Assembly (NCBI RefSeq): GCF_900106035.1
Contig: NZ_FNUC01000004.1
Coordinates: 558,001 to 622,000 of the forward strand
Direction: 5' to 3'
Length of the DNA stretch: 64,000 nucleotides
From: Jiangella alba
Lineage (GTDB): Bacteria > Actinomycetota > Actinomycetes > Jiangellales > Jiangellaceae
The notes beneath the pieces are model-generated. The model had not been told where the DNA came from. It saw only the letters and a program-made list of their open reading frames with translations, and ran no database searches. Shown here one piece after another: positions 1 to 64,000 of this stretch; the stretch's first letter is position 1; every line of letters begins with the position of its first letter. The translations under genes were made by a program, and so were the position numbers.

Positions 1-199
1 CCTCGTTCGCCTCGTCCATCCAGGCCGTCGCCCACACCAGATCGCACCCCAGGCCCATGAGCTGCGGACCGAGCGTCCGGTCGATTCGCGCCAGGTACGG
101 GTTCGACGCATCGGGAGCCGGGGGTAGGCCGGAGCCGCCGAACGGCAGGATCGTCCCGTCGACATCGAGGAAGAGGAGCGGGCGCGACGCGGAGGTCAT
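1..199 (-). CDS. HAD-type hydrolase, N-terminal fragment cut by the left edge
   Basis: The minus-strand reading starts at ATG 199 and runs off the window. The 66 visible residues begin MTSASRPLLFLDVDGTILPF, which contains the haloacid dehalogenase motif I (DxDGT, Asp12 and Asp14), where the first Asp is the nucleophile and the second the acid/base. The rest of the catalytic core lies outside the window. Members of this family are phosphatases or related phosphotransferases, and the substrate cannot be inferred. The gene is divergent from the VOC gene at 317, leaving a 117-base shared upstream region. Confidence 0.75.
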   Translation of the reverse strand, partial: MTSASRPLLFLDVDGTILPFGGSGLPPAPDASNPYLARIDRTLGPQLMGLGCDLVWATAWMDEANE

Positions 200-316
200 T
201 CCCGCACGGTAGCGGCGAGCCGGGCGGTACATGTCAGCCGACCGAGAAACGGAATGTCGAGAATCTGGAGGTGGCTCCGTCCCTGGGTCACAACCACCGA
301 ACAGGAGATGGCAGCC

Positions 317-757
317 ATGACACACATACGGCGTTTCGACCACATCGGCATCACCGTCGCGGACCCGAAGACGGCGACGGAGTTCTTCGTGGGGCTGGGG
401 CTCGAGGTCGAGGGCACCGGATCCGTGGAGGGCGAGTTCGTGGAGGCCGTGTGCGGCATCCCGGACGCCCGCTGCGAGATCACGATGCTGCGCGTGCCCG
501 CCGGCGGACCACGGCTGGAGCTGTCGAGCTTCGTCACGCCCGACCACGTGCCGGGATCACCGGCGGCGATGGCGAACGAGCTGGGGCTGCGCAACGTGTC
601 GTTCGAGGTGGGAGACCTCCAGGCGGCCGTCGACGCGGTGGCGGCGGACGGGTATGGGCTCGTGGCCGGGATCGGCGAGTACGCGGGCAGCGTCCGGATG
701 GCGTACGTCCGGGGACCCGAGGGGATCGTCGTGTCGCTGTTCGAGCAGCTCAGCTGA
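317..757 (+). CDS. VOC-superfamily (glyoxalase/dioxygenase-fold) protein
   Basis: The 146-residue product has the paired beta-alpha-beta-beta-beta layout of the vicinal oxygen chelate fold. It begins MTHIRRFDHIGITV, with His8 as probable first metal ligand. Glu in PRLELSSF and the C-terminal Glu of VVSLFEQLS are likely further ligands. ATG 317 is chosen because AGGAG at 303–307 is well spaced; an in-frame reading from 254 would add 21 residues without family character. The last 8 bases overlap the convergent mmsA gene. Substrate unknown; lactoylglutathione lyase, epimerase or ring-cleavage activity are all possible for this fold. Confidence 0.8.
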   Translation: MTHIRRFDHIGITVADPKTATEFFVGLGLEVEGTGSVEGEFVEAVCGIPDARCEITMLRVPAGGPRLELSSFVTPDHVPGSPAAMANELGLRNVSFEVGDLQAAVDAVAADGYGLVAGIGEYAGSVRMAYVRGPEGIVVSLFEQLS

Positions 758-2246
758 CCGTCGGGAAGGCGAGCGGCGCGGGCGTCGCCTCCCGGACCCG
801 GGGCCAGCGCGTGGTCACCACCTTCGCGCGCGTGTAGAACGCCACCCCCTCGGTGCCGTGGACGTGATGGTCGCCGAAGAGGGACTGCTTCCAGCCGCCG
901 AAGGAGTGGAACGCCATCGGGACGGGGACCGGGACGTTCACGCCGATCATGCCGACCTCGACGCGGCGCTGGAACTCGCGCGCCACGTGGCCGGACGAGG
1001 TGAAGACGGCGGTGCCGTTGCCGTACGGGTTGGCGTTGATCACGTCGATGGCCGCGTCGAGCGTCGGGACCCGCAGGACGGCGAGGACGGGGCCGAAGAT
1101 CTCGTCCCGGTAGACGTCCATCGACGGCGTAACGTGGTCGAGCAGGGTCGGGCCGATGAAGAAGCCGTCCTCGTGACCGGCGACGACGAGGTCGCGGCCG
1201 TCGACGACCACGGTGGCCCCGGACTTGCCGCCCTGCGCGACGGCGCCGGCGATGCGGGAGCGGGCGGCGGCCGTCACGACCGGGCCCATCTCGACGCCGT
1301 CCGCGCCACCGGGGCCGACGGCGATGTGCAGGGTCCGCTCGCGGATCCGCTCGACGAGGTCGTCGGCAGCCGAGCCGACGGCCACCACGGCCGAGATCGC
1401 CATGCACCGCTGGCCGGCCGACCCGTACCCGGCCGCGACGATGTGGTCGGCGGCGAAGTCGAGGTCGGCGTCAGGGAGAACAACGGCGTGGTTCTTCGCG
1501 CCGCCGAGCGCCTGCACCCGCTTCCCGGCCGCACCGGCGCGTCCGTGGACGTACCGGGCGATCGGCGTCGAGCCCACGAACGACACCGCGTCGACACCGG
1601 GGTGGTCCAGCAGCGCGTCGACCGCCACCTTGTCGCCGTGCACCACGTTGAACACGCCGTCGGGCAGCCCGGCCCGCTGGTACAGCCGCGCGACCAGGTC
1701 GGAGGCGCCGGGCACCCGCTCGGACGGCTTCAGCACGAACGCGTTGCCGCACGCGATCGCGAGCGGATGCATCCACAGCGGCACCATCACCGGGAAGTTG
1801 AACGGCGTGATGCCGGCGACGACGCCGAGCGGCTGGCGGAAGGAATAGGAGTCGACGCCGCGGGAGACCTGGTCGCTGAACGCGCCCTTGAGCAGTTGCG
1901 GGATCCCGCAGGCGAACTCCACCACCTCGCGGCCGCGCACCACCTCCCCGCGCGCGTCGTCGAGGGTCTTGCCGTGCTCGGAGGAGATGACGGCGGCCAG
2001 CTCGTCCTCGTGCCGGACCAGCAGCTCCCGGAACGCGAACATGATCCGGGACCGCGCCGTCACCGACGTCTGCGCCCAGGAGTCCGCCGCCCGCCGAGCA
2101 GCCGACACCGCCGCGTCGACGTCCACGGCGGTCCCCAGCCGCACCCGCCGCCGCACCACGCCGACGGCAGGATCGAACACCTCCCCGAACCGGTCACCGG
2201 TGCCGGGGACGGCAACACCGTCGATCCAGTGGTCGTACGTCGTCAT
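750..2246 (-). CDS. mmsA: Methylmalonate/malonate-semialdehyde dehydrogenase (CoA-acylating)
   Basis: The 498-residue aldehyde dehydrogenase has the features of the MMSDH/IolA branch: the segment GKRVQALGGAKNH around residues 241–252, the TPFNFP nucleotide-binding motif near 147–152, and catalytic Cys281 in GQRCMAIS. This branch converts methylmalonate or malonate semialdehyde with CoA and NAD+ to propionyl-CoA or acetyl-CoA plus CO2. It is the last gene of the amidase-to-mmsA operon, directly after a class III aminotransferase that could supply the semialdehyde. An alternative GTG start at 2252 overlaps the aminotransferase stop (GTGA) and adds two residues. Its stop overlaps the convergent VOC gene. 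Confidence 0.93.
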   Translation of the reverse strand: MTTYDHWIDGVAVPGTGDRFGEVFDPAVGVVRRRVRLGTAVDVDAAVSAARRAADSWAQTSVTARSRIMFAFRELLVRHEDELAAVISSEHGKTLDDARGEVVRGREVVEFACGIPQLLKGAFSDQVSRGVDSYSFRQPLGVVAGITPFNFPVMVPLWMHPLAIACGNAFVLKPSERVPGASDLVARLYQRAGLPDGVFNVVHGDKVAVDALLDHPGVDAVSFVGSTPIARYVHGRAGAAGKRVQALGGAKNHAVVLPDADLDFAADHIVAAGYGSAGQRCMAISAVVAVGSAADDLVERIRERTLHIAVGPGGADGVEMGPVVTAAARSRIAGAVAQGGKSGATVVVDGRDLVVAGHEDGFFIGPTLLDHVTPSMDVYRDEIFGPVLAVLRVPTLDAAIDVINANPYGNGTAVFTSSGHVAREFQRRVEVGMIGVNVPVPVPMAFHSFGGWKQSLFGDHHVHGTEGVAFYTRAKVVTTRWPRVREATPAPLAFPTVS

Positions 2247-2248
2247 GC

Positions 2249-3619
2249 TCACGCTCCGACCAGCGAACGGACCGCGCCGGCCAGCACCCGCAGGTGCAGG
2301 TCGACATCGTCCTCGGTGGTCGCCGGGCACATCAGCGCCATGTTGTGGAACGGCGTCAGCATGATGCCCCGGTTGAGCAGGTAGAGGTGCAGGTAGTCCT
2401 CGAGCTCCGCGTCGGTCGACGCGTACGACTCGGTGCCGTTGCGTGGCCCCGGCGACATGAACCGGTACTCCGAGCGGGCGCCCAGCTGGGTCACGACCCA
2501 CGGCAGCGCGAACTCGTCGATCAGCCCCTGCACCCCCGCGGTGTAGCGCGCGGACAGCGCGATCATCCGCCCGTACGCCTCTTCGGTCAGCGACGATTCC
2601 AGCGTCGCCCGCGCCGCCGCGAGCGACAGCGCGTTGCCGGCCAGCGTCCCGCCGACGCCGCCGGTGTCGACGAGGTCGAGGTCGTCGCGGGCCAGCAGGT
2701 TCTCCGCGAACGCGGCGGACAGCCCGAACGCGCCGATCGGAACGCCGCCGGCGATGGCCTTGCCGATGGTGAGGATGTCGGGTTCCAGCTGCCATGCCCG
2801 TGTGCAGCCGCCCGGCCCGGCCGAGACGGTGTGCGTCTCGTCGTTGATCAGCAGCGTGCCGGTCGCCCGGGTCAGCTCCCGGACGGCGGCGAGGTACCCC
2901 GGGTCCGGCAGCACGATGCCCATGTTGGTCATCGCCGGCTCCATCAGGACGGCCGCGACGTCGCCGGCGGCCAGCTCGCGCTCCAACGCGGGCACGTCGT
3001 TGAACTCGACCACCCGGCTGGTGCGCGTGACGTCGAACGGGGCGCCGACGTTGCCCGGCCGCGGCTGCGGCCCGTCGGCGCCGGTGACGATGAACGACTC
3101 GTCGACGCTGCCGTGGTAGCTGAAACTCATGACGAGCACGCGCGGCCGCCCGGTGACGGCGCGGGCCAGCCGCAGCGCCCAGCGGTTCGCGTCGGTAGCG
3201 GTGAGCGCGAAGCTCCACTGCGTCAGGCCGAACCGGCGGGTCAGCTCGTCGGCGACGGCGGCGGCGTCCTCGGTCGGCAGCATCGTGGTGGCGCCGCCCT
3301 GCTCGCCGAACCGGGCGGCCACCGCCGCGACGGTCGCCGGCGGTGAGTGGCCGGCCATGGCGCCGGTGTCGCCCAGGCAGAAGTCCACCAGCTCATGGCC
3401 GTCGACGTCCCACAGGCGGGCGCCGCGGGCGCGGTCGAGGTAGAGCGGGAACCCGGCCGCCGTCTTGGCCATCCAGGTCATCGGCACCCCGGTCAGCAGG
3501 TGCCGGCCGCGGCCGTGCGCCTGCCGCGACCGCGGGTTGCGCTCGGCGAAGCTCGCGCGCTCCTCGGTCAGCAGCCGGTCCAGCCGGACGCGGTCGACGG
3601 TGTGCAGGGTGCTGGTCAT
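2249..3619 (-). CDS. Class III (omega-) aminotransferase, glutamate-1-semialdehyde-mutase-like
   Basis: The 456-residue fold-type I PLP enzyme has the probable Schiff-base lysine Lys287 in LTIGKAIAGG and Asp260 in LINDETHT, which should hold the pyridine nitrogen. The sequence recalls glutamate-1-semialdehyde 2,1-aminomutase-like aminotransferases, but a catabolic operon makes transamination of an omega-amino acid (for example beta-alanine, 3-aminoisobutyrate or a longer chain) more likely than tetrapyrrole synthesis. ATG 3619 overlaps the upstream hyuB stop by four bases (ATGA), and mmsA follows directly, so the semialdehyde product could be passed to MmsA. Substrate choice is inference. Confidence 0.88.
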   Translation of the reverse strand: MTSTLHTVDRVRLDRLLTEERASFAERNPRSRQAHGRGRHLLTGVPMTWMAKTAAGFPLYLDRARGARLWDVDGHELVDFCLGDTGAMAGHSPPATVAAVAARFGEQGGATTMLPTEDAAAVADELTRRFGLTQWSFALTATDANRWALRLARAVTGRPRVLVMSFSYHGSVDESFIVTGADGPQPRPGNVGAPFDVTRTSRVVEFNDVPALERELAAGDVAAVLMEPAMTNMGIVLPDPGYLAAVRELTRATGTLLINDETHTVSAGPGGCTRAWQLEPDILTIGKAIAGGVPIGAFGLSAAFAENLLARDDLDLVDTGGVGGTLAGNALSLAAARATLESSLTEEAYGRMIALSARYTAGVQGLIDEFALPWVVTQLGARSEYRFMSPGPRNGTESYASTDAELEDYLHLYLLNRGIMLTPFHNMALMCPATTEDDVDLHLRVLAGAVRSLVGA

Positions 3620-5397
3620 GACGGTGCTCCGATCGTGTCGCCGGCCCGCAGCCGGGCGGTGCGTTCCGTGTCGACGTCGCCGGCGTCGTCGACCTCGACG
3701 CGGTAGACGGTGAGCGCGCGGTCCCGGCTGACCCAGCCCTCGCGGACGTCGCGGGCGACACGGTGCGGATCGCGCGAGACCGGGTCGCCGTAGCCGCCCC
3801 CGCCGCTGGTCCGGGCCACCAGCCGCTCGCCCTCCTGGATGGTCACCGGCCCGCAGATGTCCAGCGCCGTGAGCACGCCGTCGCCGTCCCGCTTGAACTG
3901 GGCCGACGGCGCGCCGGGCTGCCCGCCGGCGGCGCCCATCATCGGGTTGATCGAGCCGTCGTTGGCGTAGACGGCCTCCAGGTGGGTGCCGACCGGCCCG
4001 TACTCGACGTGCAGTGACGGCGCGCCGCGGAACCGCCCGGCGCCCTCGGTGTCGGGGTCGATGTGCCGGCGGTGGATGACGATCGGCTGCTTCAGCTCGT
4101 CGATCTCGACGCTGTCCAGCAGCAGCGTCCCGCCGCTGCCGAGGTCGCTCATGGTCAGCCAGCCGTCGGCCGCCGGCGCGCCGGCGCCGCCGTTGGGGCC
4201 GGTGAAGATCTGGTTGACGAACGGCCCGTGCTGGTCGCGCCGGTCGATCCCGGACACGACCGCCTCCGACGGCGACATCCCACTGCCCACCTCGGCCATG
4301 CCGAGCCCGTCGCCGATCTCGGCCATGGCCCGCTGGACGGCGTTGCCGACCCGGTTGGAGAGGTTCGTCGTCGCGACGGAGCAGCTGGCCGGGTGCCGCG
4401 GGATCCCGACGACGCAGTTCTCCCGCAGCAGCACCCGGACCCGCCGGAAGCTGCCCTGGTTGTGCGGCACGGTGTGGTCGATGCTGTTGAAGATGCCGAT
4501 CAGCGCGGCCGTCCGCGACGTCGCCTCGCTGAGGTTGAGCCCGGACGGCACGCAGTCGGGGTTGTCGCGCAGGTCGACCTCGATCATGCCCTCGTCCGGG
4601 CGCACCTGCACCGACACCGACAGCGGGATGCCGTCCGGCACGCCCGGGAACGGGTCGTGGACGGTCGTCGTGGTCGCGGATCCGGCCGGCAGCTGCCGGA
4701 TCGCGGCCTCCATGCGCAGCTCGCCGTAGTCCAGCCAGCCGGCGGCGAACTCGTCCAGCGTGTCCCAGCCGACCTCGTCGGCCAGCCGCAGCAGCGCGCG
4801 CTCGCCGATCCGGGCGCTGCCGAGGATGGCCAGGTAGTCGCCGCGCCACTGGTCCGGGACGCGGATGCGCATCTCGCACATGCGCAGGATGTCCTCGCAG
4901 TCCGCGTAGTCGCGCTGGGCCCGGACCACCGGGAAGATCAGCGCGCCCTCCTCGTACACGTCGCGGGCGCTGGCGAGGTAGGTGGTGGGCACCGAGTTGC
5001 CGCAGTCGGCCTGGTGCGCCTTGGCCAGCACGGTGAAGCGGTGCCGGCCGTCGTGGTCGACGACGGGGATCAGCACGGAGTGGTCGGCGGCGTGGGTGTT
5101 GCCGTGGTACGGCGAGTTGTGGAGAAACGCGTCGCCGGCGCGCACCTGTGGATAGAACTCGAGCATCGACCTGGCCTGCAGGTCCGGGCCGCCCATCACG
5201 TGGATCGGCGGGCTCTGCCCGGTCATCAGCACGCTGCCGTCGGCGGCGAGGATGCAGCACGAGAAGTCGCGTGCGGTGTTGAGCACGCCGGAGCGGCCGG
5301 AGCGGGCCAGCGTGTTGGACATCCGGCGCACGATGGCCTCGAAGCGGTGACTCAGCACCGCCAGCCGGGCTCCGTCGCGGATCGCGGTCATGGTCAT
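3616..5397 (-). CDS. hyuB: Hydantoinase B/oxoprolinase (HyuB) family subunit
   Basis: The 593-residue protein is a full-length hydantoinase B domain with typical segments such as SPYHGNTHAADH (around residue 94) and HRRHIDPDTEGAGRFRG near 445. HyuB partners HyuA in ATP-dependent opening of cyclic amides (N-methylhydantoinase, 5-oxoprolinase, caprolactamase types) or, in other relatives, in acetone carboxylation. Here it starts one base after the hyuA stop and overlaps the downstream aminotransferase, so the pair is strictly co-translated. A following aminotransferase fits a route in which lactam opening yields an omega-amino acid. The exact ring substrate cannot be read from sequence. Confidence 0.9.
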   Translation of the reverse strand: MTMTAIRDGARLAVLSHRFEAIVRRMSNTLARSGRSGVLNTARDFSCCILAADGSVLMTGQSPPIHVMGGPDLQARSMLEFYPQVRAGDAFLHNSPYHGNTHAADHSVLIPVVDHDGRHRFTVLAKAHQADCGNSVPTTYLASARDVYEEGALIFPVVRAQRDYADCEDILRMCEMRIRVPDQWRGDYLAILGSARIGERALLRLADEVGWDTLDEFAAGWLDYGELRMEAAIRQLPAGSATTTTVHDPFPGVPDGIPLSVSVQVRPDEGMIEVDLRDNPDCVPSGLNLSEATSRTAALIGIFNSIDHTVPHNQGSFRRVRVLLRENCVVGIPRHPASCSVATTNLSNRVGNAVQRAMAEIGDGLGMAEVGSGMSPSEAVVSGIDRRDQHGPFVNQIFTGPNGGAGAPAADGWLTMSDLGSGGTLLLDSVEIDELKQPIVIHRRHIDPDTEGAGRFRGAPSLHVEYGPVGTHLEAVYANDGSINPMMGAAGGQPGAPSAQFKRDGDGVLTALDICGPVTIQEGERLVARTSGGGGYGDPVSRDPHRVARDVREGWVSRDRALTVYRVEVDDAGDVDTERTARLRAGDTIGAPS

Positions 5398-5398
5398 G

Positions 5399-7510
5399 TC
5401 AGGCCACCTCGGTCAGGGTCGGCTGCCGGCGCTCCTGCGCGGGCCGGATGACGAGCGAGCCCGACGGCGCGAGCTCGCAGACGCTGGGGTCCGCCACGAC
5501 GACGGTCGTGAACGGCGACTCGATCAGCACCGGCCCCTGGATCGGCTCGCCGGCCGTCACCGACGACAGGGCGCGGACGGGGATCTCGACGAGGCCGCGG
5601 CCGGGGACGTAGGCCCGTCGGGTGGCCGGCACCGCGGAGTCGCCGAGCCGGGCCCGGACCGCGGTGTCGCGCCGCAGCGGCACGGTGACCCGGGCGCCCC
5701 AGCTGACCGCCTCGACCGGCGAACCGGGATCGGTCACGCCGAGGATCTCCTCGTGCGTGGCGTGGAAGTCGGCGGCGAAGTCGAGCACGTCCTGGGACGA
5801 GAGGAAGGACCGGACCCGAAGCGGCACCTCGAGCTCCCAGATCTGCTGCGGGTAGCGCGCCTCGGCGAACAGCGTGACGGACGGTTCGGACGCGCCCGGC
5901 CCGACGTGCGCGACGAACTCCTGGCACTGCCGCCGCAGCCCGGCCAGGGCGGCGTTGACGCGGTCCGGGTCGAACGCCGTGGTCAGCGTCGGCAGGGTGA
6001 CGTTGTACACGGCGGTGAGGTCGGACATCAGCGCGCCGGCCGCCGCCAGCGCCGCACCGACGGCCGGCACCACCAGCTGTTCGCAGCCCAGGCGCTTGGC
6101 CACGGCGACGGCGTTGAGCCCGGCCGCGCCGCCACCGCCGACGAGCACGGCGCCGGCCGGGTCGATGCCCTGCTGCAGCGTGATCTCCTCGATGGCGCGC
6201 ACCATCTGCTCGGTCGTGAGGTCGAGGACGGCGTGCGCGGCGGCCACCGGGTCCAGGCCGAGCGGCCCGGCGACGTCGGCGGTCACCGCGGCCAGCGCCG
6301 CGTCGGTGTCGAGCCGCAGCGCGCCGCCGGAGAACACGTCCGGGTCGAGGTAGCCGAGCACCAGCGCCGCGTCGGTGACGGTCGCCCGCCGGCCGCCGCG
6401 GCCGTAGCAGGCCGGTCCGGGCACCGAGCCGGCGCTCTGCGGGCCGATGTGCAGCAGCCCGCCCGGGTCGACCCAGGCGATGCTGCCGCCGCCGGCGCCG
6501 ACGCTCTTCACGTCGATCGACGGCAGCCCGGTCAGGTGCCCGGTCCCCTCGTCACCGACCCAGGCCGACCGGGTGGACGGGATCTCGCCGCGGCGCACCA
6601 GCGTGACGTCGTACGTGGTGCCGCCCGCGTCGGCGACGATCACGTCGTCGGCGCCGAGGTCGGACCGGGCGTAGGCGCGGCCCGCGACCGGGGCCATCGA
6701 CGGCCCGGAGTTGAGGGTGAGGATGGGCGCGGCCGCGGCGTCGGCGACGTCGACGACCCCGCCCATCGACGTCACCATGAGGATGCGCCCGGTCAGCCCG
6801 GCGGCGCGCAGCTTCGTGGTCAGCGCGCCGATGTAGGTGGCCATCAGCGGCTTGAGCGACGCGTCGATGGCCGTCGACGAAGCCCGGCGGTACTCCCGCA
6901 GCGACGGGTTGAGCGTGTGCGACAGCGAGTACGGCACCCCGGGCAGCGCCGCGTCCAGAACGGCGCCGACGGCCAGCTCGTGCGCGGCGTTCACCGTCGA
7001 CCACAGCAGGCACACCGCCACGGCCTCGACCTCCAGGGCGGCCAGCCGCGTGCACAGCGCCCGCACGGCGTCGAGGTCGACCGGCTCGAGGATCTCGCCG
7101 GTGGACAGGACGCGCCCGGGCACCTCGAAGGTCAGCGACCGCGGCACGTACGGCTCCGGGAACGGCACGGTGAAGTCGAACGGGTCGCGGCGGCCGCCTT
7201 CGCGCAACAGCAGGACGTCGGGGTGGCCGCGGGTGGTGAGGAAGGCGGTGCGGGCGGCGTTGCCGGTCAGCACCGCGTTCAGCCCGCGCGTCGTGGCGTG
7301 CACGAACGTGCCCACCCGGCCGACGAACTGCGTCAGCGACTGCCCGTCGGCGGCGGCCGCGACGGACAGCACGTCGAGGATGCCGCGCACCGGGTCGTCG
7401 GGGACCGTCGGCGACTTGTACAGCCGCAGCCGGTCGGCCTCCTCGACGACGAGGTCGGTGAACGTCCCGCCGATGTCGACCGACACCCGCAGCTCCCGCT
7501 CAGAAGCCAT
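5399..7510 (-). CDS. hyuA: Hydantoinase A/oxoprolinase (HyuA) family subunit
   Basis: The 703-residue protein starts MASERELRVSVDIGGTFTD, the DIGGTFTD phosphate-binding motif that opens the actin-like (ASKHA) ATPase domain of HyuA proteins. A second glycine-rich ATPase segment, VGGGGAAGLNA, lies near residue 463. HyuA provides the ATPase part of the HyuA–HyuB enzyme, which phosphorylates and opens a lactam or hydantoin ring. Its start lies inside the end of the decarboxylase gene (11-base overlap). Length matches separate A subunits of N-methylhydantoinase or caprolactamase rather than fused 1,280-residue 5-oxoprolinases. Confidence 0.92.
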   Translation of the reverse strand: MASERELRVSVDIGGTFTDLVVEEADRLRLYKSPTVPDDPVRGILDVLSVAAAADGQSLTQFVGRVGTFVHATTRGLNAVLTGNAARTAFLTTRGHPDVLLLREGGRRDPFDFTVPFPEPYVPRSLTFEVPGRVLSTGEILEPVDLDAVRALCTRLAALEVEAVAVCLLWSTVNAAHELAVGAVLDAALPGVPYSLSHTLNPSLREYRRASSTAIDASLKPLMATYIGALTTKLRAAGLTGRILMVTSMGGVVDVADAAAAPILTLNSGPSMAPVAGRAYARSDLGADDVIVADAGGTTYDVTLVRRGEIPSTRSAWVGDEGTGHLTGLPSIDVKSVGAGGGSIAWVDPGGLLHIGPQSAGSVPGPACYGRGGRRATVTDAALVLGYLDPDVFSGGALRLDTDAALAAVTADVAGPLGLDPVAAAHAVLDLTTEQMVRAIEEITLQQGIDPAGAVLVGGGGAAGLNAVAVAKRLGCEQLVVPAVGAALAAAGALMSDLTAVYNVTLPTLTTAFDPDRVNAALAGLRRQCQEFVAHVGPGASEPSVTLFAEARYPQQIWELEVPLRVRSFLSSQDVLDFAADFHATHEEILGVTDPGSPVEAVSWGARVTVPLRRDTAVRARLGDSAVPATRRAYVPGRGLVEIPVRALSSVTAGEPIQGPVLIESPFTTVVVADPSVCELAPSGSLVIRPAQERRQPTLTEVA

Positions 7511-8753
7511 AGCTGGACACCTTCTCCTGCTCCGCCGCCGTGACCTCCGGGGTCAGCGGCACCGCCAGTTCCATCGCCGCGCGCAGGTCGGCGAGGAAGT
7601 GCGGGGTCTGGCCCTCGTTGTGCGGCATCGGCACGACGACGATGCCGACGGGGGCCGGGACCTGCCGGGCGGCGAACATCCAGCCGCGGCTGCGGATCTC
7701 CTCGACCACCGGCCGCAGGTCGAGGGCGGGCGAGTGGATCAGCGAGATGTTGATCCGCGAGCCCGGGTAGACGTCCAGGCCGGGGATCTCGCGCACGCCG
7801 TCGATCAGCTCGTCGCGCAACGCCATCGACTTCAGCGACACCGCCGTGTAGCCGGCCTCGCCGAGCAGCGTGGCCATCGTCCAGGCCCCGGCGATGGGGC
7901 CGGTGCCGCGGGTGCCGGACATCGTCCCGTTGGGCGGGCAGATCTCCTTCGCCGCGGCCAGCAGCGACGCGTCGCGGAAGAACAGCGACCCGGCCGGCGG
8001 CGGCGCCATGCCGTTCTTGTGCAGGTCGGCGCTGATCGAGCAGACGCCGGGGACGCGGAAGTCCCACGGCTCGATGGCGGTGTCGTACCCGGACCGCTCC
8101 AGGAACGGCAGGATGTAGCCGCCGAAGGCCGCGTCGACGTGGAAGTAGAGGCCACGCCGCTGGGCGATCTCGCCGATCGCCTCGATCGGGTCGATGCTGC
8201 CGTAGGCCCAGGTGCCGGCGGTGGCGATCAGGGCGATGGTGTCCGGGCGGATCGCCGCCTCGATCGCCTCGGGGTCGACGTGGTGCAGCCCGCTGTCCGG
8301 CGCCGGGACGGCGATCGCGTCGAGGTCGAACATCCGGCACAGCTTGTACAGCGAGTAGTGCCCGTTGTCCGGGAAGACGACGCTGCCGCCGCGGCGGCCG
8401 GACAGCTGCTTCGCGGTCAGGATCGCGCACATGTTGGACTCGGAGCCGCCGGAGCTGATGAAGCCGGCGGCGTCGGGCGCGCCGAGCAGCCCGCCCATCC
8501 AGCCGACGATCTCGGCCTCCATCTCGCGGGCGCCGCCGCCGGTGATCCAGGTCTCGCCGTGCAGGAACCGGGCGTAGGCGCGCACCGAGAGCTCCCTGAT
8601 CTCGTCGCCCCACGGCAGTTCGGGTGCTGAGACCAGGTGCGGGCCCTCGTCGAACAGGTTGCGGGGCATCTCCGGGAACCGGGACACCCGCTCCAGCCGG
8701 GCCAGCCGCGCGTCGAGGTCGGCGACGGTGAGGCCGCCCGGGAACGCGGTCAC
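7500..8753 (-). CDS. PLP-dependent group II amino acid decarboxylase (MfnA/sphingosine-phosphate-lyase-like)
   Basis: The 417-residue fold-type I PLP enzyme shows SGGSESN near 101–107 (phosphate pocket), His132 in DNGHYS (stacks on PLP), Asp207 in HVDAAFGG and Schiff-base Lys246 in SADLHKNG. This set is typical of tyrosine/aspartate decarboxylases of the MfnA group and of sphingosine-1-phosphate lyases. Decarboxylation of aspartate would give beta-alanine, and of tyrosine tyramine. Either product could feed an aminotransferase or amine oxidase encoded in this region. It overlaps the upstream SDR by four bases and the downstream hyuA by eleven. Substrate unassigned. Confidence 0.88.
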   Translation of the reverse strand: MTAFPGGLTVADLDARLARLERVSRFPEMPRNLFDEGPHLVSAPELPWGDEIRELSVRAYARFLHGETWITGGGAREMEAEIVGWMGGLLGAPDAAGFISSGGSESNMCAILTAKQLSGRRGGSVVFPDNGHYSLYKLCRMFDLDAIAVPAPDSGLHHVDPEAIEAAIRPDTIALIATAGTWAYGSIDPIEAIGEIAQRRGLYFHVDAAFGGYILPFLERSGYDTAIEPWDFRVPGVCSISADLHKNGMAPPPAGSLFFRDASLLAAAKEICPPNGTMSGTRGTGPIAGAWTMATLLGEAGYTAVSLKSMALRDELIDGVREIPGLDVYPGSRINISLIHSPALDLRPVVEEIRSRGWMFAARQVPAPVGIVVVPMPHNEGQTPHFLADLRAAMELAVPLTPEVTAAEQEKVSSYGF

Positions 8754-9508
8754 TGCGCCACCACCCCGCCGTCGACGAGCAGGCTGACGCCGGTCACGTA
8801 GCCGGACGCCGCCGACGCCAGGTACACCACGGCCGGGCTGATGTCGCCCACCTCGCCGATACGCCCGGCCGGCGTCATCGCGAGGATCTCCTTCTCCACC
8901 TCCGGCGTGATGAGCTCGCGGTTCATCGGCGTGTGGACGTTGCCCGGCGCCACCGCGTTGACCCGCACGCCGGCCGGCGCCAGCTCCGTCGCGAGCGCCT
9001 TGACCAGCAGCTCGATGGCGCCCTTGGACAGGCAGTAGGCCGAGTCGTTGGGCGAGCCGACGTGCCCGGACATCGACGAGACGAAGACGATCGACCCGCC
9101 CGGGCGCAGGTGCGGGCTCACGGACCGGGTGAGCCGGTACGGCGCGCGCACGTTCGTCGCCCAGTGGTCGTCGAGCAGGTCGTCGCCGGTGTCGGCCAGC
9201 GACGCCTGGGCGTAGATCCCGGCGGAGTGGACGAGGACGTCGAGCCGGCCGAAGGCGGCCAGCGCCTGCGCGACGATCGCGTCCGGCGCGTCGTCCTGGC
9301 AGAGGTCGACGGCGACGGTGGCGGTCTGCGCGCCGGTGGCGGCGACCGCTTCGGCGGCCGCGGCCAGCCGGTCCGGGGATCGGCCGACCAGCACGACGGC
9401 GCTGCCGGCCGCTCCGAGGGCACGTGCGATCTCGGCGCCGATGCCCGAGCTGGCGCCGGTCACGACGGAGACTCTCCCGGTCAACCCGAAGGGGTTTTCG
9501 GACGTCAT
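8750..9508 (-). CDS. Short-chain dehydrogenase/reductase
   Basis: The 252-residue classical SDR has the cofactor motif TGASSGIG at residues 17–24, an NAG-equivalent at HSAG 94–97, the catalytic serine around 144–145 (VSSMSG) and Tyr158/Lys162 in YCLSK. It probably oxidises or reduces an alcohol or carbonyl intermediate with NAD(P). GGGAG stands six bases before ATG 9508. It follows the transporter gene by 10 bases and overlaps the decarboxylase by four. FabG-type acyl reduction is the main alternative, but the setting is catabolic. Confidence 0.9.
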   Translation of the reverse strand: MTSENPFGLTGRVSVVTGASSGIGAEIARALGAAGSAVVLVGRSPDRLAAAAEAVAATGAQTATVAVDLCQDDAPDAIVAQALAAFGRLDVLVHSAGIYAQASLADTGDDLLDDHWATNVRAPYRLTRSVSPHLRPGGSIVFVSSMSGHVGSPNDSAYCLSKGAIELLVKALATELAPAGVRVNAVAPGNVHTPMNRELITPEVEKEILAMTPAGRIGEVGDISPAVVYLASAASGYVTGVSLLVDGGVVAQ

Positions 9509-9518
9509 GAGCTCCCTT

Positions 9519-12368
9519 TCACGAAGCTGTCGGGGTGGACGAGGACAACTGGTCCGATCGCTGGATGGCCCGTTCGTCGGTGCCGAGGTACGACGCGATG
9601 ACGGCGGGGTCGTGCCTGATCCGCTCCGGCGTCCCCTCGGCGATCACGCGGCCGGCCTCCAGGCAGTACACGCGGTCGGAGATCGCCATGATCAACGGCA
9701 TGTCGTGCTCGATGACCAGCAGCGACGCGCCCAGCTCGCGCTGGATCCGGACGATGAGCGGCCCGAACGCCTCGGTCTCGCGCTGGGCGACGCCGCCGGT
9801 GGGCTCGTCGAGCATGAGGACCTTCGCGTCGGCCGCGATCAGGCAGCCGAGCTCGACGATGCGGCGGGTCCCGGTCGAGAGGTTCGCGGTGAACTCGTCG
9901 GCGAAGTGACCGAGCCCGAGCAGGTCGATCACGTCGTCGGCGGCGGCCCGCTTGCGCCGTTCGGCGGCCGGCGCGGGCGGCAGCCCGGTGATCGACGGCA
10001 GCAGCAGCGTGCGCGACCGCGCCTCCAGGGCCACCAAGACGGTCTCGCGCACCGTGAGGTCGGGGTACAGCCGGGCCGCCTGGAAGCCGCGGCCGAGGCC
10101 ACGACGGTGCCGGCGGTAGGCCGGCAGCCCGTTGACGTCGGCGCCGAGCAGCTCGATCGTCCCGGTCGACGGCACCAGCCCGCTGACGGCGTTCATCAGC
10201 GTCGACTTGCCGGCGCCATTGGTGCCGATCAGGCCGACCAGCTCGCCGGGCCGGACCTCGAGGTCCACCCCGTCGACGGCGCGGTTGCCGCCGAAGTGCA
10301 CGCTCACGCCGGTGAGCCGCAGCCACGGCGCCGCGGCGGCCGCGGTCCCGTCAGGCGCGTCGGCCCGCGGCCGCGGAGTCGCCGTGGCCGGGCGGGTGGA
10401 CACCGGCTCCGGCTCCGTGCGGGCGCCGATCGCGCTGAGGACGAGACCACGGACGCCGTAGACGATCTGCATCAGCCCGCCCGGGAAGTACATGAGCAGG
10501 ATGAGCAGACCGATGCCGCTGGTCAGCAGGCGCACCTCGTCGAGGTCCCCGAACAGCGCCGGCAGCCCGCGGACGAACAGCGCACCGAGGATCGGCCCGG
10601 CCACCGAGCCGACCCCGCCGATGATCGTCGCCGAGATCAGCAGCAACGACACGTCGGGGCTGAAGGTGCTGCCGGGCACCACCTCGACCCGCAGTGTGAT
10701 GAACAGGCAGCCGGCCAGCGCCGCCATCGCGCCGGACAGGCCGAACGCGATGAGCTTCATCCGCACCGGCGACACGGTGGCGGCCGCGGCCATGTCCTCG
10801 TTGTTGCTGACGGCGATCATGGCGCGGCCGATGCCGCCGCGCCGGATCAGGCACAGGACCGCCACCATGAGCCCGAGCACCAGCAGGCAGAGGAAGTAGA
10901 ACGTGCGGCGGTCGGAGAAGTCGAGGCCGCCCAGCTCCGGCGGCTCCATGTAGGGCGTGGTCGTCGACCACGGCGAACCGGTGAACCAGGCCTGGCGGAA
11001 GATCCAGGTCGAGGCGGCGACGGCGAACGCCAGCGTGACGACGGCCAGGAACGGGCCGCGCATGCGCACCGCGGACAGCCCGACCAGCAGCGCCGCGGCG
11101 CCGCCGACGGCGGTGGCCACCAGCAGCGCGGTCCACCAGGACAGCTGCAGTCCCCACCCGGGCAGGAACGGCAGTTCGGTGCCGTGCGTCACCATGACCA
11201 TGACGCCGGACCCGAGGCCGACGAAGGCGAACTGGCCGAGGGTGAACTGGCCGGCCCAGCCGGTCAGCATCGACAACGGGAGCGCCATCATCGCGAACAC
11301 CAGCACGTCGGTCCACACGAACTGCTGGCTCTGCCGGGTGAACACCAGCGGGATGATCGCCAGCAGCGCGAACAGGACGACGAAGCCCATGGTGTTCAGG
11401 TGCCGGACGTACCAGAGCCGCCGCAGCCGCTGCGGCACCGCCGCCACCCGGGCGCCGAGCGACGGCGCCGCCTCGCCGCGCCGGCCGCGGACCCAGAACA
11501 GCAGCAGCAGGATCGTCGCGGCGAAGATCCACAGGTCGACGACGGACCGGTTCGCCTGGTCGACGTTGCCGCGCAGCACGCTCTCGCCGACGCCGACGAG
11601 CAGGCCGCCGACGAGGGTCATCGGCAGCGAGCTCATCCGGGCGATCAGCGCGACCAGCAGCGCGCGCACCAGCAGGCCGGGGCCCACCGCGGCGGCGCCG
11701 GAGCCGATGATGGTGCCCGGCGTGATGCCCTGGATGGGCGCGATCATGATGGCGGTGACGGCGGCGAAGCCGGCCGCCAGCGTCCACACGATCGACGACG
11801 TCGTCTTCACGCTGAGGCCGAACACGCGGGCGGTGTCGGGGTTCGCGGCGGTGGCGCGCACCATCAGGCCCCACTTGGACCTGGTCATGAACAGCGCCAG
11901 CGCGAGAATCGTCGCCGGGGCGACGATGACCACGAGCACGTCCCGGGCGACGATCAGGATCGAGCCGGTGACGTGCCAGGACAGGTCGAACGGCAGCGGG
12001 AACGCCTGCTCCGAGCCGCTCTTGGGCAGCGACATCCGCGCCACCATCAGCACCTGCGCCACGCCGATGGTGGCGATCAGCACCACCAGCCGCGATGCGG
12101 TGAACAGCCGCCTGATCACCGAGAGCTCGACCACCAGGCCGACGACCGCGGTCGCCGCGATGGCCAGGGCGAAGGCCAGCCAGTACGGCACGTCGAGACC
12201 CGCGCTGAGGTAGCAGAACACGGCCACGCCGAACGCGCCCATCTCGCCCTGGGCGAAGTTCAGCACGCCGGTCGCCCGGTACACGAGCACGAAGCCGGCG
12301 GCCAGAATCGCGTAGACGAGCCCGACGATGACGCCGTTGACGAGCATCTGCGCGGAGACGTCGATCAT
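9519..12368 (-). CDS. Branched-chain-type ABC importer, fused LivH–LivM–LivG (two permeases plus ATPase)
   Basis: One 949-residue polypeptide carries three units normally encoded separately. A LivH permease (about 1–290, starts MIDVSAQMLVNG with GVLNFAQGE) is followed by a LivM permease (about 310–640, with GWAGQFTLGQ). A Pro/Ala-rich linker then leads to a LivG ATPase (about 685–930) with Walker A GTNGAGKS, the degenerate signature NLSTGTRR and Walker B VLMLDEPTGG. Such proteins import amino acids, amides or small acids. It overlaps the upstream MFS–LivF gene by four bases (ATGA). The matching LivF ATPase is found only as the C-terminal half of that neighbour. Confidence 0.93.
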   Translation of the reverse strand: MIDVSAQMLVNGVIVGLVYAILAAGFVLVYRATGVLNFAQGEMGAFGVAVFCYLSAGLDVPYWLAFALAIAATAVVGLVVELSVIRRLFTASRLVVLIATIGVAQVLMVARMSLPKSGSEQAFPLPFDLSWHVTGSILIVARDVLVVIVAPATILALALFMTRSKWGLMVRATAANPDTARVFGLSVKTTSSIVWTLAAGFAAVTAIMIAPIQGITPGTIIGSGAAAVGPGLLVRALLVALIARMSSLPMTLVGGLLVGVGESVLRGNVDQANRSVVDLWIFAATILLLLFWVRGRRGEAAPSLGARVAAVPQRLRRLWYVRHLNTMGFVVLFALLAIIPLVFTRQSQQFVWTDVLVFAMMALPLSMLTGWAGQFTLGQFAFVGLGSGVMVMVTHGTELPFLPGWGLQLSWWTALLVATAVGGAAALLVGLSAVRMRGPFLAVVTLAFAVAASTWIFRQAWFTGSPWSTTTPYMEPPELGGLDFSDRRTFYFLCLLVLGLMVAVLCLIRRGGIGRAMIAVSNNEDMAAAATVSPVRMKLIAFGLSGAMAALAGCLFITLRVEVVPGSTFSPDVSLLLISATIIGGVGSVAGPILGALFVRGLPALFGDLDEVRLLTSGIGLLILLMYFPGGLMQIVYGVRGLVLSAIGARTEPEPVSTRPATATPRPRADAPDGTAAAAAPWLRLTGVSVHFGGNRAVDGVDLEVRPGELVGLIGTNGAGKSTLMNAVSGLVPSTGTIELLGADVNGLPAYRRHRRGLGRGFQAARLYPDLTVRETVLVALEARSRTLLLPSITGLPPAPAAERRKRAAADDVIDLLGLGHFADEFTANLSTGTRRIVELGCLIAADAKVLMLDEPTGGVAQRETEAFGPLIVRIQRELGASLLVIEHDMPLIMAISDRVYCLEAGRVIAEGTPERIRHDPAVIASYLGTDERAIQRSDQLSSSTPTAS

Positions 12369-14605
12369 CGCGACCCCCGCGTCTCGCCGAGGAACACGGC
12401 CCGGACGAGGTCGTCGCGGCCGGCCAGTTCGGCGGCCGAGCCCTCGAACATGATCCGCCCCTTCTCCATGAAGACGGCACGGTCGGCGAAGGAGAGCGCG
12501 AGGTTGAGCGACTGCTCGACGATGATCATCGTCGTGCCCTCGCGCTTGAGTTCTTCGACGACGGCGAGCAGCTCCTGCACCACGACCGGCGCCAGCCCGA
12601 GCGAGAGCTCGTCGATGATCAGCAGCTCCGGCTCGTGCACCAGCGTCATCGCCAGCGCGACCATCTGCTGCTGGCCGCCGGACAGGTCGCAGGCGCGGCT
12701 TTGCCGGGCGTCGGCGAGGGCCGGGAACCGGCCGAGCGCGCGGTCGACCCGGTCCTTCGCCTCCGCGGGCGACAGGTCGGTGGTGAGCAGCGCGGTCCGC
12801 AGGTTCTCCGTCACCGTCAGCTCGGGGAAGACGCCCGCACCGCCACGCAGCTGCACGACGCCGGCGCGGAAGCGCAGCTCCGCCTCGGCGTAGGTGAGCG
12901 AGCGCCCGTTGAGCCGGATGACGCCGCGGTCGGGGATGCCGAGGCCGCTGATGACCCGCAGCAGGCTCGACTTGCCCGCGCCGTTCGTGCCGAGCAGCGC
13001 CAGCACCTCGCCGCGCGCCACCTCCAGGTCGATGCCGAACAGCACCTGCACAGTGCCGTAGCTGAAGTCCAGGTTGCGCACCTGCAGCACCGGGGTGTGC
13101 TGCGGGTCGGCGGCGATCCGGCGCCGCTCCTCCTGTTCCTCCAGCAGCTCCTCGACCGCCCGCGAGATGTCCTGACGCAGGTAGCGGGCGCCGCGGTGGA
13201 ACAGGTAGCCGCCGGCGACCGTCGACACCGGCACCGCGATGGTCAGCGCGACCCGCTGGCCGTGCGCGTCGGAGATGGCGCCCACCACCAGCGCGCCGAG
13301 GAAGCCGCCCATCAGGAACGTGAAGATCGGCACGATGGCGAACGCCTGGGCCCGCAGCCGGTACGGCGCGACGGAGGCCACCAGCGGGTTGACCGCCACC
13401 AGCGCCATGCCGGTGAACGCCGTCGCCAGCGCGTAGCAGACCAGCAGCAGCGCCGGCTGCTGCAGCCGCAGCGCGACCAGCGTGAGCACGCCGTAGGCGA
13501 CGATGGCGTAGCCGGCCACCCGCATGGTGCGGGCGGGGTCGACCCGGTACATCCGGTCGAAGCGCCGCCCGGCGATCAGCATGGCGACGATCGACGGGAT
13601 CTGGCAGAGCGACAGGATCCAGCCGCGGGTGAAGGCGCCGTACCCGTACTCGTCGCGCAGCAACAGCGTCAGCTGCAGCGGGACGGTGATGAGGGCCAGC
13701 CCGAGCGCGCCGATGCCGAGGCACATGAAGTAGAAGGTCTTGATCTTCTTCATCCGGGCGAACGCCGTCCCGATGGTGATCGGCAGTTCGCCGCCGCGAT
13801 CGCTCTGGTCCAGCACCTCGCCGGTGACCGTCTCCTGCTCGTACCGCCCGCGCACCGGCTCGCGCAGGAACACCAGCGCCGCGATCGCCAGCACCGCGAC
13901 GGGGACGGCCAGGGCGAGGTACGCCCACCGCCAGCCCTCCGCGCCGCCGGCCAGGGTGGCGATGCTCCCGGCGGTGAACGGCCCGAGCGCCAGGCCCAGC
14001 GGCGTCGCCATCGCGTGCAGCGAGAAGATCCGCCCGCGGCCCTCCAGCGGATAGCCGTCGGAGATGAGCGAGCCGAACACCGGCGTGGAGTAGGCGGCGG
14101 CGAGCCCGATGCCCGAGTAGGCGAGGAACAGCTGGAACGTGTTGCCGGCCAGGGCCGCCCCGACCAGGCAGAGCGCCGCGCCCGCGGCGGAGCCGGCCAC
14201 GACGTACTTGCGCGGCACCCGGTCGGCCAGCCACGCCATCGGCACCGCGCCGAGCACCAGCGCGATGCCGCCGAAGCTGGCCAGCGCCATCAGCCCGGTG
14301 TCGGACAGCCCGAAGTAGGCGCGGATGTCCGGCGCGAGCACGTTCGTGGTCTCGCGGCTGAGCTGCTCGATGACCACGAGCAGCACGGCCAGCGTCACGA
14401 TCGCCCAGCCGCCGCGGCGCAGCGTGTCGCGCAGCGACAGCTCCGCGGCGCCCACCGCCGGCAGCAGCTCGTCGGGCAGCACCAGCGGCTCGGACCGCTG
14501 GGTCTGCGCCTCCTGCCGCCGCGACTCCTCCGCCAGGACCGCCGCGGTCAGCGTCGCGGTCCGCGGCCCGCCCGGATCCGCCGGCTCAGCTGTCGGCTCA
14601 GTCAT
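12365..14605 (-). CDS. MFS transporter fused to a LivF-type ABC ATPase
   Basis: The 746-residue protein has about 12 membrane segments of a major facilitator between residues 60 and 480, including LADRVPRKY of the loop 2–3 motif. After a charged helical linker (EELLEEQEERRR) comes a complete LivF ATPase from about 508, with Walker A GTNGAGKSS, signature DLSGGQQQ and Walker B LLIIDELSLGL (Glu present). No ABC permease domain is present here; the permeases are in the adjacent LivHMG fusion. It overlaps the binding-protein stop by eight bases. Whether the MFS half transports or merely anchors is unknown. Confidence 0.9.
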   Translation of the reverse strand: MTEPTAEPADPGGPRTATLTAAVLAEESRRQEAQTQRSEPLVLPDELLPAVGAAELSLRDTLRRGGWAIVTLAVLLVVIEQLSRETTNVLAPDIRAYFGLSDTGLMALASFGGIALVLGAVPMAWLADRVPRKYVVAGSAAGAALCLVGAALAGNTFQLFLAYSGIGLAAAYSTPVFGSLISDGYPLEGRGRIFSLHAMATPLGLALGPFTAGSIATLAGGAEGWRWAYLALAVPVAVLAIAALVFLREPVRGRYEQETVTGEVLDQSDRGGELPITIGTAFARMKKIKTFYFMCLGIGALGLALITVPLQLTLLLRDEYGYGAFTRGWILSLCQIPSIVAMLIAGRRFDRMYRVDPARTMRVAGYAIVAYGVLTLVALRLQQPALLLVCYALATAFTGMALVAVNPLVASVAPYRLRAQAFAIVPIFTFLMGGFLGALVVGAISDAHGQRVALTIAVPVSTVAGGYLFHRGARYLRQDISRAVEELLEEQEERRRIAADPQHTPVLQVRNLDFSYGTVQVLFGIDLEVARGEVLALLGTNGAGKSSLLRVISGLGIPDRGVIRLNGRSLTYAEAELRFRAGVVQLRGGAGVFPELTVTENLRTALLTTDLSPAEAKDRVDRALGRFPALADARQSRACDLSGGQQQMVALAMTLVHEPELLIIDELSLGLAPVVVQELLAVVEELKREGTTMIIVEQSLNLALSFADRAVFMEKGRIMFEGSAAELAGRDDLVRAVFLGETRGSR

Positions 14606-16091
14606 CGGCCGGCAGGGGGAGGAAGTCGGTCTCGGGGACGATGCAGTGCGCGGAGTCGCTGCCGAACTCCGCCGGGCACGGATAGTGGAACCGCTCGACC
14701 ACGATCGCGTCGGGCCCGGTCGGCTTGCCGGGGCCGAAGCTCGCCGGCAGCGACTCGCCGTGGTCGAAGTCGCCGAAGCCGGCCAGCACGGCCGCGACGT
14801 CCTGCCGGGTCGGGTTCTCCCCGGCCGCCTCGATGGCCCGGGCGAACAGCCGGACCCCCGAACAGCTGGAGGCCACGTTGCTGGCCCGCAGGTTGTCGGC
14901 GTCGTCGAGCAGGTCGTACGGCGCGTCGATGACGTCGCTGTACTCGGCGTAGACGCGGTTGCACATCTCGACGAACGGGTCGGGGACGAAGTCGTCGAGG
15001 CGGTGCTCGCCGGCTCGGCTGCCCGACACGATCGTGGCGCCGTCGTAGAGCGCGGCCGCGGCCTCGCCGGCGAACTGGACGATCTTGCCGGTGACCAGCT
15101 CGCTGTCCTGGGCCTGGAAGCTGGTGTTCACGAACTCGACGTCGCCGGGCTGGAAGCCCTGCGTGACCATCTCGCCCAGGTACGTGGGCATGGTGATGGT
15201 GTCGAGCAGCGGGAACACCACCTCGACGCCGTCGGCGCGCATGCCCTGCACCGACTCGATCAGGCCGTCGGTGCAGTTGCCGGCGTCGCAGCCGATGGCG
15301 TCGACGCGGGCCACCTCGAGCCCGAGCCGCTCCAGCTCGGCGACCAGCCCCTCCTGCACGACCTGCGGGTTGGGCTCGGTGTCGGTGTAGACGACGCCGA
15401 TGGGCCGGCCCTCGAGCTCGCCGGCCAGCTCGCGGGCGGCGTAGGTGAGGATGTCGGCCGGCGAGTGGTTGACCGAGTAGAGCATGCCGTCGGCGGCGGC
15501 GAAGTCCTGGGCGCTGAGGTCGTACGTCGTCACGTAGATGACGTCGTTGGGCCCGGTGAGGCAGCCGGCCAGCGGGTTACCGACCCCGGTGAAGGAGAAC
15601 GCGCCGAGGGCGTGCTGGTCCTTCGCGATCGAGGTGCACGCCTGCTGGGCCTCGACCTGCGGATCGGTGGCGCCGAACCCGGGCACCGCGATCTCGACGG
15701 TGTTCAGTTCGATCAGGCGCCCGTTGATGCCGCCGCACTCCTCGTTGACGATGCGCACGAACGTCTCGACCTGGTCGGCGGTGTCGCCGACGTCCTCGGC
15801 GAAGCCGACCTCCACGAGGTCCTCCAGCCGCAGCCGCACGTTCGTCAGGACCACCGAGTCGGCGGTGATACCCGGCTCGACCTCCTCTGGCTGGTGGTCG
15901 CCGGTGTCCGCGGTGCAGAACGCCTCGGTGCCGGTGAACCGGCTGTCGAACGACTCGGCGACGCCCGGCCCCGACGAGGTCGGTGCGGCAGCAGGGTCGT
16001 CGTCGGTGCTGCGGACGACGCCCGAACAGCCGCCGGCCACGATCAGACACCCAAGAGCGAGCGCGCAGGCTCGTAATCCGTCAGAACGCAT
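14598..16091 (-). CDS. ABC-type substrate-binding lipoprotein (LivJ/periplasmic-binding fold I)
   Basis: The 497-residue protein begins MRSDGLRACALALGCLIVAGGC, a lipoprotein signal ending in AGGC with the lipidated Cys near residue 22. An Asp/Ser-rich tether and a type I periplasmic-binding domain follow (GITADSVVLTNVR, ALGAFSFTG, PIGVVYTDTEPNPQ). It should capture the substrate outside the membrane for the LivHMG and MFS–LivF system. GGAGAG precedes ATG 16091. Paired Cys residues (ECGG, GCDAGNC, SSCSG, YPC…HC) suggest disulphides. The ligand class (amino acid, amide or other small acid) is inferred only from the operon. Confidence 0.9.
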   Translation of the reverse strand: MRSDGLRACALALGCLIVAGGCSGVVRSTDDDPAAAPTSSGPGVAESFDSRFTGTEAFCTADTGDHQPEEVEPGITADSVVLTNVRLRLEDLVEVGFAEDVGDTADQVETFVRIVNEECGGINGRLIELNTVEIAVPGFGATDPQVEAQQACTSIAKDQHALGAFSFTGVGNPLAGCLTGPNDVIYVTTYDLSAQDFAAADGMLYSVNHSPADILTYAARELAGELEGRPIGVVYTDTEPNPQVVQEGLVAELERLGLEVARVDAIGCDAGNCTDGLIESVQGMRADGVEVVFPLLDTITMPTYLGEMVTQGFQPGDVEFVNTSFQAQDSELVTGKIVQFAGEAAAALYDGATIVSGSRAGEHRLDDFVPDPFVEMCNRVYAEYSDVIDAPYDLLDDADNLRASNVASSCSGVRLFARAIEAAGENPTRQDVAAVLAGFGDFDHGESLPASFGPGKPTGPDAIVVERFHYPCPAEFGSDSAHCIVPETDFLPLPADD

Positions 16092-16120
16092 GAGGGACTC
16101 TCCGTAGATGAGGGCGCCCG

Positions 16121-17356
16121 CTACAGGCGGTCGGCCAGCCAGTCGAAGAGGTGCTCGGCAGCAGTGGCGGTGGCGCCGTTCTGGCAGTGCAGTTGAGCGG
16201 TCGACTCGGTGCCGAAGAGCATCAGCTCCTTGGGGCACTCGAGCGCCTCGTAGAGCTGCTCGGCCTGACCGGTGGAGAAGCGTTCGTCGACGCCGTCCAT
16301 CACGAGCGTCTCGCACTCGATGAGCTTGGCGACGTCGGTGAGGTCGCAGGCCTCGAACTCCTTCATCAGCGCGTACGGCGTGTCGACGCCGTGCTTCCAG
16401 CACGAGTCGCGCAGGAACCAGCCGGCCGTCGACGACTGCTCCGCGATGGCGCCCGCGGCGGCGTTGAACGCCTCCGGGCCGTCGCCGTAGGCCTCCATCA
16501 GTGACGGGGGCAGGCCCGCGCTGATGCTGGCCCACCAGCTGAGGACGCCGGGATCGGCGATGCACAGCTTCAGCCGCTTCTCGTACGCCGCCGCCCGGGG
16601 CGCCAGGTAGCCGCCGAAGCTCAGGCCCATCAGCGCGATCCGGTCGGCGTCGACGCCGTCCAGGCCGACCGCGACGTCGACGATCGGCGTCACGACGTTC
16701 TCCCAGTCAGGCCGGAACGGCAGCCCGTTCAGCCGCAGCGCCAGCCCCTGGCCGGGGCACTGGACCGCCAGGCAGTGGATGCCGCGGCGGATCGCGCCGT
16801 CGTAGACCCACCGGGTGTCCTCGGGCCAGGCGTCGCGGCCCTGGAAGAAGATCAGCAGCGGTGCCGACTGGTCCGCGACCGGGCTGCGGTAGAGGTAGGA
16901 CGGCAGGAACGAGCCCTCGTACGGGATGGCGAGGTACTCGCCCGGGTAGCCGCTGAGCTCCAGGTAGCGGTCGTAGTGCTGGTAGCTGCGGCGGGCGTGC
17001 TCGGCCATCCGCGGGTCGTCGGGCGGGCCGAAGTGCATGAGCGAGGCGCGCCAGTAGGTCGACGCGCGCAGGTGGCAGTCGGCCGCGGTGACGGTGCGGC
17101 CGGCGGCCTCGGCGGACTCGGCACGGGCCTGCAGGGCCTGCGCCATCGGCGTCCAGGCCTGGATCCAGCTCTCCTCGTCGTCGACGGCGATGGAGCGGGC
17201 CACCTCCAGGCATTCGCCGAGGTCGGACATGCCGAAGAGCATCATGCCGAGGTGGTGCTTGAACTGGTCGTCCATCACCTCGTCGGCGATGAACTGGTGC
17301 GAGGTCCAGTGCGGGCCCGGGAAGAGCGGGTTGACGGAGGGTACGGCGGCGGTCAT
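16121..17356 (-). CDS. Alpha/beta hydrolase of the FrsA/2,6-dihydroxypseudooxynicotine-hydrolase type
   Basis: The 411-residue protein has an N-terminal helical cap (about 1–150) and an alpha/beta hydrolase core with nucleophile Ser246 in GLSFGG, acid Asp357 in MDGVDERF and His390 in TAQLHCQNG. The layout resembles the family that includes 2,6-dihydroxypseudooxynicotine hydrolase, a C–C bond hydrolase of nicotine breakdown, and FrsA/acyl-peptidase-like enzymes. It lies 29 bases upstream of the binding-protein gene and 44 bases downstream of the amidase. C–C or amide/ester hydrolysis of the imported compound is plausible; the true substrate is unknown. Confidence 0.78.
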   Translation of the reverse strand: MTAAVPSVNPLFPGPHWTSHQFIADEVMDDQFKHHLGMMLFGMSDLGECLEVARSIAVDDEESWIQAWTPMAQALQARAESAEAAGRTVTAADCHLRASTYWRASLMHFGPPDDPRMAEHARRSYQHYDRYLELSGYPGEYLAIPYEGSFLPSYLYRSPVADQSAPLLIFFQGRDAWPEDTRWVYDGAIRRGIHCLAVQCPGQGLALRLNGLPFRPDWENVVTPIVDVAVGLDGVDADRIALMGLSFGGYLAPRAAAYEKRLKLCIADPGVLSWWASISAGLPPSLMEAYGDGPEAFNAAAGAIAEQSSTAGWFLRDSCWKHGVDTPYALMKEFEACDLTDVAKLIECETLVMDGVDERFSTGQAEQLYEALECPKELMLFGTESTAQLHCQNGATATAAEHLFDWLADRL

Positions 17357-17400
17357 CGGGCGCTCCTACTCGTCGGTGGTTCGACGGGGTCGCCGGTGCT

Positions 17401-18846
17401 TCAGGCGGCGACGCCGAGTGGCGGGATACGGCCGGCCCACGGGCGGGCCTGCTCGAGTTGCGCGGCGAGGCGGAACAACATCCCCTCGTCGCCGTAGGGG
17501 CCCACGAAGTGCGCGCCGATCGGCACGCCGTCGTCGGTCCAGTACAGCGGCACGGTCATGGCCGGCTGGCCGCTGACGTTGATGAGCGAGGTGAACGCGA
17601 CGAAGCCGGCCGACGCGCGCATGCCACGGGTGGGGTCGTCGGCCGTCGAGGCGAACGTGCCCAGCGGCGGCGGCGTGCTGCCCGTGGTCGGGGTGAGCCA
17701 CAGGTCGTACGGCGCCTGGAACGCGGCCAGCTCGTCGCACAGCGTCTGCAACTCGGCCAGGGCGTCCATGAAGTCGCTGACGGAGGTGGTCGTCGACCGG
17801 CCGCGCTGGATCAGCTCCCAGGTGGCCGGCTCGAACAGCTCCTCGACGGCCGGCTTGCCCGTCGAGCGTTCCAGCCGGGCAATGTCCCAGGCCAGCCCGC
17901 CGGCCGAGACGGCGGCGAACGGGCCGGCCAGGCCACCGACGTCGAGGGTGGGCACGCCCTCCTCGACGATGTGGCCCAGGCTCTCGCACAACCGGGCGGC
18001 GTCGTCGACGGCGGCCAGCGTGTCGGCGTCGAGCGGCGTGCCCATCGGCGAGCGGCGGCTGACGACGATGCGCAGCCGGCCCGGGTCGCGGGACACCTCC
18101 TCGAGGTACGGCCGCTCCGGCCGCGGCGCGATGAACGGGTCGCCGGGCGCCGGCCCGGCGGTGGCGTCCAGCAGTGCCGCGGAGTCGCGCACCGACACCG
18201 TGATGGAGTTCTCGCTGAGGAACGCCATGCGCATGGAGACGCCGAGGTGCCGGCGCGCCGACGCGATGCGCAGCCGCGTCGGCTTCATGCCGAAGACGCC
18301 GCAGCACGACGCGGGGATCCGGATGGACCCGCCGCTGTCGCTGGCGTTGGCCATCGGCACCATGCGGGTCGCGACCGCGGCGGCCGCGCCGCCGCTGGAC
18401 CCGCCGGCCGTCAGCGCGGGGTTCCACGGGTTGCGGGTGGGGCCGAACGCCTCCGGCTCGGTGGTCGGCTGCAGGCCGAACTCGGGCAGGTTGGTCTTGC
18501 CGGAGCAGACCAGCCCGGCCGCTCGGTACCTGCGGGTGAGCGGCCCGTCCTCGGCGGAGACGTTGTCGAGCAGGTAGCGGCTGCCGGACGTCAGCCTGGT
18601 GCCGGCGTACCCGACGGCGCCGCCGTCCTTGAGCAGGAACGGCACGCCCGTGAACGGGCCGTCCGGCAGTCCTGCCTCGATCTGTGCCGCGGCCTCGTCG
18701 TACATCGTGGTGATGACGGCGTTGACCTGCGGGTTGACCTGCTCGATGCGCTTGATCGCCGCGTCGAGCAGTTCGTGTGGGGTCACGTCGCCGGAACGGA
18801 CCAGCTCGGCCTGTCCGACGGCATCCAGTGCGGCGATGTCACTCAT
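17401..18846 (-). CDS. Amidase-signature hydrolase (6-aminohexanoate-cyclic-dimer-hydrolase-like)
   Basis: The 481-residue amidase has the complete Ser–cisSer–Lys triad: Lys73 in FLLKDGG, Ser150 in AGGSSGG and Ser174 in DSGGSIR. The spacing of 24 residues between the serines is normal for the family. The IPASCCGVFGMKPTR stretch is typical of the branch that contains NylA, which opens cyclic nylon dimers. It is the first gene of the operon that ends with mmsA, and a promoter fits at 18912–18940. It should hydrolyse a linear or cyclic amide in the cytoplasm. The natural substrate is not deducible. Confidence 0.88.
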   Translation of the reverse strand: MSDIAALDAVGQAELVRSGDVTPHELLDAAIKRIEQVNPQVNAVITTMYDEAAAQIEAGLPDGPFTGVPFLLKDGGAVGYAGTRLTSGSRYLLDNVSAEDGPLTRRYRAAGLVCSGKTNLPEFGLQPTTEPEAFGPTRNPWNPALTAGGSSGGAAAAVATRMVPMANASDSGGSIRIPASCCGVFGMKPTRLRIASARRHLGVSMRMAFLSENSITVSVRDSAALLDATAGPAPGDPFIAPRPERPYLEEVSRDPGRLRIVVSRRSPMGTPLDADTLAAVDDAARLCESLGHIVEEGVPTLDVGGLAGPFAAVSAGGLAWDIARLERSTGKPAVEELFEPATWELIQRGRSTTTSVSDFMDALAELQTLCDELAAFQAPYDLWLTPTTGSTPPPLGTFASTADDPTRGMRASAGFVAFTSLINVSGQPAMTVPLYWTDDGVPIGAHFVGPYGDEGMLFRLAAQLEQARPWAGRIPPLGVAA

Positions 18847-19143
18847 GGTTCGGCTTCAACGGCTCGGACACGTCAGTCTCCTGTCGGTACCGGCATCTCG
18901 AACGAGCCATCAGTATGGCGCTCAGATCAGAATGTGACAAGCTTTTTGGCGTCCAGATCTTGGTTCACGAGTCATTAGATTGATTCCACAACGTTTCGAG
19001 AGCGTTTTGATCGGTCCGTCGTACCAGCCCCTACGTCCATATCGTCAGCCAGGCCACGTTTCTGCGAGCGCATTGTTCGGTTGCGCGGGCCGAATCCGTG
19101 CGATTGGATTGCCCCTGCAGAACGTCCACTCAGGGAGGCCGTC
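18847..19143. other. Divergent regulatory region between amidase operon and Lrp/AsnC gene
   Basis: The 297 bases hold no gene. They are clearly more AT-rich than the surroundings between about 18930 and 19020, where a runs of T/A such as AAGCTTTTTGG occurs. This AT-rich stretch is where an Lrp-type octamer or dimer array would be expected to bind. No exact dyad longer than six bases was found by eye. Confidence 0.5.
18912..18940 (-). promoter_or_regulatory. Putative sigma-70-type promoter of the amidase–mmsA operon
   Basis: On the minus strand TTGTCA (18940–18935) is followed after 17 bases by CATACT (18917–18912). The predicted transcript start lies about 60 bases before the amidase ATG. 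This is the best promoter match in the 297-base divergent region shared with the Lrp/AsnC gene. Confidence 0.5.
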
Positions 19144-19617
19144 GTGGTCAACGGATCGCGTCCGCAGCAGGTCGAGCTCGACGAGATCGACAAGGCGATC
19201 ATCCGCGTCCTCCAGGTCGACGGACGCATCGCGTACTCCAAGCTGGGCCCCCAGGTGGGGCTCTCGCGCGCGGCCGCCCGGCAACGCGTCCAGCGCCTCA
19301 TCGACAGCGGCGCCATCGAGGTGGTGGCCGTCTCCGAGCCGCTCAAGATGGGCTTCGACGTCCAGGCGATGATCGGCATCAACGTCGACGGCGACCTCCA
19401 GGAGGTCGCGTCGGCGCTGGCGGCGGTCGAGGAGGTCGTCTACGTGGTGCTGTCGGCCGGGCGCTACGACATCCTCGTCGAGGTGCTCGGCCGCGACCCG
19501 GGCGAACTGCTGCGCATCCTCAACGACGTCATCCGGCGCACCCCAGGGGTGCGCAGCACCGAGCTGTTCACCTACCTGAAGATCGAGAAGGTCACGTACT
19601 CGTGGGGGGCGGTGTGA
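19144..19617 (+). CDS. Lrp/AsnC-family transcriptional regulator
   Basis: The 157-residue protein has an N-terminal winged HTH (ELDEIDKAIIRVLQVDGRIAY onward to about 60; the usual opening of the family) and a C-terminal RAM/AsnC ligand domain (VYVVLSAGRYDILVEV). GTG 19144 is chosen because AGGGAGG lies five bases upstream and the length then matches the family. It is divergent from the amidase operon and convergent with the amine-oxidase operon, whose last gene it overlaps by 26 bases. Local control of one or both catabolic operons in response to an amino acid is likely. Confidence 0.92.
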   Translation: MVNGSRPQQVELDEIDKAIIRVLQVDGRIAYSKLGPQVGLSRAAARQRVQRLIDSGAIEVVAVSEPLKMGFDVQAMIGINVDGDLQEVASALAAVEEVVYVVLSAGRYDILVEVLGRDPGELLRILNDVIRRTPGVRSTELFTYLKIEKVTYSWGAV

Positions 19618-21523
19618 CCGGTGCGTGACAGTGCGGCGCCGGGTGTGGCTCGACGTCCAGCGCGGGGTTGCGGTCGAAGAATCCCGACGGCTTGAGCCAG
19701 AACGAGATCGTGTCGACCGGCATCACCGGCCAGTCCTCGGGACGCGGGACGTGGTGGATGCCGAACACGTACCACAGCACCACGTCGGTGCGGTCGGTCG
19801 CGCGTCGCGCCGACACCCACTCGGGCATGCCCATGCCGGGGCCGCCCTGGTTGACGAACTCGCCGGCCGGCCAGCGCTGGTCCGGGTCGTGCGGCGTGAC
19901 CCAGACGGTGTGCCCGACCACCTCGGCGCGCCGGAACACCGGCGACGCGGGGTCGAAGAAGGACGGGATGGCCGCGCCCGGGACCAGCTTGTAGCCGACC
20001 GGCGTGCCGTGCGCGTTCAGCGAGCCCGGGTTGACGACGGACCACGCACGCTGGGTCTCCCACGCGTAGTCGTCCGGCCCCTCGACGACGAACGGCGCCT
20101 TCACCTGCCGGACGCCCAGCCCGTACGGGTTCGCCGGGCCGATCGGGTCGGTCACCGTCTCCGAGCGGACCACCGTGTTGTCCGTCCCGTCGACGTCGAG
20201 GTCCAGCCGGGCGACGACGAAGTGCTGGTGGATGGGCGCGTAGGTGCGGGTGTCGACGAGCGTGCCGTGCGGATGGGCGGCGCCCTCGGGGACGTGCGAG
20301 ACCACCATGATGCCGGTCGCGCGCACCTCGCACTCGATGCTGCCGTCCTCGTAGAACCGCCAGTACGTCAGGTACTCGTAGTTGGCGACGGTGACGTGGA
20401 AGGACACCACGAACCGGCGCTGCCGCCGCACCTCCGCGGTGCCGTCGTGGTCGACGTGCTTCCAGCCGACGGCGGAGTCCTCCTCGTGCAGGCAGATCGC
20501 GTTCGGGATGGTGTACGGCCGGCCGGCCGAGTCGTGCATCACCGCGTCGAGGTAGCGGATCTCGCCCAGGCAGTCGCAGCCCAGCTTCAGCGACTGGGTG
20601 AGGAAGCCCAGGCCCCACTCACCGATGTCGAAGGCGGTGCGACGGTAGTGGTCGACGCCGGGGTCGCGGTACGGGACCATCATCTCGGCGAACGAGAGCT
20701 TGTGCGCGACGCTGCGTTCGCGGCCGGCGTCGCGGTAGCCGACCTGGTGCAGCGTCAGGCCCTCGCGGTGGTTGAACCCGACCCGCAGCCGCCAGTTCTG
20801 CCAGCTGACCTCCTGCCCGTCGACGCTGAACCCGGGGCCGTCGGGCTGGGTCACCTCCAGCGGCGCACGCGGTGGGCGGTGGCCGCGCAACGCCTCGGGC
20901 AGCAGGTGCGGGCGATACTCGCCCATGATCTCGGGCCGCGGCACCGCGTAGGTGTCCTCGATCTCCAGCAGTTCCATCGCGCCGACGTCGACGACGAAGT
21001 GCAGCCCGTTGACGGGGCCCGCGTACGGGTTGCCGCCGGCCACCCGCCGCACCCACACGTCCGACCAGCCCAGCCGGCGCCCGGCGTACGCGTCGGGCAC
21101 CAGGGCGCCGCCGTAGGTCCAGGTGTCGATGAACACCGCCGACAGGTCGGTGATGCCGCGAGCCGCCAGCGCCGTCAACACGGAGGGGTGGTGGCGGAGC
21201 ATGGCGTCGCACTCTTCCCACTCGTCGATGGTGAAGTTCGGCTGCACGCCGGGCACCGGCTCGAACGACTCGACGGACGCGGCGGCGAGGTCGACCCGGG
21301 CGCGGAACGTCGAGCCGTCGCGGCGCTGGAAGCAGATCACCTCGGCGCGCCGGGGCGGCAGCGGCCCGCCGTTCGCGTAGGCCGCCAGGTCGGCCTTGGC
21401 CGGCTCGACGGCCTCGATCGAGGCGTACCGCCAGTCCGCGCCGACGCCGTGCTCCGACGTCAGCAGCTCCCGGACGCGGTCGATCTCTTCCGCCGTCAGT
21501 GGGTCCAGCGGGTGCACGGTCAC
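19592..21523 (-). CDS. Copper amine oxidase
   Basis: The 643-residue enzyme has all key residues. Tyr382 in VANYEYLTYW is the precursor of the topaquinone cofactor, Asp299 in AFDIGEWG the catalytic base, and His432/His434 (IHQHF) with His590 or 591 (GIHHVPRPEDWP) the copper ligands. It oxidises primary amines with O2 to the aldehyde, ammonia and H2O2. No signal peptide is visible. It is last in the gabT operon, six bases after the aminobutyraldehyde dehydrogenase, which suggests a diamine such as putrescine, although phenylethylamine-type oxidases share the same signature. Start is GTG. Confidence 0.95.
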   Translation of the reverse strand: MTVHPLDPLTAEEIDRVRELLTSEHGVGADWRYASIEAVEPAKADLAAYANGGPLPPRRAEVICFQRRDGSTFRARVDLAAASVESFEPVPGVQPNFTIDEWEECDAMLRHHPSVLTALAARGITDLSAVFIDTWTYGGALVPDAYAGRRLGWSDVWVRRVAGGNPYAGPVNGLHFVVDVGAMELLEIEDTYAVPRPEIMGEYRPHLLPEALRGHRPPRAPLEVTQPDGPGFSVDGQEVSWQNWRLRVGFNHREGLTLHQVGYRDAGRERSVAHKLSFAEMMVPYRDPGVDHYRRTAFDIGEWGLGFLTQSLKLGCDCLGEIRYLDAVMHDSAGRPYTIPNAICLHEEDSAVGWKHVDHDGTAEVRRQRRFVVSFHVTVANYEYLTYWRFYEDGSIECEVRATGIMVVSHVPEGAAHPHGTLVDTRTYAPIHQHFVVARLDLDVDGTDNTVVRSETVTDPIGPANPYGLGVRQVKAPFVVEGPDDYAWETQRAWSVVNPGSLNAHGTPVGYKLVPGAAIPSFFDPASPVFRRAEVVGHTVWVTPHDPDQRWPAGEFVNQGGPGMGMPEWVSARRATDRTDVVLWYVFGIHHVPRPEDWPVMPVDTISFWLKPSGFFDRNPALDVEPHPAPHCHAPVTPPPTST

Positions 21524-21529
21524 AGTGTG

Positions 21530-22963
21530 TCAGCCCAGCGACGCCATGACGTGCTTGATGCGGGTGTAGTCCTCCAGGCCGTAGACCGAGAGGTCCTTGC
21601 CGTGGCCGGAGGACTTGAACCCCCCGTGCGGCATCTCCGCGACCAGCGGGATGTGGGTGTTGATCCAGACGCAGCCGAAGTCCAGCTCGGCCGAGACCCG
21701 CAGCGCCACCTGCACGTTCGCCGTCCACACCGAGGAGGCCAGGCCGTACTCGACGCCGTTGGCCAGCTCGACGGCCTCGTCCTCGGTGCGGAACGTCTGC
21801 ACCGTGATGACCGGGCCGAAGATCTCGTGCTGGGTGAGCCAGTCGTCCTGGCGCAGGCCGGCGATGACGGTCGGCTCGACGTAGAAGCCGGTGCTGCCCT
21901 GGCGGCCGCCGCCGGTGGTCACGGTGGCGTGGTCGGGCGTCCGGGCGATGGCGCCGAGGACGCGGTCGAGCTGCTGGGCGTTGTTCACCGGCGGGATCCA
22001 GGCGTCCTCGTCGCCGGGCTGCGCGCCGTACGTGGTCCGCGCCTGCGCCGCCTCGCCCGTCAGTGCCGCGGTGAAGTCGGCGGCGGCCGACTCGTGCACG
22101 AGCACGCGGGTGGCGGCGGTGCAGTCCTGGCCGGCGTTGAAGTAGCCGGCCTCGGCGATGGTCGCGGCGGCGGCCGCGAGGTCGGCGTCGGGGAAGACGA
22201 TGACCGGCGCCTTGCCGCCCAGCTCCAGGTGCGTGCGCTGCAGCCGCTCGCCGGCGCCGGCCGCCACCGCGCGTCCGGCCGCGACCGAGCCGGTGATCGA
22301 GACCATCTGCGCCGCCGGATGGGAGACGACGGCCGCGCCGGTGCCGCGGTCGCCGGCGACGACGTTCAGCACGCCCGGCGGCAGGTGCCGTGCGGCCAGC
22401 TCGGCCAGCAGCACCGTCGTCACAGGCGTGGTGTCGCTCGGCTTGAGCACCACCGTGTTGCCGGCCGCGATGGCCGGGGCGAACTTCCAGACGGCCATCA
22501 TCATCGGGTAGTTCCACGGCGTCACCTGGCCGATCACACCGATCGGCTCGCGCCGCACCCACGAGGTGTGGCCCGCCAGGTACTCCCCCGCGGACCGGCC
22601 CTCGAGCACGCGGGCCGCGCCGGCGAAGAAGCGCAGCTGGTCGGCCATCGGCGGGATCTCCTCGGCCGCGGTGAGGTGCGCCGGCTTGCCGGTGTCGCGG
22701 CCCTCGGCCGCCACCAGCTCGTCGGCATGCCGCTCGACCTCGTCGGCGATGCCGAGCAGGGCCTTCTGCCGCTCGGCCGGCGTGCTGCGCCGCCACCCGG
22801 TGAACGCCTTCGCCGCCGCCTCGTAGGCGGCGGCGACGTCGGCCTCGCCGGACAGCGGCGCGTCGCCGTAGGTCTCGCCGGTGGACGGATCGACCAGGGG
22901 CATCGTCGCGCCCGACGCGGCCGGCGCCGACTCGCCGCCGACGAAGTTCTGGACCGTGGTCAT
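21530..22963 (-). CDS. patD: Gamma-aminobutyraldehyde dehydrogenase (PatD/Prr type)
   Basis: The 477-residue NAD-dependent aldehyde dehydrogenase has catalytic Cys281 (GQDCTAATR), Glu247 (LELGGK) and the TPWNYP motif near 148. The C-terminal sequence WINTHIPLVAEMPHGGFKSS… followed by GLEDYTRIKHVM is characteristic of 4-aminobutyraldehyde dehydrogenases of putrescine breakdown. It oxidises the amine oxidase product to GABA. ATG 22963 overlaps the gabD stop (ATGA) and has GGAG six bases upstream, so it is preferred over an ATG four codons earlier (22975). Confidence 0.9.
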   Translation of the reverse strand: MTTVQNFVGGESAPAASGATMPLVDPSTGETYGDAPLSGEADVAAAYEAAAKAFTGWRRSTPAERQKALLGIADEVERHADELVAAEGRDTGKPAHLTAAEEIPPMADQLRFFAGAARVLEGRSAGEYLAGHTSWVRREPIGVIGQVTPWNYPMMMAVWKFAPAIAAGNTVVLKPSDTTPVTTVLLAELAARHLPPGVLNVVAGDRGTGAAVVSHPAAQMVSITGSVAAGRAVAAGAGERLQRTHLELGGKAPVIVFPDADLAAAAATIAEAGYFNAGQDCTAATRVLVHESAAADFTAALTGEAAQARTTYGAQPGDEDAWIPPVNNAQQLDRVLGAIARTPDHATVTTGGGRQGSTGFYVEPTVIAGLRQDDWLTQHEIFGPVITVQTFRTEDEAVELANGVEYGLASSVWTANVQVALRVSAELDFGCVWINTHIPLVAEMPHGGFKSSGHGKDLSVYGLEDYTRIKHVMASLG

Positions 22964-24441
22964 GCGCCGCTCCATCCGATGCTGAAGTACTGGGTCTCGG
23001 TGAACTCCTCCAGGCCCTGCCGGGCGCCCTCCCGGCCGAGCCCGCTCTGCTTCACGCCGCCGAACGGCGCCGCCGGGTCGGAGACCAGCCCGCGGCCCAC
23101 GCCGACCATGCCCGCGTCGACGGCCTCGGCCAGGCGCAGCGCCCGCCGCAGGTCACCGGCGTAGACGTACGCGGCCAGACCGTACTCGCTGCCGTTCACC
23201 ATGCCCAGCAGCTCGTCCTCGTGTCGCCACGTCACGACCGGCGCGACCGGCCCGAAGATCTCCTCGGTGACGACCGGCGAGTCCGGCGGCACGTCGCTCA
23301 GCACGAGCGGCGCGACGAAGTGCCCGGTCAGCCCCGCGGGCACGGCGGCCCGGTGGGTCACGGTCGCGCCACCGGCGACGGCGGCGTTGACCAGCGCCTG
23401 CACGTCCGCGACCGCGGTGGCCGAGATGAGCGGGCCGATCTGCGCGCCGGTCGCGGCCGGGCCGACCGTCAGGGCCTCGACGGCCGCGCCGAGCTTCGCG
23501 ACGAACGCGCCGGCCACCCGCTCGTGGACGTAGAACCGGTTGGCGGCCGTGCAGGCCTGCCCGCCGTTGCGGAACTTCGCCACCATCGCTCCGGCGACCG
23601 CCTCGTCGAGGTCGGCGTCCTCGGTGACGATGAACGGGGCGTTCCCGCCCAGCTCCATCGACGAGTTCACCACCCGGTCCGCGGCCTGCTTGAGCAGCGC
23701 CCGCCCGACCTCGGTCGAGCCGGTGAAGGAGATCTTGCGGACCCGCGGGTCGGCCAGCCACGCGGCGACGACGCCGCGGGAGTCCGTCGTCGGGACCACG
23801 TTCACGACGCCGTCGGGGACGCCGGCCGCGGCCAGGATGCGGGCGATGGCGAGCGCCGTCAGCGGGGTCTGCGACGCCGGCTTGAGCACCACCGTGCACC
23901 CGGCCGCGAGCGCCGGCGCGATCTTGCGGGTGGCCATCGCCGCGGGGAAGTTCCACGGCGTGACCAGCGCGGCGACGCCCACCGGCCGGTGCGTCACGAC
24001 GATGCGGGTGTCGCCGGCCGGGGACTCGCCGTAGCTGCCCGACGTCCGGGCCGTCTCCTCGGAGAACCAGCGGAAGAACTCCGCGGCGTAGGTGACCTCG
24101 CCGGCCGCGTCGGCCAGCGACTTGCCGTTCTCGGCCGCGATCAGCGTCGCCAGCCGGTCCGCGTCGGCCGTCATCAGCTCGTAGGCGCGGCGCAGCGCCT
24201 CCGCCCGCTGCCGGGGCGCCGTGCGCCGCCAGCCGGGAGCGGCCGCCGCCGCCGCGGTCACGGCGTCGGCGGCGTCCTGCACTGTCGCGTTGCTGACGGC
24301 GGCCAGGACGGCGCCGGTCGCCGGGTCGTCGACGGCGAACGTGGCCGCCGCGGGGCGCCAGCGGCCGCCGACGAAGACGCCGTTGGCCGGGTCGAGCTGG
24401 TCGAGGTGAGCGACCAGGCCGGTCGTCGTCACGGTGGTCAC
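22960..24441 (-). CDS. gabD: Succinate-semialdehyde dehydrogenase
   Basis: The 493-residue aldehyde dehydrogenase shows catalytic Cys297 (GGQACTAANR), general base Glu263 (MELGGNAP) and the VTPWNFP motif near 160–166, with overall similarity to GabD-type succinate-semialdehyde dehydrogenases. It converts the GabT product to succinate. The GTG start overlaps the gabT stop by four bases (GTGA), and the next gene overlaps its own stop, so gabT–gabD–patD are translationally coupled. Glutarate-semialdehyde dehydrogenase is an alternative if the pathway handles C5 compounds. Confidence 0.9.
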   Translation of the reverse strand: MTTVTTTGLVAHLDQLDPANGVFVGGRWRPAAATFAVDDPATGAVLAAVSNATVQDAADAVTAAAAAAPGWRRTAPRQRAEALRRAYELMTADADRLATLIAAENGKSLADAAGEVTYAAEFFRWFSEETARTSGSYGESPAGDTRIVVTHRPVGVAALVTPWNFPAAMATRKIAPALAAGCTVVLKPASQTPLTALAIARILAAAGVPDGVVNVVPTTDSRGVVAAWLADPRVRKISFTGSTEVGRALLKQAADRVVNSSMELGGNAPFIVTEDADLDEAVAGAMVAKFRNGGQACTAANRFYVHERVAGAFVAKLGAAVEALTVGPAATGAQIGPLISATAVADVQALVNAAVAGGATVTHRAAVPAGLTGHFVAPLVLSDVPPDSPVVTEEIFGPVAPVVTWRHEDELLGMVNGSEYGLAAYVYAGDLRRALRLAEAVDAGMVGVGRGLVSDPAAPFGGVKQSGLGREGARQGLEEFTETQYFSIGWSGA

Positions 24442-25757
24442 GGCTGGCCTCCCAGGGCCTCTTCGAGCACGTCCAGTCCGTCGTGCAGCAGCTCGTCGTC
24501 GATCACCAGTGGGGGCAGCAAGCGCAGCACGTTGCCGTAGGTGCCGCAGGTCAGCACGATGACGCCGCGGGCGTGGCAGTCCGCGGCCACGGCCCGGGCC
24601 AGCGCGGCGTCCGGTGCGCCGTCCGGGCCGACCAGCTCGACCGCCATCATCGCGCCGCGCCCCCGGACGTCGCCGATGCGCGGGTCGGTGGCGGCCAGCC
24701 GTTCCAGCCGGTCGCGGAGCACGTCACCCACCTTCTGCGCGCGCTCGATCAGCCCGTCGGCCTCGATCGTGGCGATGGTGGCGAGCGCGGCGGCGCAGGC
24801 CAGCGGGTTGCCGCCGTAGGTGCCGCCCAGGCCGCCGGCCTTCGGCGCGTCCATGATCTCGGCGCGCCCGGTGACGGCCGACAGCGGCAGCCCGTCGGCG
24901 ACCCCCTTCGCCGTCACGACGAGATCCGGGACGACGTCCTCGTGCTCGCACGCGTACATGGCCCCGGTGCGGGCGAGGCCGGACTGCACCTCGTCGGCCA
25001 CGAAGACCACGCCGTTCGCGCGGCACCAGTCGGCCAGCGCCGCGAGGAAGCCCGGCGCCGGGACGATGAACCCGCCCTCGCCCTGGATCGGCTCGATGAC
25101 GACGGCGGCCAGGTTCTCGGCCCGGACCTGCGTCTCGATGACGTCGATCGCCCGCCGCGCGGCCGCGGCGCCGTCGGTGACGCCGTCGCGGTACGGGTAG
25201 GACAGCGGCGCGCGGTACACCTCGGGCGCGAACGGGCCGAAGCCGTTCTTGTACGGCGCCGACTTGGCCGTCATGGCCATCGTGAGGTTGGTGCGGCCGT
25301 GGTAGGCGTGGTCGAACACGACGACGGCCTGCTTGCCGGTGAACGTGCGGGCGATCTTGACGGCGTTCTCGACCGCCTCGGCACCGGAGTTGAACAGCAC
25401 GGTGCGCTTCTCGTGCCGGCCCGGCGTCAGCCGGTTCAGGGCCTCGGCCACCTGCACGTACGCCTCGTACGGCGTCACCATGAAGCAGGTGTGGGTGAAC
25501 GCGGCCGCCTGCGCCGCGACGGCCTCGACCACCCGCGGCGCGCTGACGCCGACCGTCGTCACGGCGATGCCCGACCCGAGGTCGATCAGCTGGTTGTCGT
25601 CGGCGTCGCGCACGATGCCGCCGGCCGCCTCGACGGCGAAGACCGGCATCGTCGTCGCCACGCCGGGCGCGACCGCCCGGGCCTTGCGGGTCATCAACGC
25701 GACCGATCGCGGGCCGGGGATGGCCGTCACGACCTTCCGGATCTGGGTGAGCGGCAT
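24438..25757 (-). CDS. gabT: 4-aminobutyrate aminotransferase
   Basis: The 439-residue class III aminotransferase has the DEV triad at Asp255–Val257 (FVADEVQSG) and Schiff-base Lys284 (VTAKGVADGLPL). SGAEAVENAVKIAR, AYHGRTNLTM and GGTYGGNP segments are those of GABA transaminases. It transfers the amino group of GABA to 2-oxoglutarate, giving succinate semialdehyde for GabD. It is the first gene of the amine operon and is divergent from the LysR gene, 88 bases away. 5-aminovalerate is a common second substrate of the family. Confidence 0.93.
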   Translation of the reverse strand: MPLTQIRKVVTAIPGPRSVALMTRKARAVAPGVATTMPVFAVEAAGGIVRDADDNQLIDLGSGIAVTTVGVSAPRVVEAVAAQAAAFTHTCFMVTPYEAYVQVAEALNRLTPGRHEKRTVLFNSGAEAVENAVKIARTFTGKQAVVVFDHAYHGRTNLTMAMTAKSAPYKNGFGPFAPEVYRAPLSYPYRDGVTDGAAAARRAIDVIETQVRAENLAAVVIEPIQGEGGFIVPAPGFLAALADWCRANGVVFVADEVQSGLARTGAMYACEHEDVVPDLVVTAKGVADGLPLSAVTGRAEIMDAPKAGGLGGTYGGNPLACAAALATIATIEADGLIERAQKVGDVLRDRLERLAATDPRIGDVRGRGAMMAVELVGPDGAPDAALARAVAADCHARGVIVLTCGTYGNVLRLLPPLVIDDELLHDGLDVLEEALGGQP

Positions 25758-25783
25758 GGACCCATCGTGAGGTCCGCCACTTC

Positions 25784-25833
25784 ATGCCGTCCAATACCCG
25801 ATAGCATGGCGGTCTATGCCTGCTGAGCATGCC
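25784..25833. promoter_or_regulatory. Putative LysR-type operator between gabT and lysR
   Basis: The 88-base divergent gap contains ATGC (25784) and GCAT (25804–25807) as an inverted pair with 16 bases between them. Two further ATGCC copies lie at 25816 and 25829, the last forming GCATGC. Flanking CCGCCA and GGCGG extend the first dyad imperfectly. Such spaced dyads fit LysR tetramer binding; the assignment is inference. Confidence 0.4.
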
Positions 25834-25845
25834 TGAGGGGGTGCG

Positions 25846-26739
25846 ATGGAGCTCCGGGTGCTGCGCTACTTCGTCGCCACCGCCGACGTCGGCACGGCCA
25901 GCGGCGCGGCGGCCGAGCTGCACCTGACCCAGCCGGCGCTCTCGCGGCAGCTGCGTCAGCTCGAACGCGAGCTGGGCGCCGACCTGTTCGCCCGGGTCCG
26001 CGGCCGGCTGGTGCTCAGCGCGGCGGGCCGCGAGTTCCTGCCCATCGCGCGCGACCTGCTGGTGCGGGCCGAGCACGCCAGGCAGGCGGCGGCCGAGCTG
26101 GCCGCCGGGCGGCTCGGCCACATCGCGCTGGCCGCGCCGACCACCACGCTGACCGACGTGCTGGCGCCGTTCCTCGCCACCCTCCGCGACGACGACCCCG
26201 TCCCGACCGTCATCGAGTCCGGCCCCGACGACGCCTACGCGGCCCTCGACCGCGGCGTCGACCTCGTCATCGTCACCGAGCGGCCGCACCGCGACCTGGC
26301 CCGCGCGGCCATCGCCGTCCTGCCGGTGTTCGCCTACGTCCGCGCCGACCACCCCTGGTCCGGCCGCCCGCACATCGCCCTCGACGACCTCGCCACCATG
26401 CCGGTCGTCGTGCTGCCGCCGCACCTCAAGCCCCGGCAGATCCTCGACGGCGCGCTGCACCAGGCCGGGCTCGCGCTGGAATCGGCTGTCGAGACCTCCA
26501 ACGCCCAGGTCGCCCAGGCCCTCGCCGCCGCCGGCCGCGGCGCCGCCATCGTCACCGACGACCCCCGGTTCGGCCTGCACCCGCTGGAGATCCTGCACAG
26601 CGGTGCCGCGTTGCGCATCCACCTCTGGGCCGCGTGGCGGCCCAGCCACCACGCCTCACCCACCCTCGCGTCGTTCGCTGCCCGGCTGCGCCGCTTCTGC
26701 GCCGAGCGCTACGGCCCCCAAGTGCTGCCACCCTCCTGA
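25846..26739 (+). CDS. LysR-family transcriptional regulator
   Basis: The 297-residue protein begins MELRVLRYFVATADVGTASG with the LysR winged HTH (residues 1–60, LHLTQPALSRQLRQLERELG) and ends with a type 2 periplasmic-binding-like effector domain. GAGGGGG stands four bases before ATG 25846. Divergent placement next to gabT makes it the likely activator or repressor of gabT–gabD–patD–amine oxidase, with an amine, GABA or a semialdehyde as candidate effector. It is convergent with the MerR gene to its right. Confidence 0.93.
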   Translation: MELRVLRYFVATADVGTASGAAAELHLTQPALSRQLRQLERELGADLFARVRGRLVLSAAGREFLPIARDLLVRAEHARQAAAELAAGRLGHIALAAPTTTLTDVLAPFLATLRDDDPVPTVIESGPDDAYAALDRGVDLVIVTERPHRDLARAAIAVLPVFAYVRADHPWSGRPHIALDDLATMPVVVLPPHLKPRQILDGALHQAGLALESAVETSNAQVAQALAAAGRGAAIVTDDPRFGLHPLEILHSGAALRIHLWAAWRPSHHASPTLASFAARLRRFCAERYGPQVLPPS

Positions 26740-26938
26740 CCGGCGTCCGCAACCCCATGCCAGGGCGTCCGGTCGTCATGGCGCTCCTTGTGCGCCCGGC
26801 GGGATGCGACTGCGGCGCACCGGCGACGTCACCGCCCCCGCTCGCCCTGGGTTGCGCGGGCTTCGCCCACAGACCTGAGCCTGCGGCACCTCTCCGGAGT
26901 TCGCGTCCCCGGCACCACGCGAACCGGCGGAGGACGAG
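26740..26938. other. Convergent intergenic region (LysR end / MerR end)
   Basis: No gene is supported in these 199 bases. A weak dyad GACCGG (26738–26743) / CCGGTC (26769–26774) with a 25-base loop could be part of a terminator for lysR. The remainder is low-complexity GC-rich sequence. Confidence 0.35.
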
Positions 26939-27493
26939 TCAGGACGCCGACACGCGGTAGCGCCGCTGCCGGCAGGCGGGCGAGCAGTACCGGCGGGGCC
27001 GGCCGCGGGCCGGTTGGGTGAGCGGCGCCGCACAGACGACGCACTGGCCGGAGGCGGCAGCGGTTTCGTCACGCGTTTCGTCACGCCCGGCCGGGACGTG
27101 CCGGAGCAGTTCGTCGTCGAGGTGGGGGCAGTCGCGGACGATGTCGTCGTCGGGGCACTGGAGCAGGTGCAGCAGGTACGCCTGGGCCCGGCGCAGCCGC
27201 TCGATGCGCTCCTCGACCACGTCGGCATGGCGCTGCACCGCCTGCTGCCAGTCCTGGTTCCGGCTCGCCGACGTGACGATGGCGGCCTGGTCGAGCGGCA
27301 TCGCGCCGGTGACGCAGCACAGGTAGGCGAGGCCGATGCGGCGCAGGTCGGTCTCGGTGTAGGCGCGCCGGCCGTTGTGGCGCGACGGCGGGGGCAGCAC
27401 GCCCTGGGACTCCCACCACCGCAGGGTCGACGGCGCGAGGTCGAAGCGGGCGGCGGCCTGGCCGATGGAGACGCTCATGGGTCCAGTTGACAT
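26939..27493 (-). CDS. MerR-family regulator with C-terminal zinc-finger-like CxxC motif
   Basis: The 184-residue protein has a MerR winged HTH from about residue 6 (SVSIGQAAARFDLAPSTLRWWESQG) with the RRAYTETDLRRI wing. A coiled linker follows, then a C-terminal tail CVVCAAPLTQPARGRPRRYCS and ACRQRRYR whose four cysteines could bind zinc; this tail recurs in actinobacterial regulators. ATG 27493 has AAGGCGAG upstream; an ATG five codons later (27478) is possible. It is divergent from the ABC transporter pair, and two short TTGA/TCAA-type dyads lie at its start, suggesting autoregulation. Confidence 0.85.
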   Translation of the reverse strand: MSTGPMSVSIGQAAARFDLAPSTLRWWESQGVLPPPSRHNGRRAYTETDLRRIGLAYLCCVTGAMPLDQAAIVTSASRNQDWQQAVQRHADVVEERIERLRRAQAYLLHLLQCPDDDIVRDCPHLDDELLRHVPAGRDETRDETAAASGQCVVCAAPLTQPARGRPRRYCSPACRQRRYRVSAS

Positions 27494-27515
27494 CAACTCG
27501 CCTTGAAGACTCAAG
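27487..27515. promoter_or_regulatory. Short dyads at the MerR gene start (possible autoregulatory site)
   Basis: TTGACATCAA (27487–27496) and CTTGA-AGAC-TCAAG (27502–27515) are two inverted repeats sharing the TTGA/TCAA half site. They overlap and immediately precede the MerR start codon. MerR proteins bind dyads of this size, so autoregulation is a reasonable inference. Confidence 0.35.
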
Positions 27516-27523
27516 ATGCTTCG

Positions 27524-27542
27524 TGAGGTTAGGCATACCTTC
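27524..27542 (+). promoter_or_regulatory. Putative IdeR/DmdR-type iron box
   Basis: The 19-mer TGAGGTTAGGCATACCTTC matches 14 of 19 positions of the actinobacterial iron-box consensus TTAGGTTAGGCTAACCTAA, including the invariant AGGTTAGGC and ACCT cores. It ends 17 bases before ATG 27560 and abuts the AGGAGG ribosome-binding site (27545–27550), a good position for iron-dependent repression of the ABC pair. Confidence 0.6.
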
Positions 27543-27559
27543 CTAGGAGGATCAGTTCG

Positions 27560-29353
27560 ATGACCACCGACACCCGCGCTCCCGCGGGGCCGGCGCACGC
27601 CGCCGCCGAGCCCGTCGCCGGCCTCGCGAAGCCGGGAGCGCTGGCCCGGCTGCTCGCGCCGATCCGGGCCCACCTCGTGGCCTGCGCGATCCTCTCGGCC
27701 CTGAGCTCGGCGTCCGGGATCGTGCCGTACATCGCCGTCGCCGAGATCGCGCGGGTGCTGCTCGACGACCCGGACGGGGCGCGGCGGGCGATCTGGACGT
27801 GGGTCGGCATCGGCGCGGCGGGCGCCGGCCTGTGGCTGGTGCTGCTCGTGCAGTCGTCGCGGATCGGCCACTACGCCGACGCCGCGATCCTGCACGAGCT
27901 GCGCGGGCGGATCGTCCGCCACCTCGGCGCGCTGCCGCTGGGCTGGTTCCGCGCCGCGGGCTCGGGCCAGGTCAAGCGGTCGATGACCGGCGACCTCGAG
28001 GAGATGCACGAGGTCATCGCGCACGCGCTCGGGCAGCTGACCGGCGCAGTCACGGTGATGACGGTCGCGAGCGCCTACCTGTTCGTGGTCGACCCGCCGA
28101 TGGCGCTGATCGTGCTGGGCGTCCTCGCCCTGATGGCGGTCTTCTACCGCATCTCCATGCGCTCGATGACGACGCACATGAACCGGCTGATCGCCGCCGA
28201 CCAGCGCATCAGCGCGGCCGGCATCGAGTACGCCGACGGCATCCAGGTGGTCAAGACGTTCGGCACCGGCGGGCGCGTGCTGCGCCGCTTCGACGACGCG
28301 GTCGACGAACACACCCAGGCGTTCGCGGCGTGGGTGGCCGAGGTCCGGCGCAGCTCGGCGGCGTCGCGGCTGTTCGGCTCCGAGCTGGCCGTCCTCGCCG
28401 TCGTGACGGCGGCCGGGCTGGCCTTCGTCGACCGCGGGACGCTCGCCGTCGCGGACCTCGTCGCGTTCCTCGTCGTCGCGATCGGGCTGCCGAACTCGAT
28501 CCTCCCGGCCGTCACGGCCATGCAGGGCGTGCGCAAGGGGCGCATGGGCGCGGCCAACATCGAGCGGCTGCTGGCCCGGGCGCCGCTGCCGGAACCGGCG
28601 CACCCGCGCCGCCCGGACGGCCACGGTGTCGAGTTCGACCGCGTCCGCTTCTCCTACGACGGCGTGACCCACGCGGTCGACGGCGTCAGCGCGGTGTGCC
28701 GGCCGGGCACGGTCACCGCGATCGTCGGCCCGTCCGGCGCGGGCAAGACCACCCTGGCCGGCCTGCTGCCGCGGTTCTACGACGTGAGCGACGGCGCGGT
28801 GCGCATCGGCGGCGCCGACGTGCGCTCGATCCCGTCCACCGAGCTGCTGGCGTCGATGTCGCTGGTGTTCCAGGACGTCGCGCTGCTGCGCGACAGCGTC
28901 GCCGAGAACATCCGCATCGGCCGGCCCGGGGCGAGCGACGCCGAGGTCCGCGAGGCCGCCGTCGCCGCGCACGTCCACGACGTCATCGAGCGGCTGCCCA
29001 GCGGCTACGACACGCTGCTCGACGCGGGCGGCGGCAGCCTGTCCGGCGGCGAGCGGCAGCGTTTGACGATCGCGCGGGCGATCCTGTCCGGCGCGCCGAT
29101 CGTGGTGCTGGACGAGGCGACCGCCGCGCTCGATCCCGACAGCGAGGCCGCCGTCCAGGACGCACTGGCCACGCTCGCCGTCGGCAAGACCGTCCTCGTC
29201 ATCGCGCACCGGCTGCACACCATCGCCGACGCCGACCAGATCCTCGTCCTCGACGACGGGCGGCTGGCCGAGCGCGGCCGCCACGACGAACTGCTGGCCG
29301 GCGGCGGGCTGTACGCCCGCATGTGGGCCGCACAGGAAGGGGTGCTCGCATGA
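27560..29353 (+). CDS. ABC transporter, fused permease–ATPase, first half of heterodimer (siderophore-importer/IrtA-YbtP-like)
   Basis: The 597-residue protein has a six-helix ABC exporter-fold domain (about 35–340) and an ATPase domain with Walker A GPSGAGKTT, signature SLSGGERQR and Walker B VVLDEAT. It is followed with ATGA overlap by a second protein of the same design, so the pair should form a heterodimer. Pairs of this type behind an iron box in actinobacteria (IrtAB-like, YbtPQ-like) import ferric siderophores despite the exporter fold. No siderophore-reductase domain is present, and export of a small molecule is the alternative. Confidence 0.88.
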   Translation: MTTDTRAPAGPAHAAAEPVAGLAKPGALARLLAPIRAHLVACAILSALSSASGIVPYIAVAEIARVLLDDPDGARRAIWTWVGIGAAGAGLWLVLLVQSSRIGHYADAAILHELRGRIVRHLGALPLGWFRAAGSGQVKRSMTGDLEEMHEVIAHALGQLTGAVTVMTVASAYLFVVDPPMALIVLGVLALMAVFYRISMRSMTTHMNRLIAADQRISAAGIEYADGIQVVKTFGTGGRVLRRFDDAVDEHTQAFAAWVAEVRRSSAASRLFGSELAVLAVVTAAGLAFVDRGTLAVADLVAFLVVAIGLPNSILPAVTAMQGVRKGRMGAANIERLLARAPLPEPAHPRRPDGHGVEFDRVRFSYDGVTHAVDGVSAVCRPGTVTAIVGPSGAGKTTLAGLLPRFYDVSDGAVRIGGADVRSIPSTELLASMSLVFQDVALLRDSVAENIRIGRPGASDAEVREAAVAAHVHDVIERLPSGYDTLLDAGGGSLSGGERQRLTIARAILSGAPIVVLDEATAALDPDSEAAVQDALATLAVGKTVLVIAHRLHTIADADQILVLDDGRLAERGRHDELLAGGGLYARMWAAQEGVLA

Positions 29354-31092
29354 TCCGCCGGCTGTACCGGTTGTGGCCGGAGCCGCAGCTGCTGGGACGG
29401 TTGTGGCTGCTCACCGCCACGCAGGCCGTCCTGCAAGGACTGCTGCTCGGCCTGCTGGTCCCGATCCTGGACGCCGTCGTCCGGCCCGAGCCCGACCTCG
29501 CCGCGGCGACGCCCTGGCTGTGGCTCGGGGCCGCCGGCGCGGTCGTCCACGCGGTGCTGAGCATCGTCGCGACGCCGGTGGGGTTCCGGGCCGCGGGGAC
29601 GCTCGCGGCGCAGCTGCGGCGGCGGCTGATGCGGCACGTCAGCACACTGCCGCTGGGCTGGTTCACCGCCGAGCACAAGGCGCGGCTCGCGCGCGGCGTC
29701 ACGGCCGACGTCGGCGACGCGGCGCAGCTGGCCGTGACGGTCGCCGGGCCGGCCATCACGTCGACGCTGCTGCCCGCGACGGTCGTCGTCGTGACGTTCG
29801 CGGTCGACTGGCGGATGGCGCTGCTGCTGTGCGCCATCGCGCTGGCCGCCCTGTGGGCGCTCCTGCGGGCCGCACGCATCGCCGAGATCGCCGAGGTCGA
29901 GCTGGAGCGGGCCGCCGTCGGGGTGGCCGGGCGGGCGATCGAGCTGGGTCAGGCGCAGCCGGTGCTGCGCGCGGCCGGCCTCGCCGACGGCACGCCGCGG
30001 ATGCGGGCCGCGCTGGCCGACCACCGCGACACCTACCGCGACGGCATGCGACGCGCGCGGCGGCCGTTCTTCGTCTACACCGGCGTCGTCAACGCCGGGT
30101 TCGTCGCCGTGCTCGCGCTGGCCGCCGGTCTCGTCCTCGACGAGCGCATCGGGATCGCCGCGGCCATCGCGCTGCTCGTGCTGGCCGCCCGGTTCCTGGA
30201 GCCGCTCGGCAACCTCATCGAGCTGATCGGCGCCCTGCGCGCGATGACGAACAAGATCGGGCGGATCGAAGGGCTGCTGGCCGTGCCCGCGCTGCCGGCG
30301 CCGTCCGCACCGGTGCGCACGATCGAGACCGCCGACGTCGAGTTCGACCGGGTCGGGTTCGCCTACCCGGGCGGCGACCGGCCGGCGCTGAGCGACGTGT
30401 CGCTGCGCTGCCGGCCCGGCACCACCACGGCGCTGGTCGGGCCGTCCGGCTCCGGCAAGACGACGGTCACCCGGCTGATCGCCCGCTTCTTCGACGTCGA
30501 CGCCGGTCGGGTGCGCGTCGGCGGGGTGGACGTCCGCGACCTCGACCCGGAGGCGCTGATGGACGAGATCGCCATCGTCTTCCAGGACGTCTACCTGTTC
30601 GACGACACCGTCGAGAACAACCTGCGGCTGGCCCGCCCGAACGCGACCTGGGCCGAGCTGGCGGACGCGGCCGCGGCGGCGCGGCTGGACGAGGTGGTCG
30701 AGCGGCTCCCCGGCGGCTGGCAGACCCGCGTCGGTGAGGCCGGCGCCCAGCTGTCCGGCGGCGAACGGCAGCGCGTCGCGATCGCCCGGGCGATGCTCAA
30801 GCGGGCCCGCATCGTGCTCGTCGACGAGGCCAGCTCGGCGCTCGACCCGGAGAACGAGGCCGCGGTCACCCAGGCCATCGCCAACCTCGGCGCCGACCCC
30901 GGCCGCACCGTGATCGTCATCGCGCACCGCCCCGCCACGCTCGCCGCGGCCGACCACGTCGTCGCGCTCGACGACGGCCGCGTGGTCGAGGCGGGCACGC
31001 CGGCGCAGCTGCTCGGGACGGACGGGGTGTTCGCGCGGATCAGTCGCCAGAACGAGCGGACGCGGCACTGGCGCATCGCGGCGCGCGGCTGA
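29350..31092 (+). CDS. ABC transporter, fused permease–ATPase, second half of heterodimer
   Basis: The 580-residue partner starts MIRRLYRLWPEPQLLGRLWLL, with membrane helices to about 320 and an ATPase domain with Walker A GPSGSGKTT, signature QLSGGERQR and Walker B VLVDEASSALD. ATG 29350 overlaps the first subunit's stop codon, giving tight translational coupling. Both ATPase sites appear complete in this subunit, with His in VIVIAHRPATL. Predicted role is membrane transport of a siderophore or related compound under iron control, shared with its partner. Confidence 0.88.
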   Translation: MIRRLYRLWPEPQLLGRLWLLTATQAVLQGLLLGLLVPILDAVVRPEPDLAAATPWLWLGAAGAVVHAVLSIVATPVGFRAAGTLAAQLRRRLMRHVSTLPLGWFTAEHKARLARGVTADVGDAAQLAVTVAGPAITSTLLPATVVVVTFAVDWRMALLLCAIALAALWALLRAARIAEIAEVELERAAVGVAGRAIELGQAQPVLRAAGLADGTPRMRAALADHRDTYRDGMRRARRPFFVYTGVVNAGFVAVLALAAGLVLDERIGIAAAIALLVLAARFLEPLGNLIELIGALRAMTNKIGRIEGLLAVPALPAPSAPVRTIETADVEFDRVGFAYPGGDRPALSDVSLRCRPGTTTALVGPSGSGKTTVTRLIARFFDVDAGRVRVGGVDVRDLDPEALMDEIAIVFQDVYLFDDTVENNLRLARPNATWAELADAAAAARLDEVVERLPGGWQTRVGEAGAQLSGGERQRVAIARAMLKRARIVLVDEASSALDPENEAAVTQAIANLGADPGRTVIVIAHRPATLAAADHVVALDDGRVVEAGTPAQLLGTDGVFARISRQNERTRHWRIAARG

Positions 31093-31117
31093 TACGGCCG
31101 GATGACATCCTGGGCAC

Positions 31118-31960
31118 ATGACGGTCGAGGCGCTGGGCTTCGCTCCGTCGGCGCGCGTGCTGATCGTCAACTGCGACGACCTCGGCCTGCACCCGGCCGT
31201 CAACGCGGCGGTCGTCGACGCGGTCGAGGGCGGGATCGCCCGCTCGGCCAGCCTCATGGTGCCGCCGCCGGGCGCCGCCGACGCCATGCGGCTGCTCCGG
31301 GACCGGCCGTGGCTGTCGTTCGGCGTGCACCTCACCCTCATCCGCGACGCCGACAACTCCGCCTGGGGGCCGGTCGCTGCGCGGGAGCGGGTGCCGTCGC
31401 TGCTCGATCCGGCCACCGGCGAGCTGTACGCCGACACCCCCGCCGGCCGCGACCGGCTGCTCGCCCGCGCCCGCATCGAGGACGTCGAGCACGAGCTGCG
31501 CGCCCAGCTGGAGACCGTGCTGCGGGCCGGCCTCGCGCCGACCCACCTGGACTGGCACTGCCTCGCCGACGGCGGCCGCGCGGACGTCTTCGAGCTGGGC
31601 CTGGCACTCGCCGCGGAGCACGGCCTCGCCGCCCGTGCCTGGCTCGACGACGGGCGGGCGGCGGCGCGCGCCCGCGGCCGGCCCGTCGTCGATCACCCGT
31701 TCGTCGACAGCTTCGCTCTCGACCTCGACGACAAGCCGGCCGGGTACGAGCGGCTGCTGCGCGACCTGCCCGCCGGCCTCAGCGAATGGGCCGTCCACCC
31801 GGGGCTCGCGACCCCGGAGTGGCGGACGATCGAGCCCACCGGCTGGCGGGTGCGCGCCACCGACCACGCGTTCCTCACGTCGGCCCGCGCGCGCACCGTC
31901 CTCGCCGACGAGGGCATCACCGTCATCGACTACCGGCCGCTCCAGCGGGCTACGACGTGA
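31118..31960 (+). CDS. ChbG/HpnK (YdjC)-family carbohydrate deacetylase
   Basis: The 280-residue protein has the YdjC metal-site pattern: VNCDDLGLHPAVN near 19–31 with the catalytic and metal Asp pair, FGVHLTL near 68–74 and THLDWHCL around 140. A further AVHPG lies near 226. Characterised relatives remove N-acetyl groups from chitooligosaccharides or from hopanoid and lipid head-group sugars. It starts 25 bases after the ABC pair and may be co-transcribed, or belong functionally to the sugar operon convergent with it. Its end overlaps that convergent gene by 11 bases. Confidence 0.85.
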   Translation: MTVEALGFAPSARVLIVNCDDLGLHPAVNAAVVDAVEGGIARSASLMVPPPGAADAMRLLRDRPWLSFGVHLTLIRDADNSAWGPVAARERVPSLLDPATGELYADTPAGRDRLLARARIEDVEHELRAQLETVLRAGLAPTHLDWHCLADGGRADVFELGLALAAEHGLAARAWLDDGRAAARARGRPVVDHPFVDSFALDLDDKPAGYERLLRDLPAGLSEWAVHPGLATPEWRTIEPTGWRVRATDHAFLTSARARTVLADEGITVIDYRPLQRATT

Positions 31961-33902
31961 ACGTGTAGGCGATCCGCCCGGCGCGGCCGTGCGGGACGCG
32001 CAGGAGGTGGAGGCGGCGGGAAGCGTCCAGGAAATAGGTGCGCGCGGCCGGTGTGACGGTGGCGTCGGCGGCGGCGCCCCAGTCGACCGTCAGCGTGACG
32101 TTGCCGCGGGTGATCGCCAGCGAGGTGGCCGACGCGGCGGCCGGTGCGCCGAAGGCCACCTCGGCGCCGGTCGACCACCGCACGTCGTCGCCCGGCCGGA
32201 GGACGAGCGGGATCTGCTCGGACGCGTCCAGGCTCGTCGTGATCTCGCGGACCAGCCCGGCGTCGGTGAACAGCGCCTCGACGGTCACGTTGCCGCCGGC
32301 CGTCGTCCAGCGCAGGCCGAGGTCACCGCGGACGGCGGAGACCCGGCCGGGCTCGACGACCGGCCCGGCGCCGACCGGCCCTGCGAAGTAGGACGGCGTC
32401 AGGTTGGACGCGCCGTCGGTGCCGCCGTTCGCGAGCACCGTCGCCCAGCACTCGGCGTTGGAGTTCTGCCCGCCGTGGACGAACGTGCCCGCGTCCGGGT
32501 GCCAGAGCAGCCCGAGGCCCGCCCGCACCACGCCGTTGGGCCGGGTGCCGAGGAACGCCTGCAGGTAGTACGACGGGCGCCGGAGGAACAGGTAGTGCTG
32601 ATCGTTCGGGTCGGCGCGCAGTTCGGTGAACCGGCTGAACCGCACGGCCGGCAGCCCGGCCATCGCGACGTCGCGCTGCCGCCGGGTCGGGAAGCCCTCG
32701 CCGTACGGGATGTTCGCGGGGATCCGCGGGTTGGTGTCCCCCGGCGCCAGGACCGGCACCGGGGCCGGGTCCGCCGCCCACGCCGCCCGCTGCGCGTCGC
32801 GCTCCTCGCGGGCGGGGTAGAAGACCCGCAGGTCCGGTACCGAGCGGGCGAACACCGAGCCCAGGTCGCGCTGCTGCCGGTCCGGCGTCACCGGGTCGAG
32901 GAAGTACATCGGCGTGCGCGCGGCGCCGGAGGCGAACGAGACCAGCCCGGCGCCGTCCGGCTCGGGAACGACGGTGTAGGTCAGCCATTCCGCGAGCCGG
33001 CGCACCATGGGCAGGAACACCGGCCGGCCGATCTCGGTGTGGAGCTCGTGCAGCTCGGTGAGCGTGACGTTGAGGTTGTAGGCGATGTCCATGCCGCGCG
33101 GCTCGTAGAGGAACCCGGCCGGGCTCTGCGCGTGGGCGGCGTAGAAGGCGACGCGATCGTCGAGCAGCCGGCGCAGGCCGGCGTCCGGGTCGAGGTTCAG
33201 CGCCTTGGCCGCACCGGCCAGCCCGGCGGCGGGCTGGTTCGCGAACTCGACCATGCCGTCCTGCCAGACGCCGGTGTTGGCAGGGTCGAGGAACCACGTC
33301 ATGGCCCGGCGCAGCGCGGCGCCGATCTCGGCGCCGCGTTCGGGCAGAACGTCAGCGGCGCGCAGCTCGTGCAGCGTCTTGCTCAGGTACCCGAGCGCGA
33401 ACGCGGTGGCCGCGCGCGACCGCTCGTCCGGCGAGAACTCCGACCAGGAGCCGTCGTCGTGCTGCAGCCGCAGGTAGTAGCCGATGGCGGCGTCGAGGCG
33501 GGCGAGCAGGGCGGGGTCGTGACGGTACGGGTTCCACGGCCGGTCGACGCCGTGGAACCAGGCCAGCGTGGCGACGTGCTCCATGATCCGCGCGTTGAAC
33601 GGCTCGACCGGCGTGCGCCACCAGCCGCCGGCCATGAACCCGCGCAGTTCGCCGTCGGAGTCGTCGATGTCGTTGACCATGTCGGCCAGCGTCACCAGGT
33701 ACGGCGCGTACCGCTGCTCCGCCGCCGCGAACGCCGTCCGCGCGGGCCTGGCGGGCAGCGGCGCGAGCCGGGCCAGCGGCCCGCCGCCGGTCGCCGCGAC
33801 GGGGTCCGCGTACGCCGGCCGGGTGAGGGCCAGGCCCGCCAGCCCGGCCACCCCGCCGATGATCACCGTCCGACGGTTCGGACGGGCGCCTGCGTCTGCC
33901 AT
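31950..33902 (-). CDS. Tat-exported protein of unknown activity, probable alpha/alpha-barrel carbohydrate-active enzyme
   Basis: The 650-residue protein starts with a twin-arginine signal (PNRRTVIIGGVAGLAGLAL, cleavage likely after AYA near 30). The N-terminal two thirds are helical with repeated Trp and Tyr (GGWWRTPVEP, GYYLRLQHDDGSWSEF), reminiscent of (alpha/alpha)6-barrel glycan lyases or hydrolases. The last third is beta-rich, like the sandwich domain of polysaccharide lyases. It is the final gene after a CUT1 sugar ABC importer, so an extracytoplasmic glycan-processing role is a reasonable inference. No family or catalytic residues are recognised with confidence. Confidence 0.72.
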   Translation of the reverse strand: MADAGARPNRRTVIIGGVAGLAGLALTRPAYADPVAATGGGPLARLAPLPARPARTAFAAAEQRYAPYLVTLADMVNDIDDSDGELRGFMAGGWWRTPVEPFNARIMEHVATLAWFHGVDRPWNPYRHDPALLARLDAAIGYYLRLQHDDGSWSEFSPDERSRAATAFALGYLSKTLHELRAADVLPERGAEIGAALRRAMTWFLDPANTGVWQDGMVEFANQPAAGLAGAAKALNLDPDAGLRRLLDDRVAFYAAHAQSPAGFLYEPRGMDIAYNLNVTLTELHELHTEIGRPVFLPMVRRLAEWLTYTVVPEPDGAGLVSFASGAARTPMYFLDPVTPDRQQRDLGSVFARSVPDLRVFYPAREERDAQRAAWAADPAPVPVLAPGDTNPRIPANIPYGEGFPTRRQRDVAMAGLPAVRFSRFTELRADPNDQHYLFLRRPSYYLQAFLGTRPNGVVRAGLGLLWHPDAGTFVHGGQNSNAECWATVLANGGTDGASNLTPSYFAGPVGAGPVVEPGRVSAVRGDLGLRWTTAGGNVTVEALFTDAGLVREITTSLDASEQIPLVLRPGDDVRWSTGAEVAFGAPAAASATSLAITRGNVTLTVDWGAAADATVTPAARTYFLDASRRLHLLRVPHGRAGRIAYTFTS

Positions 33903-33948
33903 GGTGCCTCCGTGATTCCGCCGCGACCGCGGCCGGGTCGGGGGTCCG

Positions 33949-34806
33949 TCAGCCTTTGATGCCGCTGGCGAAGCCCTTGATGATGTACTTCTGGAGCAGG
34001 AAGTAGATGACGAGGATCGGCACGATCGCGATCCCCATCCCGGCGAAGATCACCTGCCACTGGCTGGCGAACTCCCCGCGGAAGGCGAAGATCGCCACCG
34101 GCAGCGTCTGCTGCGGGCTCCCGCCGACGTAGAGCAGCGGCGTCAGGAAGTCGTTCCAGATGTTGATGGCCGACAGGATCACGACGGTGCCCGTCACCGG
34201 CCGCAGCAGCGGGAACACGATGCGCCGGAACACCGCCAGCGACCCGGCGCCGTCGACGCGCGCCGCCTCCTCGTAGTCGCGGGGCAGCGCGCGCAGGAAC
34301 CCGGCGTAGAGGAACACCGCGAGCGGCAGCTGGTGCCCGATCTCGAAGATGATCAGCGAGGTGTACGTCTGCAGCAGGTTGAGGTCGCGCATCAGCTGGT
34401 ACAGCGGCACCATGCCGAGCTGCAGCGGGATCATCAGGCCCAGCAGGAACAGCAGGTACGTCCCGTAGCCGAGCCGGGTGCCGCGCCGGGCCAGCACGTA
34501 CGCCGCCAGCGAGCCGCACAGCACCAGCAGGAACACCGACAGCCCCGTCACCACGACGGAGTTCACCATCGCGGTGCCGAGGTCGCCGCGCTGCCAGGCC
34601 TCGGTGAAGTTGGCCAGCGCCGGGTCCGACGGCAGCGCCAGCGGCGAGCGGGCCAGCTCGGCCGGCGTCTTGAGCGCCACGGTGAGGAAGACGTAGAACG
34701 GGAACAGGAAGATCGCGGCGACGGCGAGCATGCCCAGCTCGGCGCCCGCCCGCGGCAGGGTCCACCGCCGCCGCCGGGCCGCCGGGCGCACCGCCACGGC
34801 GCTCAC
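33949..34806 (-). CDS. CUT1 sugar ABC transporter permease (MalG-like)
   Basis: The 285-residue membrane protein has six predicted helices and the EAA loop EEAARVDGAGSLAVFRRIVFP near residue 185, which docks on the ATPase. It starts with GTG 34806, overlapping the partner permease stop (GTGA). The operon lacks its own MsmX/MalK-type ATPase, so a shared ATPase encoded elsewhere is expected, as is usual in actinobacteria. Imports an oligosaccharide or glycoside delivered by the lipoprotein encoded upstream. Confidence 0.93.
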   Translation of the reverse strand: MSAVAVRPAARRRRWTLPRAGAELGMLAVAAIFLFPFYVFLTVALKTPAELARSPLALPSDPALANFTEAWQRGDLGTAMVNSVVVTGLSVFLLVLCGSLAAYVLARRGTRLGYGTYLLFLLGLMIPLQLGMVPLYQLMRDLNLLQTYTSLIIFEIGHQLPLAVFLYAGFLRALPRDYEEAARVDGAGSLAVFRRIVFPLLRPVTGTVVILSAINIWNDFLTPLLYVGGSPQQTLPVAIFAFRGEFASQWQVIFAGMGIAIVPILVIYFLLQKYIIKGFASGIKG

Positions 34807-35732
34807 CGCTGCACCTCGAACCGGCGCAGCGCCCGCAGCTGGAGCAGCGCGAACGCGAAGACGATCATCGTCAGGACCAGCGCGATGGCCGTGGAGTAGC
34901 CGTACCGGCCCGACACGAACGCCTCCTTGTACATGACGACGGAGAGCGTCTCGGTCGCGTAGCCGGGGCCGCCCCCGGTCATGACGTAGACCTGGTCGAA
35001 CAGCTTGAGGCTGCCGATGAGCGTCAGCGACAGCGAGATCGTGGTGGCCGGCACCAGCAGTGGCAGCGTCACGTGCCGCAGCCGCTGCCAGCGACCGGCG
35101 CCGTCCATCGTGGCGGCCTCGTGCAGTTCGGGCGGCACGCCCTCGAGCCCGGCCAGGTAGATGACCATCGTGAGGCCGGCGTTCTGCCAGATGATGACGG
35201 CGATGACGCTGGCCAGCGCCACCGAGGGGTCGCCGAGCCAGTTCTGCGTCAGCGCGCCCAGCCCCACGGCGCCGAGGGCGTCGTTGAGCGGGCCGGTCGG
35301 GGTGAGGATGTACTGCCAGAGGAACCCGATGATCACCGGCGGCAGCAGCGCCGGGGCGAAGAACATGGTCCGCAGCAGGTTCCGGCTGGCCAGCGCCGAG
35401 TGCAGCGCCAGCGCGAGCGCCAGGCCCACCAGCGTCTGCACGATGGTGGTCGAGACCGCGATGACCAGCGTGTTCCGCAGCGCCGACCGGGCCGCCGGCG
35501 CCGAGAACAGCTCGGTGAAGTTGTCCAGCCCGACGAAGCCCGGCGCCTCCCGCCGTCCGGCCCAGTCGGTGAACGCGTACCCGGCGCCCTGCAGCGTCGG
35601 CCACAGCACCACGAACGCGTAGAAGACAAGCGCCGGGACCAGCAGCAGGTACGGGACGCTCGCCCGGCGGGACCGGCGGCGGGCGACCCGCTGCTCGCCG
35701 TCGACCGACGGCGGGCTGGCGGTCAGGGTCAC
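34803..35732 (-). CDS. CUT1 sugar ABC transporter permease (MalF-like)
   Basis: The 309-residue membrane protein begins with a cytoplasmic Arg-rich segment and then YLLLVPALVFYAFVVLWPTL. The EAA loop is HEAATMDGAGRWQRLRHVTLP near 210. It pairs with the downstream MalG-like permease to form the channel. GTG 35732 overlaps the binding-protein stop by four bases. Substrate is a sugar by family, with the identity open. Confidence 0.93.
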   Translation of the reverse strand: MTLTASPPSVDGEQRVARRRSRRASVPYLLLVPALVFYAFVVLWPTLQGAGYAFTDWAGRREAPGFVGLDNFTELFSAPAARSALRNTLVIAVSTTIVQTLVGLALALALHSALASRNLLRTMFFAPALLPPVIIGFLWQYILTPTGPLNDALGAVGLGALTQNWLGDPSVALASVIAVIIWQNAGLTMVIYLAGLEGVPPELHEAATMDGAGRWQRLRHVTLPLLVPATTISLSLTLIGSLKLFDQVYVMTGGGPGYATETLSVVMYKEAFVSGRYGYSTAIALVLTMIVFAFALLQLRALRRFEVQR

Positions 35733-37042
35733 GACTGGCCCTTGGCGTACTCGGCGTCGAGCTGGCCGAGCAGCCCGGTCGTGTCGAGGGCGCCGTCGAG
35801 CCACTCCTGGCCGGACTGCAGCATGGTCTGCTGGACGTCGCCGTTGGGCCACAGGTAGTTGGCGTAGGCGACGGAACGCCCGTCCGCGAGCAGCGGCTGG
35901 ATCGGCGCGAGCACGTCGCTGTCCAGCTCGACGTCGGTGGCCAGGCCGGGCAGCACGCCCATCTCGTTGGCGTAGGCGGCGACGTTCTCCGGCTCGGCCA
36001 GGAAGTCGAGGAAGCCGCGCGCCGCCTCGGGGTCGGCGGCCGCGTTGACGGCCAGGAAGTCCGGCGCCACGGGGACCATCGTCGCCTCCGCGTCGTCGTT
36101 CGCCGGCAGCGCGAAGACGCCGAACGCGTCGGCGCCTGCCTCGGAGTAGCCGTGCAGCTGCGGCAGGCCGGCCGAGACCATCAGCACCATCGCCGCGTCG
36201 CCGGTCGCGACCGACTGCATCCCCTGGTCGGCCGGGATGCCCAGCATGCCGTCGGAGAGGTAGCCGGCGTCGCGCAGCTCGGCGATGCGGGCGAACACCT
36301 CGTTCCACTCCGCGTTCTCGGCGAACGTGGTCTCCCCGGCGGCCAGCTGCGCGTCGATGTCCGGGTTCTCGGCGTAGACCAGCGTCCCGGCCAGCGCGTA
36401 GACCCAGAACTGGAAGAAGATGCCGCCCTGGAACGGCGCCGCGACGGGCGTGACGCCGGCCGCGTCCAGCGCCGCGCAGGCGTCGACGAACTCCTGCCAG
36501 GTGGTGGGCACCTCGACGCCGGCGTCCTCGAACACCTGGCGGTTGTAGGCCATGACGATGGCGTTGCGGCTCACCGGGAAGGCCAGCACCTGCCCGTCGA
36601 CCTCGGCGAGGGCGCGGGTGTCGTCGCCCAGCTCGTCCGTCCACGCCGCGTCGGACAGGTCCGTCAGCTCGCCCTCGCGGCCCAGCACCCCGACCGCGAC
36701 CGGGCTGGAGTTCCCCGGCGACACCCTGATCAGGTCCGCCGCCGTGCCGGACGTCAGCTGCACCCGCAACTGCTGGTTCAGCTCGTCGGTGGTGGCCGAG
36801 GAGATGTCGACGGTGCCGCCGGTCTCCTCCTCGTACGCCTCGATCAGCGGCGCGAGGCCGGTGTTCTGCTCGGTGTTGACGTACGCCGTGAGGCTGCCGC
36901 CCGACCCGCCCTCCTCGGTCGAGTCGTCGTCGCCGGAGTTGACGAACCCGCAGGCGCCGAGCGCGACCACGAGGGCGGTGCCGAGCGTGGCCCGCTGGAT
37001 CAGGACCCGGGCGGGACGGGACCGAGCGGCGTCGATGGTCAT
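35729..37042 (-). CDS. Sugar ABC transporter substrate-binding lipoprotein
   Basis: The 437-residue protein has a lipoprotein signal with lipobox LGAC (Cys near residue 31) and an extracellular solute-binding family 1 domain (LTAYVNTEQNTGLAPLIEAYEEETG; VDGQVLAFPVSRNAIVMAYNRQVFEDAG; ADQGMQSVATGDAAMVL). It delivers an oligosaccharide to the MalF/MalG pair encoded downstream. It overlaps the FAD-oxidoreductase gene by four bases. Family 1 binding proteins of this kind handle many di- and oligosaccharides. Confidence 0.93.
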   Translation of the reverse strand: MTIDAARSRPARVLIQRATLGTALVVALGACGFVNSGDDDSTEEGGSGGSLTAYVNTEQNTGLAPLIEAYEEETGGTVDISSATTDELNQQLRVQLTSGTAADLIRVSPGNSSPVAVGVLGREGELTDLSDAAWTDELGDDTRALAEVDGQVLAFPVSRNAIVMAYNRQVFEDAGVEVPTTWQEFVDACAALDAAGVTPVAAPFQGGIFFQFWVYALAGTLVYAENPDIDAQLAAGETTFAENAEWNEVFARIAELRDAGYLSDGMLGIPADQGMQSVATGDAAMVLMVSAGLPQLHGYSEAGADAFGVFALPANDDAEATMVPVAPDFLAVNAAADPEAARGFLDFLAEPENVAAYANEMGVLPGLATDVELDSDVLAPIQPLLADGRSVAYANYLWPNGDVQQTMLQSGQEWLDGALDTTGLLGQLDAEYAKGQS

Positions 37043-38334
37043 GAGGTCTCCTTGATGGGCAGGGGTGGCACGACGACGTCGCCGGGCAGGATCGCCCCGT
37101 GGGCGCGCAGGTCGTCGCGGATCAGGTCGAGCGGCAGGTCCAGGACGTCGTCGCCGCGGCCGACGGCGCGCGCCGCCATGACCCCGGCGGACTGGCCCAT
37201 GGCCATGGACGACGCCTGCACCCGGTACGCGGACGACGCCTCCTGGTCGCCGCTGATGGCGCGACCGGCGACGACCAGCCGGGACGATCCGCGCGGGATC
37301 ATCGCCGCGCGCGGAATGGTGGGCAGGGTGCCGTAGGCGAGCGGCCTGATGTCGATGCCGTCGCCATCCGGCCGGTGCACGTCGATCGGGTAGAAGCTGT
37401 AGCTGAGCGCGTCGGGCCAGGCGCGGCCGCCCGCGTAGTCGTCCAGCGTGATGGTGGCGTGGCCGTCGATGGTCCAGCTCTCACGGATGCCGGTCTCGAT
37501 CGCCCACGACTCGATGACGACGCGTTCCAGGCCCGGCTGCCGCCGCAGGAAGCGCAGGATCCGCAGCAGGGTGCGGCGGCCGGCCACCTCGGCCGCCGTC
37601 TTGTCGCGGCTGGTGCCGCCCTGCACGCCGGTGACGTGGATGGCGTTCTCGCCGCGGACCCGCAGGAACTTCGCGACGGGGTTGTGCGCGAGGTCGGCGG
37701 GCAGCAGGTCGCCGCGCCGCACCGCGTCGTCGTGCGCGGCCTGCACGGCGTCGACGTCGATGGCGGCGAGGTCGTAGCCGCCGAGCCGGACCATGATGGT
37801 GCCCGGCTGGCGGCGCGGACGGGTCGAGCGGGGCAGCCCGGCGAGCGCGACGACGTCGGCGTCACCGGTGCAGTCGACCACCGCGCCGGCCCTGATGCGG
37901 TGCAGCCCGTCCTTGGTCGCGAGCGTCAGCCGCCACTCGGCGCCGTCCCACGCGGCCTCGGCCACGATGGCGTGCAGCAGCAGCTCCGCCCCCGAGCCGA
38001 CCACGGTGTCGTCGAGCACGGCCGCCAGCACCGCCGGCGACACCCGGACCTGCAGCCGGTGGTGCGGCTGCTCCCACTGGGTGAAGTCGGGCAGCCGCAG
38101 GCCGGCCTCGCGGACCGACCGCGTCACCGCCTCCCAGCCGATGCCGGCGATCACCTGCCGGCCCCACGCGTGGAAGAGGCCCGGCAGCGACACCCCCGCC
38201 ACCGTCGTCGTGCCGCCGAGCGCGCCGTTCTTCTCGACCAGCAGCGTGCGGGCGCCCAGGCGGGCCGCCTGCGTCGCGGCCGGGCCGCCCGCCGTCCCGC
38301 CGCCCGCGACCACGACGTCGTAGTAGGTGGTCAT
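37039..38334 (-). CDS. FAD-dependent oxidoreductase (FAD_oxidored family)
   Basis: The 431-residue flavoprotein starts with the Rossmann motif VVVAGGGTAGGPAA (GxGxxG variant) and ends with a second FAD segment SRLVVAGRAISGDQEASSAYRV. VVDCTGDADVVALAG near 160 is typical of the family often encoded beside sugar or polyol uptake genes. It may oxidise the imported glycoside, but no substrate can be named. ATG 38334 overlaps the IclR stop and its own stop overlaps the binding-protein start. Confidence 0.85.
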   Translation of the reverse strand: MTTYYDVVVAGGGTAGGPAATQAARLGARTLLVEKNGALGGTTTVAGVSLPGLFHAWGRQVIAGIGWEAVTRSVREAGLRLPDFTQWEQPHHRLQVRVSPAVLAAVLDDTVVGSGAELLLHAIVAEAAWDGAEWRLTLATKDGLHRIRAGAVVDCTGDADVVALAGLPRSTRPRRQPGTIMVRLGGYDLAAIDVDAVQAAHDDAVRRGDLLPADLAHNPVAKFLRVRGENAIHVTGVQGGTSRDKTAAEVAGRRTLLRILRFLRRQPGLERVVIESWAIETGIRESWTIDGHATITLDDYAGGRAWPDALSYSFYPIDVHRPDGDGIDIRPLAYGTLPTIPRAAMIPRGSSRLVVAGRAISGDQEASSAYRVQASSMAMGQSAGVMAARAVGRGDDVLDLPLDLIRDDLRAHGAILPGDVVVPPLPIKETS

Positions 38335-39164
38335 GCGCTCACCTGGCCCGGGTCGGCGCCGAGCATCAGCGACAGTTCGGCGGCGGCGTCGACGACGTGG
38401 TCGCGCAGCGAGGCGGCGTGGGCGTCGGTGTGCCGGACCGACGGGTACCCGACGCAGACGGCCGCGATGGTGCGCCCGGTGTGATCGCGCACCGGCGCCG
38501 CGACACCGTAGACGCCGGGCGCCTCCTCCTCGAGGTTGGTCGCGAACCCGTGCGTGGCGACGTCGTCCATCGCGTCCATCAGCCTGCCCTCGTCCGGCGG
38601 GGTGTCGTCGCGCCAGGGCGCCGAGCGCAGCATGGTCAGACGCTCCGGCCGCGGCAGCCCGGCGAACAGCACCTTGCCGGCCGCGGTGCGGTACGGCGGG
38701 GTCGCCGAGGCGTCGACGAACCGGGCCGTCGTCGGGTCGATGGTGAGCAGCTGCGGGCCGACCAGCACGGCGATGTCGACCCGGCGGTACCCGTGGAACA
38801 CCGCCAGGTGCACCGTCTCCTGGGTGCGCTCCCAGAGCGTGCGCAGCACCGGCGCGGCCGCGGCGGAGAGGTCGGTCTGCAGGACGAACCGGCGGTTGAG
38901 CTCGAAGAACCGCGAGCCCAGCAGGTAGTGCCGGCTGGTCGCGTGCTGGGCGACCAGCCCGTGCGCCACCAGCGACGCCAGCAGCGTCCGCGCGGTCGAC
39001 GACGGCAGCCCCACCTGCTGGGCGAGGTCGCCCAGCCCGATGCCGTGCGAGCCGACGCCGGCGACGACGTCGAGCAGGCCCACCGTGCGGTCGATCGCCT
39101 GGATGGCGGTCCGCGGCTCCGGGCGCGGGGCGCCCTTCGGCCGTGCGACGTCGTCGTCAGTCAT
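38331..39164 (-). CDS. IclR-family transcriptional regulator, first gene of the sugar operon
   Basis: The 277-residue protein has an N-terminal winged HTH (about 25–85; GLGDLAQQVGLPSSTARTLLASL) and an IclR effector domain (RRVDIAVLVGPQ, YRTAAGKVLFAGLP, GYPSVRHTDAHAAS). It heads the operon IclR–FAD oxidoreductase–binding protein–MalF–MalG–Tat protein, in which coding regions overlap by four bases. A 27-base dyad 47 bases upstream of its ATG is a strong candidate for its own operator, implying autoregulation of the whole operon. Confidence 0.93.
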   Translation of the reverse strand: MTDDDVARPKGAPRPEPRTAIQAIDRTVGLLDVVAGVGSHGIGLGDLAQQVGLPSSTARTLLASLVAHGLVAQHATSRHYLLGSRFFELNRRFVLQTDLSAAAAPVLRTLWERTQETVHLAVFHGYRRVDIAVLVGPQLLTIDPTTARFVDASATPPYRTAAGKVLFAGLPRPERLTMLRSAPWRDDTPPDEGRLMDAMDDVATHGFATNLEEEAPGVYGVAAPVRDHTGRTIAAVCVGYPSVRHTDAHAASLRDHVVDAAAELSLMLGADPGQVSA

Positions 39165-39210
39165 CGTCGATCCGTTTCCGGCCGCGCGGTCCGGCCGCTC
39201 GATTCGTTCG

Positions 39211-39237
39211 GCAATGTCGAATCACGTTCGACATTGC
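39211..39237. promoter_or_regulatory. Perfect 11+11 dyad, probable IclR operator
   Basis: GCAATGTCGAA (39211–39221) and TTCGACATTGC (39227–39237) are exact reverse complements separated by five bases. The dyad lies 47–73 bases upstream of the iclR start. Size, symmetry and position match IclR-family operators. Confidence 0.7.
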
Positions 39238-39254
39238 GGCGAGCGTAGGGCGCG

Positions 39255-39272
39255 CATTGAATCGTGTCAATG
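39255..39272. promoter_or_regulatory. Second dyad CATTGA–N6–TCAATG
   Basis: CATTGA (39255–39260) and TCAATG (39267–39272) form an inverted repeat centred about 40 bases from the IclR-type dyad and about 60 bases before the PP2C start. It shares the CATTG core with that dyad, so it may be a second regulator site or part of the PP2C promoter. Confidence 0.35.
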
Positions 39273-39322
39273 ACGGAGGGCGTAGGGTGCAGGCACCGAT
39301 CCGGCGAGGGGACGAGGTGCCG

Positions 39323-40156
39323 ATGCTCCGATTCCGGCCGGCCGCGACGTCCGATCGCGGCCTCGTGCGCGACAACAACGAGGACTCCGGCTACGCCAGC
39401 GCCGGCCTGCTGCTGGTGGCCGACGGCGTGGGCGGCAACGCGGCGGGCGAGGTGGCGTCGGCCAGCGTCGCGCACGTCGTCGCGTCGTTCGTGCTCGGGT
39501 CACGGGAGCGGCAGGACCCGGTGGCGCTGCTCAGCGACGCGGTCGAGTTCGCGTTCGCGCACCTCGGCGACGGCGTGCGGCGCGACCCCGCCCGCGCCGG
39601 CATGGCGACGACGCTGACGGCGCTGCTCGCCGACGGCGACGGGTTCACCCTCGCCCACGTCGGCGACTCCCGCGGCTACCTGCTGCGCGGACCCGACCTG
39701 TGCCAGCTCACCCGCGACGACACCCTCGTCCAGGAACTGGTCGACGAAGGCCGCATCACGCGCCAGGACATCCCGACGCACCCGTACCGCTCGGTCGTCG
39801 TCCGGTCGGTCACCGCCGGGACGACGCCCGACGTCACCATCGCGCGGGTCGCTCTCCAGCCCGGCGACCGCGTGCTGCTGTGCAGCGACGGCCTCTCCGA
39901 CTTCGTCCCCGAGCACGTCATCGGCGACCTCCTCGACGTCGGCACGCCGACCACCGCCGCGCAACGGCTGGTCGACGCCGCCCTGGCGGCCGGCGGCCGC
40001 GACAACGTCACCTGCATCGTCGGCGACGTCGACGAGGGCAACCCGCACGTCCGCCACAACGGCCACCTCGTCGGGGCGCACCGGAACCCGGTGAACCTCA
40101 TCGATCCGGCGGCCGCGCTGGCGCAGAGCCTCGCCCGCGCCGCCACCGTCGGCTGA
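39323..40156 (+). CDS. PP2C-family serine/threonine protein phosphatase
   Basis: The 277-residue protein has the PPM metal-site motifs in order: RDNNEDSGY near 15–23, LLVADGVGGNAAGE near 30–43, GMATTLTALL, LAHVGDSRGYLLR near 112, VLLCSDGLSD near 182 and GRDNVTCIV near 231. It needs two Mn/Mg ions and removes phosphate from Ser/Thr kinase substrates. No membrane segment follows the domain. ATG 39323 has GAGG upstream; a GTG two codons earlier (39317), with GAGGGG at five bases, is equally possible. It is divergent from the IclR operon; no kinase gene is close by. Confidence 0.92.
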   Translation: MLRFRPAATSDRGLVRDNNEDSGYASAGLLLVADGVGGNAAGEVASASVAHVVASFVLGSRERQDPVALLSDAVEFAFAHLGDGVRRDPARAGMATTLTALLADGDGFTLAHVGDSRGYLLRGPDLCQLTRDDTLVQELVDEGRITRQDIPTHPYRSVVVRSVTAGTTPDVTIARVALQPGDRVLLCSDGLSDFVPEHVIGDLLDVGTPTTAAQRLVDAALAAGGRDNVTCIVGDVDEGNPHVRHNGHLVGAHRNPVNLIDPAAALAQSLARAATVG

Positions 40157-40226
40157 GGTCGGCGTCGGCTGATCGCCGCGGCCGGCCACCGCCGCCGGGC
40201 GCCGTCACCTCCGCCCATGATCATCA

Positions 40227-40258
40227 ACCTTTTGCGCTGCTGTGACGACTGAAAAGGT
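40227..40258. terminator. Stem-loop between PP2C and MFS genes (possible bidirectional terminator)
   Basis: ACCTTTT (40227–40233) pairs with AAAAGGT (40252–40258) across an 18-base loop, in the 170-base convergent gap. The A/T-ended stem is unusual in this GC-rich context and gives a T-tract on either strand. No gene is present in the gap. Confidence 0.45.
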
Positions 40259-40326
40259 GGATGGTTCCGTCATCAGCACTTTCGGTGGCGGCCAACAGCC
40301 GGGCGCCTCGGCCGCCGCCCGGACCG

Positions 40327-41793
40327 TCAGGCCGGGTCGGGCACCGGCTCGCGCTCGGCGCCGGGCGTGGGCGCGGGGATGACGGCACTGAGGTCGCCGC
40401 CGGGACCACCGTCGTGGCCGCCAGGCCCACCGTCGTGGTCGCCGCCCAGCTCGTCGTCGGGCCCGTCGCCCGGACCGCGAGCCGGACCGCGCTCGGACTC
40501 GGGCTCGTCGCGCAGCGGGTGGGCCAGCTCGTCGGCCGGGAGCTTCGCCCAGATGATCGCCACGACGGCCACCAGCGCCGGCACCACGCCCGCGATGACG
40601 AACGTGGCCCGCAGCCCGATGAGCTGCGAGATGGGGCCGGCCAGCGCCATGGACACCGGCATGAGCGAGATGGACACGAAGAAGTCGAGGCTCGCCACCC
40701 GGCCGAGCAGCGCCGGCGGCACCCGCCGCTGCAGCAACGTGCCCCAGATGACCATGGGAGCCGAGAACATGGCCCCGAGCAGGAACGCCGACCCGATGAC
40801 CACCCAGACGGACCCGGCGAAGCCGATGACGATCATCGGCAGGCAGCCGACGCCCCAGAGCAGGTTCATCCAGGTGAGGTAGCGCCGGGGCATGCGCATG
40901 GACGCCATGATCAGCGAGCCGACCGCGCCGCCGATGCCGAACGCGCCCAGCACCCACGCGTGGTCGCCGGGGCCGCCGCCGAGGCGGTCTTTGATGATGA
41001 ACGGCGTCAGCACCTCGAGCGGGCCCATGAGCACGAGGATCATCAGGCTGGCGAACAGCAGCGTGGCCAGCAGCCACGGCGTGCGCCACATGTACGCCAG
41101 GCCCTCGCGCATGTCGGCGACCGCGGTGCGGACGGGGTGCGCGACGGCCTCGGCCGGCAGCTCGCGGCGGACCGCCGTCTTCGGGACCGTCGTCAGCGCC
41201 AGCAGGCCCAGCGCCGCCGCGCCGGCCGCCACCAGCACGGCCGACCCGGGGTTGGCCATGCCGACGACGGCGCCGGCGACGGCCGGCCCGGCCGCCTGGC
41301 CGATGGTCGGGCGGACCATGCCCTCGAACCCGTTGACCGCCATGAGGTCGGACTCGGGCACCAGCGCCGGCAGCCACGCGGAGTAGGCCGGGTAGTAGAA
41401 CGCCATGCCGACGCCGGTGACGAACGCGACCGCGGCGAGGTGCCACAGCCGCGTGACGTCGGTGAGCGAGAGCACCGCCACCAGCGACATGCCACCCAGT
41501 TCGATGCCGGCGACGCACAACAGGATGGTCTTCTGCGGCACGCGGTCGGCGACGACGCCGGCCAGCAGCGCCGGCAGCAGCACGCCGACGGCCGCCGCCG
41601 TGGAGACGACCGAGAGCTGGGCCGGCCCGCCGCCGAGGCGGATGACCTCCCACACCTGCGCCACGATCCAGACGCCGGTGGCGAACGTCGACAGCACCAG
41701 GGCCACCGCCAGGCGGCGGTAGGCCGGGGTGCGGAACGGCGTGAGCGCGCGCGGCAACTGCCGGCCGGCGGCGACGGGTGGTGCGTCAGTCAT
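40327..41793 (-). CDS. MFS efflux transporter (EntS-like)
   Basis: The 488-residue protein has about 12 membrane segments up to residue 410 and a long hydrophilic C-terminus rich in Gly, Asp and Pro (GGDHDGGPGGHDGGPGG), an oddity for this family. The layout resembles the enterobactin-exporter-like MFS group (AGVVADRVPQKT loop motif). ATG 41793 has GGAGG seven bases upstream; a reading 14 codons longer has no such site. Function is probably drug or metabolite export. It lies 73 bases downstream of the VOC gene on the same strand. Confidence 0.88.
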   Translation of the reverse strand: MTDAPPVAAGRQLPRALTPFRTPAYRRLAVALVLSTFATGVWIVAQVWEVIRLGGGPAQLSVVSTAAAVGVLLPALLAGVVADRVPQKTILLCVAGIELGGMSLVAVLSLTDVTRLWHLAAVAFVTGVGMAFYYPAYSAWLPALVPESDLMAVNGFEGMVRPTIGQAAGPAVAGAVVGMANPGSAVLVAAGAAALGLLALTTVPKTAVRRELPAEAVAHPVRTAVADMREGLAYMWRTPWLLATLLFASLMILVLMGPLEVLTPFIIKDRLGGGPGDHAWVLGAFGIGGAVGSLIMASMRMPRRYLTWMNLLWGVGCLPMIVIGFAGSVWVVIGSAFLLGAMFSAPMVIWGTLLQRRVPPALLGRVASLDFFVSISLMPVSMALAGPISQLIGLRATFVIAGVVPALVAVVAIIWAKLPADELAHPLRDEPESERGPARGPGDGPDDELGGDHDGGPGGHDGGPGGDLSAVIPAPTPGAEREPVPDPA

Positions 41794-41866
41794 GGTGGGT
41801 CCTCCGCGAATGATTGTGCCGATACCGACTGACAAAGTCGCTCGAATTCATCGCCGCCGGGCGCGC

Positions 41867-42259
41867 TCAGGTGGCGTCGGTGCTCATCCACATCAGCTCC
41901 CAGTGGTGACCGTCGGGGTCGAGGACGCTGCGGCCGTACATGAAGCCCTCGTCCATCGGGTCCTTGGCCTTCTCGCCGCCGGCGGCCAGCGCCCGGTCGG
42001 CCACCTCGTCGACCTCCTCGCGGCTGTCAAGCTCGAGCGCGAGGACGACCTGCGTGCCGGTGGTCGAGATGCCGTTGGTGACCGTCTCGCCGAAGAAGCC
42101 CTCGGTGACGGCCATGACGTAGATCGAGTCGGTGAGGACGAGGCAGGCGGCCTGCTCGTTGGTGAACTCCTCCACCAGCGTGAACCCGAGCGCCGCGTAG
42201 AAGTCGATGCTGCGGCGAAGGTCCTGGGAGCAGACGTTGACGAAGATCTTCCGGGACAT
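41867..42259 (-). CDS. VOC-family protein (glyoxalase/bleomycin-resistance type)
   Basis: The 130-residue protein starts MSRKIFVNVCSQDLRRSIDFY and ends DPDGHHWELMWMSTDAT, the standard single-module VOC architecture with terminal HHWE metal-site segment. This subgroup includes putative extradiol-dioxygenase-like and lactoylglutathione-lyase-like proteins. It is divergent from a TetR gene and the intergenic region carries repeats and a dyad, so TetR control is likely. Substrate unknown. Confidence 0.88.
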   Translation of the reverse strand: MSRKIFVNVCSQDLRRSIDFYAALGFTLVEEFTNEQAACLVLTDSIYVMAVTEGFFGETVTNGISTTGTQVVLALELDSREEVDEVADRALAAGGEKAKDPMDEGFMYGRSVLDPDGHHWELMWMSTDAT

Positions 42260-42278
42260 GGGGCACTCGCTTTCTGAT

Positions 42279-42339
42279 CTGTGTCCGCCGGTCAACTGTT
42301 TCCGGCTGAGGACAACTGTGTCCTACCGATACTGTTTCC
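42279..42339. repeat. Four direct CTGTKTCC repeats upstream of VOC/TetR genes
   Basis: CTGTGTCC (42279–42286), CTGTTTCC (42296–42303), CTGTGTCC (42316–42323) and CTGTTTCC (42332–42339) recur with starts 17, 20 and 16 bases apart. Copies two and three extend to CAACTGTKTCC. They fill the divergent gap and are candidates for regulator binding. Confidence 0.55.
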
Positions 42340-42344
42340 GCAAG

Positions 42345-42362
42345 ACTCTATTTTGATAGAGT
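42345..42362. promoter_or_regulatory. Putative TetR operator
   Basis: ACTCTAT (42345–42351) and ATAGAGT (42356–42362) form an exact inverted repeat with a TTTG spacer, 24 bases before the TetR start codon. It is AT-rich against a GC-rich background, as expected for an operator overlapping the promoter. Confidence 0.6.
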
Positions 42363-42386
42363 TCTCGCCAACGGAAGCGAGGGCAC

Positions 42387-43097
42387 ATGGTGACGGACGA
42401 GGACACGGCCGCCGACGGCACGATCCAGCTGCTCTGGGGGCTGCGAGAGGGACCCACTCGAGGACCCAAACCGGTGCTCAGCCTCGAGCGCATCGCCCAG
42501 GCGGCGGTCGACCTCGCCGACGCGGAAGGGCTCGCGGCGGTCTCCATGCAACGCGTCGCCGCCGACCTCGACTTCACCAAGATGTCGCTCTACCGCTACG
42601 TCACCGGCAAGGACGAGCTGGTCGCGGCCATGATCGACCTCGCCGTCGGCGCGCCGCCCACGCTCGCCGACCTGCCCGGCTCCAACTGGCGGCCGCGCAT
42701 CGAGGCGTGGGTGCGGCTGCTCGGGCAGACGTGGGAGGCGCACCCCTGGCTGCCTTGGGTCACCATGGGCGACCGCGTCATGGGCCCCAACGAGACCGGC
42801 TGGACGGAGCTGTCGGCGGCGGTGCTCGCCGAGACCGGGCTGACCGTCCCGGAGCGCATGAGCCTCGCCCGCATGCTCGGCGGCCACGTCCGCGCCACCA
42901 TGTCCGTGTCGACCGCCGGCACCCAGCCGTGGGTCAACCGGCACCAGGCGGCGCTGCTGCGCGAGCACGCCGACCGCTACCCGACCCTGCGCGCCATGCT
43001 CGACGGCGAAGCCGCGCCGCCCGACAACGGCCGCGACTTCGGCCTGCGCCTCATCCTCGACGGCGTCGAGCGCCTCATCGCCGACCGCAAGAGCTGA
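42387..43097 (+). CDS. TetR-family transcriptional regulator
   Basis: The 236-residue protein has a TetR HTH at about 33–80 (LSLERIAQAAVDLADAEGLAAVSMQRVAADLDFTKMSLYRYV) preceded by a 30-residue polar extension, and a C-terminal helical domain of the TetR_C type found in tetracycline-repressor-like actinobacterial proteins. It is divergent from the VOC gene, and the MFS exporter follows that gene. A drug- or metabolite-responsive VOC–MFS unit is therefore likely. GCGAGGGCAC precedes ATG 42387. Confidence 0.92.
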   Translation: MVTDEDTAADGTIQLLWGLREGPTRGPKPVLSLERIAQAAVDLADAEGLAAVSMQRVAADLDFTKMSLYRYVTGKDELVAAMIDLAVGAPPTLADLPGSNWRPRIEAWVRLLGQTWEAHPWLPWVTMGDRVMGPNETGWTELSAAVLAETGLTVPERMSLARMLGGHVRATMSVSTAGTQPWVNRHQAALLREHADRYPTLRAMLDGEAAPPDNGRDFGLRLILDGVERLIADRKS

Positions 43098-43120
43098 CCC
43101 GCCCGCAGGGCGCGACCCGC

Positions 43121-43313
43121 GCGGAGGGGGCGGTGGAGGCGGAGCGGGCTTCGCGAGCGCGGCATGCCCGCGGAGGTGCCGGAGGATGCGGAGCCGGCGT
43201 CAAGAGCGCCCGCGGCATGCTTCACCGCCGCGTAGCGGAGCCGGCGCAGCATCCTCCGGCACCTCCGCCCCGCCGCGAAGCGGAGCCGGCGCAGCCTCCA
43301 CCGGCCCCTCCGC
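43121..43313. repeat. Large nested palindromic repeat between tetR and fur genes
   Basis: Two nested inverted repeats occur. The outer arms 43121–43140 and 43294–43313 match in 19 of 20 positions. The inner arms 43170–43189 and 43249–43268 match exactly over 20 bases with a 59-base loop. Within them, GGAGCCGGCG occurs three times, and a 45-base unit starting CGCCGCG is tandemly repeated at about 43225 and 43271. The 295-base gap 43098–43392 has no gene; this structure makes up most of it. Confidence 0.7.
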
Positions 43314-43392
43314 CCCGGCGGACCCCGCGCAGCCTCCACCGCCGACCGCCCCGAGAGTGGCGATTCCCGTGCTCAGCCATGACACTAGACGC

Positions 43393-43872
43393 GTGAACGC
43401 CGATGTCAGCGCCCGTCACGACCACTCGCACGACGACGACGTCGCCGCGGTGGAGCGTGCGCTGGACCGGCTGCGCGCCCGCGGCCACCGCATCACCGGC
43501 GCCCGGCACGCGGTCCTCGAGGCGCTGGCGACCGTCGACGGCCATCCGAGCGCCGAGCAGCTGTCCGAGCACGTCCGCGAGCTGCACCCGACGGTGCACC
43601 GTGCCACGGTCTACCGCACGCTCGAGACGCTGGCCACGCTCGGCGTCGTCACGCAGGTGCACGTCGGCGGGGGCGCCACCACGTACCACCTGGCCGCCGA
43701 CGCCACGGGGCACGACGACCACCTGCACGCGAGCTGCCGGGTCTGCGGCCGCATCATCGACCTCCCGAGCGACCTGCTCGACCCCATCACGCTGCGGCTG
43801 GCCGTCGAGAGCGACTTCCAGCTCGACCCGCCGCACATCGCGCTGTCCGGCACCTGCCGGAGCTGCCAGTAG
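43393..43872 (+). CDS. Fur-family metalloregulator
   Basis: The 159-residue protein has a His-rich start (HDHSHDD), a winged HTH (LRARGHRITGARHAVLEAL … HRATVYRTLETL) and a dimerisation/metal domain with two CxxC motifs: CRVCG near 115 and CRSC at the C-terminus, a structural zinc site. HDDHLHASC provides further ligands. Zur and general Fur are both possible. GTG 43393 is chosen by family length. GACACTAGAC directly upstream, without a Shine–Dalgarno site, suggests a leaderless message. It ends directly against the convergent EEP gene. Confidence 0.9.
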   Translation: MNADVSARHDHSHDDDVAAVERALDRLRARGHRITGARHAVLEALATVDGHPSAEQLSEHVRELHPTVHRATVYRTLETLATLGVVTQVHVGGGATTYHLAADATGHDDHLHASCRVCGRIIDLPSDLLDPITLRLAVESDFQLDPPHIALSGTCRSCQ

Positions 43873-44661
43873 TCAGGCGTCCAGCCGCAGCGTCGCCCGG
43901 GCCGGCCAGTGGTCCGACGGCACCCGGCCGCCCGGCTGCTCGCGCACGACCTCGGCGTCCTCGTACGTCCAGTGCGGGCTGGCCAGGATGTGGTCGATGC
44001 GCCGCCCGTCCGACGCGCCGGTGAAGTGGTGCATCGTCCCGCCGGTCAGGGGCGCGGGCCGGAGTCCGGCGTCCAGCAGCGGCCGCAGGGCTTCGTCGCG
44101 GGGCCCGGCGTTGAAGTCGCCCATGACGACGGCGGGGAGGTCCGGGTCCAGCCAGCCGGCCAGCTGCCGGGTCGACGCGACCCGGTTGGCGGTGTGGCGT
44201 TCGTCGAGGTGGGTGTTGACGACGGTGAACTCGCGGGCGGTGCGCTGGTCGCGGCAGCGGATCAGGGTCGCGATGCGCGGGAACGACGCGTCCGGCAGCG
44301 CCGTCGCGGGGACGTCGGGGGTGTCGCCGTACCAGCGGGTGCGGTGCTCGAGGACCCGGATGAACCCGCCGCTGACGGCGATGGGGCTCTGCTCGCCGGA
44401 CCGGCCGCCGCTGCGGCCCTGCGTGAACCACTGCAGGCCGGGCAGCCGCCGGGCGAGGTACGCGCGCTGGAACTCGTAGACCTCCTGCAGCCCCAGCACG
44501 TCCGCACCCAGCCCGCCGATGACCGCGGCCGTGGCGCCGCGTCGGAACCACCACGCGTTCCACCCGTCGAGGGCACGGCCGTTGCGGATGTTGAACGTCG
44601 CGACTCGAAGCTGCAGACCGGGCTCCACGGCGGCAGCGTATCGGTCAGGTGCCGACGGCAT
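43873..44661 (-). CDS. Endonuclease/exonuclease/phosphatase (EEP) family protein
   Basis: The 262-residue protein shows the EEP core in order: LRVATFNIRNG near 18–28 (Asn), VLGLQEVYEFQ (metal Glu) near 55, TVVNTHLDERHTANR near 148, VVMGDFNAGP (Asp/Asn) near 178, RRIDHILAS near 220 and SDHWPARA (catalytic His) near 249. These Mg-dependent enzymes cleave phosphodiesters in DNA, RNA or phospholipids. No export signal is seen. It overlaps the end of the upstream DUF72 gene by 17 bases. The substrate is not predictable. Confidence 0.9.
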   Translation of the reverse strand: MPSAPDRYAAAVEPGLQLRVATFNIRNGRALDGWNAWWFRRGATAAVIGGLGADVLGLQEVYEFQRAYLARRLPGLQWFTQGRSGGRSGEQSPIAVSGGFIRVLEHRTRWYGDTPDVPATALPDASFPRIATLIRCRDQRTAREFTVVNTHLDERHTANRVASTRQLAGWLDPDLPAVVMGDFNAGPRDEALRPLLDAGLRPAPLTGGTMHHFTGASDGRRIDHILASPHWTYEDAEVVREQPGGRVPSDHWPARATLRLDA

Positions 44662-45388
44662 CGGTCCGTCGCAGCAGGCCGCCGAACCGGACGGCGTTGC
44701 GCACGGCGGCGCCGCCGGGGTCGTTGTTGAAGTAGACGTAGACGTCCTCGTCGCCGGCCCAGGTCCCGGCCAGCCGGTCCGCCCAGCCGCGCAACGCCTG
44801 CCCGCCGTACGAGGGCCACGGCCGCGCCGCGCCCTCGTGCAGCCGCAGGTAGCCCCAGTCCGCCGTGCGCCACAGCGGCGTGACCGGGCGGCCCCGGCGG
44901 TCGGCCCAGCACAGCGCCGCGCCGTGTCGCTCCAGCACCGCCCGCACCTCGCCTGACCACCACGACTCGTGCCGCGGCTCCACCGCCACCCGCACGCCGC
45001 GCGGAAACCGCGTCAGGCAGTCGTCCAGCCGGTCCGGCTCGGCCGGCAGGTTCGGCGGCAGCTGCAGCAGGACCGGCCCGAGCCGGTCGCCCAGCCCCGC
45101 GGCGACGTCGAGGAGCCGGCGCACCGGCTCGTCCGGGTCGCGCAGCCGCCGGATGTGCGTCAGGTACCGGCTCGCCTTCACCGCCATGACGAAACCGGCC
45201 GGCAGCCGCTCGCGCCACGACTCGAACGTCTCACGTCGCGGCAGCCGGTAGAACGTGCCGTTGTTCTCGACCGTCGCGAACACCTCGGCGTACCGCTCGA
45301 GCCAGCGCCGTTGCGCCAGCCCGGGCGGATAGAGGACGCCGCGCCAGGAGTCGTACTGCCAGCCCGACGTCCCCACGTGGACGACCAT
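44645..45388 (-). CDS. DUF72 (YecE-type) family protein
   Basis: The 247-residue protein begins VHVGTSGWQYDSWRGVLYPPG and carries VENNGTFYRLP and FVMAVKASRYLTHIRRL, the hallmark segments of the DUF72 TIM-barrel family. VAVEPRHESWW and YVYFNNDPGG complete the pattern. The biochemical role of the family is not established. It is transcribed with the EEP gene (17-base overlap) and divergent from the HTH–nucleotidyltransferase gene. Confidence 0.92.
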   Translation of the reverse strand: MVVHVGTSGWQYDSWRGVLYPPGLAQRRWLERYAEVFATVENNGTFYRLPRRETFESWRERLPAGFVMAVKASRYLTHIRRLRDPDEPVRRLLDVAAGLGDRLGPVLLQLPPNLPAEPDRLDDCLTRFPRGVRVAVEPRHESWWSGEVRAVLERHGAALCWADRRGRPVTPLWRTADWGYLRLHEGAARPWPSYGGQALRGWADRLAGTWAGDEDVYVYFNNDPGGAAVRNAVRFGGLLRRTDAVGT

Positions 45389-45437
45389 GTCGGTCCAGTG
45401 CCCATTCGCGGACGGTTCGAACGTGCCACACTGCGTT

Positions 45438-45468
45438 TATAATAGGCACAGCTGCTCTTATAAAGAGC
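45438..45468 (+). promoter_or_regulatory. Promoter -10 and overlapping dyad of the HTH–NTase/HEPN operon
   Basis: TATAAT at 45438–45443 is a perfect -10 box. GCTCTT (45454–45459) and AAGAGC (45463–45468) form a dyad about ten bases downstream, around the expected transcript start. This is a classic place for autoregulation by the HTH of the first gene product. Confidence 0.55.
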
Positions 45469-45505
45469 GCGATCGTACTCGATCTGCGACAGCTCGGAGA
45501 CGACC

Positions 45506-46114
45506 ATGGACTGGAGCGATCCCGCCACGGCGGTGATGTCCCACGGGACTGCGGCCGTGATCCGTGCGCTGTCCGGCGCCCGCTCCTTCGGGGTCCGTGA
45601 ACTGGCAGGTGTCGCCGGGGTCTCGCCCACCCGGGCACGCCAAGTCGTCCAGCGATTGGCAGAACATGGCCTCGTCGAGGTCGACGCTCACCCAGGAGCA
45701 CATCTCGTACGACTGAACCTCGACCATCTCGCCGTCCAGCCGACGATCGCCCTCGCCCACCTCCGAACAGAGGTCCTGCACCGTCTCGGCAACGAGGTCA
45801 ATGGCTGGCCGCTGCCGGCAGAACATGTCTCGTTGTTCGGATCGGCGGCCCGCGGTGACGGCAACACGTACTCCGACATCGATCTCCTTGTGGTTCGACC
45901 ATCAGGCGACCAGGAGGCATGGGATCACCAGCTGGCGGACTCTGGGGCCGCCATCCGACGGTGGACCGGGAACTGGGTCAGTTGGTTCGAGGTCGAGGTC
46001 GGGGGGTTGCAGCGGATGGCGGCCGAGGAGGAGCCGATCGTCGACGAATGGTGCCGCGACGCCATTCTGCTGCGCGGCCGCTCTCTGAACTCACTCCTGC
46101 GGAGAACACCGTGA
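45506..46114 (+). CDS. HTH-domain protein with minimal nucleotidyltransferase (MNT) domain
   Basis: The 202-residue protein joins an N-terminal winged HTH (about 10–70, FGVRELAGVAGVSPTRARQVVQRLAEHGLVEV) to a polymerase-beta-type nucleotidyltransferase with LFGSAARGDGNTYSDIDLLVV near 110–130, the GSxxRG…DxD motif of MNT antitoxins. GGAG lies six bases before ATG 45506. The downstream gene overlaps its stop (GTGA) and looks like a HEPN protein, the usual partner. MNT proteins in such pairs neutralise the HEPN RNase by adding AMP; the HTH would add transcriptional control. Its base composition is less GC-rich than that of its neighbours, which suggests acquisition. Confidence 0.85.
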   Translation: MDWSDPATAVMSHGTAAVIRALSGARSFGVRELAGVAGVSPTRARQVVQRLAEHGLVEVDAHPGAHLVRLNLDHLAVQPTIALAHLRTEVLHRLGNEVNGWPLPAEHVSLFGSAARGDGNTYSDIDLLVVRPSGDQEAWDHQLADSGAAIRRWTGNWVSWFEVEVGGLQRMAAEEEPIVDEWCRDAILLRGRSLNSLLRRTP

Positions 46115-46521
46115 CTCGAAGGGAACGTACCGGCGGCAGGGCACTCGCTTCGGCCCGCACGGCCGTTGCCCAGGAGTATCTCCAACTGGCCGAGCTCGCC
46201 GCATCCGAGCAACGGCGGCCTGCCAACAACGCCGCCGCGGGAAACGCCGTCCTGGCGGCGATCGCAGCCGCAGACGCCATCTGCTGTCTACGACTTGGTC
46301 GATACCACGCAGGCGAGGACCACCGGGCCGCCGCCACTCTGCTGGAACGTGTCGATCCCAACGGGACTGACCTGGCTCGACACCTCACAAAGGTCCTTGC
46401 CGTCAAGGATCAGGCGCACTATTCCGGCGAGGGAGTCACGGCGACACGTGTGACCAGCGTCTTGCGCAGCGCGAACAAGCTCGTCGGCGAGGCCCAGGCC
46501 GTCCTCGACCAGCTTCGTTGA
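46111..46521 (+). CDS. Small helical HEPN-like protein, putative toxin partner
   Basis: The 136-residue all-helical protein follows the MNT gene with a four-base overlap (GTG 46111). AAGNAVLAAIAAADAICC and RLGRYHAGEDHRAAATLLE match the HEPN pattern, with an R-x6-H arrangement (RYHAGEDH) in the place of the RNase motif. The C-terminal KVLAVKDQAHYSGEGV recalls other HEPN proteins. I infer an RNase toxin or a stress-response HEPN. The family assignment is by pattern only, and the possible catalytic motif has spacing at the upper limit of the usual R-x4-6-H. Confidence 0.65.
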   Translation: MTRRERTGGRALASARTAVAQEYLQLAELAASEQRRPANNAAAGNAVLAAIAAADAICCLRLGRYHAGEDHRAAATLLERVDPNGTDLARHLTKVLAVKDQAHYSGEGVTATRVTSVLRSANKLVGEAQAVLDQLR

Positions 46522-46526
46522 GAGGC

Positions 46527-46566
46527 GGGGCGCCGACGCGGGCCGGTCAGCCCGCGCCGACGCCCC
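46527..46566. terminator. Bidirectional stem-loop terminator
   Basis: Arms 46527–46543 and 46550–46566 pair over 17 positions with two mismatches and a six-base loop (CGGTCA). It lies six bases after the HEPN stop and 19 before the convergent FtsX-type gene stop. No T-tract is present, as is common in actinobacteria. Confidence 0.65.
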
Positions 46567-46584
46567 GTCGTGGGGCTGGCGGCG

Positions 46585-47955
46585 TCACACCGCGACGGCC
46601 TGCACCGCGGGCACGCCGATCGCCTTACGGGCCGCGCCGAGGCAGGACGCCAGCGTGAGCACCGCCGCCGTCGACACGATGCCGAGGTAGATGGCCAGCG
46701 TCGTGTCTGGCAACAGTTCGCCGGTGCGGGCCAGGCTGTACGGGAACACCGTCACGATCGAACCGATGGACCCGAACAGCACGCCCGCGGCGGCCAGCAC
46801 GACGCCCTCCATGCCGACCATGCCCAGCACCTGGGGCGGGGTGGACCCGACCAGCCGCTGCTGGCCGAACTCGCGCCGCCGGTACGTGGTGGAGGCGACC
46901 AGCGTGTTGATCACCATGATCGCCGCGAACACCGACAGCATCCCGATCACGACGAAGTTCAGCGTCTCGATCGCCTGCGCCTCGTCCGGCGGGATCGACG
47001 AGCCGGCCACCGGCGGGGCGCCGTTCTCGATGCTCTGCATGTACAGCGTGCCGGTGGCGATGCCCGTGAACAGGATGATCGGCATCAGCGCGCCGGCCAT
47101 CTGCTGCGTCCGGCGGCGGACGTTCTCGACGGCGAGGTAGCCGCTGGAACCGCCGATCAGCCGCAGCGGACCAGCCAGCAGCGCCGTCACCGGGCGCACG
47201 AGGACCGGCCCGAGCAGCGCCAGCCCGATCGAGAACCAGATCGACGCCTGCCCGGCGGTCTGCATGGCGTCGATGCCCTTGCCGTCGAAGACTGTGGCCG
47301 TCAGGATGCCGCAGTTGATGCCGACCGCGATGAAGACGATCGCCGCGATGACGCGCTTGCGGCTCAACCGCCCGCTCTCGAGGGCGGCGGCCGTCATGGC
47401 CTCCTTGGCCCGCATCCGCACCGTGCGGCGGGCGGTCGCGGCCGCACCGCCGACCGCGGCGAGCATCGTCACGCCGATGCCGATCGACAGTGCCGCCGGG
47501 CCGAACGCGTAGCCGACGCCGTCGGCGACCTGGTCGGTCTCCTGCAACATCTCGAGCAGGAACCAGCCGCCGCCCGCGGCCAGCGGGACCGCCAGCAGCG
47601 ACGCGACCACGCCGACCACGGCGGCCTCGCCGACGATCATCCGGCCGACCTGGAACGGGGTCGCGCCGACGCTCTTGAGCAGCGCCATCTCGCTCGCCCG
47701 CTGCCGCACCGACAGCGTCATCGTCGAGATCACCGCCCCGAGCACGATCACCAGGCCCCAGCCACCCACGACCGACGCCATGGTGACCAGCGTCTCCTCG
47801 CTGACGGCGTCGACGCCGGCACCACCCGCGGTGTCGAGCATCGCGGCGAACGACATGATCACCGTCGCACCGAGGAACATCGACAGGAAGCTCGCGACGA
47901 ACCCGCCGGTGCGGTGCCGCAACGTGCGGACGGCCAGGCCGAACACGTCACTCAC
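46585..47955 (-). CDS. FtsX/MacB-type ABC transporter permease
   Basis: The 456-residue protein has two FtsX-like permease modules (SEMALLKSVGATPFQVGRMIVGEA near 115 and RREFGQQRLVGSTPPQVLGMVGMEG near 370) and about eight membrane segments, typical of the duplicated actinobacterial form. GTG 47955 overlaps the ATPase stop by eight bases. With that ATPase it forms a transporter that extrudes lipids, peptides or antibiotics, or moves cell-wall hydrolase regulators. No sensor kinase or regulator of the Bce type is adjacent. Confidence 0.9.
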   Translation of the reverse strand: MSDVFGLAVRTLRHRTGGFVASFLSMFLGATVIMSFAAMLDTAGGAGVDAVSEETLVTMASVVGGWGLVIVLGAVISTMTLSVRQRASEMALLKSVGATPFQVGRMIVGEAAVVGVVASLLAVPLAAGGGWFLLEMLQETDQVADGVGYAFGPAALSIGIGVTMLAAVGGAAATARRTVRMRAKEAMTAAALESGRLSRKRVIAAIVFIAVGINCGILTATVFDGKGIDAMQTAGQASIWFSIGLALLGPVLVRPVTALLAGPLRLIGGSSGYLAVENVRRRTQQMAGALMPIILFTGIATGTLYMQSIENGAPPVAGSSIPPDEAQAIETLNFVVIGMLSVFAAIMVINTLVASTTYRRREFGQQRLVGSTPPQVLGMVGMEGVVLAAAGVLFGSIGSIVTVFPYSLARTGELLPDTTLAIYLGIVSTAAVLTLASCLGAARKAIGVPAVQAVAV

Positions 47956-48718
47956 CCACTGCCGGGCGCAGGTCGGCGGCGTCACCGAGGTGCGTCATGC
48001 GCTCGGCGACGGCCTCCGCGGTCGGACGGTCCAGCGAGCCGGCGATGCGGCCGTCGGCCAGGAAGATCACCGAGTCGGCGTACGACGCGGCGACCGGGTC
48101 GTGCGTCACCATGACGACCGTCTGCCCGAACTCGCGCACCGCCTCGGCCAGCAGCGTCAGCACCGTGCGGGCGCTGCGGCTGTCGAGGGCGCCGGTGGGC
48201 TCGTCGGCGAAGATCGCGCTGGGGTTCGTGACCAGCGCCCGGGCGATGGCGACGCGCTGCTGCTGGCCACCGGACAGCTCGGCCGGACGGTGGTTGATGC
48301 GCTCGCCCAGCCCGACCCGCTCCAGGATCGCGACCGCGCGCTTGCGGTCGGCCCGCTTGCCGGCCAGCCGCAGCGGCAGCGTCACGTTCTGCAGGACGGT
48401 GAGCGTCGGGAGCAGGTTGAACTGCTGGAAGATGAAGCCGATGCGCTGCCGGCGGAACTTCGTCAGCTGGGTCTCGCTGCCACCGGTCAGCTCGGCGCCG
48501 TCGATGAACACCCGGCCCTCGGTGGGCTGGTCGAGCCCCGCGGCGCACTGCAGGAACGTGCTCTTACCCGACCCGGACGGGCCCATGATCGCGGTGAACG
48601 TGCCGGCGGCCAGGCTGACGGACACGTCGTCCAGCGCCCGGACCGGGTTGTCGCCGGTGCCGTAGGTCTTGCTGACCTGCACCAGTCGCAGAGCCTCGGC
48701 GGCCCTCGTGATGTCCAT
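47948..48718 (-). CDS. ABC transporter ATPase (LolD/MacB type)
   Basis: The 256-residue ATPase has Walker A GPSGSGKST near 47, Q-loop FIFQQFNLLPTLT, signature LSGGQQQR near 145 and Walker B AIFADEPTGALD near 167, with H-loop VTHDP. This is the LolD/MacB subfamily that always pairs with FtsX-like permeases. ATG 48718 has GGAG six bases upstream and is preferred over a TTG seven codons earlier. Powers the permease encoded next. Confidence 0.93.
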   Translation of the reverse strand: MDITRAAEALRLVQVSKTYGTGDNPVRALDDVSVSLAAGTFTAIMGPSGSGKSTFLQCAAGLDQPTEGRVFIDGAELTGGSETQLTKFRRQRIGFIFQQFNLLPTLTVLQNVTLPLRLAGKRADRKRAVAILERVGLGERINHRPAELSGGQQQRVAIARALVTNPSAIFADEPTGALDSRSARTVLTLLAEAVREFGQTVVMVTHDPVAASYADSVIFLADGRIAGSLDRPTAEAVAERMTHLGDAADLRPAVGE

Positions 48719-48854
48719 GCTCTTCTCCGTTCTCGTCAACGTCTACCCAGCAACCTAGAAATCGGCGTGGCCTGGCGCGATGGAGCGGACTCCCCAGTTG
48801 GGGTAGGGCTAGCCCCCGCCACCACCACTCCTCCACCGCTCTTGACCTGCTGGG

Positions 48855-48869
48855 TACAGTGACGGCGTG
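48855..48869 (+). promoter_or_regulatory. -10 element TACAGT directly before a leaderless GTG
   Basis: TACAGT (48855–48860) ends six bases before GTG 48867 and there is no Shine–Dalgarno site. The copper operon is thus probably transcribed from the start codon itself. The same gap holds CCCCAGTTGGGG and GGGCTAGCCC palindromes on the side of the divergent ABC operon. Confidence 0.45.
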
Positions 48870-49418
48870 CCAGGTCTCGGACGCGGTCGAGCGCGCTTCG
48901 CGCGCGGACTGGTCATGTCCGCGGCCTGCCTGCTGCTGCCGACGCTGGCCCACGCGGCCGCCGGCGGCGACGTCACCACGCAGCCCGGCTTCGTCGCCGT
49001 CGCGGTGCTGCTGTGCGTCGCGTGCGTGGCGCTGGCCGACCGCCGCCGCTCGGTGGCCGAGATCGCGGCCATGCTGGTGCTCACCCAGCCGGTGCTGCAC
49101 GTCCTGCTGACGCTCGACGGCCACCACGACGGCACGGCGTCCGTCGTCCCGTCGGCCGGCATGGCGCTGGCGCACGTCCTGTCCGCCGTCGCGCTGACGA
49201 TGCTGCTGGCCGGCGCCGAGAACGTCGCGTGGTCGCTGGCCTCGCTGTCCGCGACGGTGCTGCTCACGCGGGTGCGCGAGCTGCTCGCGTCACCCGTCAT
49301 CGCCGTCGCGCGGGTGCGCCCGACCGGTGGCGAGGTCGTCGCGGCCGCGCCGCTCGGCGTCAGGCTGGTCCGGTCGACACCGTGGAGGGGCCCGCCGGCA
49401 CTGCCGGCTCTGGGCTGA
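48867..49418 (+). CDS. Integral membrane protein of the copper operon
   Basis: The 183-residue protein has a signal-like first helix (LVMSAACLLLPTLAHA) and three or four further membrane helices. Histidines cluster in VLHVLLTLDGHHDG and MALAHVLSA, which may bind copper. No family is recognised. It stands 80 bases before the YcnI gene on the same strand; similar small membrane proteins accompany YcnI/CopC genes in other actinobacteria, so a role in copper handling is inferred. The GTG start fits a leaderless promoter. Confidence 0.7.
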   Translation: MPGLGRGRARFARGLVMSAACLLLPTLAHAAAGGDVTTQPGFVAVAVLLCVACVALADRRRSVAEIAAMLVLTQPVLHVLLTLDGHHDGTASVVPSAGMALAHVLSAVALTMLLAGAENVAWSLASLSATVLLTRVRELLASPVIAVARVRPTGGEVVAAAPLGVRLVRSTPWRGPPALPALG

Positions 49419-49498
49419 TCGACCACGGGGGACGCGGCGCCGCTTGGGCGTCGCGGGGCTTCCGTGCATCTCCACGACCGAGACAAAGGACGCATTTC

Positions 49499-50230
49499 AT
49501 GATCACACGTACCCTCGCCCGAGCGGCACTCGCCGCCGGTGGGGCCGTCGCGCTGGGGGTGGTGGTCGCGGCCGGCGCCGCGGCGCACGTCACCATCCGG
49601 CCGGACGTCGACACCGCCGGCTCCTACGCCAAGGTCACCGTCCGGGTGCCGAACGAGTCGGACACCGCCGGCACGGTGCAGGTCCGGCTGGACCTCCCCG
49701 CCGACACCCCGATCCCGTCGGTGCGCGTGCAGCCGCACGCCGGCTGGACCGCCGAGCTCACCACCACCCAGTTCCCGGAGCCTGTGCAGGTCGGCGACCG
49801 CACGCTCGAGGAGGCGGTCACGGCCGTCACCTGGACCGCCGACCCCGGCGTGCGCATCGGCCCGGGCGAGTTCGACGAGTTCGCCATCTCCGTCGGCCCG
49901 CTCCCCGAGGCCGGCACCTACTTCCTCCCCGCCACCCAGACCTACGACGACGGCGAGGTCGTCGCGTGGGCCGAGGAGACCGTCGAGGGGCAGGAGGAGC
50001 CGGAGCGGCCGGCGCCGTCGCTGGAGATCGTCGAGGCGACCGGCGACGACGGCCACGGCGGCGCGCCGGCGGCCGAGAACGTGTCCGACGAGGGCGGCGA
50101 TGAGCCGGCGTCTGCCGCTTCCGGCGACAGCTCCGACGACCTCGCCCGCGGGGTCGGCATCGGCGGCCTCGTCGTCGGTGCGGCCGGGCTGGGCATCGGC
50201 GCGGCGGCCCTGAGGCGGCGTCGTGCGTAG
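49499..50230 (+). CDS. YcnI-family copper-binding exported protein
   Basis: The 243-residue protein has a signal peptide (about 1–29) ending AAA before HVTIRPDVDTAGSYAKV, so the mature protein starts with His, as in the mono-histidine copper site of YcnI. A DUF1775 domain follows (VQVRLDLPADTPIPSVRVQPHAGW … FDEFAISVGPLPEAGTYFLPATQTYDDG), then a disordered acidic linker and a C-terminal membrane anchor (GIGGLVVGAAGLGIGAAALRRRR). It precedes CopC with an eight-base overlap. AAGGA precedes ATG 49499. Confidence 0.92.
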   Translation: MITRTLARAALAAGGAVALGVVVAAGAAAHVTIRPDVDTAGSYAKVTVRVPNESDTAGTVQVRLDLPADTPIPSVRVQPHAGWTAELTTTQFPEPVQVGDRTLEEAVTAVTWTADPGVRIGPGEFDEFAISVGPLPEAGTYFLPATQTYDDGEVVAWAEETVEGQEEPERPAPSLEIVEATGDDGHGGAPAAENVSDEGGDEPASAASGDSSDDLARGVGIGGLVVGAAGLGIGAAALRRRRA

Positions 50231-50864
50231 CCTCCGCCGCCTGATCGGGGTGGCGGCGCTGGCCGCCGCCCCGGTCGCCGGGCTCTCCCTCCACGCCGCG
50301 CCCGCCGCCGTCGCGCACGACCAGCTGGTCGCCAGCACGCCGGAGGACGGCGGCACCGTCGACGCGCCGCTCACCGCCGTCGAGCTGGTGTTCAGCAACG
50401 CCATCCCGGGCGAGTTCGTCCAGGTCGCGGTCACCGACGACGCGGGCGCGACGTTCCAGGACGGCGCGCCGCAGACCGTCGGCGACACCGTCACCCAGGC
50501 CGTCCAGGAGCTGCCGGACGGCGCGTACACGATCGCCTACCGGGTCGTGTCGTCCGACGGCCACCCGATCGAGGGCACCGTCGGCTTCACCGTCGCCGGT
50601 GTGGGCCCGGCCGCACCGCCGTCCGACGAGGCGTCGGCGCCACCGTCGACGCCGTCAGCGCCGCCGTCGACGCAGGAGGAGCCGTCGGAGCAGCCGTCCG
50701 ACGAGACCACGCCGGCCGCCGGCTCGTCGTCCTCCGACGACGACGGACTGGGCTCGACGGCGACCGTTCTGCTCATCGCCGGTGGCGCGCTGGTCGTCGC
50801 CGTCCTCGCGTTCGTGGCGGCCGGTGGCCGGCGGCGCACGGCACCGGAGGACACTGACAGCTGA
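50223..50864 (+). CDS. copC: CopC-domain copper-binding protein
   Basis: The 213-residue protein has a signal peptide cleaved near AVA|HDQLVASTPEDGG, placing His at the mature N-terminus as in CopC copper sites. The second ligand region is SSDGHPIEGTVGFTV near 118. A Pro/Ser/Glu-rich linker and a C-terminal helix anchor it to the membrane. It hands copper to the CopD-like membrane protein encoded next, whose ATG shares one base with this stop. The GTG start lies inside the YcnI gene end. Confidence 0.92.
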   Translation: MRSLRRLIGVAALAAAPVAGLSLHAAPAAVAHDQLVASTPEDGGTVDAPLTAVELVFSNAIPGEFVQVAVTDDAGATFQDGAPQTVGDTVTQAVQELPDGAYTIAYRVVSSDGHPIEGTVGFTVAGVGPAAPPSDEASAPPSTPSAPPSTQEEPSEQPSDETTPAAGSSSSDDDGLGSTATVLLIAGGALVVAVLAFVAAGGRRRTAPEDTDS

Positions 50865-52873
50865 TGAACACCACGACTCCGGCCGCCGACGTCGTCCCGC
50901 CCACCCGCCAGTGGGGGGTGGCGGCGGCCGGGATCGCCCTGGTCACGCTGATCATCGCGCTGCTGATCGGCGGCGGCGACGCCACTGCCGGCATCCCCGG
51001 CCTGGGCGACCCCGGCGAGGTCACCAAGTGGGGGCTGCCGATCGCCCGGGCCATCCTCGACGGCGCCGGCGCGGTCACCGTCGGGCTGCTCGGCCTGGCC
51101 GTGGTGCTGCCGACCCGCAAGGGCCAGCTCGGCAGCGAGGCGCTGCACGCGCTGCGGGCGGCGTCGCTGTCGGCGCTCGTGCTGGCCGTCGCTGCCGCCG
51201 TCGTCCACCTGCTGACGCTGTCCGACCTGGTCGGGCGGCCGCTCCCGGACGCGCTGGCCGGCGACTCGTTCATCTCGTACACGTCGACGGTCGAGCAGGG
51301 CCGGGCCTACGCGGCGATGGTCGTGCTGGCGCTGGCGATCATCCCGGCCGCTCGCCTGACGTTGGGCCACGGTGGTGCGATCGCGTTGCTCTGCCTCGGC
51401 ATCGCGACGCTGGTCCCGCTCAGCCTGATCGGGCACTCGTCGTCCGGCGACTACCACCACTCCGCGCGGGTGTCGCTGCTCGTCCACCTCATCGGCATGG
51501 CGCTGTGGGTCGGCGGGCTGGTCGCGCTGTCGTGGTACGCGGGACGGAAGGGGAAGGAACTGCCACGCGTGGCGCGCGCCTTCTCCGCCGTCGCGCTGGG
51601 CTGCTTCGTCATGGTCGCGGCCAGTGGCGTGCTGAACGCGTGGGTGCGGCTGGAGTCGCTGGCCGAGGTGTTCACGTCCGCGTACGGGCTGATCCTGCTC
51701 GGGAAGGTGCTCGCGCTGCTCGCGCTGGGCTGGCTCGGCTGGCGGCACCGCAGCCGCACCCTGCCGCAGCTGGAGTCCGGCCGTCCGGGCGCGTTCCGCC
51801 GGCTCGCCGTCGGCGAGGTCATCATCATGGCCGTGGCGCTCGGTCTCGCCGTCGCGCTCAGCCGCACCGAGCCGCCCGGCCCCGAGATCCCCGAGGTGCG
51901 CACCGTCGTCCGCACGCTCATCGGGTTCCCGATCCCGCCCGAGATCAGCCCGGGCCGGCTGCTGACCGAGTACTACCCGGACGCGATGTTCGCGCTCGGC
52001 ATCCTCGCCGCCCTCCTGCTCTACCTCGGCGGCGTGTGGCGCCTGCGCCGCCGCGGCGACACCTGGCCCGTCGGGCGGACCCTCGCCTGGCTGACCGGCC
52101 TCGCCACCGTCGCCGTCGTCGGGCTGAGCGGGCTGCAGACCTACGGCATGGTCATGCTGTCGGTGCACATGGTGCAGCACATGATCCTCATGATGGTGAG
52201 CCCCATCCTGCTGGTCCTCGGCGGTCCCGTCACGCTGGCCCTGCGTGCGCTCAAGCCGGCCCGGCGCGGCCAGTTCGGCCCGCGCGAGGCCATCACCGCC
52301 GCCGTCAACAGCCCGGTCGCCCAGGTGCTGACGCACCCGCTGGTCGCGCTCGCGCTGTTCGTGTCGGGCTCCTTCACCGTCTACTTCACCGGCCTGTTCG
52401 AGACGGCCATGCGCTCGCACACCGGCCACATGCTGATGAGCGCCCACTTCCTCGTCGTCGGGTACCTGTTCTACGAGATGCTCATCGGCATCGACCCGCT
52501 GCCCAAGCGCCCGCCCTTCCCCGCCCGCGTCGTCCTGCAGCTGCTGGCCATGTCCTTCCACGCCGTCTTCGGCCTCGCCCTCATGGAGTCGTCCCGCCTC
52601 ATCGCCGGCGACTACTACCGCGAGATCGCGACGGAGATCCCCTGGCTGCCCGCGCCGCTGGACGACCAGATCCTCGCCGGGCAGATCACGTGGGGCTTCG
52701 GCGAGCTGCCCGGCCTGATCGTCATCGGCGCCCTGTTCGTCCAGTGGTACCGCTCCGACGAACGCGAGGCGCGCCGCTTCGACCGCCGCGAAGGCGAGGA
52801 CGAGGCCGAGCGCGAGGCCTACAACGCCTACCTCGCCCAGCTCGACGAGCGGTCGAAACGCGAACAGACCTGA
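50864..52873 (+). CDS. CopD–CtaG fusion: copper import and cytochrome-oxidase assembly membrane protein
   Basis: The 669-residue protein has about 15 membrane segments. The N-terminal half (to about 360) is a CopD copper-import domain with SLIGHSSSGDYHHSARVSLLVHLIGMALWVGGLVAL as core. The C-terminal half is a caa3-type CtaG assembly domain (MLSVHMVQHMILMMVSPILLVLGGP; SHTGHMLMSAHFLVVGYLFYEMLIGIDPLPKRPPF). The fusion is well known in actinobacteria. With YcnI and CopC it likely supplies copper to cytochrome c oxidase. Confidence 0.93.
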   Translation: MNTTTPAADVVPPTRQWGVAAAGIALVTLIIALLIGGGDATAGIPGLGDPGEVTKWGLPIARAILDGAGAVTVGLLGLAVVLPTRKGQLGSEALHALRAASLSALVLAVAAAVVHLLTLSDLVGRPLPDALAGDSFISYTSTVEQGRAYAAMVVLALAIIPAARLTLGHGGAIALLCLGIATLVPLSLIGHSSSGDYHHSARVSLLVHLIGMALWVGGLVALSWYAGRKGKELPRVARAFSAVALGCFVMVAASGVLNAWVRLESLAEVFTSAYGLILLGKVLALLALGWLGWRHRSRTLPQLESGRPGAFRRLAVGEVIIMAVALGLAVALSRTEPPGPEIPEVRTVVRTLIGFPIPPEISPGRLLTEYYPDAMFALGILAALLLYLGGVWRLRRRGDTWPVGRTLAWLTGLATVAVVGLSGLQTYGMVMLSVHMVQHMILMMVSPILLVLGGPVTLALRALKPARRGQFGPREAITAAVNSPVAQVLTHPLVALALFVSGSFTVYFTGLFETAMRSHTGHMLMSAHFLVVGYLFYEMLIGIDPLPKRPPFPARVVLQLLAMSFHAVFGLALMESSRLIAGDYYREIATEIPWLPAPLDDQILAGQITWGFGELPGLIVIGALFVQWYRSDEREARRFDRREGEDEAEREAYNAYLAQLDERSKREQT

Positions 52874-52935
52874 CCCCCGGCGGGCACGATTTCGCCCGCG
52901 CGTCGGCGTCGGCTAAACTCGTCCCGCCAACGCAA

Positions 52936-53008
52936 GGACAGGTAGCTCAGTTGGAAGAGCGTCCGCCTGAAAAGCGGAAGGTCGGCGGATCGAACCCGCC
53001 CCTGTCCA
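52936..53008 (+). tRNA. tRNA-Phe (GAA)
   Basis: A 73-base cloverleaf folds with acceptor GGACAGG/CCTGTCC, D-arm GCTC/GAGC, anticodon stem TCCGC/GCGGA with loop CTGAAAA (anticodon GAA) and T-stem GGCGG/CCGCC. The discriminator is A and CCA is not encoded (bases after are CCC). The T-loop reads ATCGAAC, so position 54 is A where T is nearly universal. It stands alone, 62 bases after the CopD–CtaG gene. Confidence 0.96.
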
Positions 53009-53296
53009 CCCACTGACCAGCGACGATGCCTCCCGCTGGTTGACCGTGAGAGACCGGATCCGACCGGGAATCGCCGTCCCAGGTCGCACGAGTGCCGCCG
53101 CGCTCCCCGTGGGCCTACTCGGCCCCGGTCTCCTCATAACCGCCGCTCCCAGGCCGGAGTGGAGCGTGTCAAGGGTCGAAGATCGCGAAGCGAAGCGGAG
53201 TGCCCTTGACTCGTGGAGTGGAGGCCGGACAATCGCGGCACGAGGGTGACGGCCCGACCGTCGTAGCTCTCGTGGGCCGGTCGACCAACGGACCCG
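53009..53296. other. Non-coding region after tRNA-Phe with repeats
   Basis: No gene is supported. GTCAAGGG (53168–53175) and CCCTTGAC (53203–53210) form a stem with a 27-base loop. GGAGTGGAG is repeated on both sides (53157–53165 and 53215–53223). No copy of the tRNA 3' end and no integrase remnant was seen. Confidence 0.5.
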
Positions 53297-53554
53297 TTAG
53301 TACGGCGTGGGGTCGATCGCAGAATAGGCCCGGTCCAACTCGGCCACGTACGTGTCCTGACCGAGGCCGGGGATGAGTGGATTCAGGGCCCGTTGAACCT
53401 CTGAGAGCACCTTCTGCTCGACCGGTCGGTCGAGTTCGATCACCTCAAGGTCGTGTGCAAAGTCCGAGAAGGCGATGACCTCATGCAGGACCACGGCTTC
53501 GGCCTCGGACATGCGCAAGGTGATGTGGCGGTCGGATCCGCGAACTGCTTCCAT
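53297..53554 (-). CDS. Small hypothetical protein (85 residues)
   Basis: The product starts MEAVRGSDRHITLRMSEAEAVVLHEVIAFSD and is predicted as a short beta strand followed by two helices, acidic overall. The phrase HITLRMSEAEAVVLHEVI resembles small actinobacterial proteins that fold like a ribbon–helix–helix or a binding antitoxin, but no family is recognised. ATG 53554 is used; no clear ribosome-binding site is present. It is divergent from the PPOX gene at 53690 with 135 bases between. Confidence 0.6.
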   Translation of the reverse strand: MEAVRGSDRHITLRMSEAEAVVLHEVIAFSDFAHDLEVIELDRPVEQKVLSEVQRALNPLIPGLGQDTYVAELDRAYSAIDPTPY

Positions 53555-53652
53555 GGGCAAATGTTCGCACCGTCAAGTCGCGCGGCTGGAGCGCCACCGA
53601 CGGCCGGCCGATCGGTGCGGGTCGCGGCGCGGGCTCGTCCACCAGTCGAGAT

Positions 53653-53683
53653 TTGACCTCAACCGCGGTTGAGGTCAGAGGAT
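53653..53683 (+). promoter_or_regulatory. MerR/SoxR-like promoter with 19-bp spacer before a leaderless gene
   Basis: A perfect 24-base palindrome (53654–53677) has the core CCTCAACCGCGGTTGAGG, with the same outer half sites (CCTCAA/TTGAGG) as SoxR boxes. TTGACC (53653–53658) and GAGGAT (53678–53683) flank a 19-base spacer, the over-long spacing typical of MerR-activated promoters. The expected transcript start coincides with GTG 53690. Confidence 0.65.
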
Positions 53684-53689
53684 GGTCGC

Positions 53690-54121
53690 GTGACTGCCGC
53701 ATTCGACATCGACTCTTTCCTCGCGAGGCCCTTGGCCGCCAGAGTGGCGACCAACGGGCCGACGGTGCGGCCCGCGTGGTACCTGTGGGAGGACGGAGCG
53801 TTCTGGATCCTGTCCGGCCCATGGGCGAGGCTGCTCGACCACGTGCGCTCCGATCCGGCCCTGGCCGTGGTCGTCGACGAGTGCGACGTGGTCACTGGCG
53901 TCGTCCGTCAGGTCATCGCACGCGGCGTGGCGGAGGTCCTCCCCTTCGATGTGCCGCGTGGACGACGCAAACTGACTCGTTATCTCGGCCCTGACGAATC
54001 GGCCTGGGACGCGCGGTTCCGGCATTACCTGCACGACGATCCCACGACGAACGGCACGGTCTGGCTACGCCTGGAACCAGCCCGGCTCATCGCGTCGGAC
54101 CTCAGTTACCGAACGGCCTGA
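53690..54121 (+). CDS. PPOX-class flavin- or F420-dependent oxidoreductase
   Basis: The 143-residue split-barrel protein has RPLAARVATNGPTVRPAWYLWEDGAFWILSG near its start and ends with a short helix–strand unit, the architecture of pyridoxamine-phosphate-oxidase-like proteins that bind FMN or F420 in actinobacteria. Substrate unknown. AGAGGA is eight bases before GTG 53690, but the promoter geometry suggests a leaderless transcript as well. A strong stem-loop (54172–54211) lies 50 bases downstream. Confidence 0.82.
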   Translation: MTAAFDIDSFLARPLAARVATNGPTVRPAWYLWEDGAFWILSGPWARLLDHVRSDPALAVVVDECDVVTGVVRQVIARGVAEVLPFDVPRGRRKLTRYLGPDESAWDARFRHYLHDDPTTNGTVWLRLEPARLIASDLSYRTA

Positions 54122-54171
54122 ACGCGCCGGCGCCGCGAGCGGACCTGATCATGGCGCCGGACGAGGGATGA

Positions 54172-54211
54172 CCCCGCGCCCGCCGGCCGGGAGGGACCGA
54201 CGGGCGCGGGG
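54172..54211. terminator. Stem-loop terminator after the PPOX gene
   Basis: CCCCGCGCCCG (54172–54182) and CGGGCGCGGGG (54201–54211) pair perfectly over 11 bases with an 18-base loop. It lies between the PPOX and aldo/keto reductase genes and separates their transcripts. Confidence 0.6.
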
Positions 54212-54327
54212 CCGGCTCAGGGTCGCTGAGCGCACGTCGCGCGTGACCATACCCGCGGTCCAGCGGCACCGAAACCGGCTCGGCGGAAGAACGCCGCCCA
54301 GGTCGACGCGGGCGGGGGCACCAGCGC

Positions 54328-54358
54328 TTGACTTCGAGCGCGCTCGAAACCGTAGCGT
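54328..54358 (+). promoter_or_regulatory. MerR-type promoter with 19-bp spacer before the aldo/keto reductase
   Basis: TTGACT (54328–54333) and TAGCGT (54353–54358) are separated by exactly 19 bases that contain the perfect palindrome TTCGAGCGCGCTCGAA (54333–54348). ATG 54365 lies seven bases after the -10 box without a Shine–Dalgarno site, so the message is probably leaderless. Confidence 0.65.
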
Positions 54359-54364
54359 CGCGGG

Positions 54365-55417
54365 ATGCGCTATCGACCGCTCGGCGGCACCGGCATCCAC
54401 GTCAGCCCCTACTGCCTGGGCGCCATGATGTTCGGCGCGGCCGGCAACCCCGACCACGACGACAGTGCCCGCATCATCCACGCCGCGCTCGACCGTGGGA
54501 TCAACTTCGTCGACACGGCGGACATGTACTCGGCCGGCGAGTCGGAGGAGATCGTCGGGAAGGCGCTGCAGGGCCGCCGCGACGACGTGGTGCTGGCGAC
54601 GAAGGTGCACTTCCCGCTGACTGAGGGGCCGAACCACAGCGGCAACTCGCGCCGCTGGATCATCACCGCCGTCGAGGACAGCCTGCGCCGGCTGCAGACC
54701 GACTGGATCGACCTCTACCAGGTGCACCGGCCCGACCCCACGACCGACGTCGAGGAGACGGTGTCGGCGCTGAGCGACCTCGTGCGCCAGGGCAAGGTCC
54801 GCGCGTTCGGCCACTCCACGTTCCCGGCCGAGGAGATCGTCGAGGCGCAGCACGTGTCCGAACGGCGCGGACTGCTGCGCTTCCGCACCGAGCAGCCGCC
54901 GTACTCGCTGCTGGCCCGCGGCATCGAGACGTCGGTGCTGCCGACCTGCCGGCGCTACGGCCTGGGCGTCCTCACGTGGAGCCCGCTCGCCTCCGGCTTC
55001 CTGTCCGGCCACCACCGCAAGGGCCGCCCGATCGACCTGACGACGGGACGGGCGAGGCTGGCGCCCGGGCGGTTCGACCCGGCGCTGCCGGTGAACGCGG
55101 CCAAGCTCGAGCTGGTCGAGCGGCTGATCGAGGTGGCCGACGACGCGGGGTGCACGCTGCCGCGGCTGGCCGTCGCGTTCACGCTGGCGCACCCGGCGGT
55201 CACGTCGACGATCATCGGGCCGCGCACGATGGAGCAGCTGGAGTCGTTGCTCGACGGCGCCGAGGTCGCCCTGGACGACGCGACGCTGGACCGCATCGAC
55301 GCGATCGTGCCGCCCGGAAGCAACGCCTATCGCCCCGACGGCGCGTGGACGCCGGTCTCGCTCTCCGATCCGGCGCTTCGGCGCCGTCCATTGAGTGAGC
55401 GCAGCGCCGCCGGATAA
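54365..55417 (+). CDS. Aldo/keto reductase
   Basis: The 350-residue TIM-barrel oxidoreductase has the catalytic tetrad Asp (FVDTAD, near 50), Tyr (MYSAGESE, near 55), Lys (VLATKVHFPL, near 80) and His (LYQVHRPDP, near 120). The NADPH pocket is GPRTMEQLESLL near 282. It reduces aldehydes or ketones. Control by a MerR-type activator is suggested by its promoter and would fit a role against reactive carbonyls or drugs, but no such regulator is encoded nearby. Confidence 0.92.
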   Translation: MRYRPLGGTGIHVSPYCLGAMMFGAAGNPDHDDSARIIHAALDRGINFVDTADMYSAGESEEIVGKALQGRRDDVVLATKVHFPLTEGPNHSGNSRRWIITAVEDSLRRLQTDWIDLYQVHRPDPTTDVEETVSALSDLVRQGKVRAFGHSTFPAEEIVEAQHVSERRGLLRFRTEQPPYSLLARGIETSVLPTCRRYGLGVLTWSPLASGFLSGHHRKGRPIDLTTGRARLAPGRFDPALPVNAAKLELVERLIEVADDAGCTLPRLAVAFTLAHPAVTSTIIGPRTMEQLESLLDGAEVALDDATLDRIDAIVPPGSNAYRPDGAWTPVSLSDPALRRRPLSERSAAG

Positions 55418-55550
55418 AGCTGTGTCAGGTCGACGGCATCAGCGCGCCGTCCGCGTCACATTCCGGTGGACTAAGAGGTCGCACATTCTGGCCGAATGGC
55501 CGATAAGAAAGATGATGTGCGAGAAAAGAAAGCGACCGTTGAAAGTAGCG

Positions 55551-55583
55551 GACACGGGCGGCCGGTTGCCCACCGCCCGTGTC
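55551..55583. terminator. Stem-loop, probable terminator of AKR
   Basis: An 11-base perfect stem with an 11-base loop lies 134 bases downstream of the aldo/keto reductase stop. No T-tract follows. Confidence 0.5.
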
Positions 55584-55667
55584 GACGCCTGGCGGCTGGT
55601 GCGATGCGACAGCGCAGCCATACCCCACCCGGGGCTGACTCCGTCGCACTCGCGACGCCGACCGATC

Positions 55668-55697
55668 TCGTGTGATCCTGCACCACAGGTCACACGA
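55668..55697. terminator. Stem-loop, probable terminator of bldC
   Basis: Twelve paired bases with a single bulged T and a five-base loop (CACCA) lie 130 bases downstream of the bldC stop on the minus strand. A regulator site is an alternative because the outer arms contain TGTGA/TCACA. Confidence 0.45.
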
Positions 55698-55826
55698 CTT
55701 CTAGTTACGCGTTCCCGCGCAGCCCCCGCCGCAGGCCTGGCCCGCCGCCTACGGGCCCAGCCTTGACTTCCCCGTTACCGCCCCCGCTCGGCATGGTCGA
55801 GCGTATGGTGGGACGATTCTCACCCC

Positions 55827-56048
55827 TTAGAGCTCGCCGACCTCGACGCGCTCCACTGCGGACCCTTGCCCGTTGAGCAGCGCACGCACCTCGGACTCGC
55901 GGTACCGCCGGTGGCCACCGAGCGTCCGGATCGACGTGAGCTTGCCGGCCTTGGCCCACCGGGTCACCGTCTTCGGATCCACCCGGAACATGGCCGCCAC
56001 CTCGGCAGGAGTGAGGAGGGGCTCGGCGTCTTGTGTCCTGGTCGCCAT
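55827..56048 (-). CDS. bldC: BldC, MerR-like developmental regulator
   Basis: The 73-residue protein contains LLTPAEVAAMFRVDPKTVTRWAKAGKLTSI and LGGHRRYRESEVRALL, virtually the BldC sequence known from Streptomyces, where this single-domain DNA-binding protein controls entry into development. It binds direct repeats head to tail. AGGAGGTGACG precedes ATG 56048. Its position near vdh, DUF3073, purM and purF matches the conserved actinobacterial order, here with a DHA2 exporter inserted upstream. Confidence 0.96.
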   Translation of the reverse strand: MATRTQDAEPLLTPAEVAAMFRVDPKTVTRWAKAGKLTSIRTLGGHRRYRESEVRALLNGQGSAVERVEVGEL

Positions 56049-56070
56049 CGTCACCTCCTTAGATCCCATA

Positions 56071-56086
56071 GCGGGAGGTTTCCCGC
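56071..56086 (-). promoter_or_regulatory. 5'-UTR hairpin of bldC
   Basis: GCGGGA (56071–56076) and TCCCGC (56081–56086) form a perfect six-base stem with a four-base loop, 23 bases upstream of the bldC start and just before its ribosome-binding site. Confidence 0.4.
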
Positions 56087-56190
56087 CACACCGGATATTC
56101 CACCTTGTCGACCCCCTCGAACGACACCGCCCGTACGGCTCGACCCAAGCCAGCCATTCGGATGATGTCCACCCAGGGTGTCTCTAGCCT

Positions 56191-56208
56191 ACGTAAGGTT
56201 CACGTAAG
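56191..56208. promoter_or_regulatory. Tandem ACGTAAG repeats upstream of bldC
   Basis: ACGTAAG occurs at 56191–56197 and 56202–56208, an 11-base period, about 145 bases upstream of bldC. BldC proteins bind direct repeats, so autoregulation is possible; this is inference. Confidence 0.4.
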
Positions 56209-56240
56209 CCGCGAACCGGCCCAACTCGTGCGGGACCGGC

Positions 56241-57878
56241 CTACCCGGCATCGGAGATCGTCCGCGTGCCGGCACCACCCACCTCGGCTTCTCGTCGCGT
56301 TCGTCCACCCTTGACTGCGAGACACAGCAGTGCCCCACATGCCACGGCGGCGACCGGAACGATCAGCGTCGGCTTCATTGCATCAACATAGCCCTGTATG
56401 AACACATCGTGGGCCATTTCGGCGATCTTTCCCGCGACTTCTTGAGAAACTCCCGGTGGAAGTGCCATGTCAATTCCACCTTCCGCGCCGCTGACCTGCA
56501 GACCTCCCTCAGCGGCCCCCGCGAAACCGTCGATGAACGGTCGTTGCGCGTCCGGCGGCAAAGCCGTTGCGGCCGCAACGGCCTCGGAATGCAGACGGCT
56601 CGCGAGCAGCCCTTGCAGCACCGCCCCGACGACCGCACTACCCACCACCTGGCCCAGTTGACGGTTCGTGTTCAGCACCCCGGACGCCGCGCCGGCCACC
56701 CGTCCGGGCACGTCGCGCATCGCCACGGTGTTCATGGGGGCGAAGATGCACCCCAGCCCCAACCCCGCGACCAGCAGCGACGGCAGGAAGTGCCACCACT
56801 GCGCGGTGTCGGTGGCCACCACGGCGAAGGACAGCACGCCGGCGCCATAGAGCAAGAGGCCCGCGATCAGGATGAACTTGCCGCCGACGCGGTCGGTGAA
56901 GCGGCCGGCGAACGGCGCCACGAACATCGAGACGACGGACATCGGCGCGAGCGTCAGCCCCGCCTCCAGCGCGGTGTGCCCGAGCACCGTCTGCAGGTAG
57001 ATGGTGATCGGCAGGAAAGTCCCCACCATCCCGATGGCGACCAGCCCCGCCACGCCGTTCATCACCGAGTAGTTGCGGTCGTGGAACAGGCCGAACGGGA
57101 TCAGCGGCTCGCGGTCCTGACGCAGCGCCTGCAGCACGAGGAACACGGCCAGCAGGACGGAGCCGGCCACCAGCAGCGCCGGGATCGACACGAACTCCCA
57201 CACCTGCCCCCACCCGAACCGCTCGCCCTCGACCAGCCCGAAGGTCAGCAGGACGAGCGCCGCGCTGGCCAGCACGACGCCGGGAAGGTCGAGCCGGTGC
57301 CGCTCGCGCCGGGCCGACTCCGGGATGATCGACCACGCCATGGCCAGCACGACGACGCCCACCGGCACGTTGACGAAGAAGATCCAGCGCCAGTCGAACA
57401 CCGTCACCAGCAGCCCGCCCAGCGTCGGCCCGGCGACGGTGGCGACACCGGCCACCGCGCCCCAGATGCCGAACGCCGTCCCGCGTTTCTCCGGCGGGAA
57501 CGTCGTGATGAGCAGGGCGGACGTCTGTGGCATCAGGATCGCGGCGCCGATGCCCTGCACGACGCGGCAGGCGATCAGCATGGCCGGGCCCTGCGACAGC
57601 CCGCAGGCCAGCGACGCCAGCGTGAACACCGCGACGCCGATGATGAACATGGTGCGCTGGCCGCGCAGGTCGCCGAGGCGACCCGCCGTGATGACCAGCA
57701 CCGCCAGCATGATCACGTAGGCGTTGATCACCCACAGGATCTCGTCGAGCGACGCGCCGAGCTCGGTCATCATGCTCGGGATGGCGATGTTGACGATCGT
57801 CACGTCGAGCAGCGTCATGAAGAAGCCGAGACACAACGTGAGCAGGATCGCCCAGGGGTTCCCGTGCCATCGCCTCAC
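56241..57878 (-). CDS. DHA2-family (14-TM) drug/H+ antiporter
   Basis: The 545-residue protein has about 14 membrane segments. It shows LLDVTIVNIAIPSM (motif D1 of DHA2), GRLGDLRGQR (loop 2–3) and GPTLGGLLV (motif C of exporters). It pumps drugs or other hydrophobic compounds outward. The C-terminal domain contains an extra loop (450–505) before the last helices. GTG 57878 has AGGAGG seven bases upstream. It is divergent from vdh and ends 192 bases before the bldC start on the same strand. Confidence 0.92.
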   Translation of the reverse strand: MRRWHGNPWAILLTLCLGFFMTLLDVTIVNIAIPSMMTELGASLDEILWVINAYVIMLAVLVITAGRLGDLRGQRTMFIIGVAVFTLASLACGLSQGPAMLIACRVVQGIGAAILMPQTSALLITTFPPEKRGTAFGIWGAVAGVATVAGPTLGGLLVTVFDWRWIFFVNVPVGVVVLAMAWSIIPESARRERHRLDLPGVVLASAALVLLTFGLVEGERFGWGQVWEFVSIPALLVAGSVLLAVFLVLQALRQDREPLIPFGLFHDRNYSVMNGVAGLVAIGMVGTFLPITIYLQTVLGHTALEAGLTLAPMSVVSMFVAPFAGRFTDRVGGKFILIAGLLLYGAGVLSFAVVATDTAQWWHFLPSLLVAGLGLGCIFAPMNTVAMRDVPGRVAGAASGVLNTNRQLGQVVGSAVVGAVLQGLLASRLHSEAVAAATALPPDAQRPFIDGFAGAAEGGLQVSGAEGGIDMALPPGVSQEVAGKIAEMAHDVFIQGYVDAMKPTLIVPVAAVACGALLCLAVKGGRTRREAEVGGAGTRTISDAG

Positions 57879-57970
57879 CGTGCTACCTCCTCGGTACCGC
57901 CGGTCGTCCTAGAGTGAGCTTGACACCAGCCCGCACACCCCGCGGGCTCTGACGTGAAAGGGTCACCACC

Positions 57971-59062
57971 ATGACCAAGGCGTCGCCGCTGGTGTTCGGC
58001 CGACACACCGGACACGAGCAAGTCGTTTTCTGCCACGATGCCGGAAGCGGCCTACGAGCCATCATCGCGCTCCATTCCACTGCCCTCGGACCCGCCCTCG
58101 GCGGTACCCGCTTCTACCCGTATGAATCCGAGGACGCCGCACTCGAGGACGTCCTGCACCTCTCCCGCGGCATGACCTACAAGAACGCCCTCGCCGGTCT
58201 CGACCACGGCGGCGGCAAGGCGGTCATCATCGGCGACCCCGAGCTGGACAAGTCCGAGACGCAGCTGCGCGCCTACGGCCGGTTCGTCCAGTCCCTCGGC
58301 GGCCGCTACATCACCGCCTGCGACGTCGGCACCTACGTCGCCGACATGGACATCGTCGCCCGCGAGAGCCGGTGGGTCACCGGCCGCTCGCCGGCCGAGG
58401 GCGGCGCCGGCGACTCCAGCGTGCTCACCGCGTTCGGCGTGTTCCAGGGCATGCGCGCGGCCGCCGAGCGGCTGTGGGGCGGCACCAGCCTGGCCGGACG
58501 TCGGGTCGGCGTCGCCGGCGTCGGCAAGGTCGGCTCCAAGCTGACCGGCCTGCTCCTCGACGAGGGCGCCTCGGTCGTCGTCACTGACGTGTCCGAGCAC
58601 GCGCTCGACCAGCTGCGCGCCGCGCACCCGCAGGTCGACGTCGTCGACGACACCACCGCGCTGCTGGGCGCCGGCATCGACGTGTACGCGCCGTGCGCGC
58701 TGGGCGGCGCGCTCGACGACGACACCATGACGTTGCTCACCGAGGGCAAGGTGGCCGCCGTCTGTGGCGGGGCGAACAACCAACTCGCCCACGCCGGCAT
58801 CGAGAAGAGCCTCGACGACGCCGGCATCCTCTACGCGCCCGACTACGTCGTGAACTCCGGCGGCGTCATCCAGGTCGCCGATGAGCTGCACGGATTCTCG
58901 TTCGACCGGGCCAGGACGAAGGCCACGAAGATCTTCGACACCACCCGCGAGATCTTCCAGCTGGCCGCCGACGACGGCGTGCCTCCGGCCGTCGCCGCCG
59001 ACCGCCTGGCCGAGCGCCGAATCGCCGCCGTCAGTCGATTGCGCGACGTCTACCTGGGCTGA
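57971..59062 (+). CDS. vdh: Valine/leucine dehydrogenase
   Basis: The 363-residue amino acid dehydrogenase shows [32 protein letters not shown] with the catalytic lysines (near residues 76 and 88) and TACDVGT, then the NAD domain with [12 protein letters not shown] near 178. It oxidatively deaminates branched-chain amino acids to keto acids, feeding fatty-acid and polyketide starter supply in actinomycetes. Gene order with bldC and DUF3073 matches the valine dehydrogenase gene of Streptomyces. A GTGAAAGGG context precedes ATG 57971. Confidence 0.93.
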
Positions 59063-59210
59063 TGACGCACCGAGGCTCGCTAGTTGGTACCGGATGAGGC
59101 GGAACAGCCTCGGACCCTGTACCGTTATCCCTACGAGCAGATGTCATTCGAACGGAAACGAGGGCGTCCAGTGAGCTGGTCGCCCCGGTTTGTGCGAGGG
59201 GGTCGACCCT

Positions 59211-59432
59211 ATGGGGCGCGGCCGGGCCAAGGCCAAGCAGACAAAGGTCGCCCGTCGGTTGAAGTACCAGACTCTGGACACCGACTTCGGCGCTTTGCAG
59301 CGTGAGTTGGGCACCGACGGCGATGGCGATAGTCACACGGACCTCGACGAGGAGAACGACGGCGAGGAGTACGACGAGTACTCGCGCTACCTCGACGACG
59401 ATGACGACGAACCCCGTCGTCATGCGGGTTGA
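59211..59432 (+). CDS. DUF3073-family protein
   Basis: The 73-residue protein begins MGRGRAKAKQTKVARRLKYQ and ends in a very acidic tail (DDDDDEPRRHAG). This basic-head, acidic-tail layout is the DUF3073 family restricted to actinobacteria. Function unknown. GAGGGGG lies nine bases before ATG 59211. It is convergent with purM, with a strong terminator between them. Confidence 0.93.
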   Translation: MGRGRAKAKQTKVARRLKYQTLDTDFGALQRELGTDGDGDSHTDLDEENDGEEYDEYSRYLDDDDDEPRRHAG

Positions 59433-59458
59433 CCCGGGCCGTTAGCGAAAGATCGTCG

Positions 59459-59500
59459 GGCGGTCTGCCGTCCTCGGCTCGCCGAGGCCAGCAGACCGCC
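59459..59500. terminator. Strong bidirectional terminator between DUF3073 and purM
   Basis: GGCGGTCTGC (59459–59468) pairs with GCAGACCGCC (59491–59500), and inside it CCTCGG pairs with CCGAGG over a CTCG tetraloop. The two-tier stem serves both convergent genes. Confidence 0.75.
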
Positions 59501-59512
59501 TGAGCCGCTCGA

Positions 59513-60583
59513 TCAGCCGCGATAGGCGCCGTGCAGCGTCGCCGATCCGTCGCCGCCGACGACCTCTCCGGCGATCCACGCCGTCACCCCTCGATCCGTC
59601 AGCAGCCGCACCGCCGCGTCGGCCGCGTCCGCCGCCACGACGGCGACCATGCCGACGCCCATGTTGAGGGTCTTCTCCAGCTCCGGCTCCGACACCTCAC
59701 CGACGGCACCCACCAGCCCGAACACCGGCTGCGGCGTCCACGTGGCGCGGTCCAGCCGGGCCGTCACGGTGCCGGGCAGCACGCGGGCCAGGTTGGCGGC
59801 CAGCCCGCCGCCGGTGACGTGCGACATCGCGTGCACCTCGACGGCGGCCGCCAGCGCCAGGCAGTCCTGCGCGTAGATGCGGGTCGGCTCGAGCAGTTCC
59901 TCGCCCAGCGTGCGGCCCAGCTCCGGCACGTCGCGCTCCAGCGCCCAGCCGGCCCGCTCGAGGAGGACGTGCCGCACCAGCGAGTAGCCGTTGGAGTGCA
60001 GCCCCGACGACGCCATGGCGACGACGACGTCACCGGCGCGCACCCGCTCGGCCCCGAGCAGCGCGTCGGCCTCCACGACGCCCGTGACGGCCCCGGCGAC
60101 GTCGTACTCGTCCGGACCCAGCAGGCCCGGGTGTTCGGCCGTCTCGCCGCCGCTGAGCGCGCAGCCGGCCGTGACGCACGCCTGGGCGATGCCCTTGACG
60201 ATGGCGGCGGTGCGCTCCGGGACCACGCGGCCGCAGGCGATGTAGTCGGTCATGAACAACGGCTCGGCGCCGCACACGACGATGTCGTCGACGACCATGC
60301 CGACGAGGTCGAAGCCGATGGTGTCGTGGACGTCCATGCGCTGCGCCACCGCGACCTTGGTGCCGACGCCGTCGGTGCTGGTGGCCAGCAGCGGCCGCCG
60401 GTACGTCTTGAGCGCGCTGGCGTCGAACAGGCCGGCGAAGCCGCCGAGCCCGCCGACGACCTCGGGGCGGCGGGTCTTGGCGACCCACTCCTTCATCAGC
60501 TCGACGGCGCGGTCACCGGCCTCGATGTCGACCCCGGCACTGGCATAGGTGGCACCCGAGGGTGCGTTCTCACTGCTCGACAC
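59513..60583 (-). CDS. purM: Phosphoribosylformylglycinamidine cyclo-ligase
   Basis: The 356-residue enzyme of purine synthesis step 5 converts FGAM with ATP to AIR. It has SAGVDIEAGDRAVELMK at the start, LATSTDGVGTKVAVA near 75, ALSGGETAEHPG near 160 and MSHVTGGGLAANLARVLPG near 245. GTG 60583 is selected; it lies about ten bases after a GATACG element without Shine–Dalgarno, so the message may be leaderless. purF, usually next to it, lies 2.4 kb away beyond two inserted genes. Confidence 0.96.
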   Translation of the reverse strand: MSSSENAPSGATYASAGVDIEAGDRAVELMKEWVAKTRRPEVVGGLGGFAGLFDASALKTYRRPLLATSTDGVGTKVAVAQRMDVHDTIGFDLVGMVVDDIVVCGAEPLFMTDYIACGRVVPERTAAIVKGIAQACVTAGCALSGGETAEHPGLLGPDEYDVAGAVTGVVEADALLGAERVRAGDVVVAMASSGLHSNGYSLVRHVLLERAGWALERDVPELGRTLGEELLEPTRIYAQDCLALAAAVEVHAMSHVTGGGLAANLARVLPGTVTARLDRATWTPQPVFGLVGAVGEVSEPELEKTLNMGVGMVAVVAADAADAAVRLLTDRGVTAWIAGEVVGGDGSATLHGAYRG

Positions 60584-60643
60584 GGACAGAAGCGTATCCG
60601 GTAGGCTCTGCTCCAGCGTCCGGGCCGTGAGTCGCCCGGCCCG
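60578..60643 (+). promoter_or_regulatory. Promoter and 5' stem-loop of the GNAT transcript
   Basis: TCGACA (60578–60583) and TAGGCT (60602–60607) are spaced by 18 bases. A stem CGGGCC (60621–60626) / GGCCCG (60638–60643) follows and stands before the strong ribosome-binding site of a short leader ORF. The region overlaps the divergent purM promoter. Confidence 0.45.
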
Positions 60644-60661
60644 ACAGGAGAGGAGGTCGCG

Positions 60662-60709
60662 ATGTACCGCCATGGTTTCCGCGCCGCTCTCCACCATGAG
60701 GGCGGCTGA
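60662..60709 (+). CDS. Short leader ORF (15 codons) upstream of the GNAT gene
   Basis: ATG 60662 is preceded by AGGAGG at five bases, a stronger site than that of the gene itself. The ORF encodes MYRHGFRAALHHEGG and stops 16 bases before the GNAT start. Three His and two Arg in 15 residues recall leader peptides used for attenuation, but no codon run is long enough to be certain. It may instead couple ribosomes to the next gene. Confidence 0.55.
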   Translation: MYRHGFRAALHHEGG

Positions 60710-60725
60710 CTCTCCGAGGAGAGAC

Positions 60726-61679
60726 ATGCACCTCAGCATCACCCGTCCCAGCACGCCCGACCAGGCGCTCGCGCTGCTGCGCGGCGCCCGGTCCGAGCTG
60801 GGCACCTACATTGCCGATCTCGTCGTCACCGACGACCACCTCACCACCGCGTTCGCGGCCCGCAAGCGGCGGCCCGAGTGGGTCTGGACGGCCCACCGCG
60901 ACGGCCGCACCGTCGGCCGGGTGGCCGCCTGGGGCGCACCGGCCAACGACCACCCCTGGATCGTCGACCTGTTCGAGCTCGGCGCCGAGCCGGACCGCGT
61001 CGAGACCATGACGGAACTGCTCCGGCAGGCGGTCGCGGACCTGCGCGCGGGCGGGCTCGAGCAGGTCGAGCTGAACCTGCACCCGCCGGCCGGCTGGCGC
61101 GACGATCCGCCGCCCGCGCTGACCGACCTGCTGGCCGCGGCGAAGGCGGCCGGGTTCGAGATCCTGGTGACGCGGCGCCGGTTCCGCTGGACGCCGGACG
61201 CCGGTGTCCCGTCCGCCGGTGACCGGCTGCGGTTCGAGCCGGTCAGCGGGCCGGACGACCCCGCGCTGGCCGACGCGTACCGGCGCACGTTCGAGGGCAG
61301 CCTCGACGCGCACACCCAGCGGTCGCTGCGCACCCGCGACGCGGCCGAGCTGGCCGCCGAGGAACTGGCCGACATGATGCATTACGCCGGCCCGGTCGAC
61401 GGCTGGCGGGTCGCCTACGACGCCGACGGCGCGCTGGCCGGGCTCGTCACCGGCGACCCCGGCACGAAGGTGTTCACCGGCTACGTCGGCGTCGTGCCGG
61501 AGCAGCGTGGCCACGGGTACGCCCGCGAACTGCTGGCCTGGATGACGCGCTGGCAGGCCGAGCAGGGTGCGCAGAAGGTCGTCGGCGAGACCGACGACGC
61601 GAACGTCCCCATGGCGAACGCGTTCGAGGCCGTCGGATTCGTCCAGGAGAGCGCCCGCATCGACCTCGTGTCCGGCTGA
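60726..61679 (+). CDS. GNAT-family N-acetyltransferase
   Basis: The 317-residue protein carries a degenerate N-terminal half (about 1–150, RDGRTVGRVAAWG) and a canonical C-terminal GNAT domain with VGVVPEQRGHGYARELLAWM near 268, the acetyl-CoA pyrophosphate-binding loop (Q/RxxGxG/A). NVPMANAFEAVGFV follows. The two-GNAT design resembles mycothiol synthase-like and other actinobacterial acetyltransferases. Substrate unknown. GAGGAG precedes ATG 60726 and a leader ORF lies just upstream. Confidence 0.88.
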   Translation: MHLSITRPSTPDQALALLRGARSELGTYIADLVVTDDHLTTAFAARKRRPEWVWTAHRDGRTVGRVAAWGAPANDHPWIVDLFELGAEPDRVETMTELLRQAVADLRAGGLEQVELNLHPPAGWRDDPPPALTDLLAAAKAAGFEILVTRRRFRWTPDAGVPSAGDRLRFEPVSGPDDPALADAYRRTFEGSLDAHTQRSLRTRDAAELAAEELADMMHYAGPVDGWRVAYDADGALAGLVTGDPGTKVFTGYVGVVPEQRGHGYARELLAWMTRWQAEQGAQKVVGETDDANVPMANAFEAVGFVQESARIDLVSG

Positions 61680-61692
61680 GTTCCGCGGCGCG

Positions 61693-61720
61693 GGTGGGGT
61701 CGGCCGACGCCGGCCCCGCC
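61693..61720 (+). terminator. Stem-loop terminator after the GNAT gene
   Basis: Arms 61693–61703 and 61710–61720 pair over 11 positions, two of them G–U, with a six-base loop. It starts 14 bases after the GNAT stop codon. Confidence 0.6.
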
Positions 61721-61889
61721 CGCCGTCGCGGCGGCGGCTGGTAGAACGGGCGGTCGACGCGCCTCGCGCCCCCGACTACTGGTTTCCACGGCAGTGCCCG
61801 CGAGCCCTGGCCTGGGTCACGCCGAACCGGTCGAACCGCTGGGCCGGCCGAGCAGGTCGGTGATCTGTTCCGGCTGCGCAACGCGGCGG

Positions 61890-61935
61890 CCTGACGCAGC
61901 CCGGAGGGCGACCGCCGTGCCGGGCAGGCGTCAGG
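61890..61935 (-). terminator. Stem-loop terminator of the SH3-domain gene
   Basis: CCTGACGC (61890–61897) pairs with GCGTCAGG (61928–61935), with an inner CCCGG/CCGGG stem. The outer arm includes the stop codon of the SH3-domain gene, so the hairpin begins within its end. Confidence 0.55.
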
Positions 61936-62905
61936 TGGTGCCCTCGTTGCCGTAGACGGTGACGTGGACGTGGTCGTAGTGGTTCGCGGTCGCGTCGCCG
62001 CGGTCCTCCATCGAGCGCCAGCCCTCCGAGGAGCGCTCGACGGTCCAGATGCGCTGCCGCCAGATGACCTCGCTGACGCCCAGCTCGCGGTAGTTCTCGC
62101 GGACGTAGGCCGCGATGTCGTCGCCGACGGAGCTGCTGATCATGATGTCCAGGGCGCGGCCGCTGCCGTGCTCGCCGCCGTCGCCGGAGCGCAGGCCACC
62201 GTACGAGGACACCTGCGGGAACAGGGCACAGACGGCCCGGTGCACGCGGATGGCGTCCTGGGTGAGGCCGTCCTCGACGCCGGAGCCGGACTCGCACTCG
62301 GCGGCGGAGATGCCCCCGGACGGCTCCTCGGCGGGCGGCTCGTCGGCCAGGTACTCGGTGGCCACCCAGTACGGCTCGCCGTCGAGCAGGATCTGCGACC
62401 AGGTGCCCTCGGTGGCGCCGGTGATGTCGACCTCGGCGCCGGACCCGAGCACCGTGACGACCTCGGCGTCGAGGTCGGGGCTGGTGCGCACGTTCAGGCC
62501 GGCCGTCACGAACAGCTGCCCGGCCACCGTCGGCTCCGGCGTGGGAGTCGGGGTCGGGGTGGGCGTGGGGGTCGGCGTCGGCGTCGGGGTGGGAGTAGGC
62601 GTGGGAGTCGGGGTCGGCGTGGCGGTGGGCGTCGGCGCCGCGTTCGGCGTCACCGACGGCAGCTCCGGACGGTCCTGGCCGCGGCTCGCGTCCTCCTCGC
62701 GCTCCGGGAGGTCCATCGACGCTGTGGCGTTGTCGCCGACGGCGGCGTCGTCGGGCCAGAGCGTGACTCCGGCGACGGCGGCACCGGCCAGCACCACCGG
62801 CGCGGCCAGCAGGGCGACCCGGCGCCGGGTGAGCGCGGGCAGACGGGTGAGCGCCGGCAGCTTGGCCCGTCGATGACGAGACCGACCGTGACGCGGCTGC
62901 GACAC
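61931..62905 (-). CDS. Membrane-anchored protein with PT-repeat stalk, SH3b domain and VldE/M15-like C-terminal domain
   Basis: The 324-residue protein has a basic cytoplasmic start, one membrane helix (about 28–48, ALLAAPVVLAGAAVAGVTLWP), an acidic linker, and about 16 Pro-Thr repeats as a stalk. An SH3b domain follows (LFVTAGLNVRTSPDLDAEVVTVL near 145–200). The C-terminal domain contains EHGSGRALDIMIS and HYDHVHVTV, a pattern shared with metal-dependent peptidase-like (M15-related) domains of secreted actinobacterial proteins. A cell-wall role is likely. GTG 62905 has GGGAGAG upstream. Confidence 0.85.
   Translation of the reverse strand: MSQPRHGRSRHRRAKLPALTRLPALTRRRVALLAAPVVLAGAAVAGVTLWPDDAAVGDNATASMDLPEREEDASRGQDRPELPSVTPNAAPTPTATPTPTPTPTPTPTPTPTPTPTPTPTPTPEPTVAGQLFVTAGLNVRTSPDLDAEVVTVLGSGAEVDITGATEGTWSQILLDGEPYWVATEYLADEPPAEEPSGGISAAECESGSGVEDGLTQDAIRVHRAVCALFPQVSSYGGLRSGDGGEHGSGRALDIMISSSVGDDIAAYVRENYRELGVSEVIWRQRIWTVERSSEGWRSMEDRGDATANHYDHVHVTVYGNEGTT
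62536..62637 (-). repeat. Hexanucleotide-type PT minisatellite
   Basis: About 100 bases of alternating GTCGG(G/C)/GTGGG(C/A) units on the plus strand encode the Pro-Thr stalk on the minus strand. Codon variation between units argues against recent slippage, although such tracts often vary in length between strains. Confidence 0.8.
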
Positions 62906-62990
62906 TACTTCTCTCCCATCCTCAGCTCGATACCATTTCGTGACCGAGGAGCAGGCAACCACATTTCGGGCGTTTTGTCACAACCCCGCC

Positions 62991-64000
62991 TCACGGGCGC
63001 CGCAACGCATCGGCGGCACCACCGGCGCTGAGCAGGGAGTTCAGGCCGTCGGCGGGATCGCCGAGTGACGCGGCTCGCGCCAGGCCGTCGCGGTCGGGGG
63101 TCTCGCAACCAGGGATGGGGTCCTGCTCCAGGAGGTCCTTCCCGGCGCGGGCCGGCGGCTCGATCGGGTAGACGCCGTCGAAGCAGGCGCGACAGAGATC
63201 GTTCTTCGGCACCGTCGACGCCTCGATGAGCGCGTCGAGCGACACGTAGCCGAGCGAGTCGGCGCCGATGGACCGGCAGATCTCGTCGGTGGACAGGCCG
63301 GTGGCGATCAGCTCGGCCCGGGACGCGAAGTCGATGCCGTAGAAGCACGGCCAGCTGACCGGCGGGCTGGAGATGCGCACGTGCACCTCGGCGGCGCCGG
63401 CCTCGCGCAGCATGCGCACCAGCGCCCGCTGGGTGTTGCCGCGCACGATGGAGTCGTCGACGACGACCAGCCGCTTGCCGGCCACGATCTCGCGCAGCGG
63501 GTTCAGCTTGAGCCGGATGCCCAGCTGGCGCAGCGTCTGCGACGGCTGGATGAAGGTGCGGCCGACGTAGGCGTTCTTGACCAGCCCCATGCCGTACGGG
63601 ATGCCGGACGCCTCGGCGTAGCCGACCGCGGCCGGCGTGCCGGACTCGGGCACCGGGATGACGAGGTCGGCGTCGGCCGGGTGCTCCACGGCCAGCCGCC
63701 GGCCCACCTCGACGCGGGTCTCGTGCACCGAGCGGCCGGAGATGTGGGTGTCGGGCCGGGCGAGGTAGACGAACTCGAACAGGCAGCCCTTCGGCTCGGC
63801 CGCCGCGAAGCGGTGCGAGCGCAGGCCGTCGGCGTCGATGGCCACCAGCTCGCCGGGCTCGACCTCGCGGATGAACGAGGCGCCGACGATGTCGAGCGCG
63901 GCGGTCTCGCTGGCCACGACCCAGCCGCGCTCCAGCCGGCCCAGGACGAGCGGACGGACGCCCTGCGGGTCGCGTGCGGCGTAGAGGGTGTTCTCGTCGG
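62991..64000 (-). CDS. purF: Amidophosphoribosyltransferase, C-terminal part (runs off right edge)
   Basis: The visible 336 residues contain YAARDPQGVRPLVLGRL, LFEFVYLARPDTHISGRSV, the PRPP-binding loop LVVVDDSIVRGNTQRALV and a C-terminal CRACFDGVYP segment of PurF. It catalyses the first step of purine synthesis, using glutamine to make phosphoribosylamine from PRPP. The N-terminal nucleophile Cys and glutaminase start lie beyond position 64000. It is 85 bases upstream of the SH3-domain gene on the same strand. Confidence 0.97.
   Translation of the reverse strand, partial: DENTLYAARDPQGVRPLVLGRLERGWVVASETAALDIVGASFIREVEPGELVAIDADGLRSHRFAAAEPKGCLFEFVYLARPDTHISGRSVHETRVEVGRRLAVEHPADADLVIPVPESGTPAAVGYAEASGIPYGMGLVKNAYVGRTFIQPSQTLRQLGIRLKLNPLREIVAGKRLVVVDDSIVRGNTQRALVRMLREAGAAEVHVRISSPPVSWPCFYGIDFASRAELIATGLSTDEICRSIGADSLGYVSLDALIEASTVPKNDLCRACFDGVYPIEPPARAGKDLLEQDPIPGCETPDRDGLARAASLGDPADGLNSLLSAGGAADALRRP

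Follow-up and report, generated by a model that had tools for sequence, protein, structure and literature searches.

A predicted SoxR-activated and probably leaderless promoter ahead of a PPOX-class gene in Jiangella alba

In the soxS promoter of Escherichia coli, a CCTCAA-N6-TTGAGG box centred on GTTAAC lies in a 19-base spacer between the -35 and -10 elements, a spacing about two bases above the usual one. SoxR of Streptomyces coelicolor is activated by redox-active compounds, according to the available text of PMC5288332, and its regulon, as set out in the available part of PMC4146615, consists of six genes with one promoter architecture that encode a transporter, oxidoreductases, a monooxygenase and an epimerase. 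The same part of that paper reports a box at ~13% of the soxR genes of other Streptomyces. The word 'leaderless' has 0 occurrences in its main text; a short distance may show in its Figure 3C, where distances to the start codon are given. Leaderless messages as such are common in S. coelicolor, where the available text of PMC4895711 assigns them to ~21% of primary transcript starts. A MerR-type regulator has been joined with a leaderless message in Anabaena, where the repressor CvkR acts on a promoter with a long spacer (21 nt) ahead of leaderless cas12k (available part of PMC9938897).

Here we describe a locus of Jiangella alba at which a promoter of the soxS type precedes a gene for a PPOX-class protein; coordinates refer to the window, that is, the whole stretch of 64,000 nucleotides that was analysed, and positions within a promoter take the first T of the -35 element as 1, so that position 38 lies 37 bases after that T. 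On the plus strand, the -35 element TTGACC (53653-53658) overlaps the operator, a perfect 24-base palindrome, TGACCTCAACCGCGGTTGAGGTCA (53654-53677; 12/12 pairs), which holds the SoxR box CCTCAA-N6-TTGAGG with its core at 53657-53674. The 19-base spacer, TCAACCGCGGTTGAGGTCA, leads to the -10 element GAGGAT (53678-53683), and six bases further on a GTG at position 38, the predicted transcript start, opens the PPOX reading frame (53690-54121; 143 amino acids). A preliminary description had given this layout, with its 24-base palindrome, CCTCAA/TTGAGG half-sites and TTGACC-19-GAGGAT spacing, and all of it can be read directly in the sequence. The hallmarks of a SoxR-regulated promoter are thus present, namely the CCTCAA-N6-TTGAGG operator and its place between -35 and -10 elements that are 19 bases apart. 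Box, register and spacer are those of the E. coli soxS promoter, but the target is an enzyme rather than a second regulator and the start codon falls at the predicted transcript start. The centre of the palindrome, CCGCGG, is unlike the GTTAAC of soxS; it recurs in one other genome (G005), and centres are variable across the 88 boxes considered below. As to the start codon, an ORF tool sets the beginning of the PPOX frame at a TTG within the box (53669), and an ATG at 53682 opens a frame that hits TGA after three codons, while the PPOX frame runs from GTG 53690; the consensus of 18 aligned sequences starts at F5 of the GTG-started protein. Taken together with the evidence that follows, we regard it as highly probable that a SoxR-activated, leaderless promoter serves the PPOX gene.

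The locus is one member of a set. With up to three mismatches, the pattern TTGACCTCAA-N6-TTGAGGT matches the 7.68 Mb genome at 13 distinct sites, six of them perfect, and the reversed control at 0. Perfect CCTCAA-N6-TTGAGG likewise occurs six times genome-wide, in 6/6 cases with TTGA before it, as part of the -35 element, and T after it. Half-sites alone at up to two mismatches were in no excess genome-wide (31 places vs 40 in the reversed control), so the signal resides in strong sites and the added -35 element, and weak sites are left uncounted. At 10 of the 13 sites an open reading frame starts at position 38-40 (38 in eight, 39 in one and 40 in one). Leaving aside the sites of the PPOX gene, L059 and L058, the 10 others precede genes for four MFS transporters, two zinc-type dehydrogenases (quinone-oxidoreductase-like by eye), an ABC ATPase, a luciferase-like monooxygenase, a DUF4440/SnoaL protein and an NAD-binding/NmrA protein. 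One of the dehydrogenase genes stands behind a longer leader (L052), and at L059 (window 27487) the leader includes a Shine-Dalgarno sequence. The remaining site, L058 (G000:C4:427163; three mismatches), is probably a chance match, as no open reading frame of at least 90 amino acids starts within 90 bases of it. At L059, within 27161-27560, a MerR-like gene on the minus strand, a weak match to the SoxR model below its cut-off, adjoins an ABC transporter gene, and the site between the two is TTGACATCAACTCGCCTTGAAGA, a relative of the box with three mismatches, two of them in the half-sites; a Shine-Dalgarno sequence precedes the transporter gene.

That the message would be leaderless had also been proposed in the preliminary description. 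This finds support for the class in its start geometry, whereas the PPOX gene alone remains ambiguous, because AGAGGA (53677-53682), 7 bases before the GTG, could act as a Shine-Dalgarno sequence. A SoxR-type promoter whose transcript starts further upstream, so that the message has a leader containing the box and AGAGGA as ribosome-binding site, is the first alternative to be weighed. In its favour, GAGGAT is a poor -10 element, in which the first consensus T is missing and whose bases are shared with a passable Shine-Dalgarno sequence, and leaders are clear at L052 and L059 in the same genome and at L113 (AGGAGG) elsewhere. The sole sigma-70 consensus site in 53000-56300, scanned with spacers of 16-18, lies ~420 bases upstream, which tells against it.

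The class-wide geometry was drawn from 88 boxes, 48 from the organism's own family and 40 from other families, many of them orthologous within the genus and hence not independent. The search pattern ends in B (not A) at position 49, leaving out boxes with A there; the PPOX-gene box and one other of the six perfect boxes of this genome are outside the set. T stands at position 31 of the -10 element in 88/88 boxes and A at position 27 in 72/88. A -10 element that ends at position 31 places the transcript start near 38, and it is at 38 or 39 that an ATG or GTG is found in 63/88 boxes (31 and 32, respectively); any other position past the -10 element has one in at most five of the 88. The share is 41/48 in the own family and, more in keeping with a leader, only 22/40 in the others. 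Among 46 of the 88 loci examined in this respect, an open reading frame of at least 110 amino acids opens at 38 or 39 in 31, and Shine-Dalgarno cores at the proper distance are in no excess there (3/31 vs a shuffled mean of 4.2). The PPOX gene has the geometry of the class despite its AGAGGA. On balance, an upstream start with a leadered message is unlikely. Within loci L063-L108, boxes with TA at 26-27, a stronger -10 element, open a reading frame at 38/39 in 4/13 cases, as against 27/33 for the others (Fisher p 0.0017); the promoters may thus fall into a leadered and a leaderless class.

If a leaderless start is accepted, the PPOX promoter and CvkR/cas12k have in common a MerR-type regulator, a long spacer and a leaderless message (here predicted); as far as the available part of PMC9938897 goes, CvkR is nonetheless a repressor, has an operator of a different kind and comes from a cyanobacterium, where it forms a single system with no start rule for a class. 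A literature search joining 'leaderless' with SoxR or MerR, covering few subscription journals, found no stated start rule for SoxR promoters. More tentatively, and with slightly less than even confidence, we suggest that in the SoxR promoters of these actinobacteria, and perhaps in those of MerR-type activators generally, transcript start and start codon are rigidly coupled at 38/39 from the -35 element. Operator, promoter and translation start would then form a rigid cassette that moves as one block ahead of any gene, and redox genes such as the PPOX gene would be recruited singly.

Which protein reads the operator? Three genes elsewhere in the genome score over the SoxR cut-off (TIGR01950), and all three products carry the CX2CXCX5C motif expected of the regulator of such a promoter. 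The alignment of the first with E. coli SoxR (2zhg) has an E of 8.8e-54; the third ends shortly past its last cysteine, with a TGA inside the profile match. Each soxR gene has a box in its divergent promoter, with one mismatch for the first two and three for the third. Across other genomes, at least nine of the listed boxes, in eight genomes, lie within 60 bases of a SoxR match, a lower bound from a comparison of 21 typed boxes with 13 typed SoxR matches. A search for the regulator by motif co-occurrence, as the preliminary description had advised, led to the same protein: among 148 genomes of the class, 45 of which have a perfect box by the strict pattern, SoxR over the cut-off was found in 44/45 genomes with the box and 46/103 without a perfect one. 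Large genomes are richer in both box and SoxR, so this association is confounded; outside the own family and in genomes of at least 3 Mb it is 30/31 vs 45/77 (p 4.6e-5), and at 4 Mb or more it becomes weaker (41/42 vs 40/53, p 0.0027). The earlier expectation of activation by a MerR-family protein is supported at the level of sequence, with SoxR as the candidate, by the half-sites, the -35 register, the boxes in soxR promoters, the SoxR-adjacent boxes and the co-occurrence, and the three SoxR genes are the likely regulators of the PPOX promoter.

A different MerR-family regulator on the palindrome is the second alternative, since overlap with the -35 element and 19-base spacing are common to MerR-type operators. 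Moreover, the promoter of the next gene (54328) is of a different MerR type, the weak box relative noted above adjoins the MerR-like gene at 27161, and of the 19 genomic matches to the SoxR model, 16 are under its cut-off. However, two soxR promoters have boxes with one mismatch and the third has one with three, and the co-occurring protein is SoxR over the cut-off, which makes another member of the family a quite improbable regulator here. A small MerR-like gene close to the PPOX gene, at 55827-56069, was rejected as a candidate regulator: it belongs to the BldC family (NF033787).

A chance palindrome without function is next to negligible as an explanation: although the 64 kb window, with 53654-53677 as its sole perfect 24-base palindrome, has five places that reach at least 11/12 pairs, and one such palindrome is in itself unsurprising at 73% G+C, its half-sites, -35 element, register and start position match those of other sites in the genome, the reversed control gives 0, and two other genera have boxes ahead of this gene as well. 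The box pattern with up to three mismatches has one match in the window and 0 in 100 shuffles of it.

The reading that we prefer, a SoxR-activated and leaderless promoter, would work as follows, with the mechanism carried over from the SoxR family. The 31 bases at 53653-53683 would constitute a SoxR-type activator promoter, and a SoxR dimer, most likely of one of the three [2Fe-2S] paralogs, would sit on the palindrome between the -35 and -10 elements. Oxidation of the cluster by a redox-active compound would cause SoxR to distort the DNA and so make both elements usable for RNA polymerase. Transcription would then start at GTG 53690, or no more than one or two bases away, and yield a leaderless message for the split-barrel protein.

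Judged by the genes behind the other sites, the PPOX gene is most likely a member of a regulon in which efflux pumps and redox enzymes counter redox-active compounds. Boxes ahead of pumps and redox enzymes are a likeness to the S. coelicolor regulon as described in the available text of PMC4146615. In J. alba, by comparison, there are about a dozen sites, four MFS pumps and a PPOX-class target that is outside the list given in that text. There are also three SoxR paralogs with a box in the promoter region of each, whereas soxR of S. coelicolor, according to the same text, is not autoregulated. Our results give an otherwise unassigned PPOX flavin-type gene a likely regulator and a likely signal, redox-active compounds, and outline a SoxR regulon in which about a dozen sites are matched by three paralogous SoxR genes. 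A SoxR-type promoter is in itself of a known sort; the more interesting part is the fixed start geometry, which we did not find in print. Most SoxR promoters of this group have their start codon 37 or 38 bases past the first T of the -35 element. This rule, if true, would aid the placement of start codons, and it would explain how a gene that has no ribosome-binding site can enter the regulon.

The protein itself is narrowly above the Pfam gathering scores of PF01243 (PNPOx_N; 30.6 vs 28.1) and PF12900 (Pyridox_ox_2; 27.7 vs 27), and scores far below the cut-off of TIGR03667, the PPOX class F420-dependent oxidoreductases (30.9 vs 125.3 bits). Its predicted structure is a split barrel (pLDDT 91.1), for which the best Foldseek match is Rv2991 (1rfe; E 3.9e-8, TM 0.75). 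The FMN/F420-binding split-barrel proteins Rv2991, MSMEG_3380 (3f7e) and Rv1155 (4qvb) share this predicted fold, but at no more than 22% identity. It is probably a small split-barrel protein of a putative flavin or F420 type; pyridoxamine 5'-phosphate oxidase is for this protein a family name only.

Relatives of the PPOX gene are under the box in some cases and not in others. Among 17 named relatives, the gene's own promoter contains a box in two: in Amycolatopsis xylanica (L034) the same gene follows TTGACC-19-GATAGT with GTG at 38, and in an Actinophytocola MAG (L036) a box is followed by ATG at 40, with the ORF tool's start upstream of the box. In five Amycolatopsis the PPOX gene comes directly behind a zinc-type dehydrogenase gene that has a box of one to three mismatches. 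In a Streptomyces (L033; 1349-1862), a box with two mismatches and an ATG at 38 stands ahead of the preceding co-oriented gene, which is SnoaL-like by eye and ends ~125 bases before the PPOX gene. For nine of the 17, a box was not found in the 1.6 kb upstream (115 bases in the case of L028), although L038 among them has a doubtful TTGACC stretch. Nor was a box found in the own promoters of eight further distinct relatives, seven of which were scanned and one (L119) inspected by eye; L112, the same place as L027, was left out of this count. At L113 a box lies ~870 bases upstream, ahead of another gene with AGGAGG before its GTG. Within the genus, matches to the PPOX gene occur in 2 of 12 genomes, that of J. 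alba included; the other copy (L025) has 88 residues, its frame kept and an internal stretch of ~55 residues missing, and no box was seen there by eye. The distribution is patchy, and the PPOX gene seems to have been placed under the control of SoxR on more than one occasion.

Next to the PPOX gene stands a second promoter of the MerR type (54328-54365), in which TTGACT, a 19-base spacer containing TTCGAGCGCGCTCGAA, and TAGCGT are followed by the ATG of an aldo/keto reductase gene (54365) at position 38. Its operator, with two mismatches allowed, recurs in the genome ahead of a MerR gene (L110; GTG at 39) and another aldo/keto reductase gene (L111; ATG at 38), with 0 in the control, and these three starts point in the same direction as the rigid cassette suggested above.
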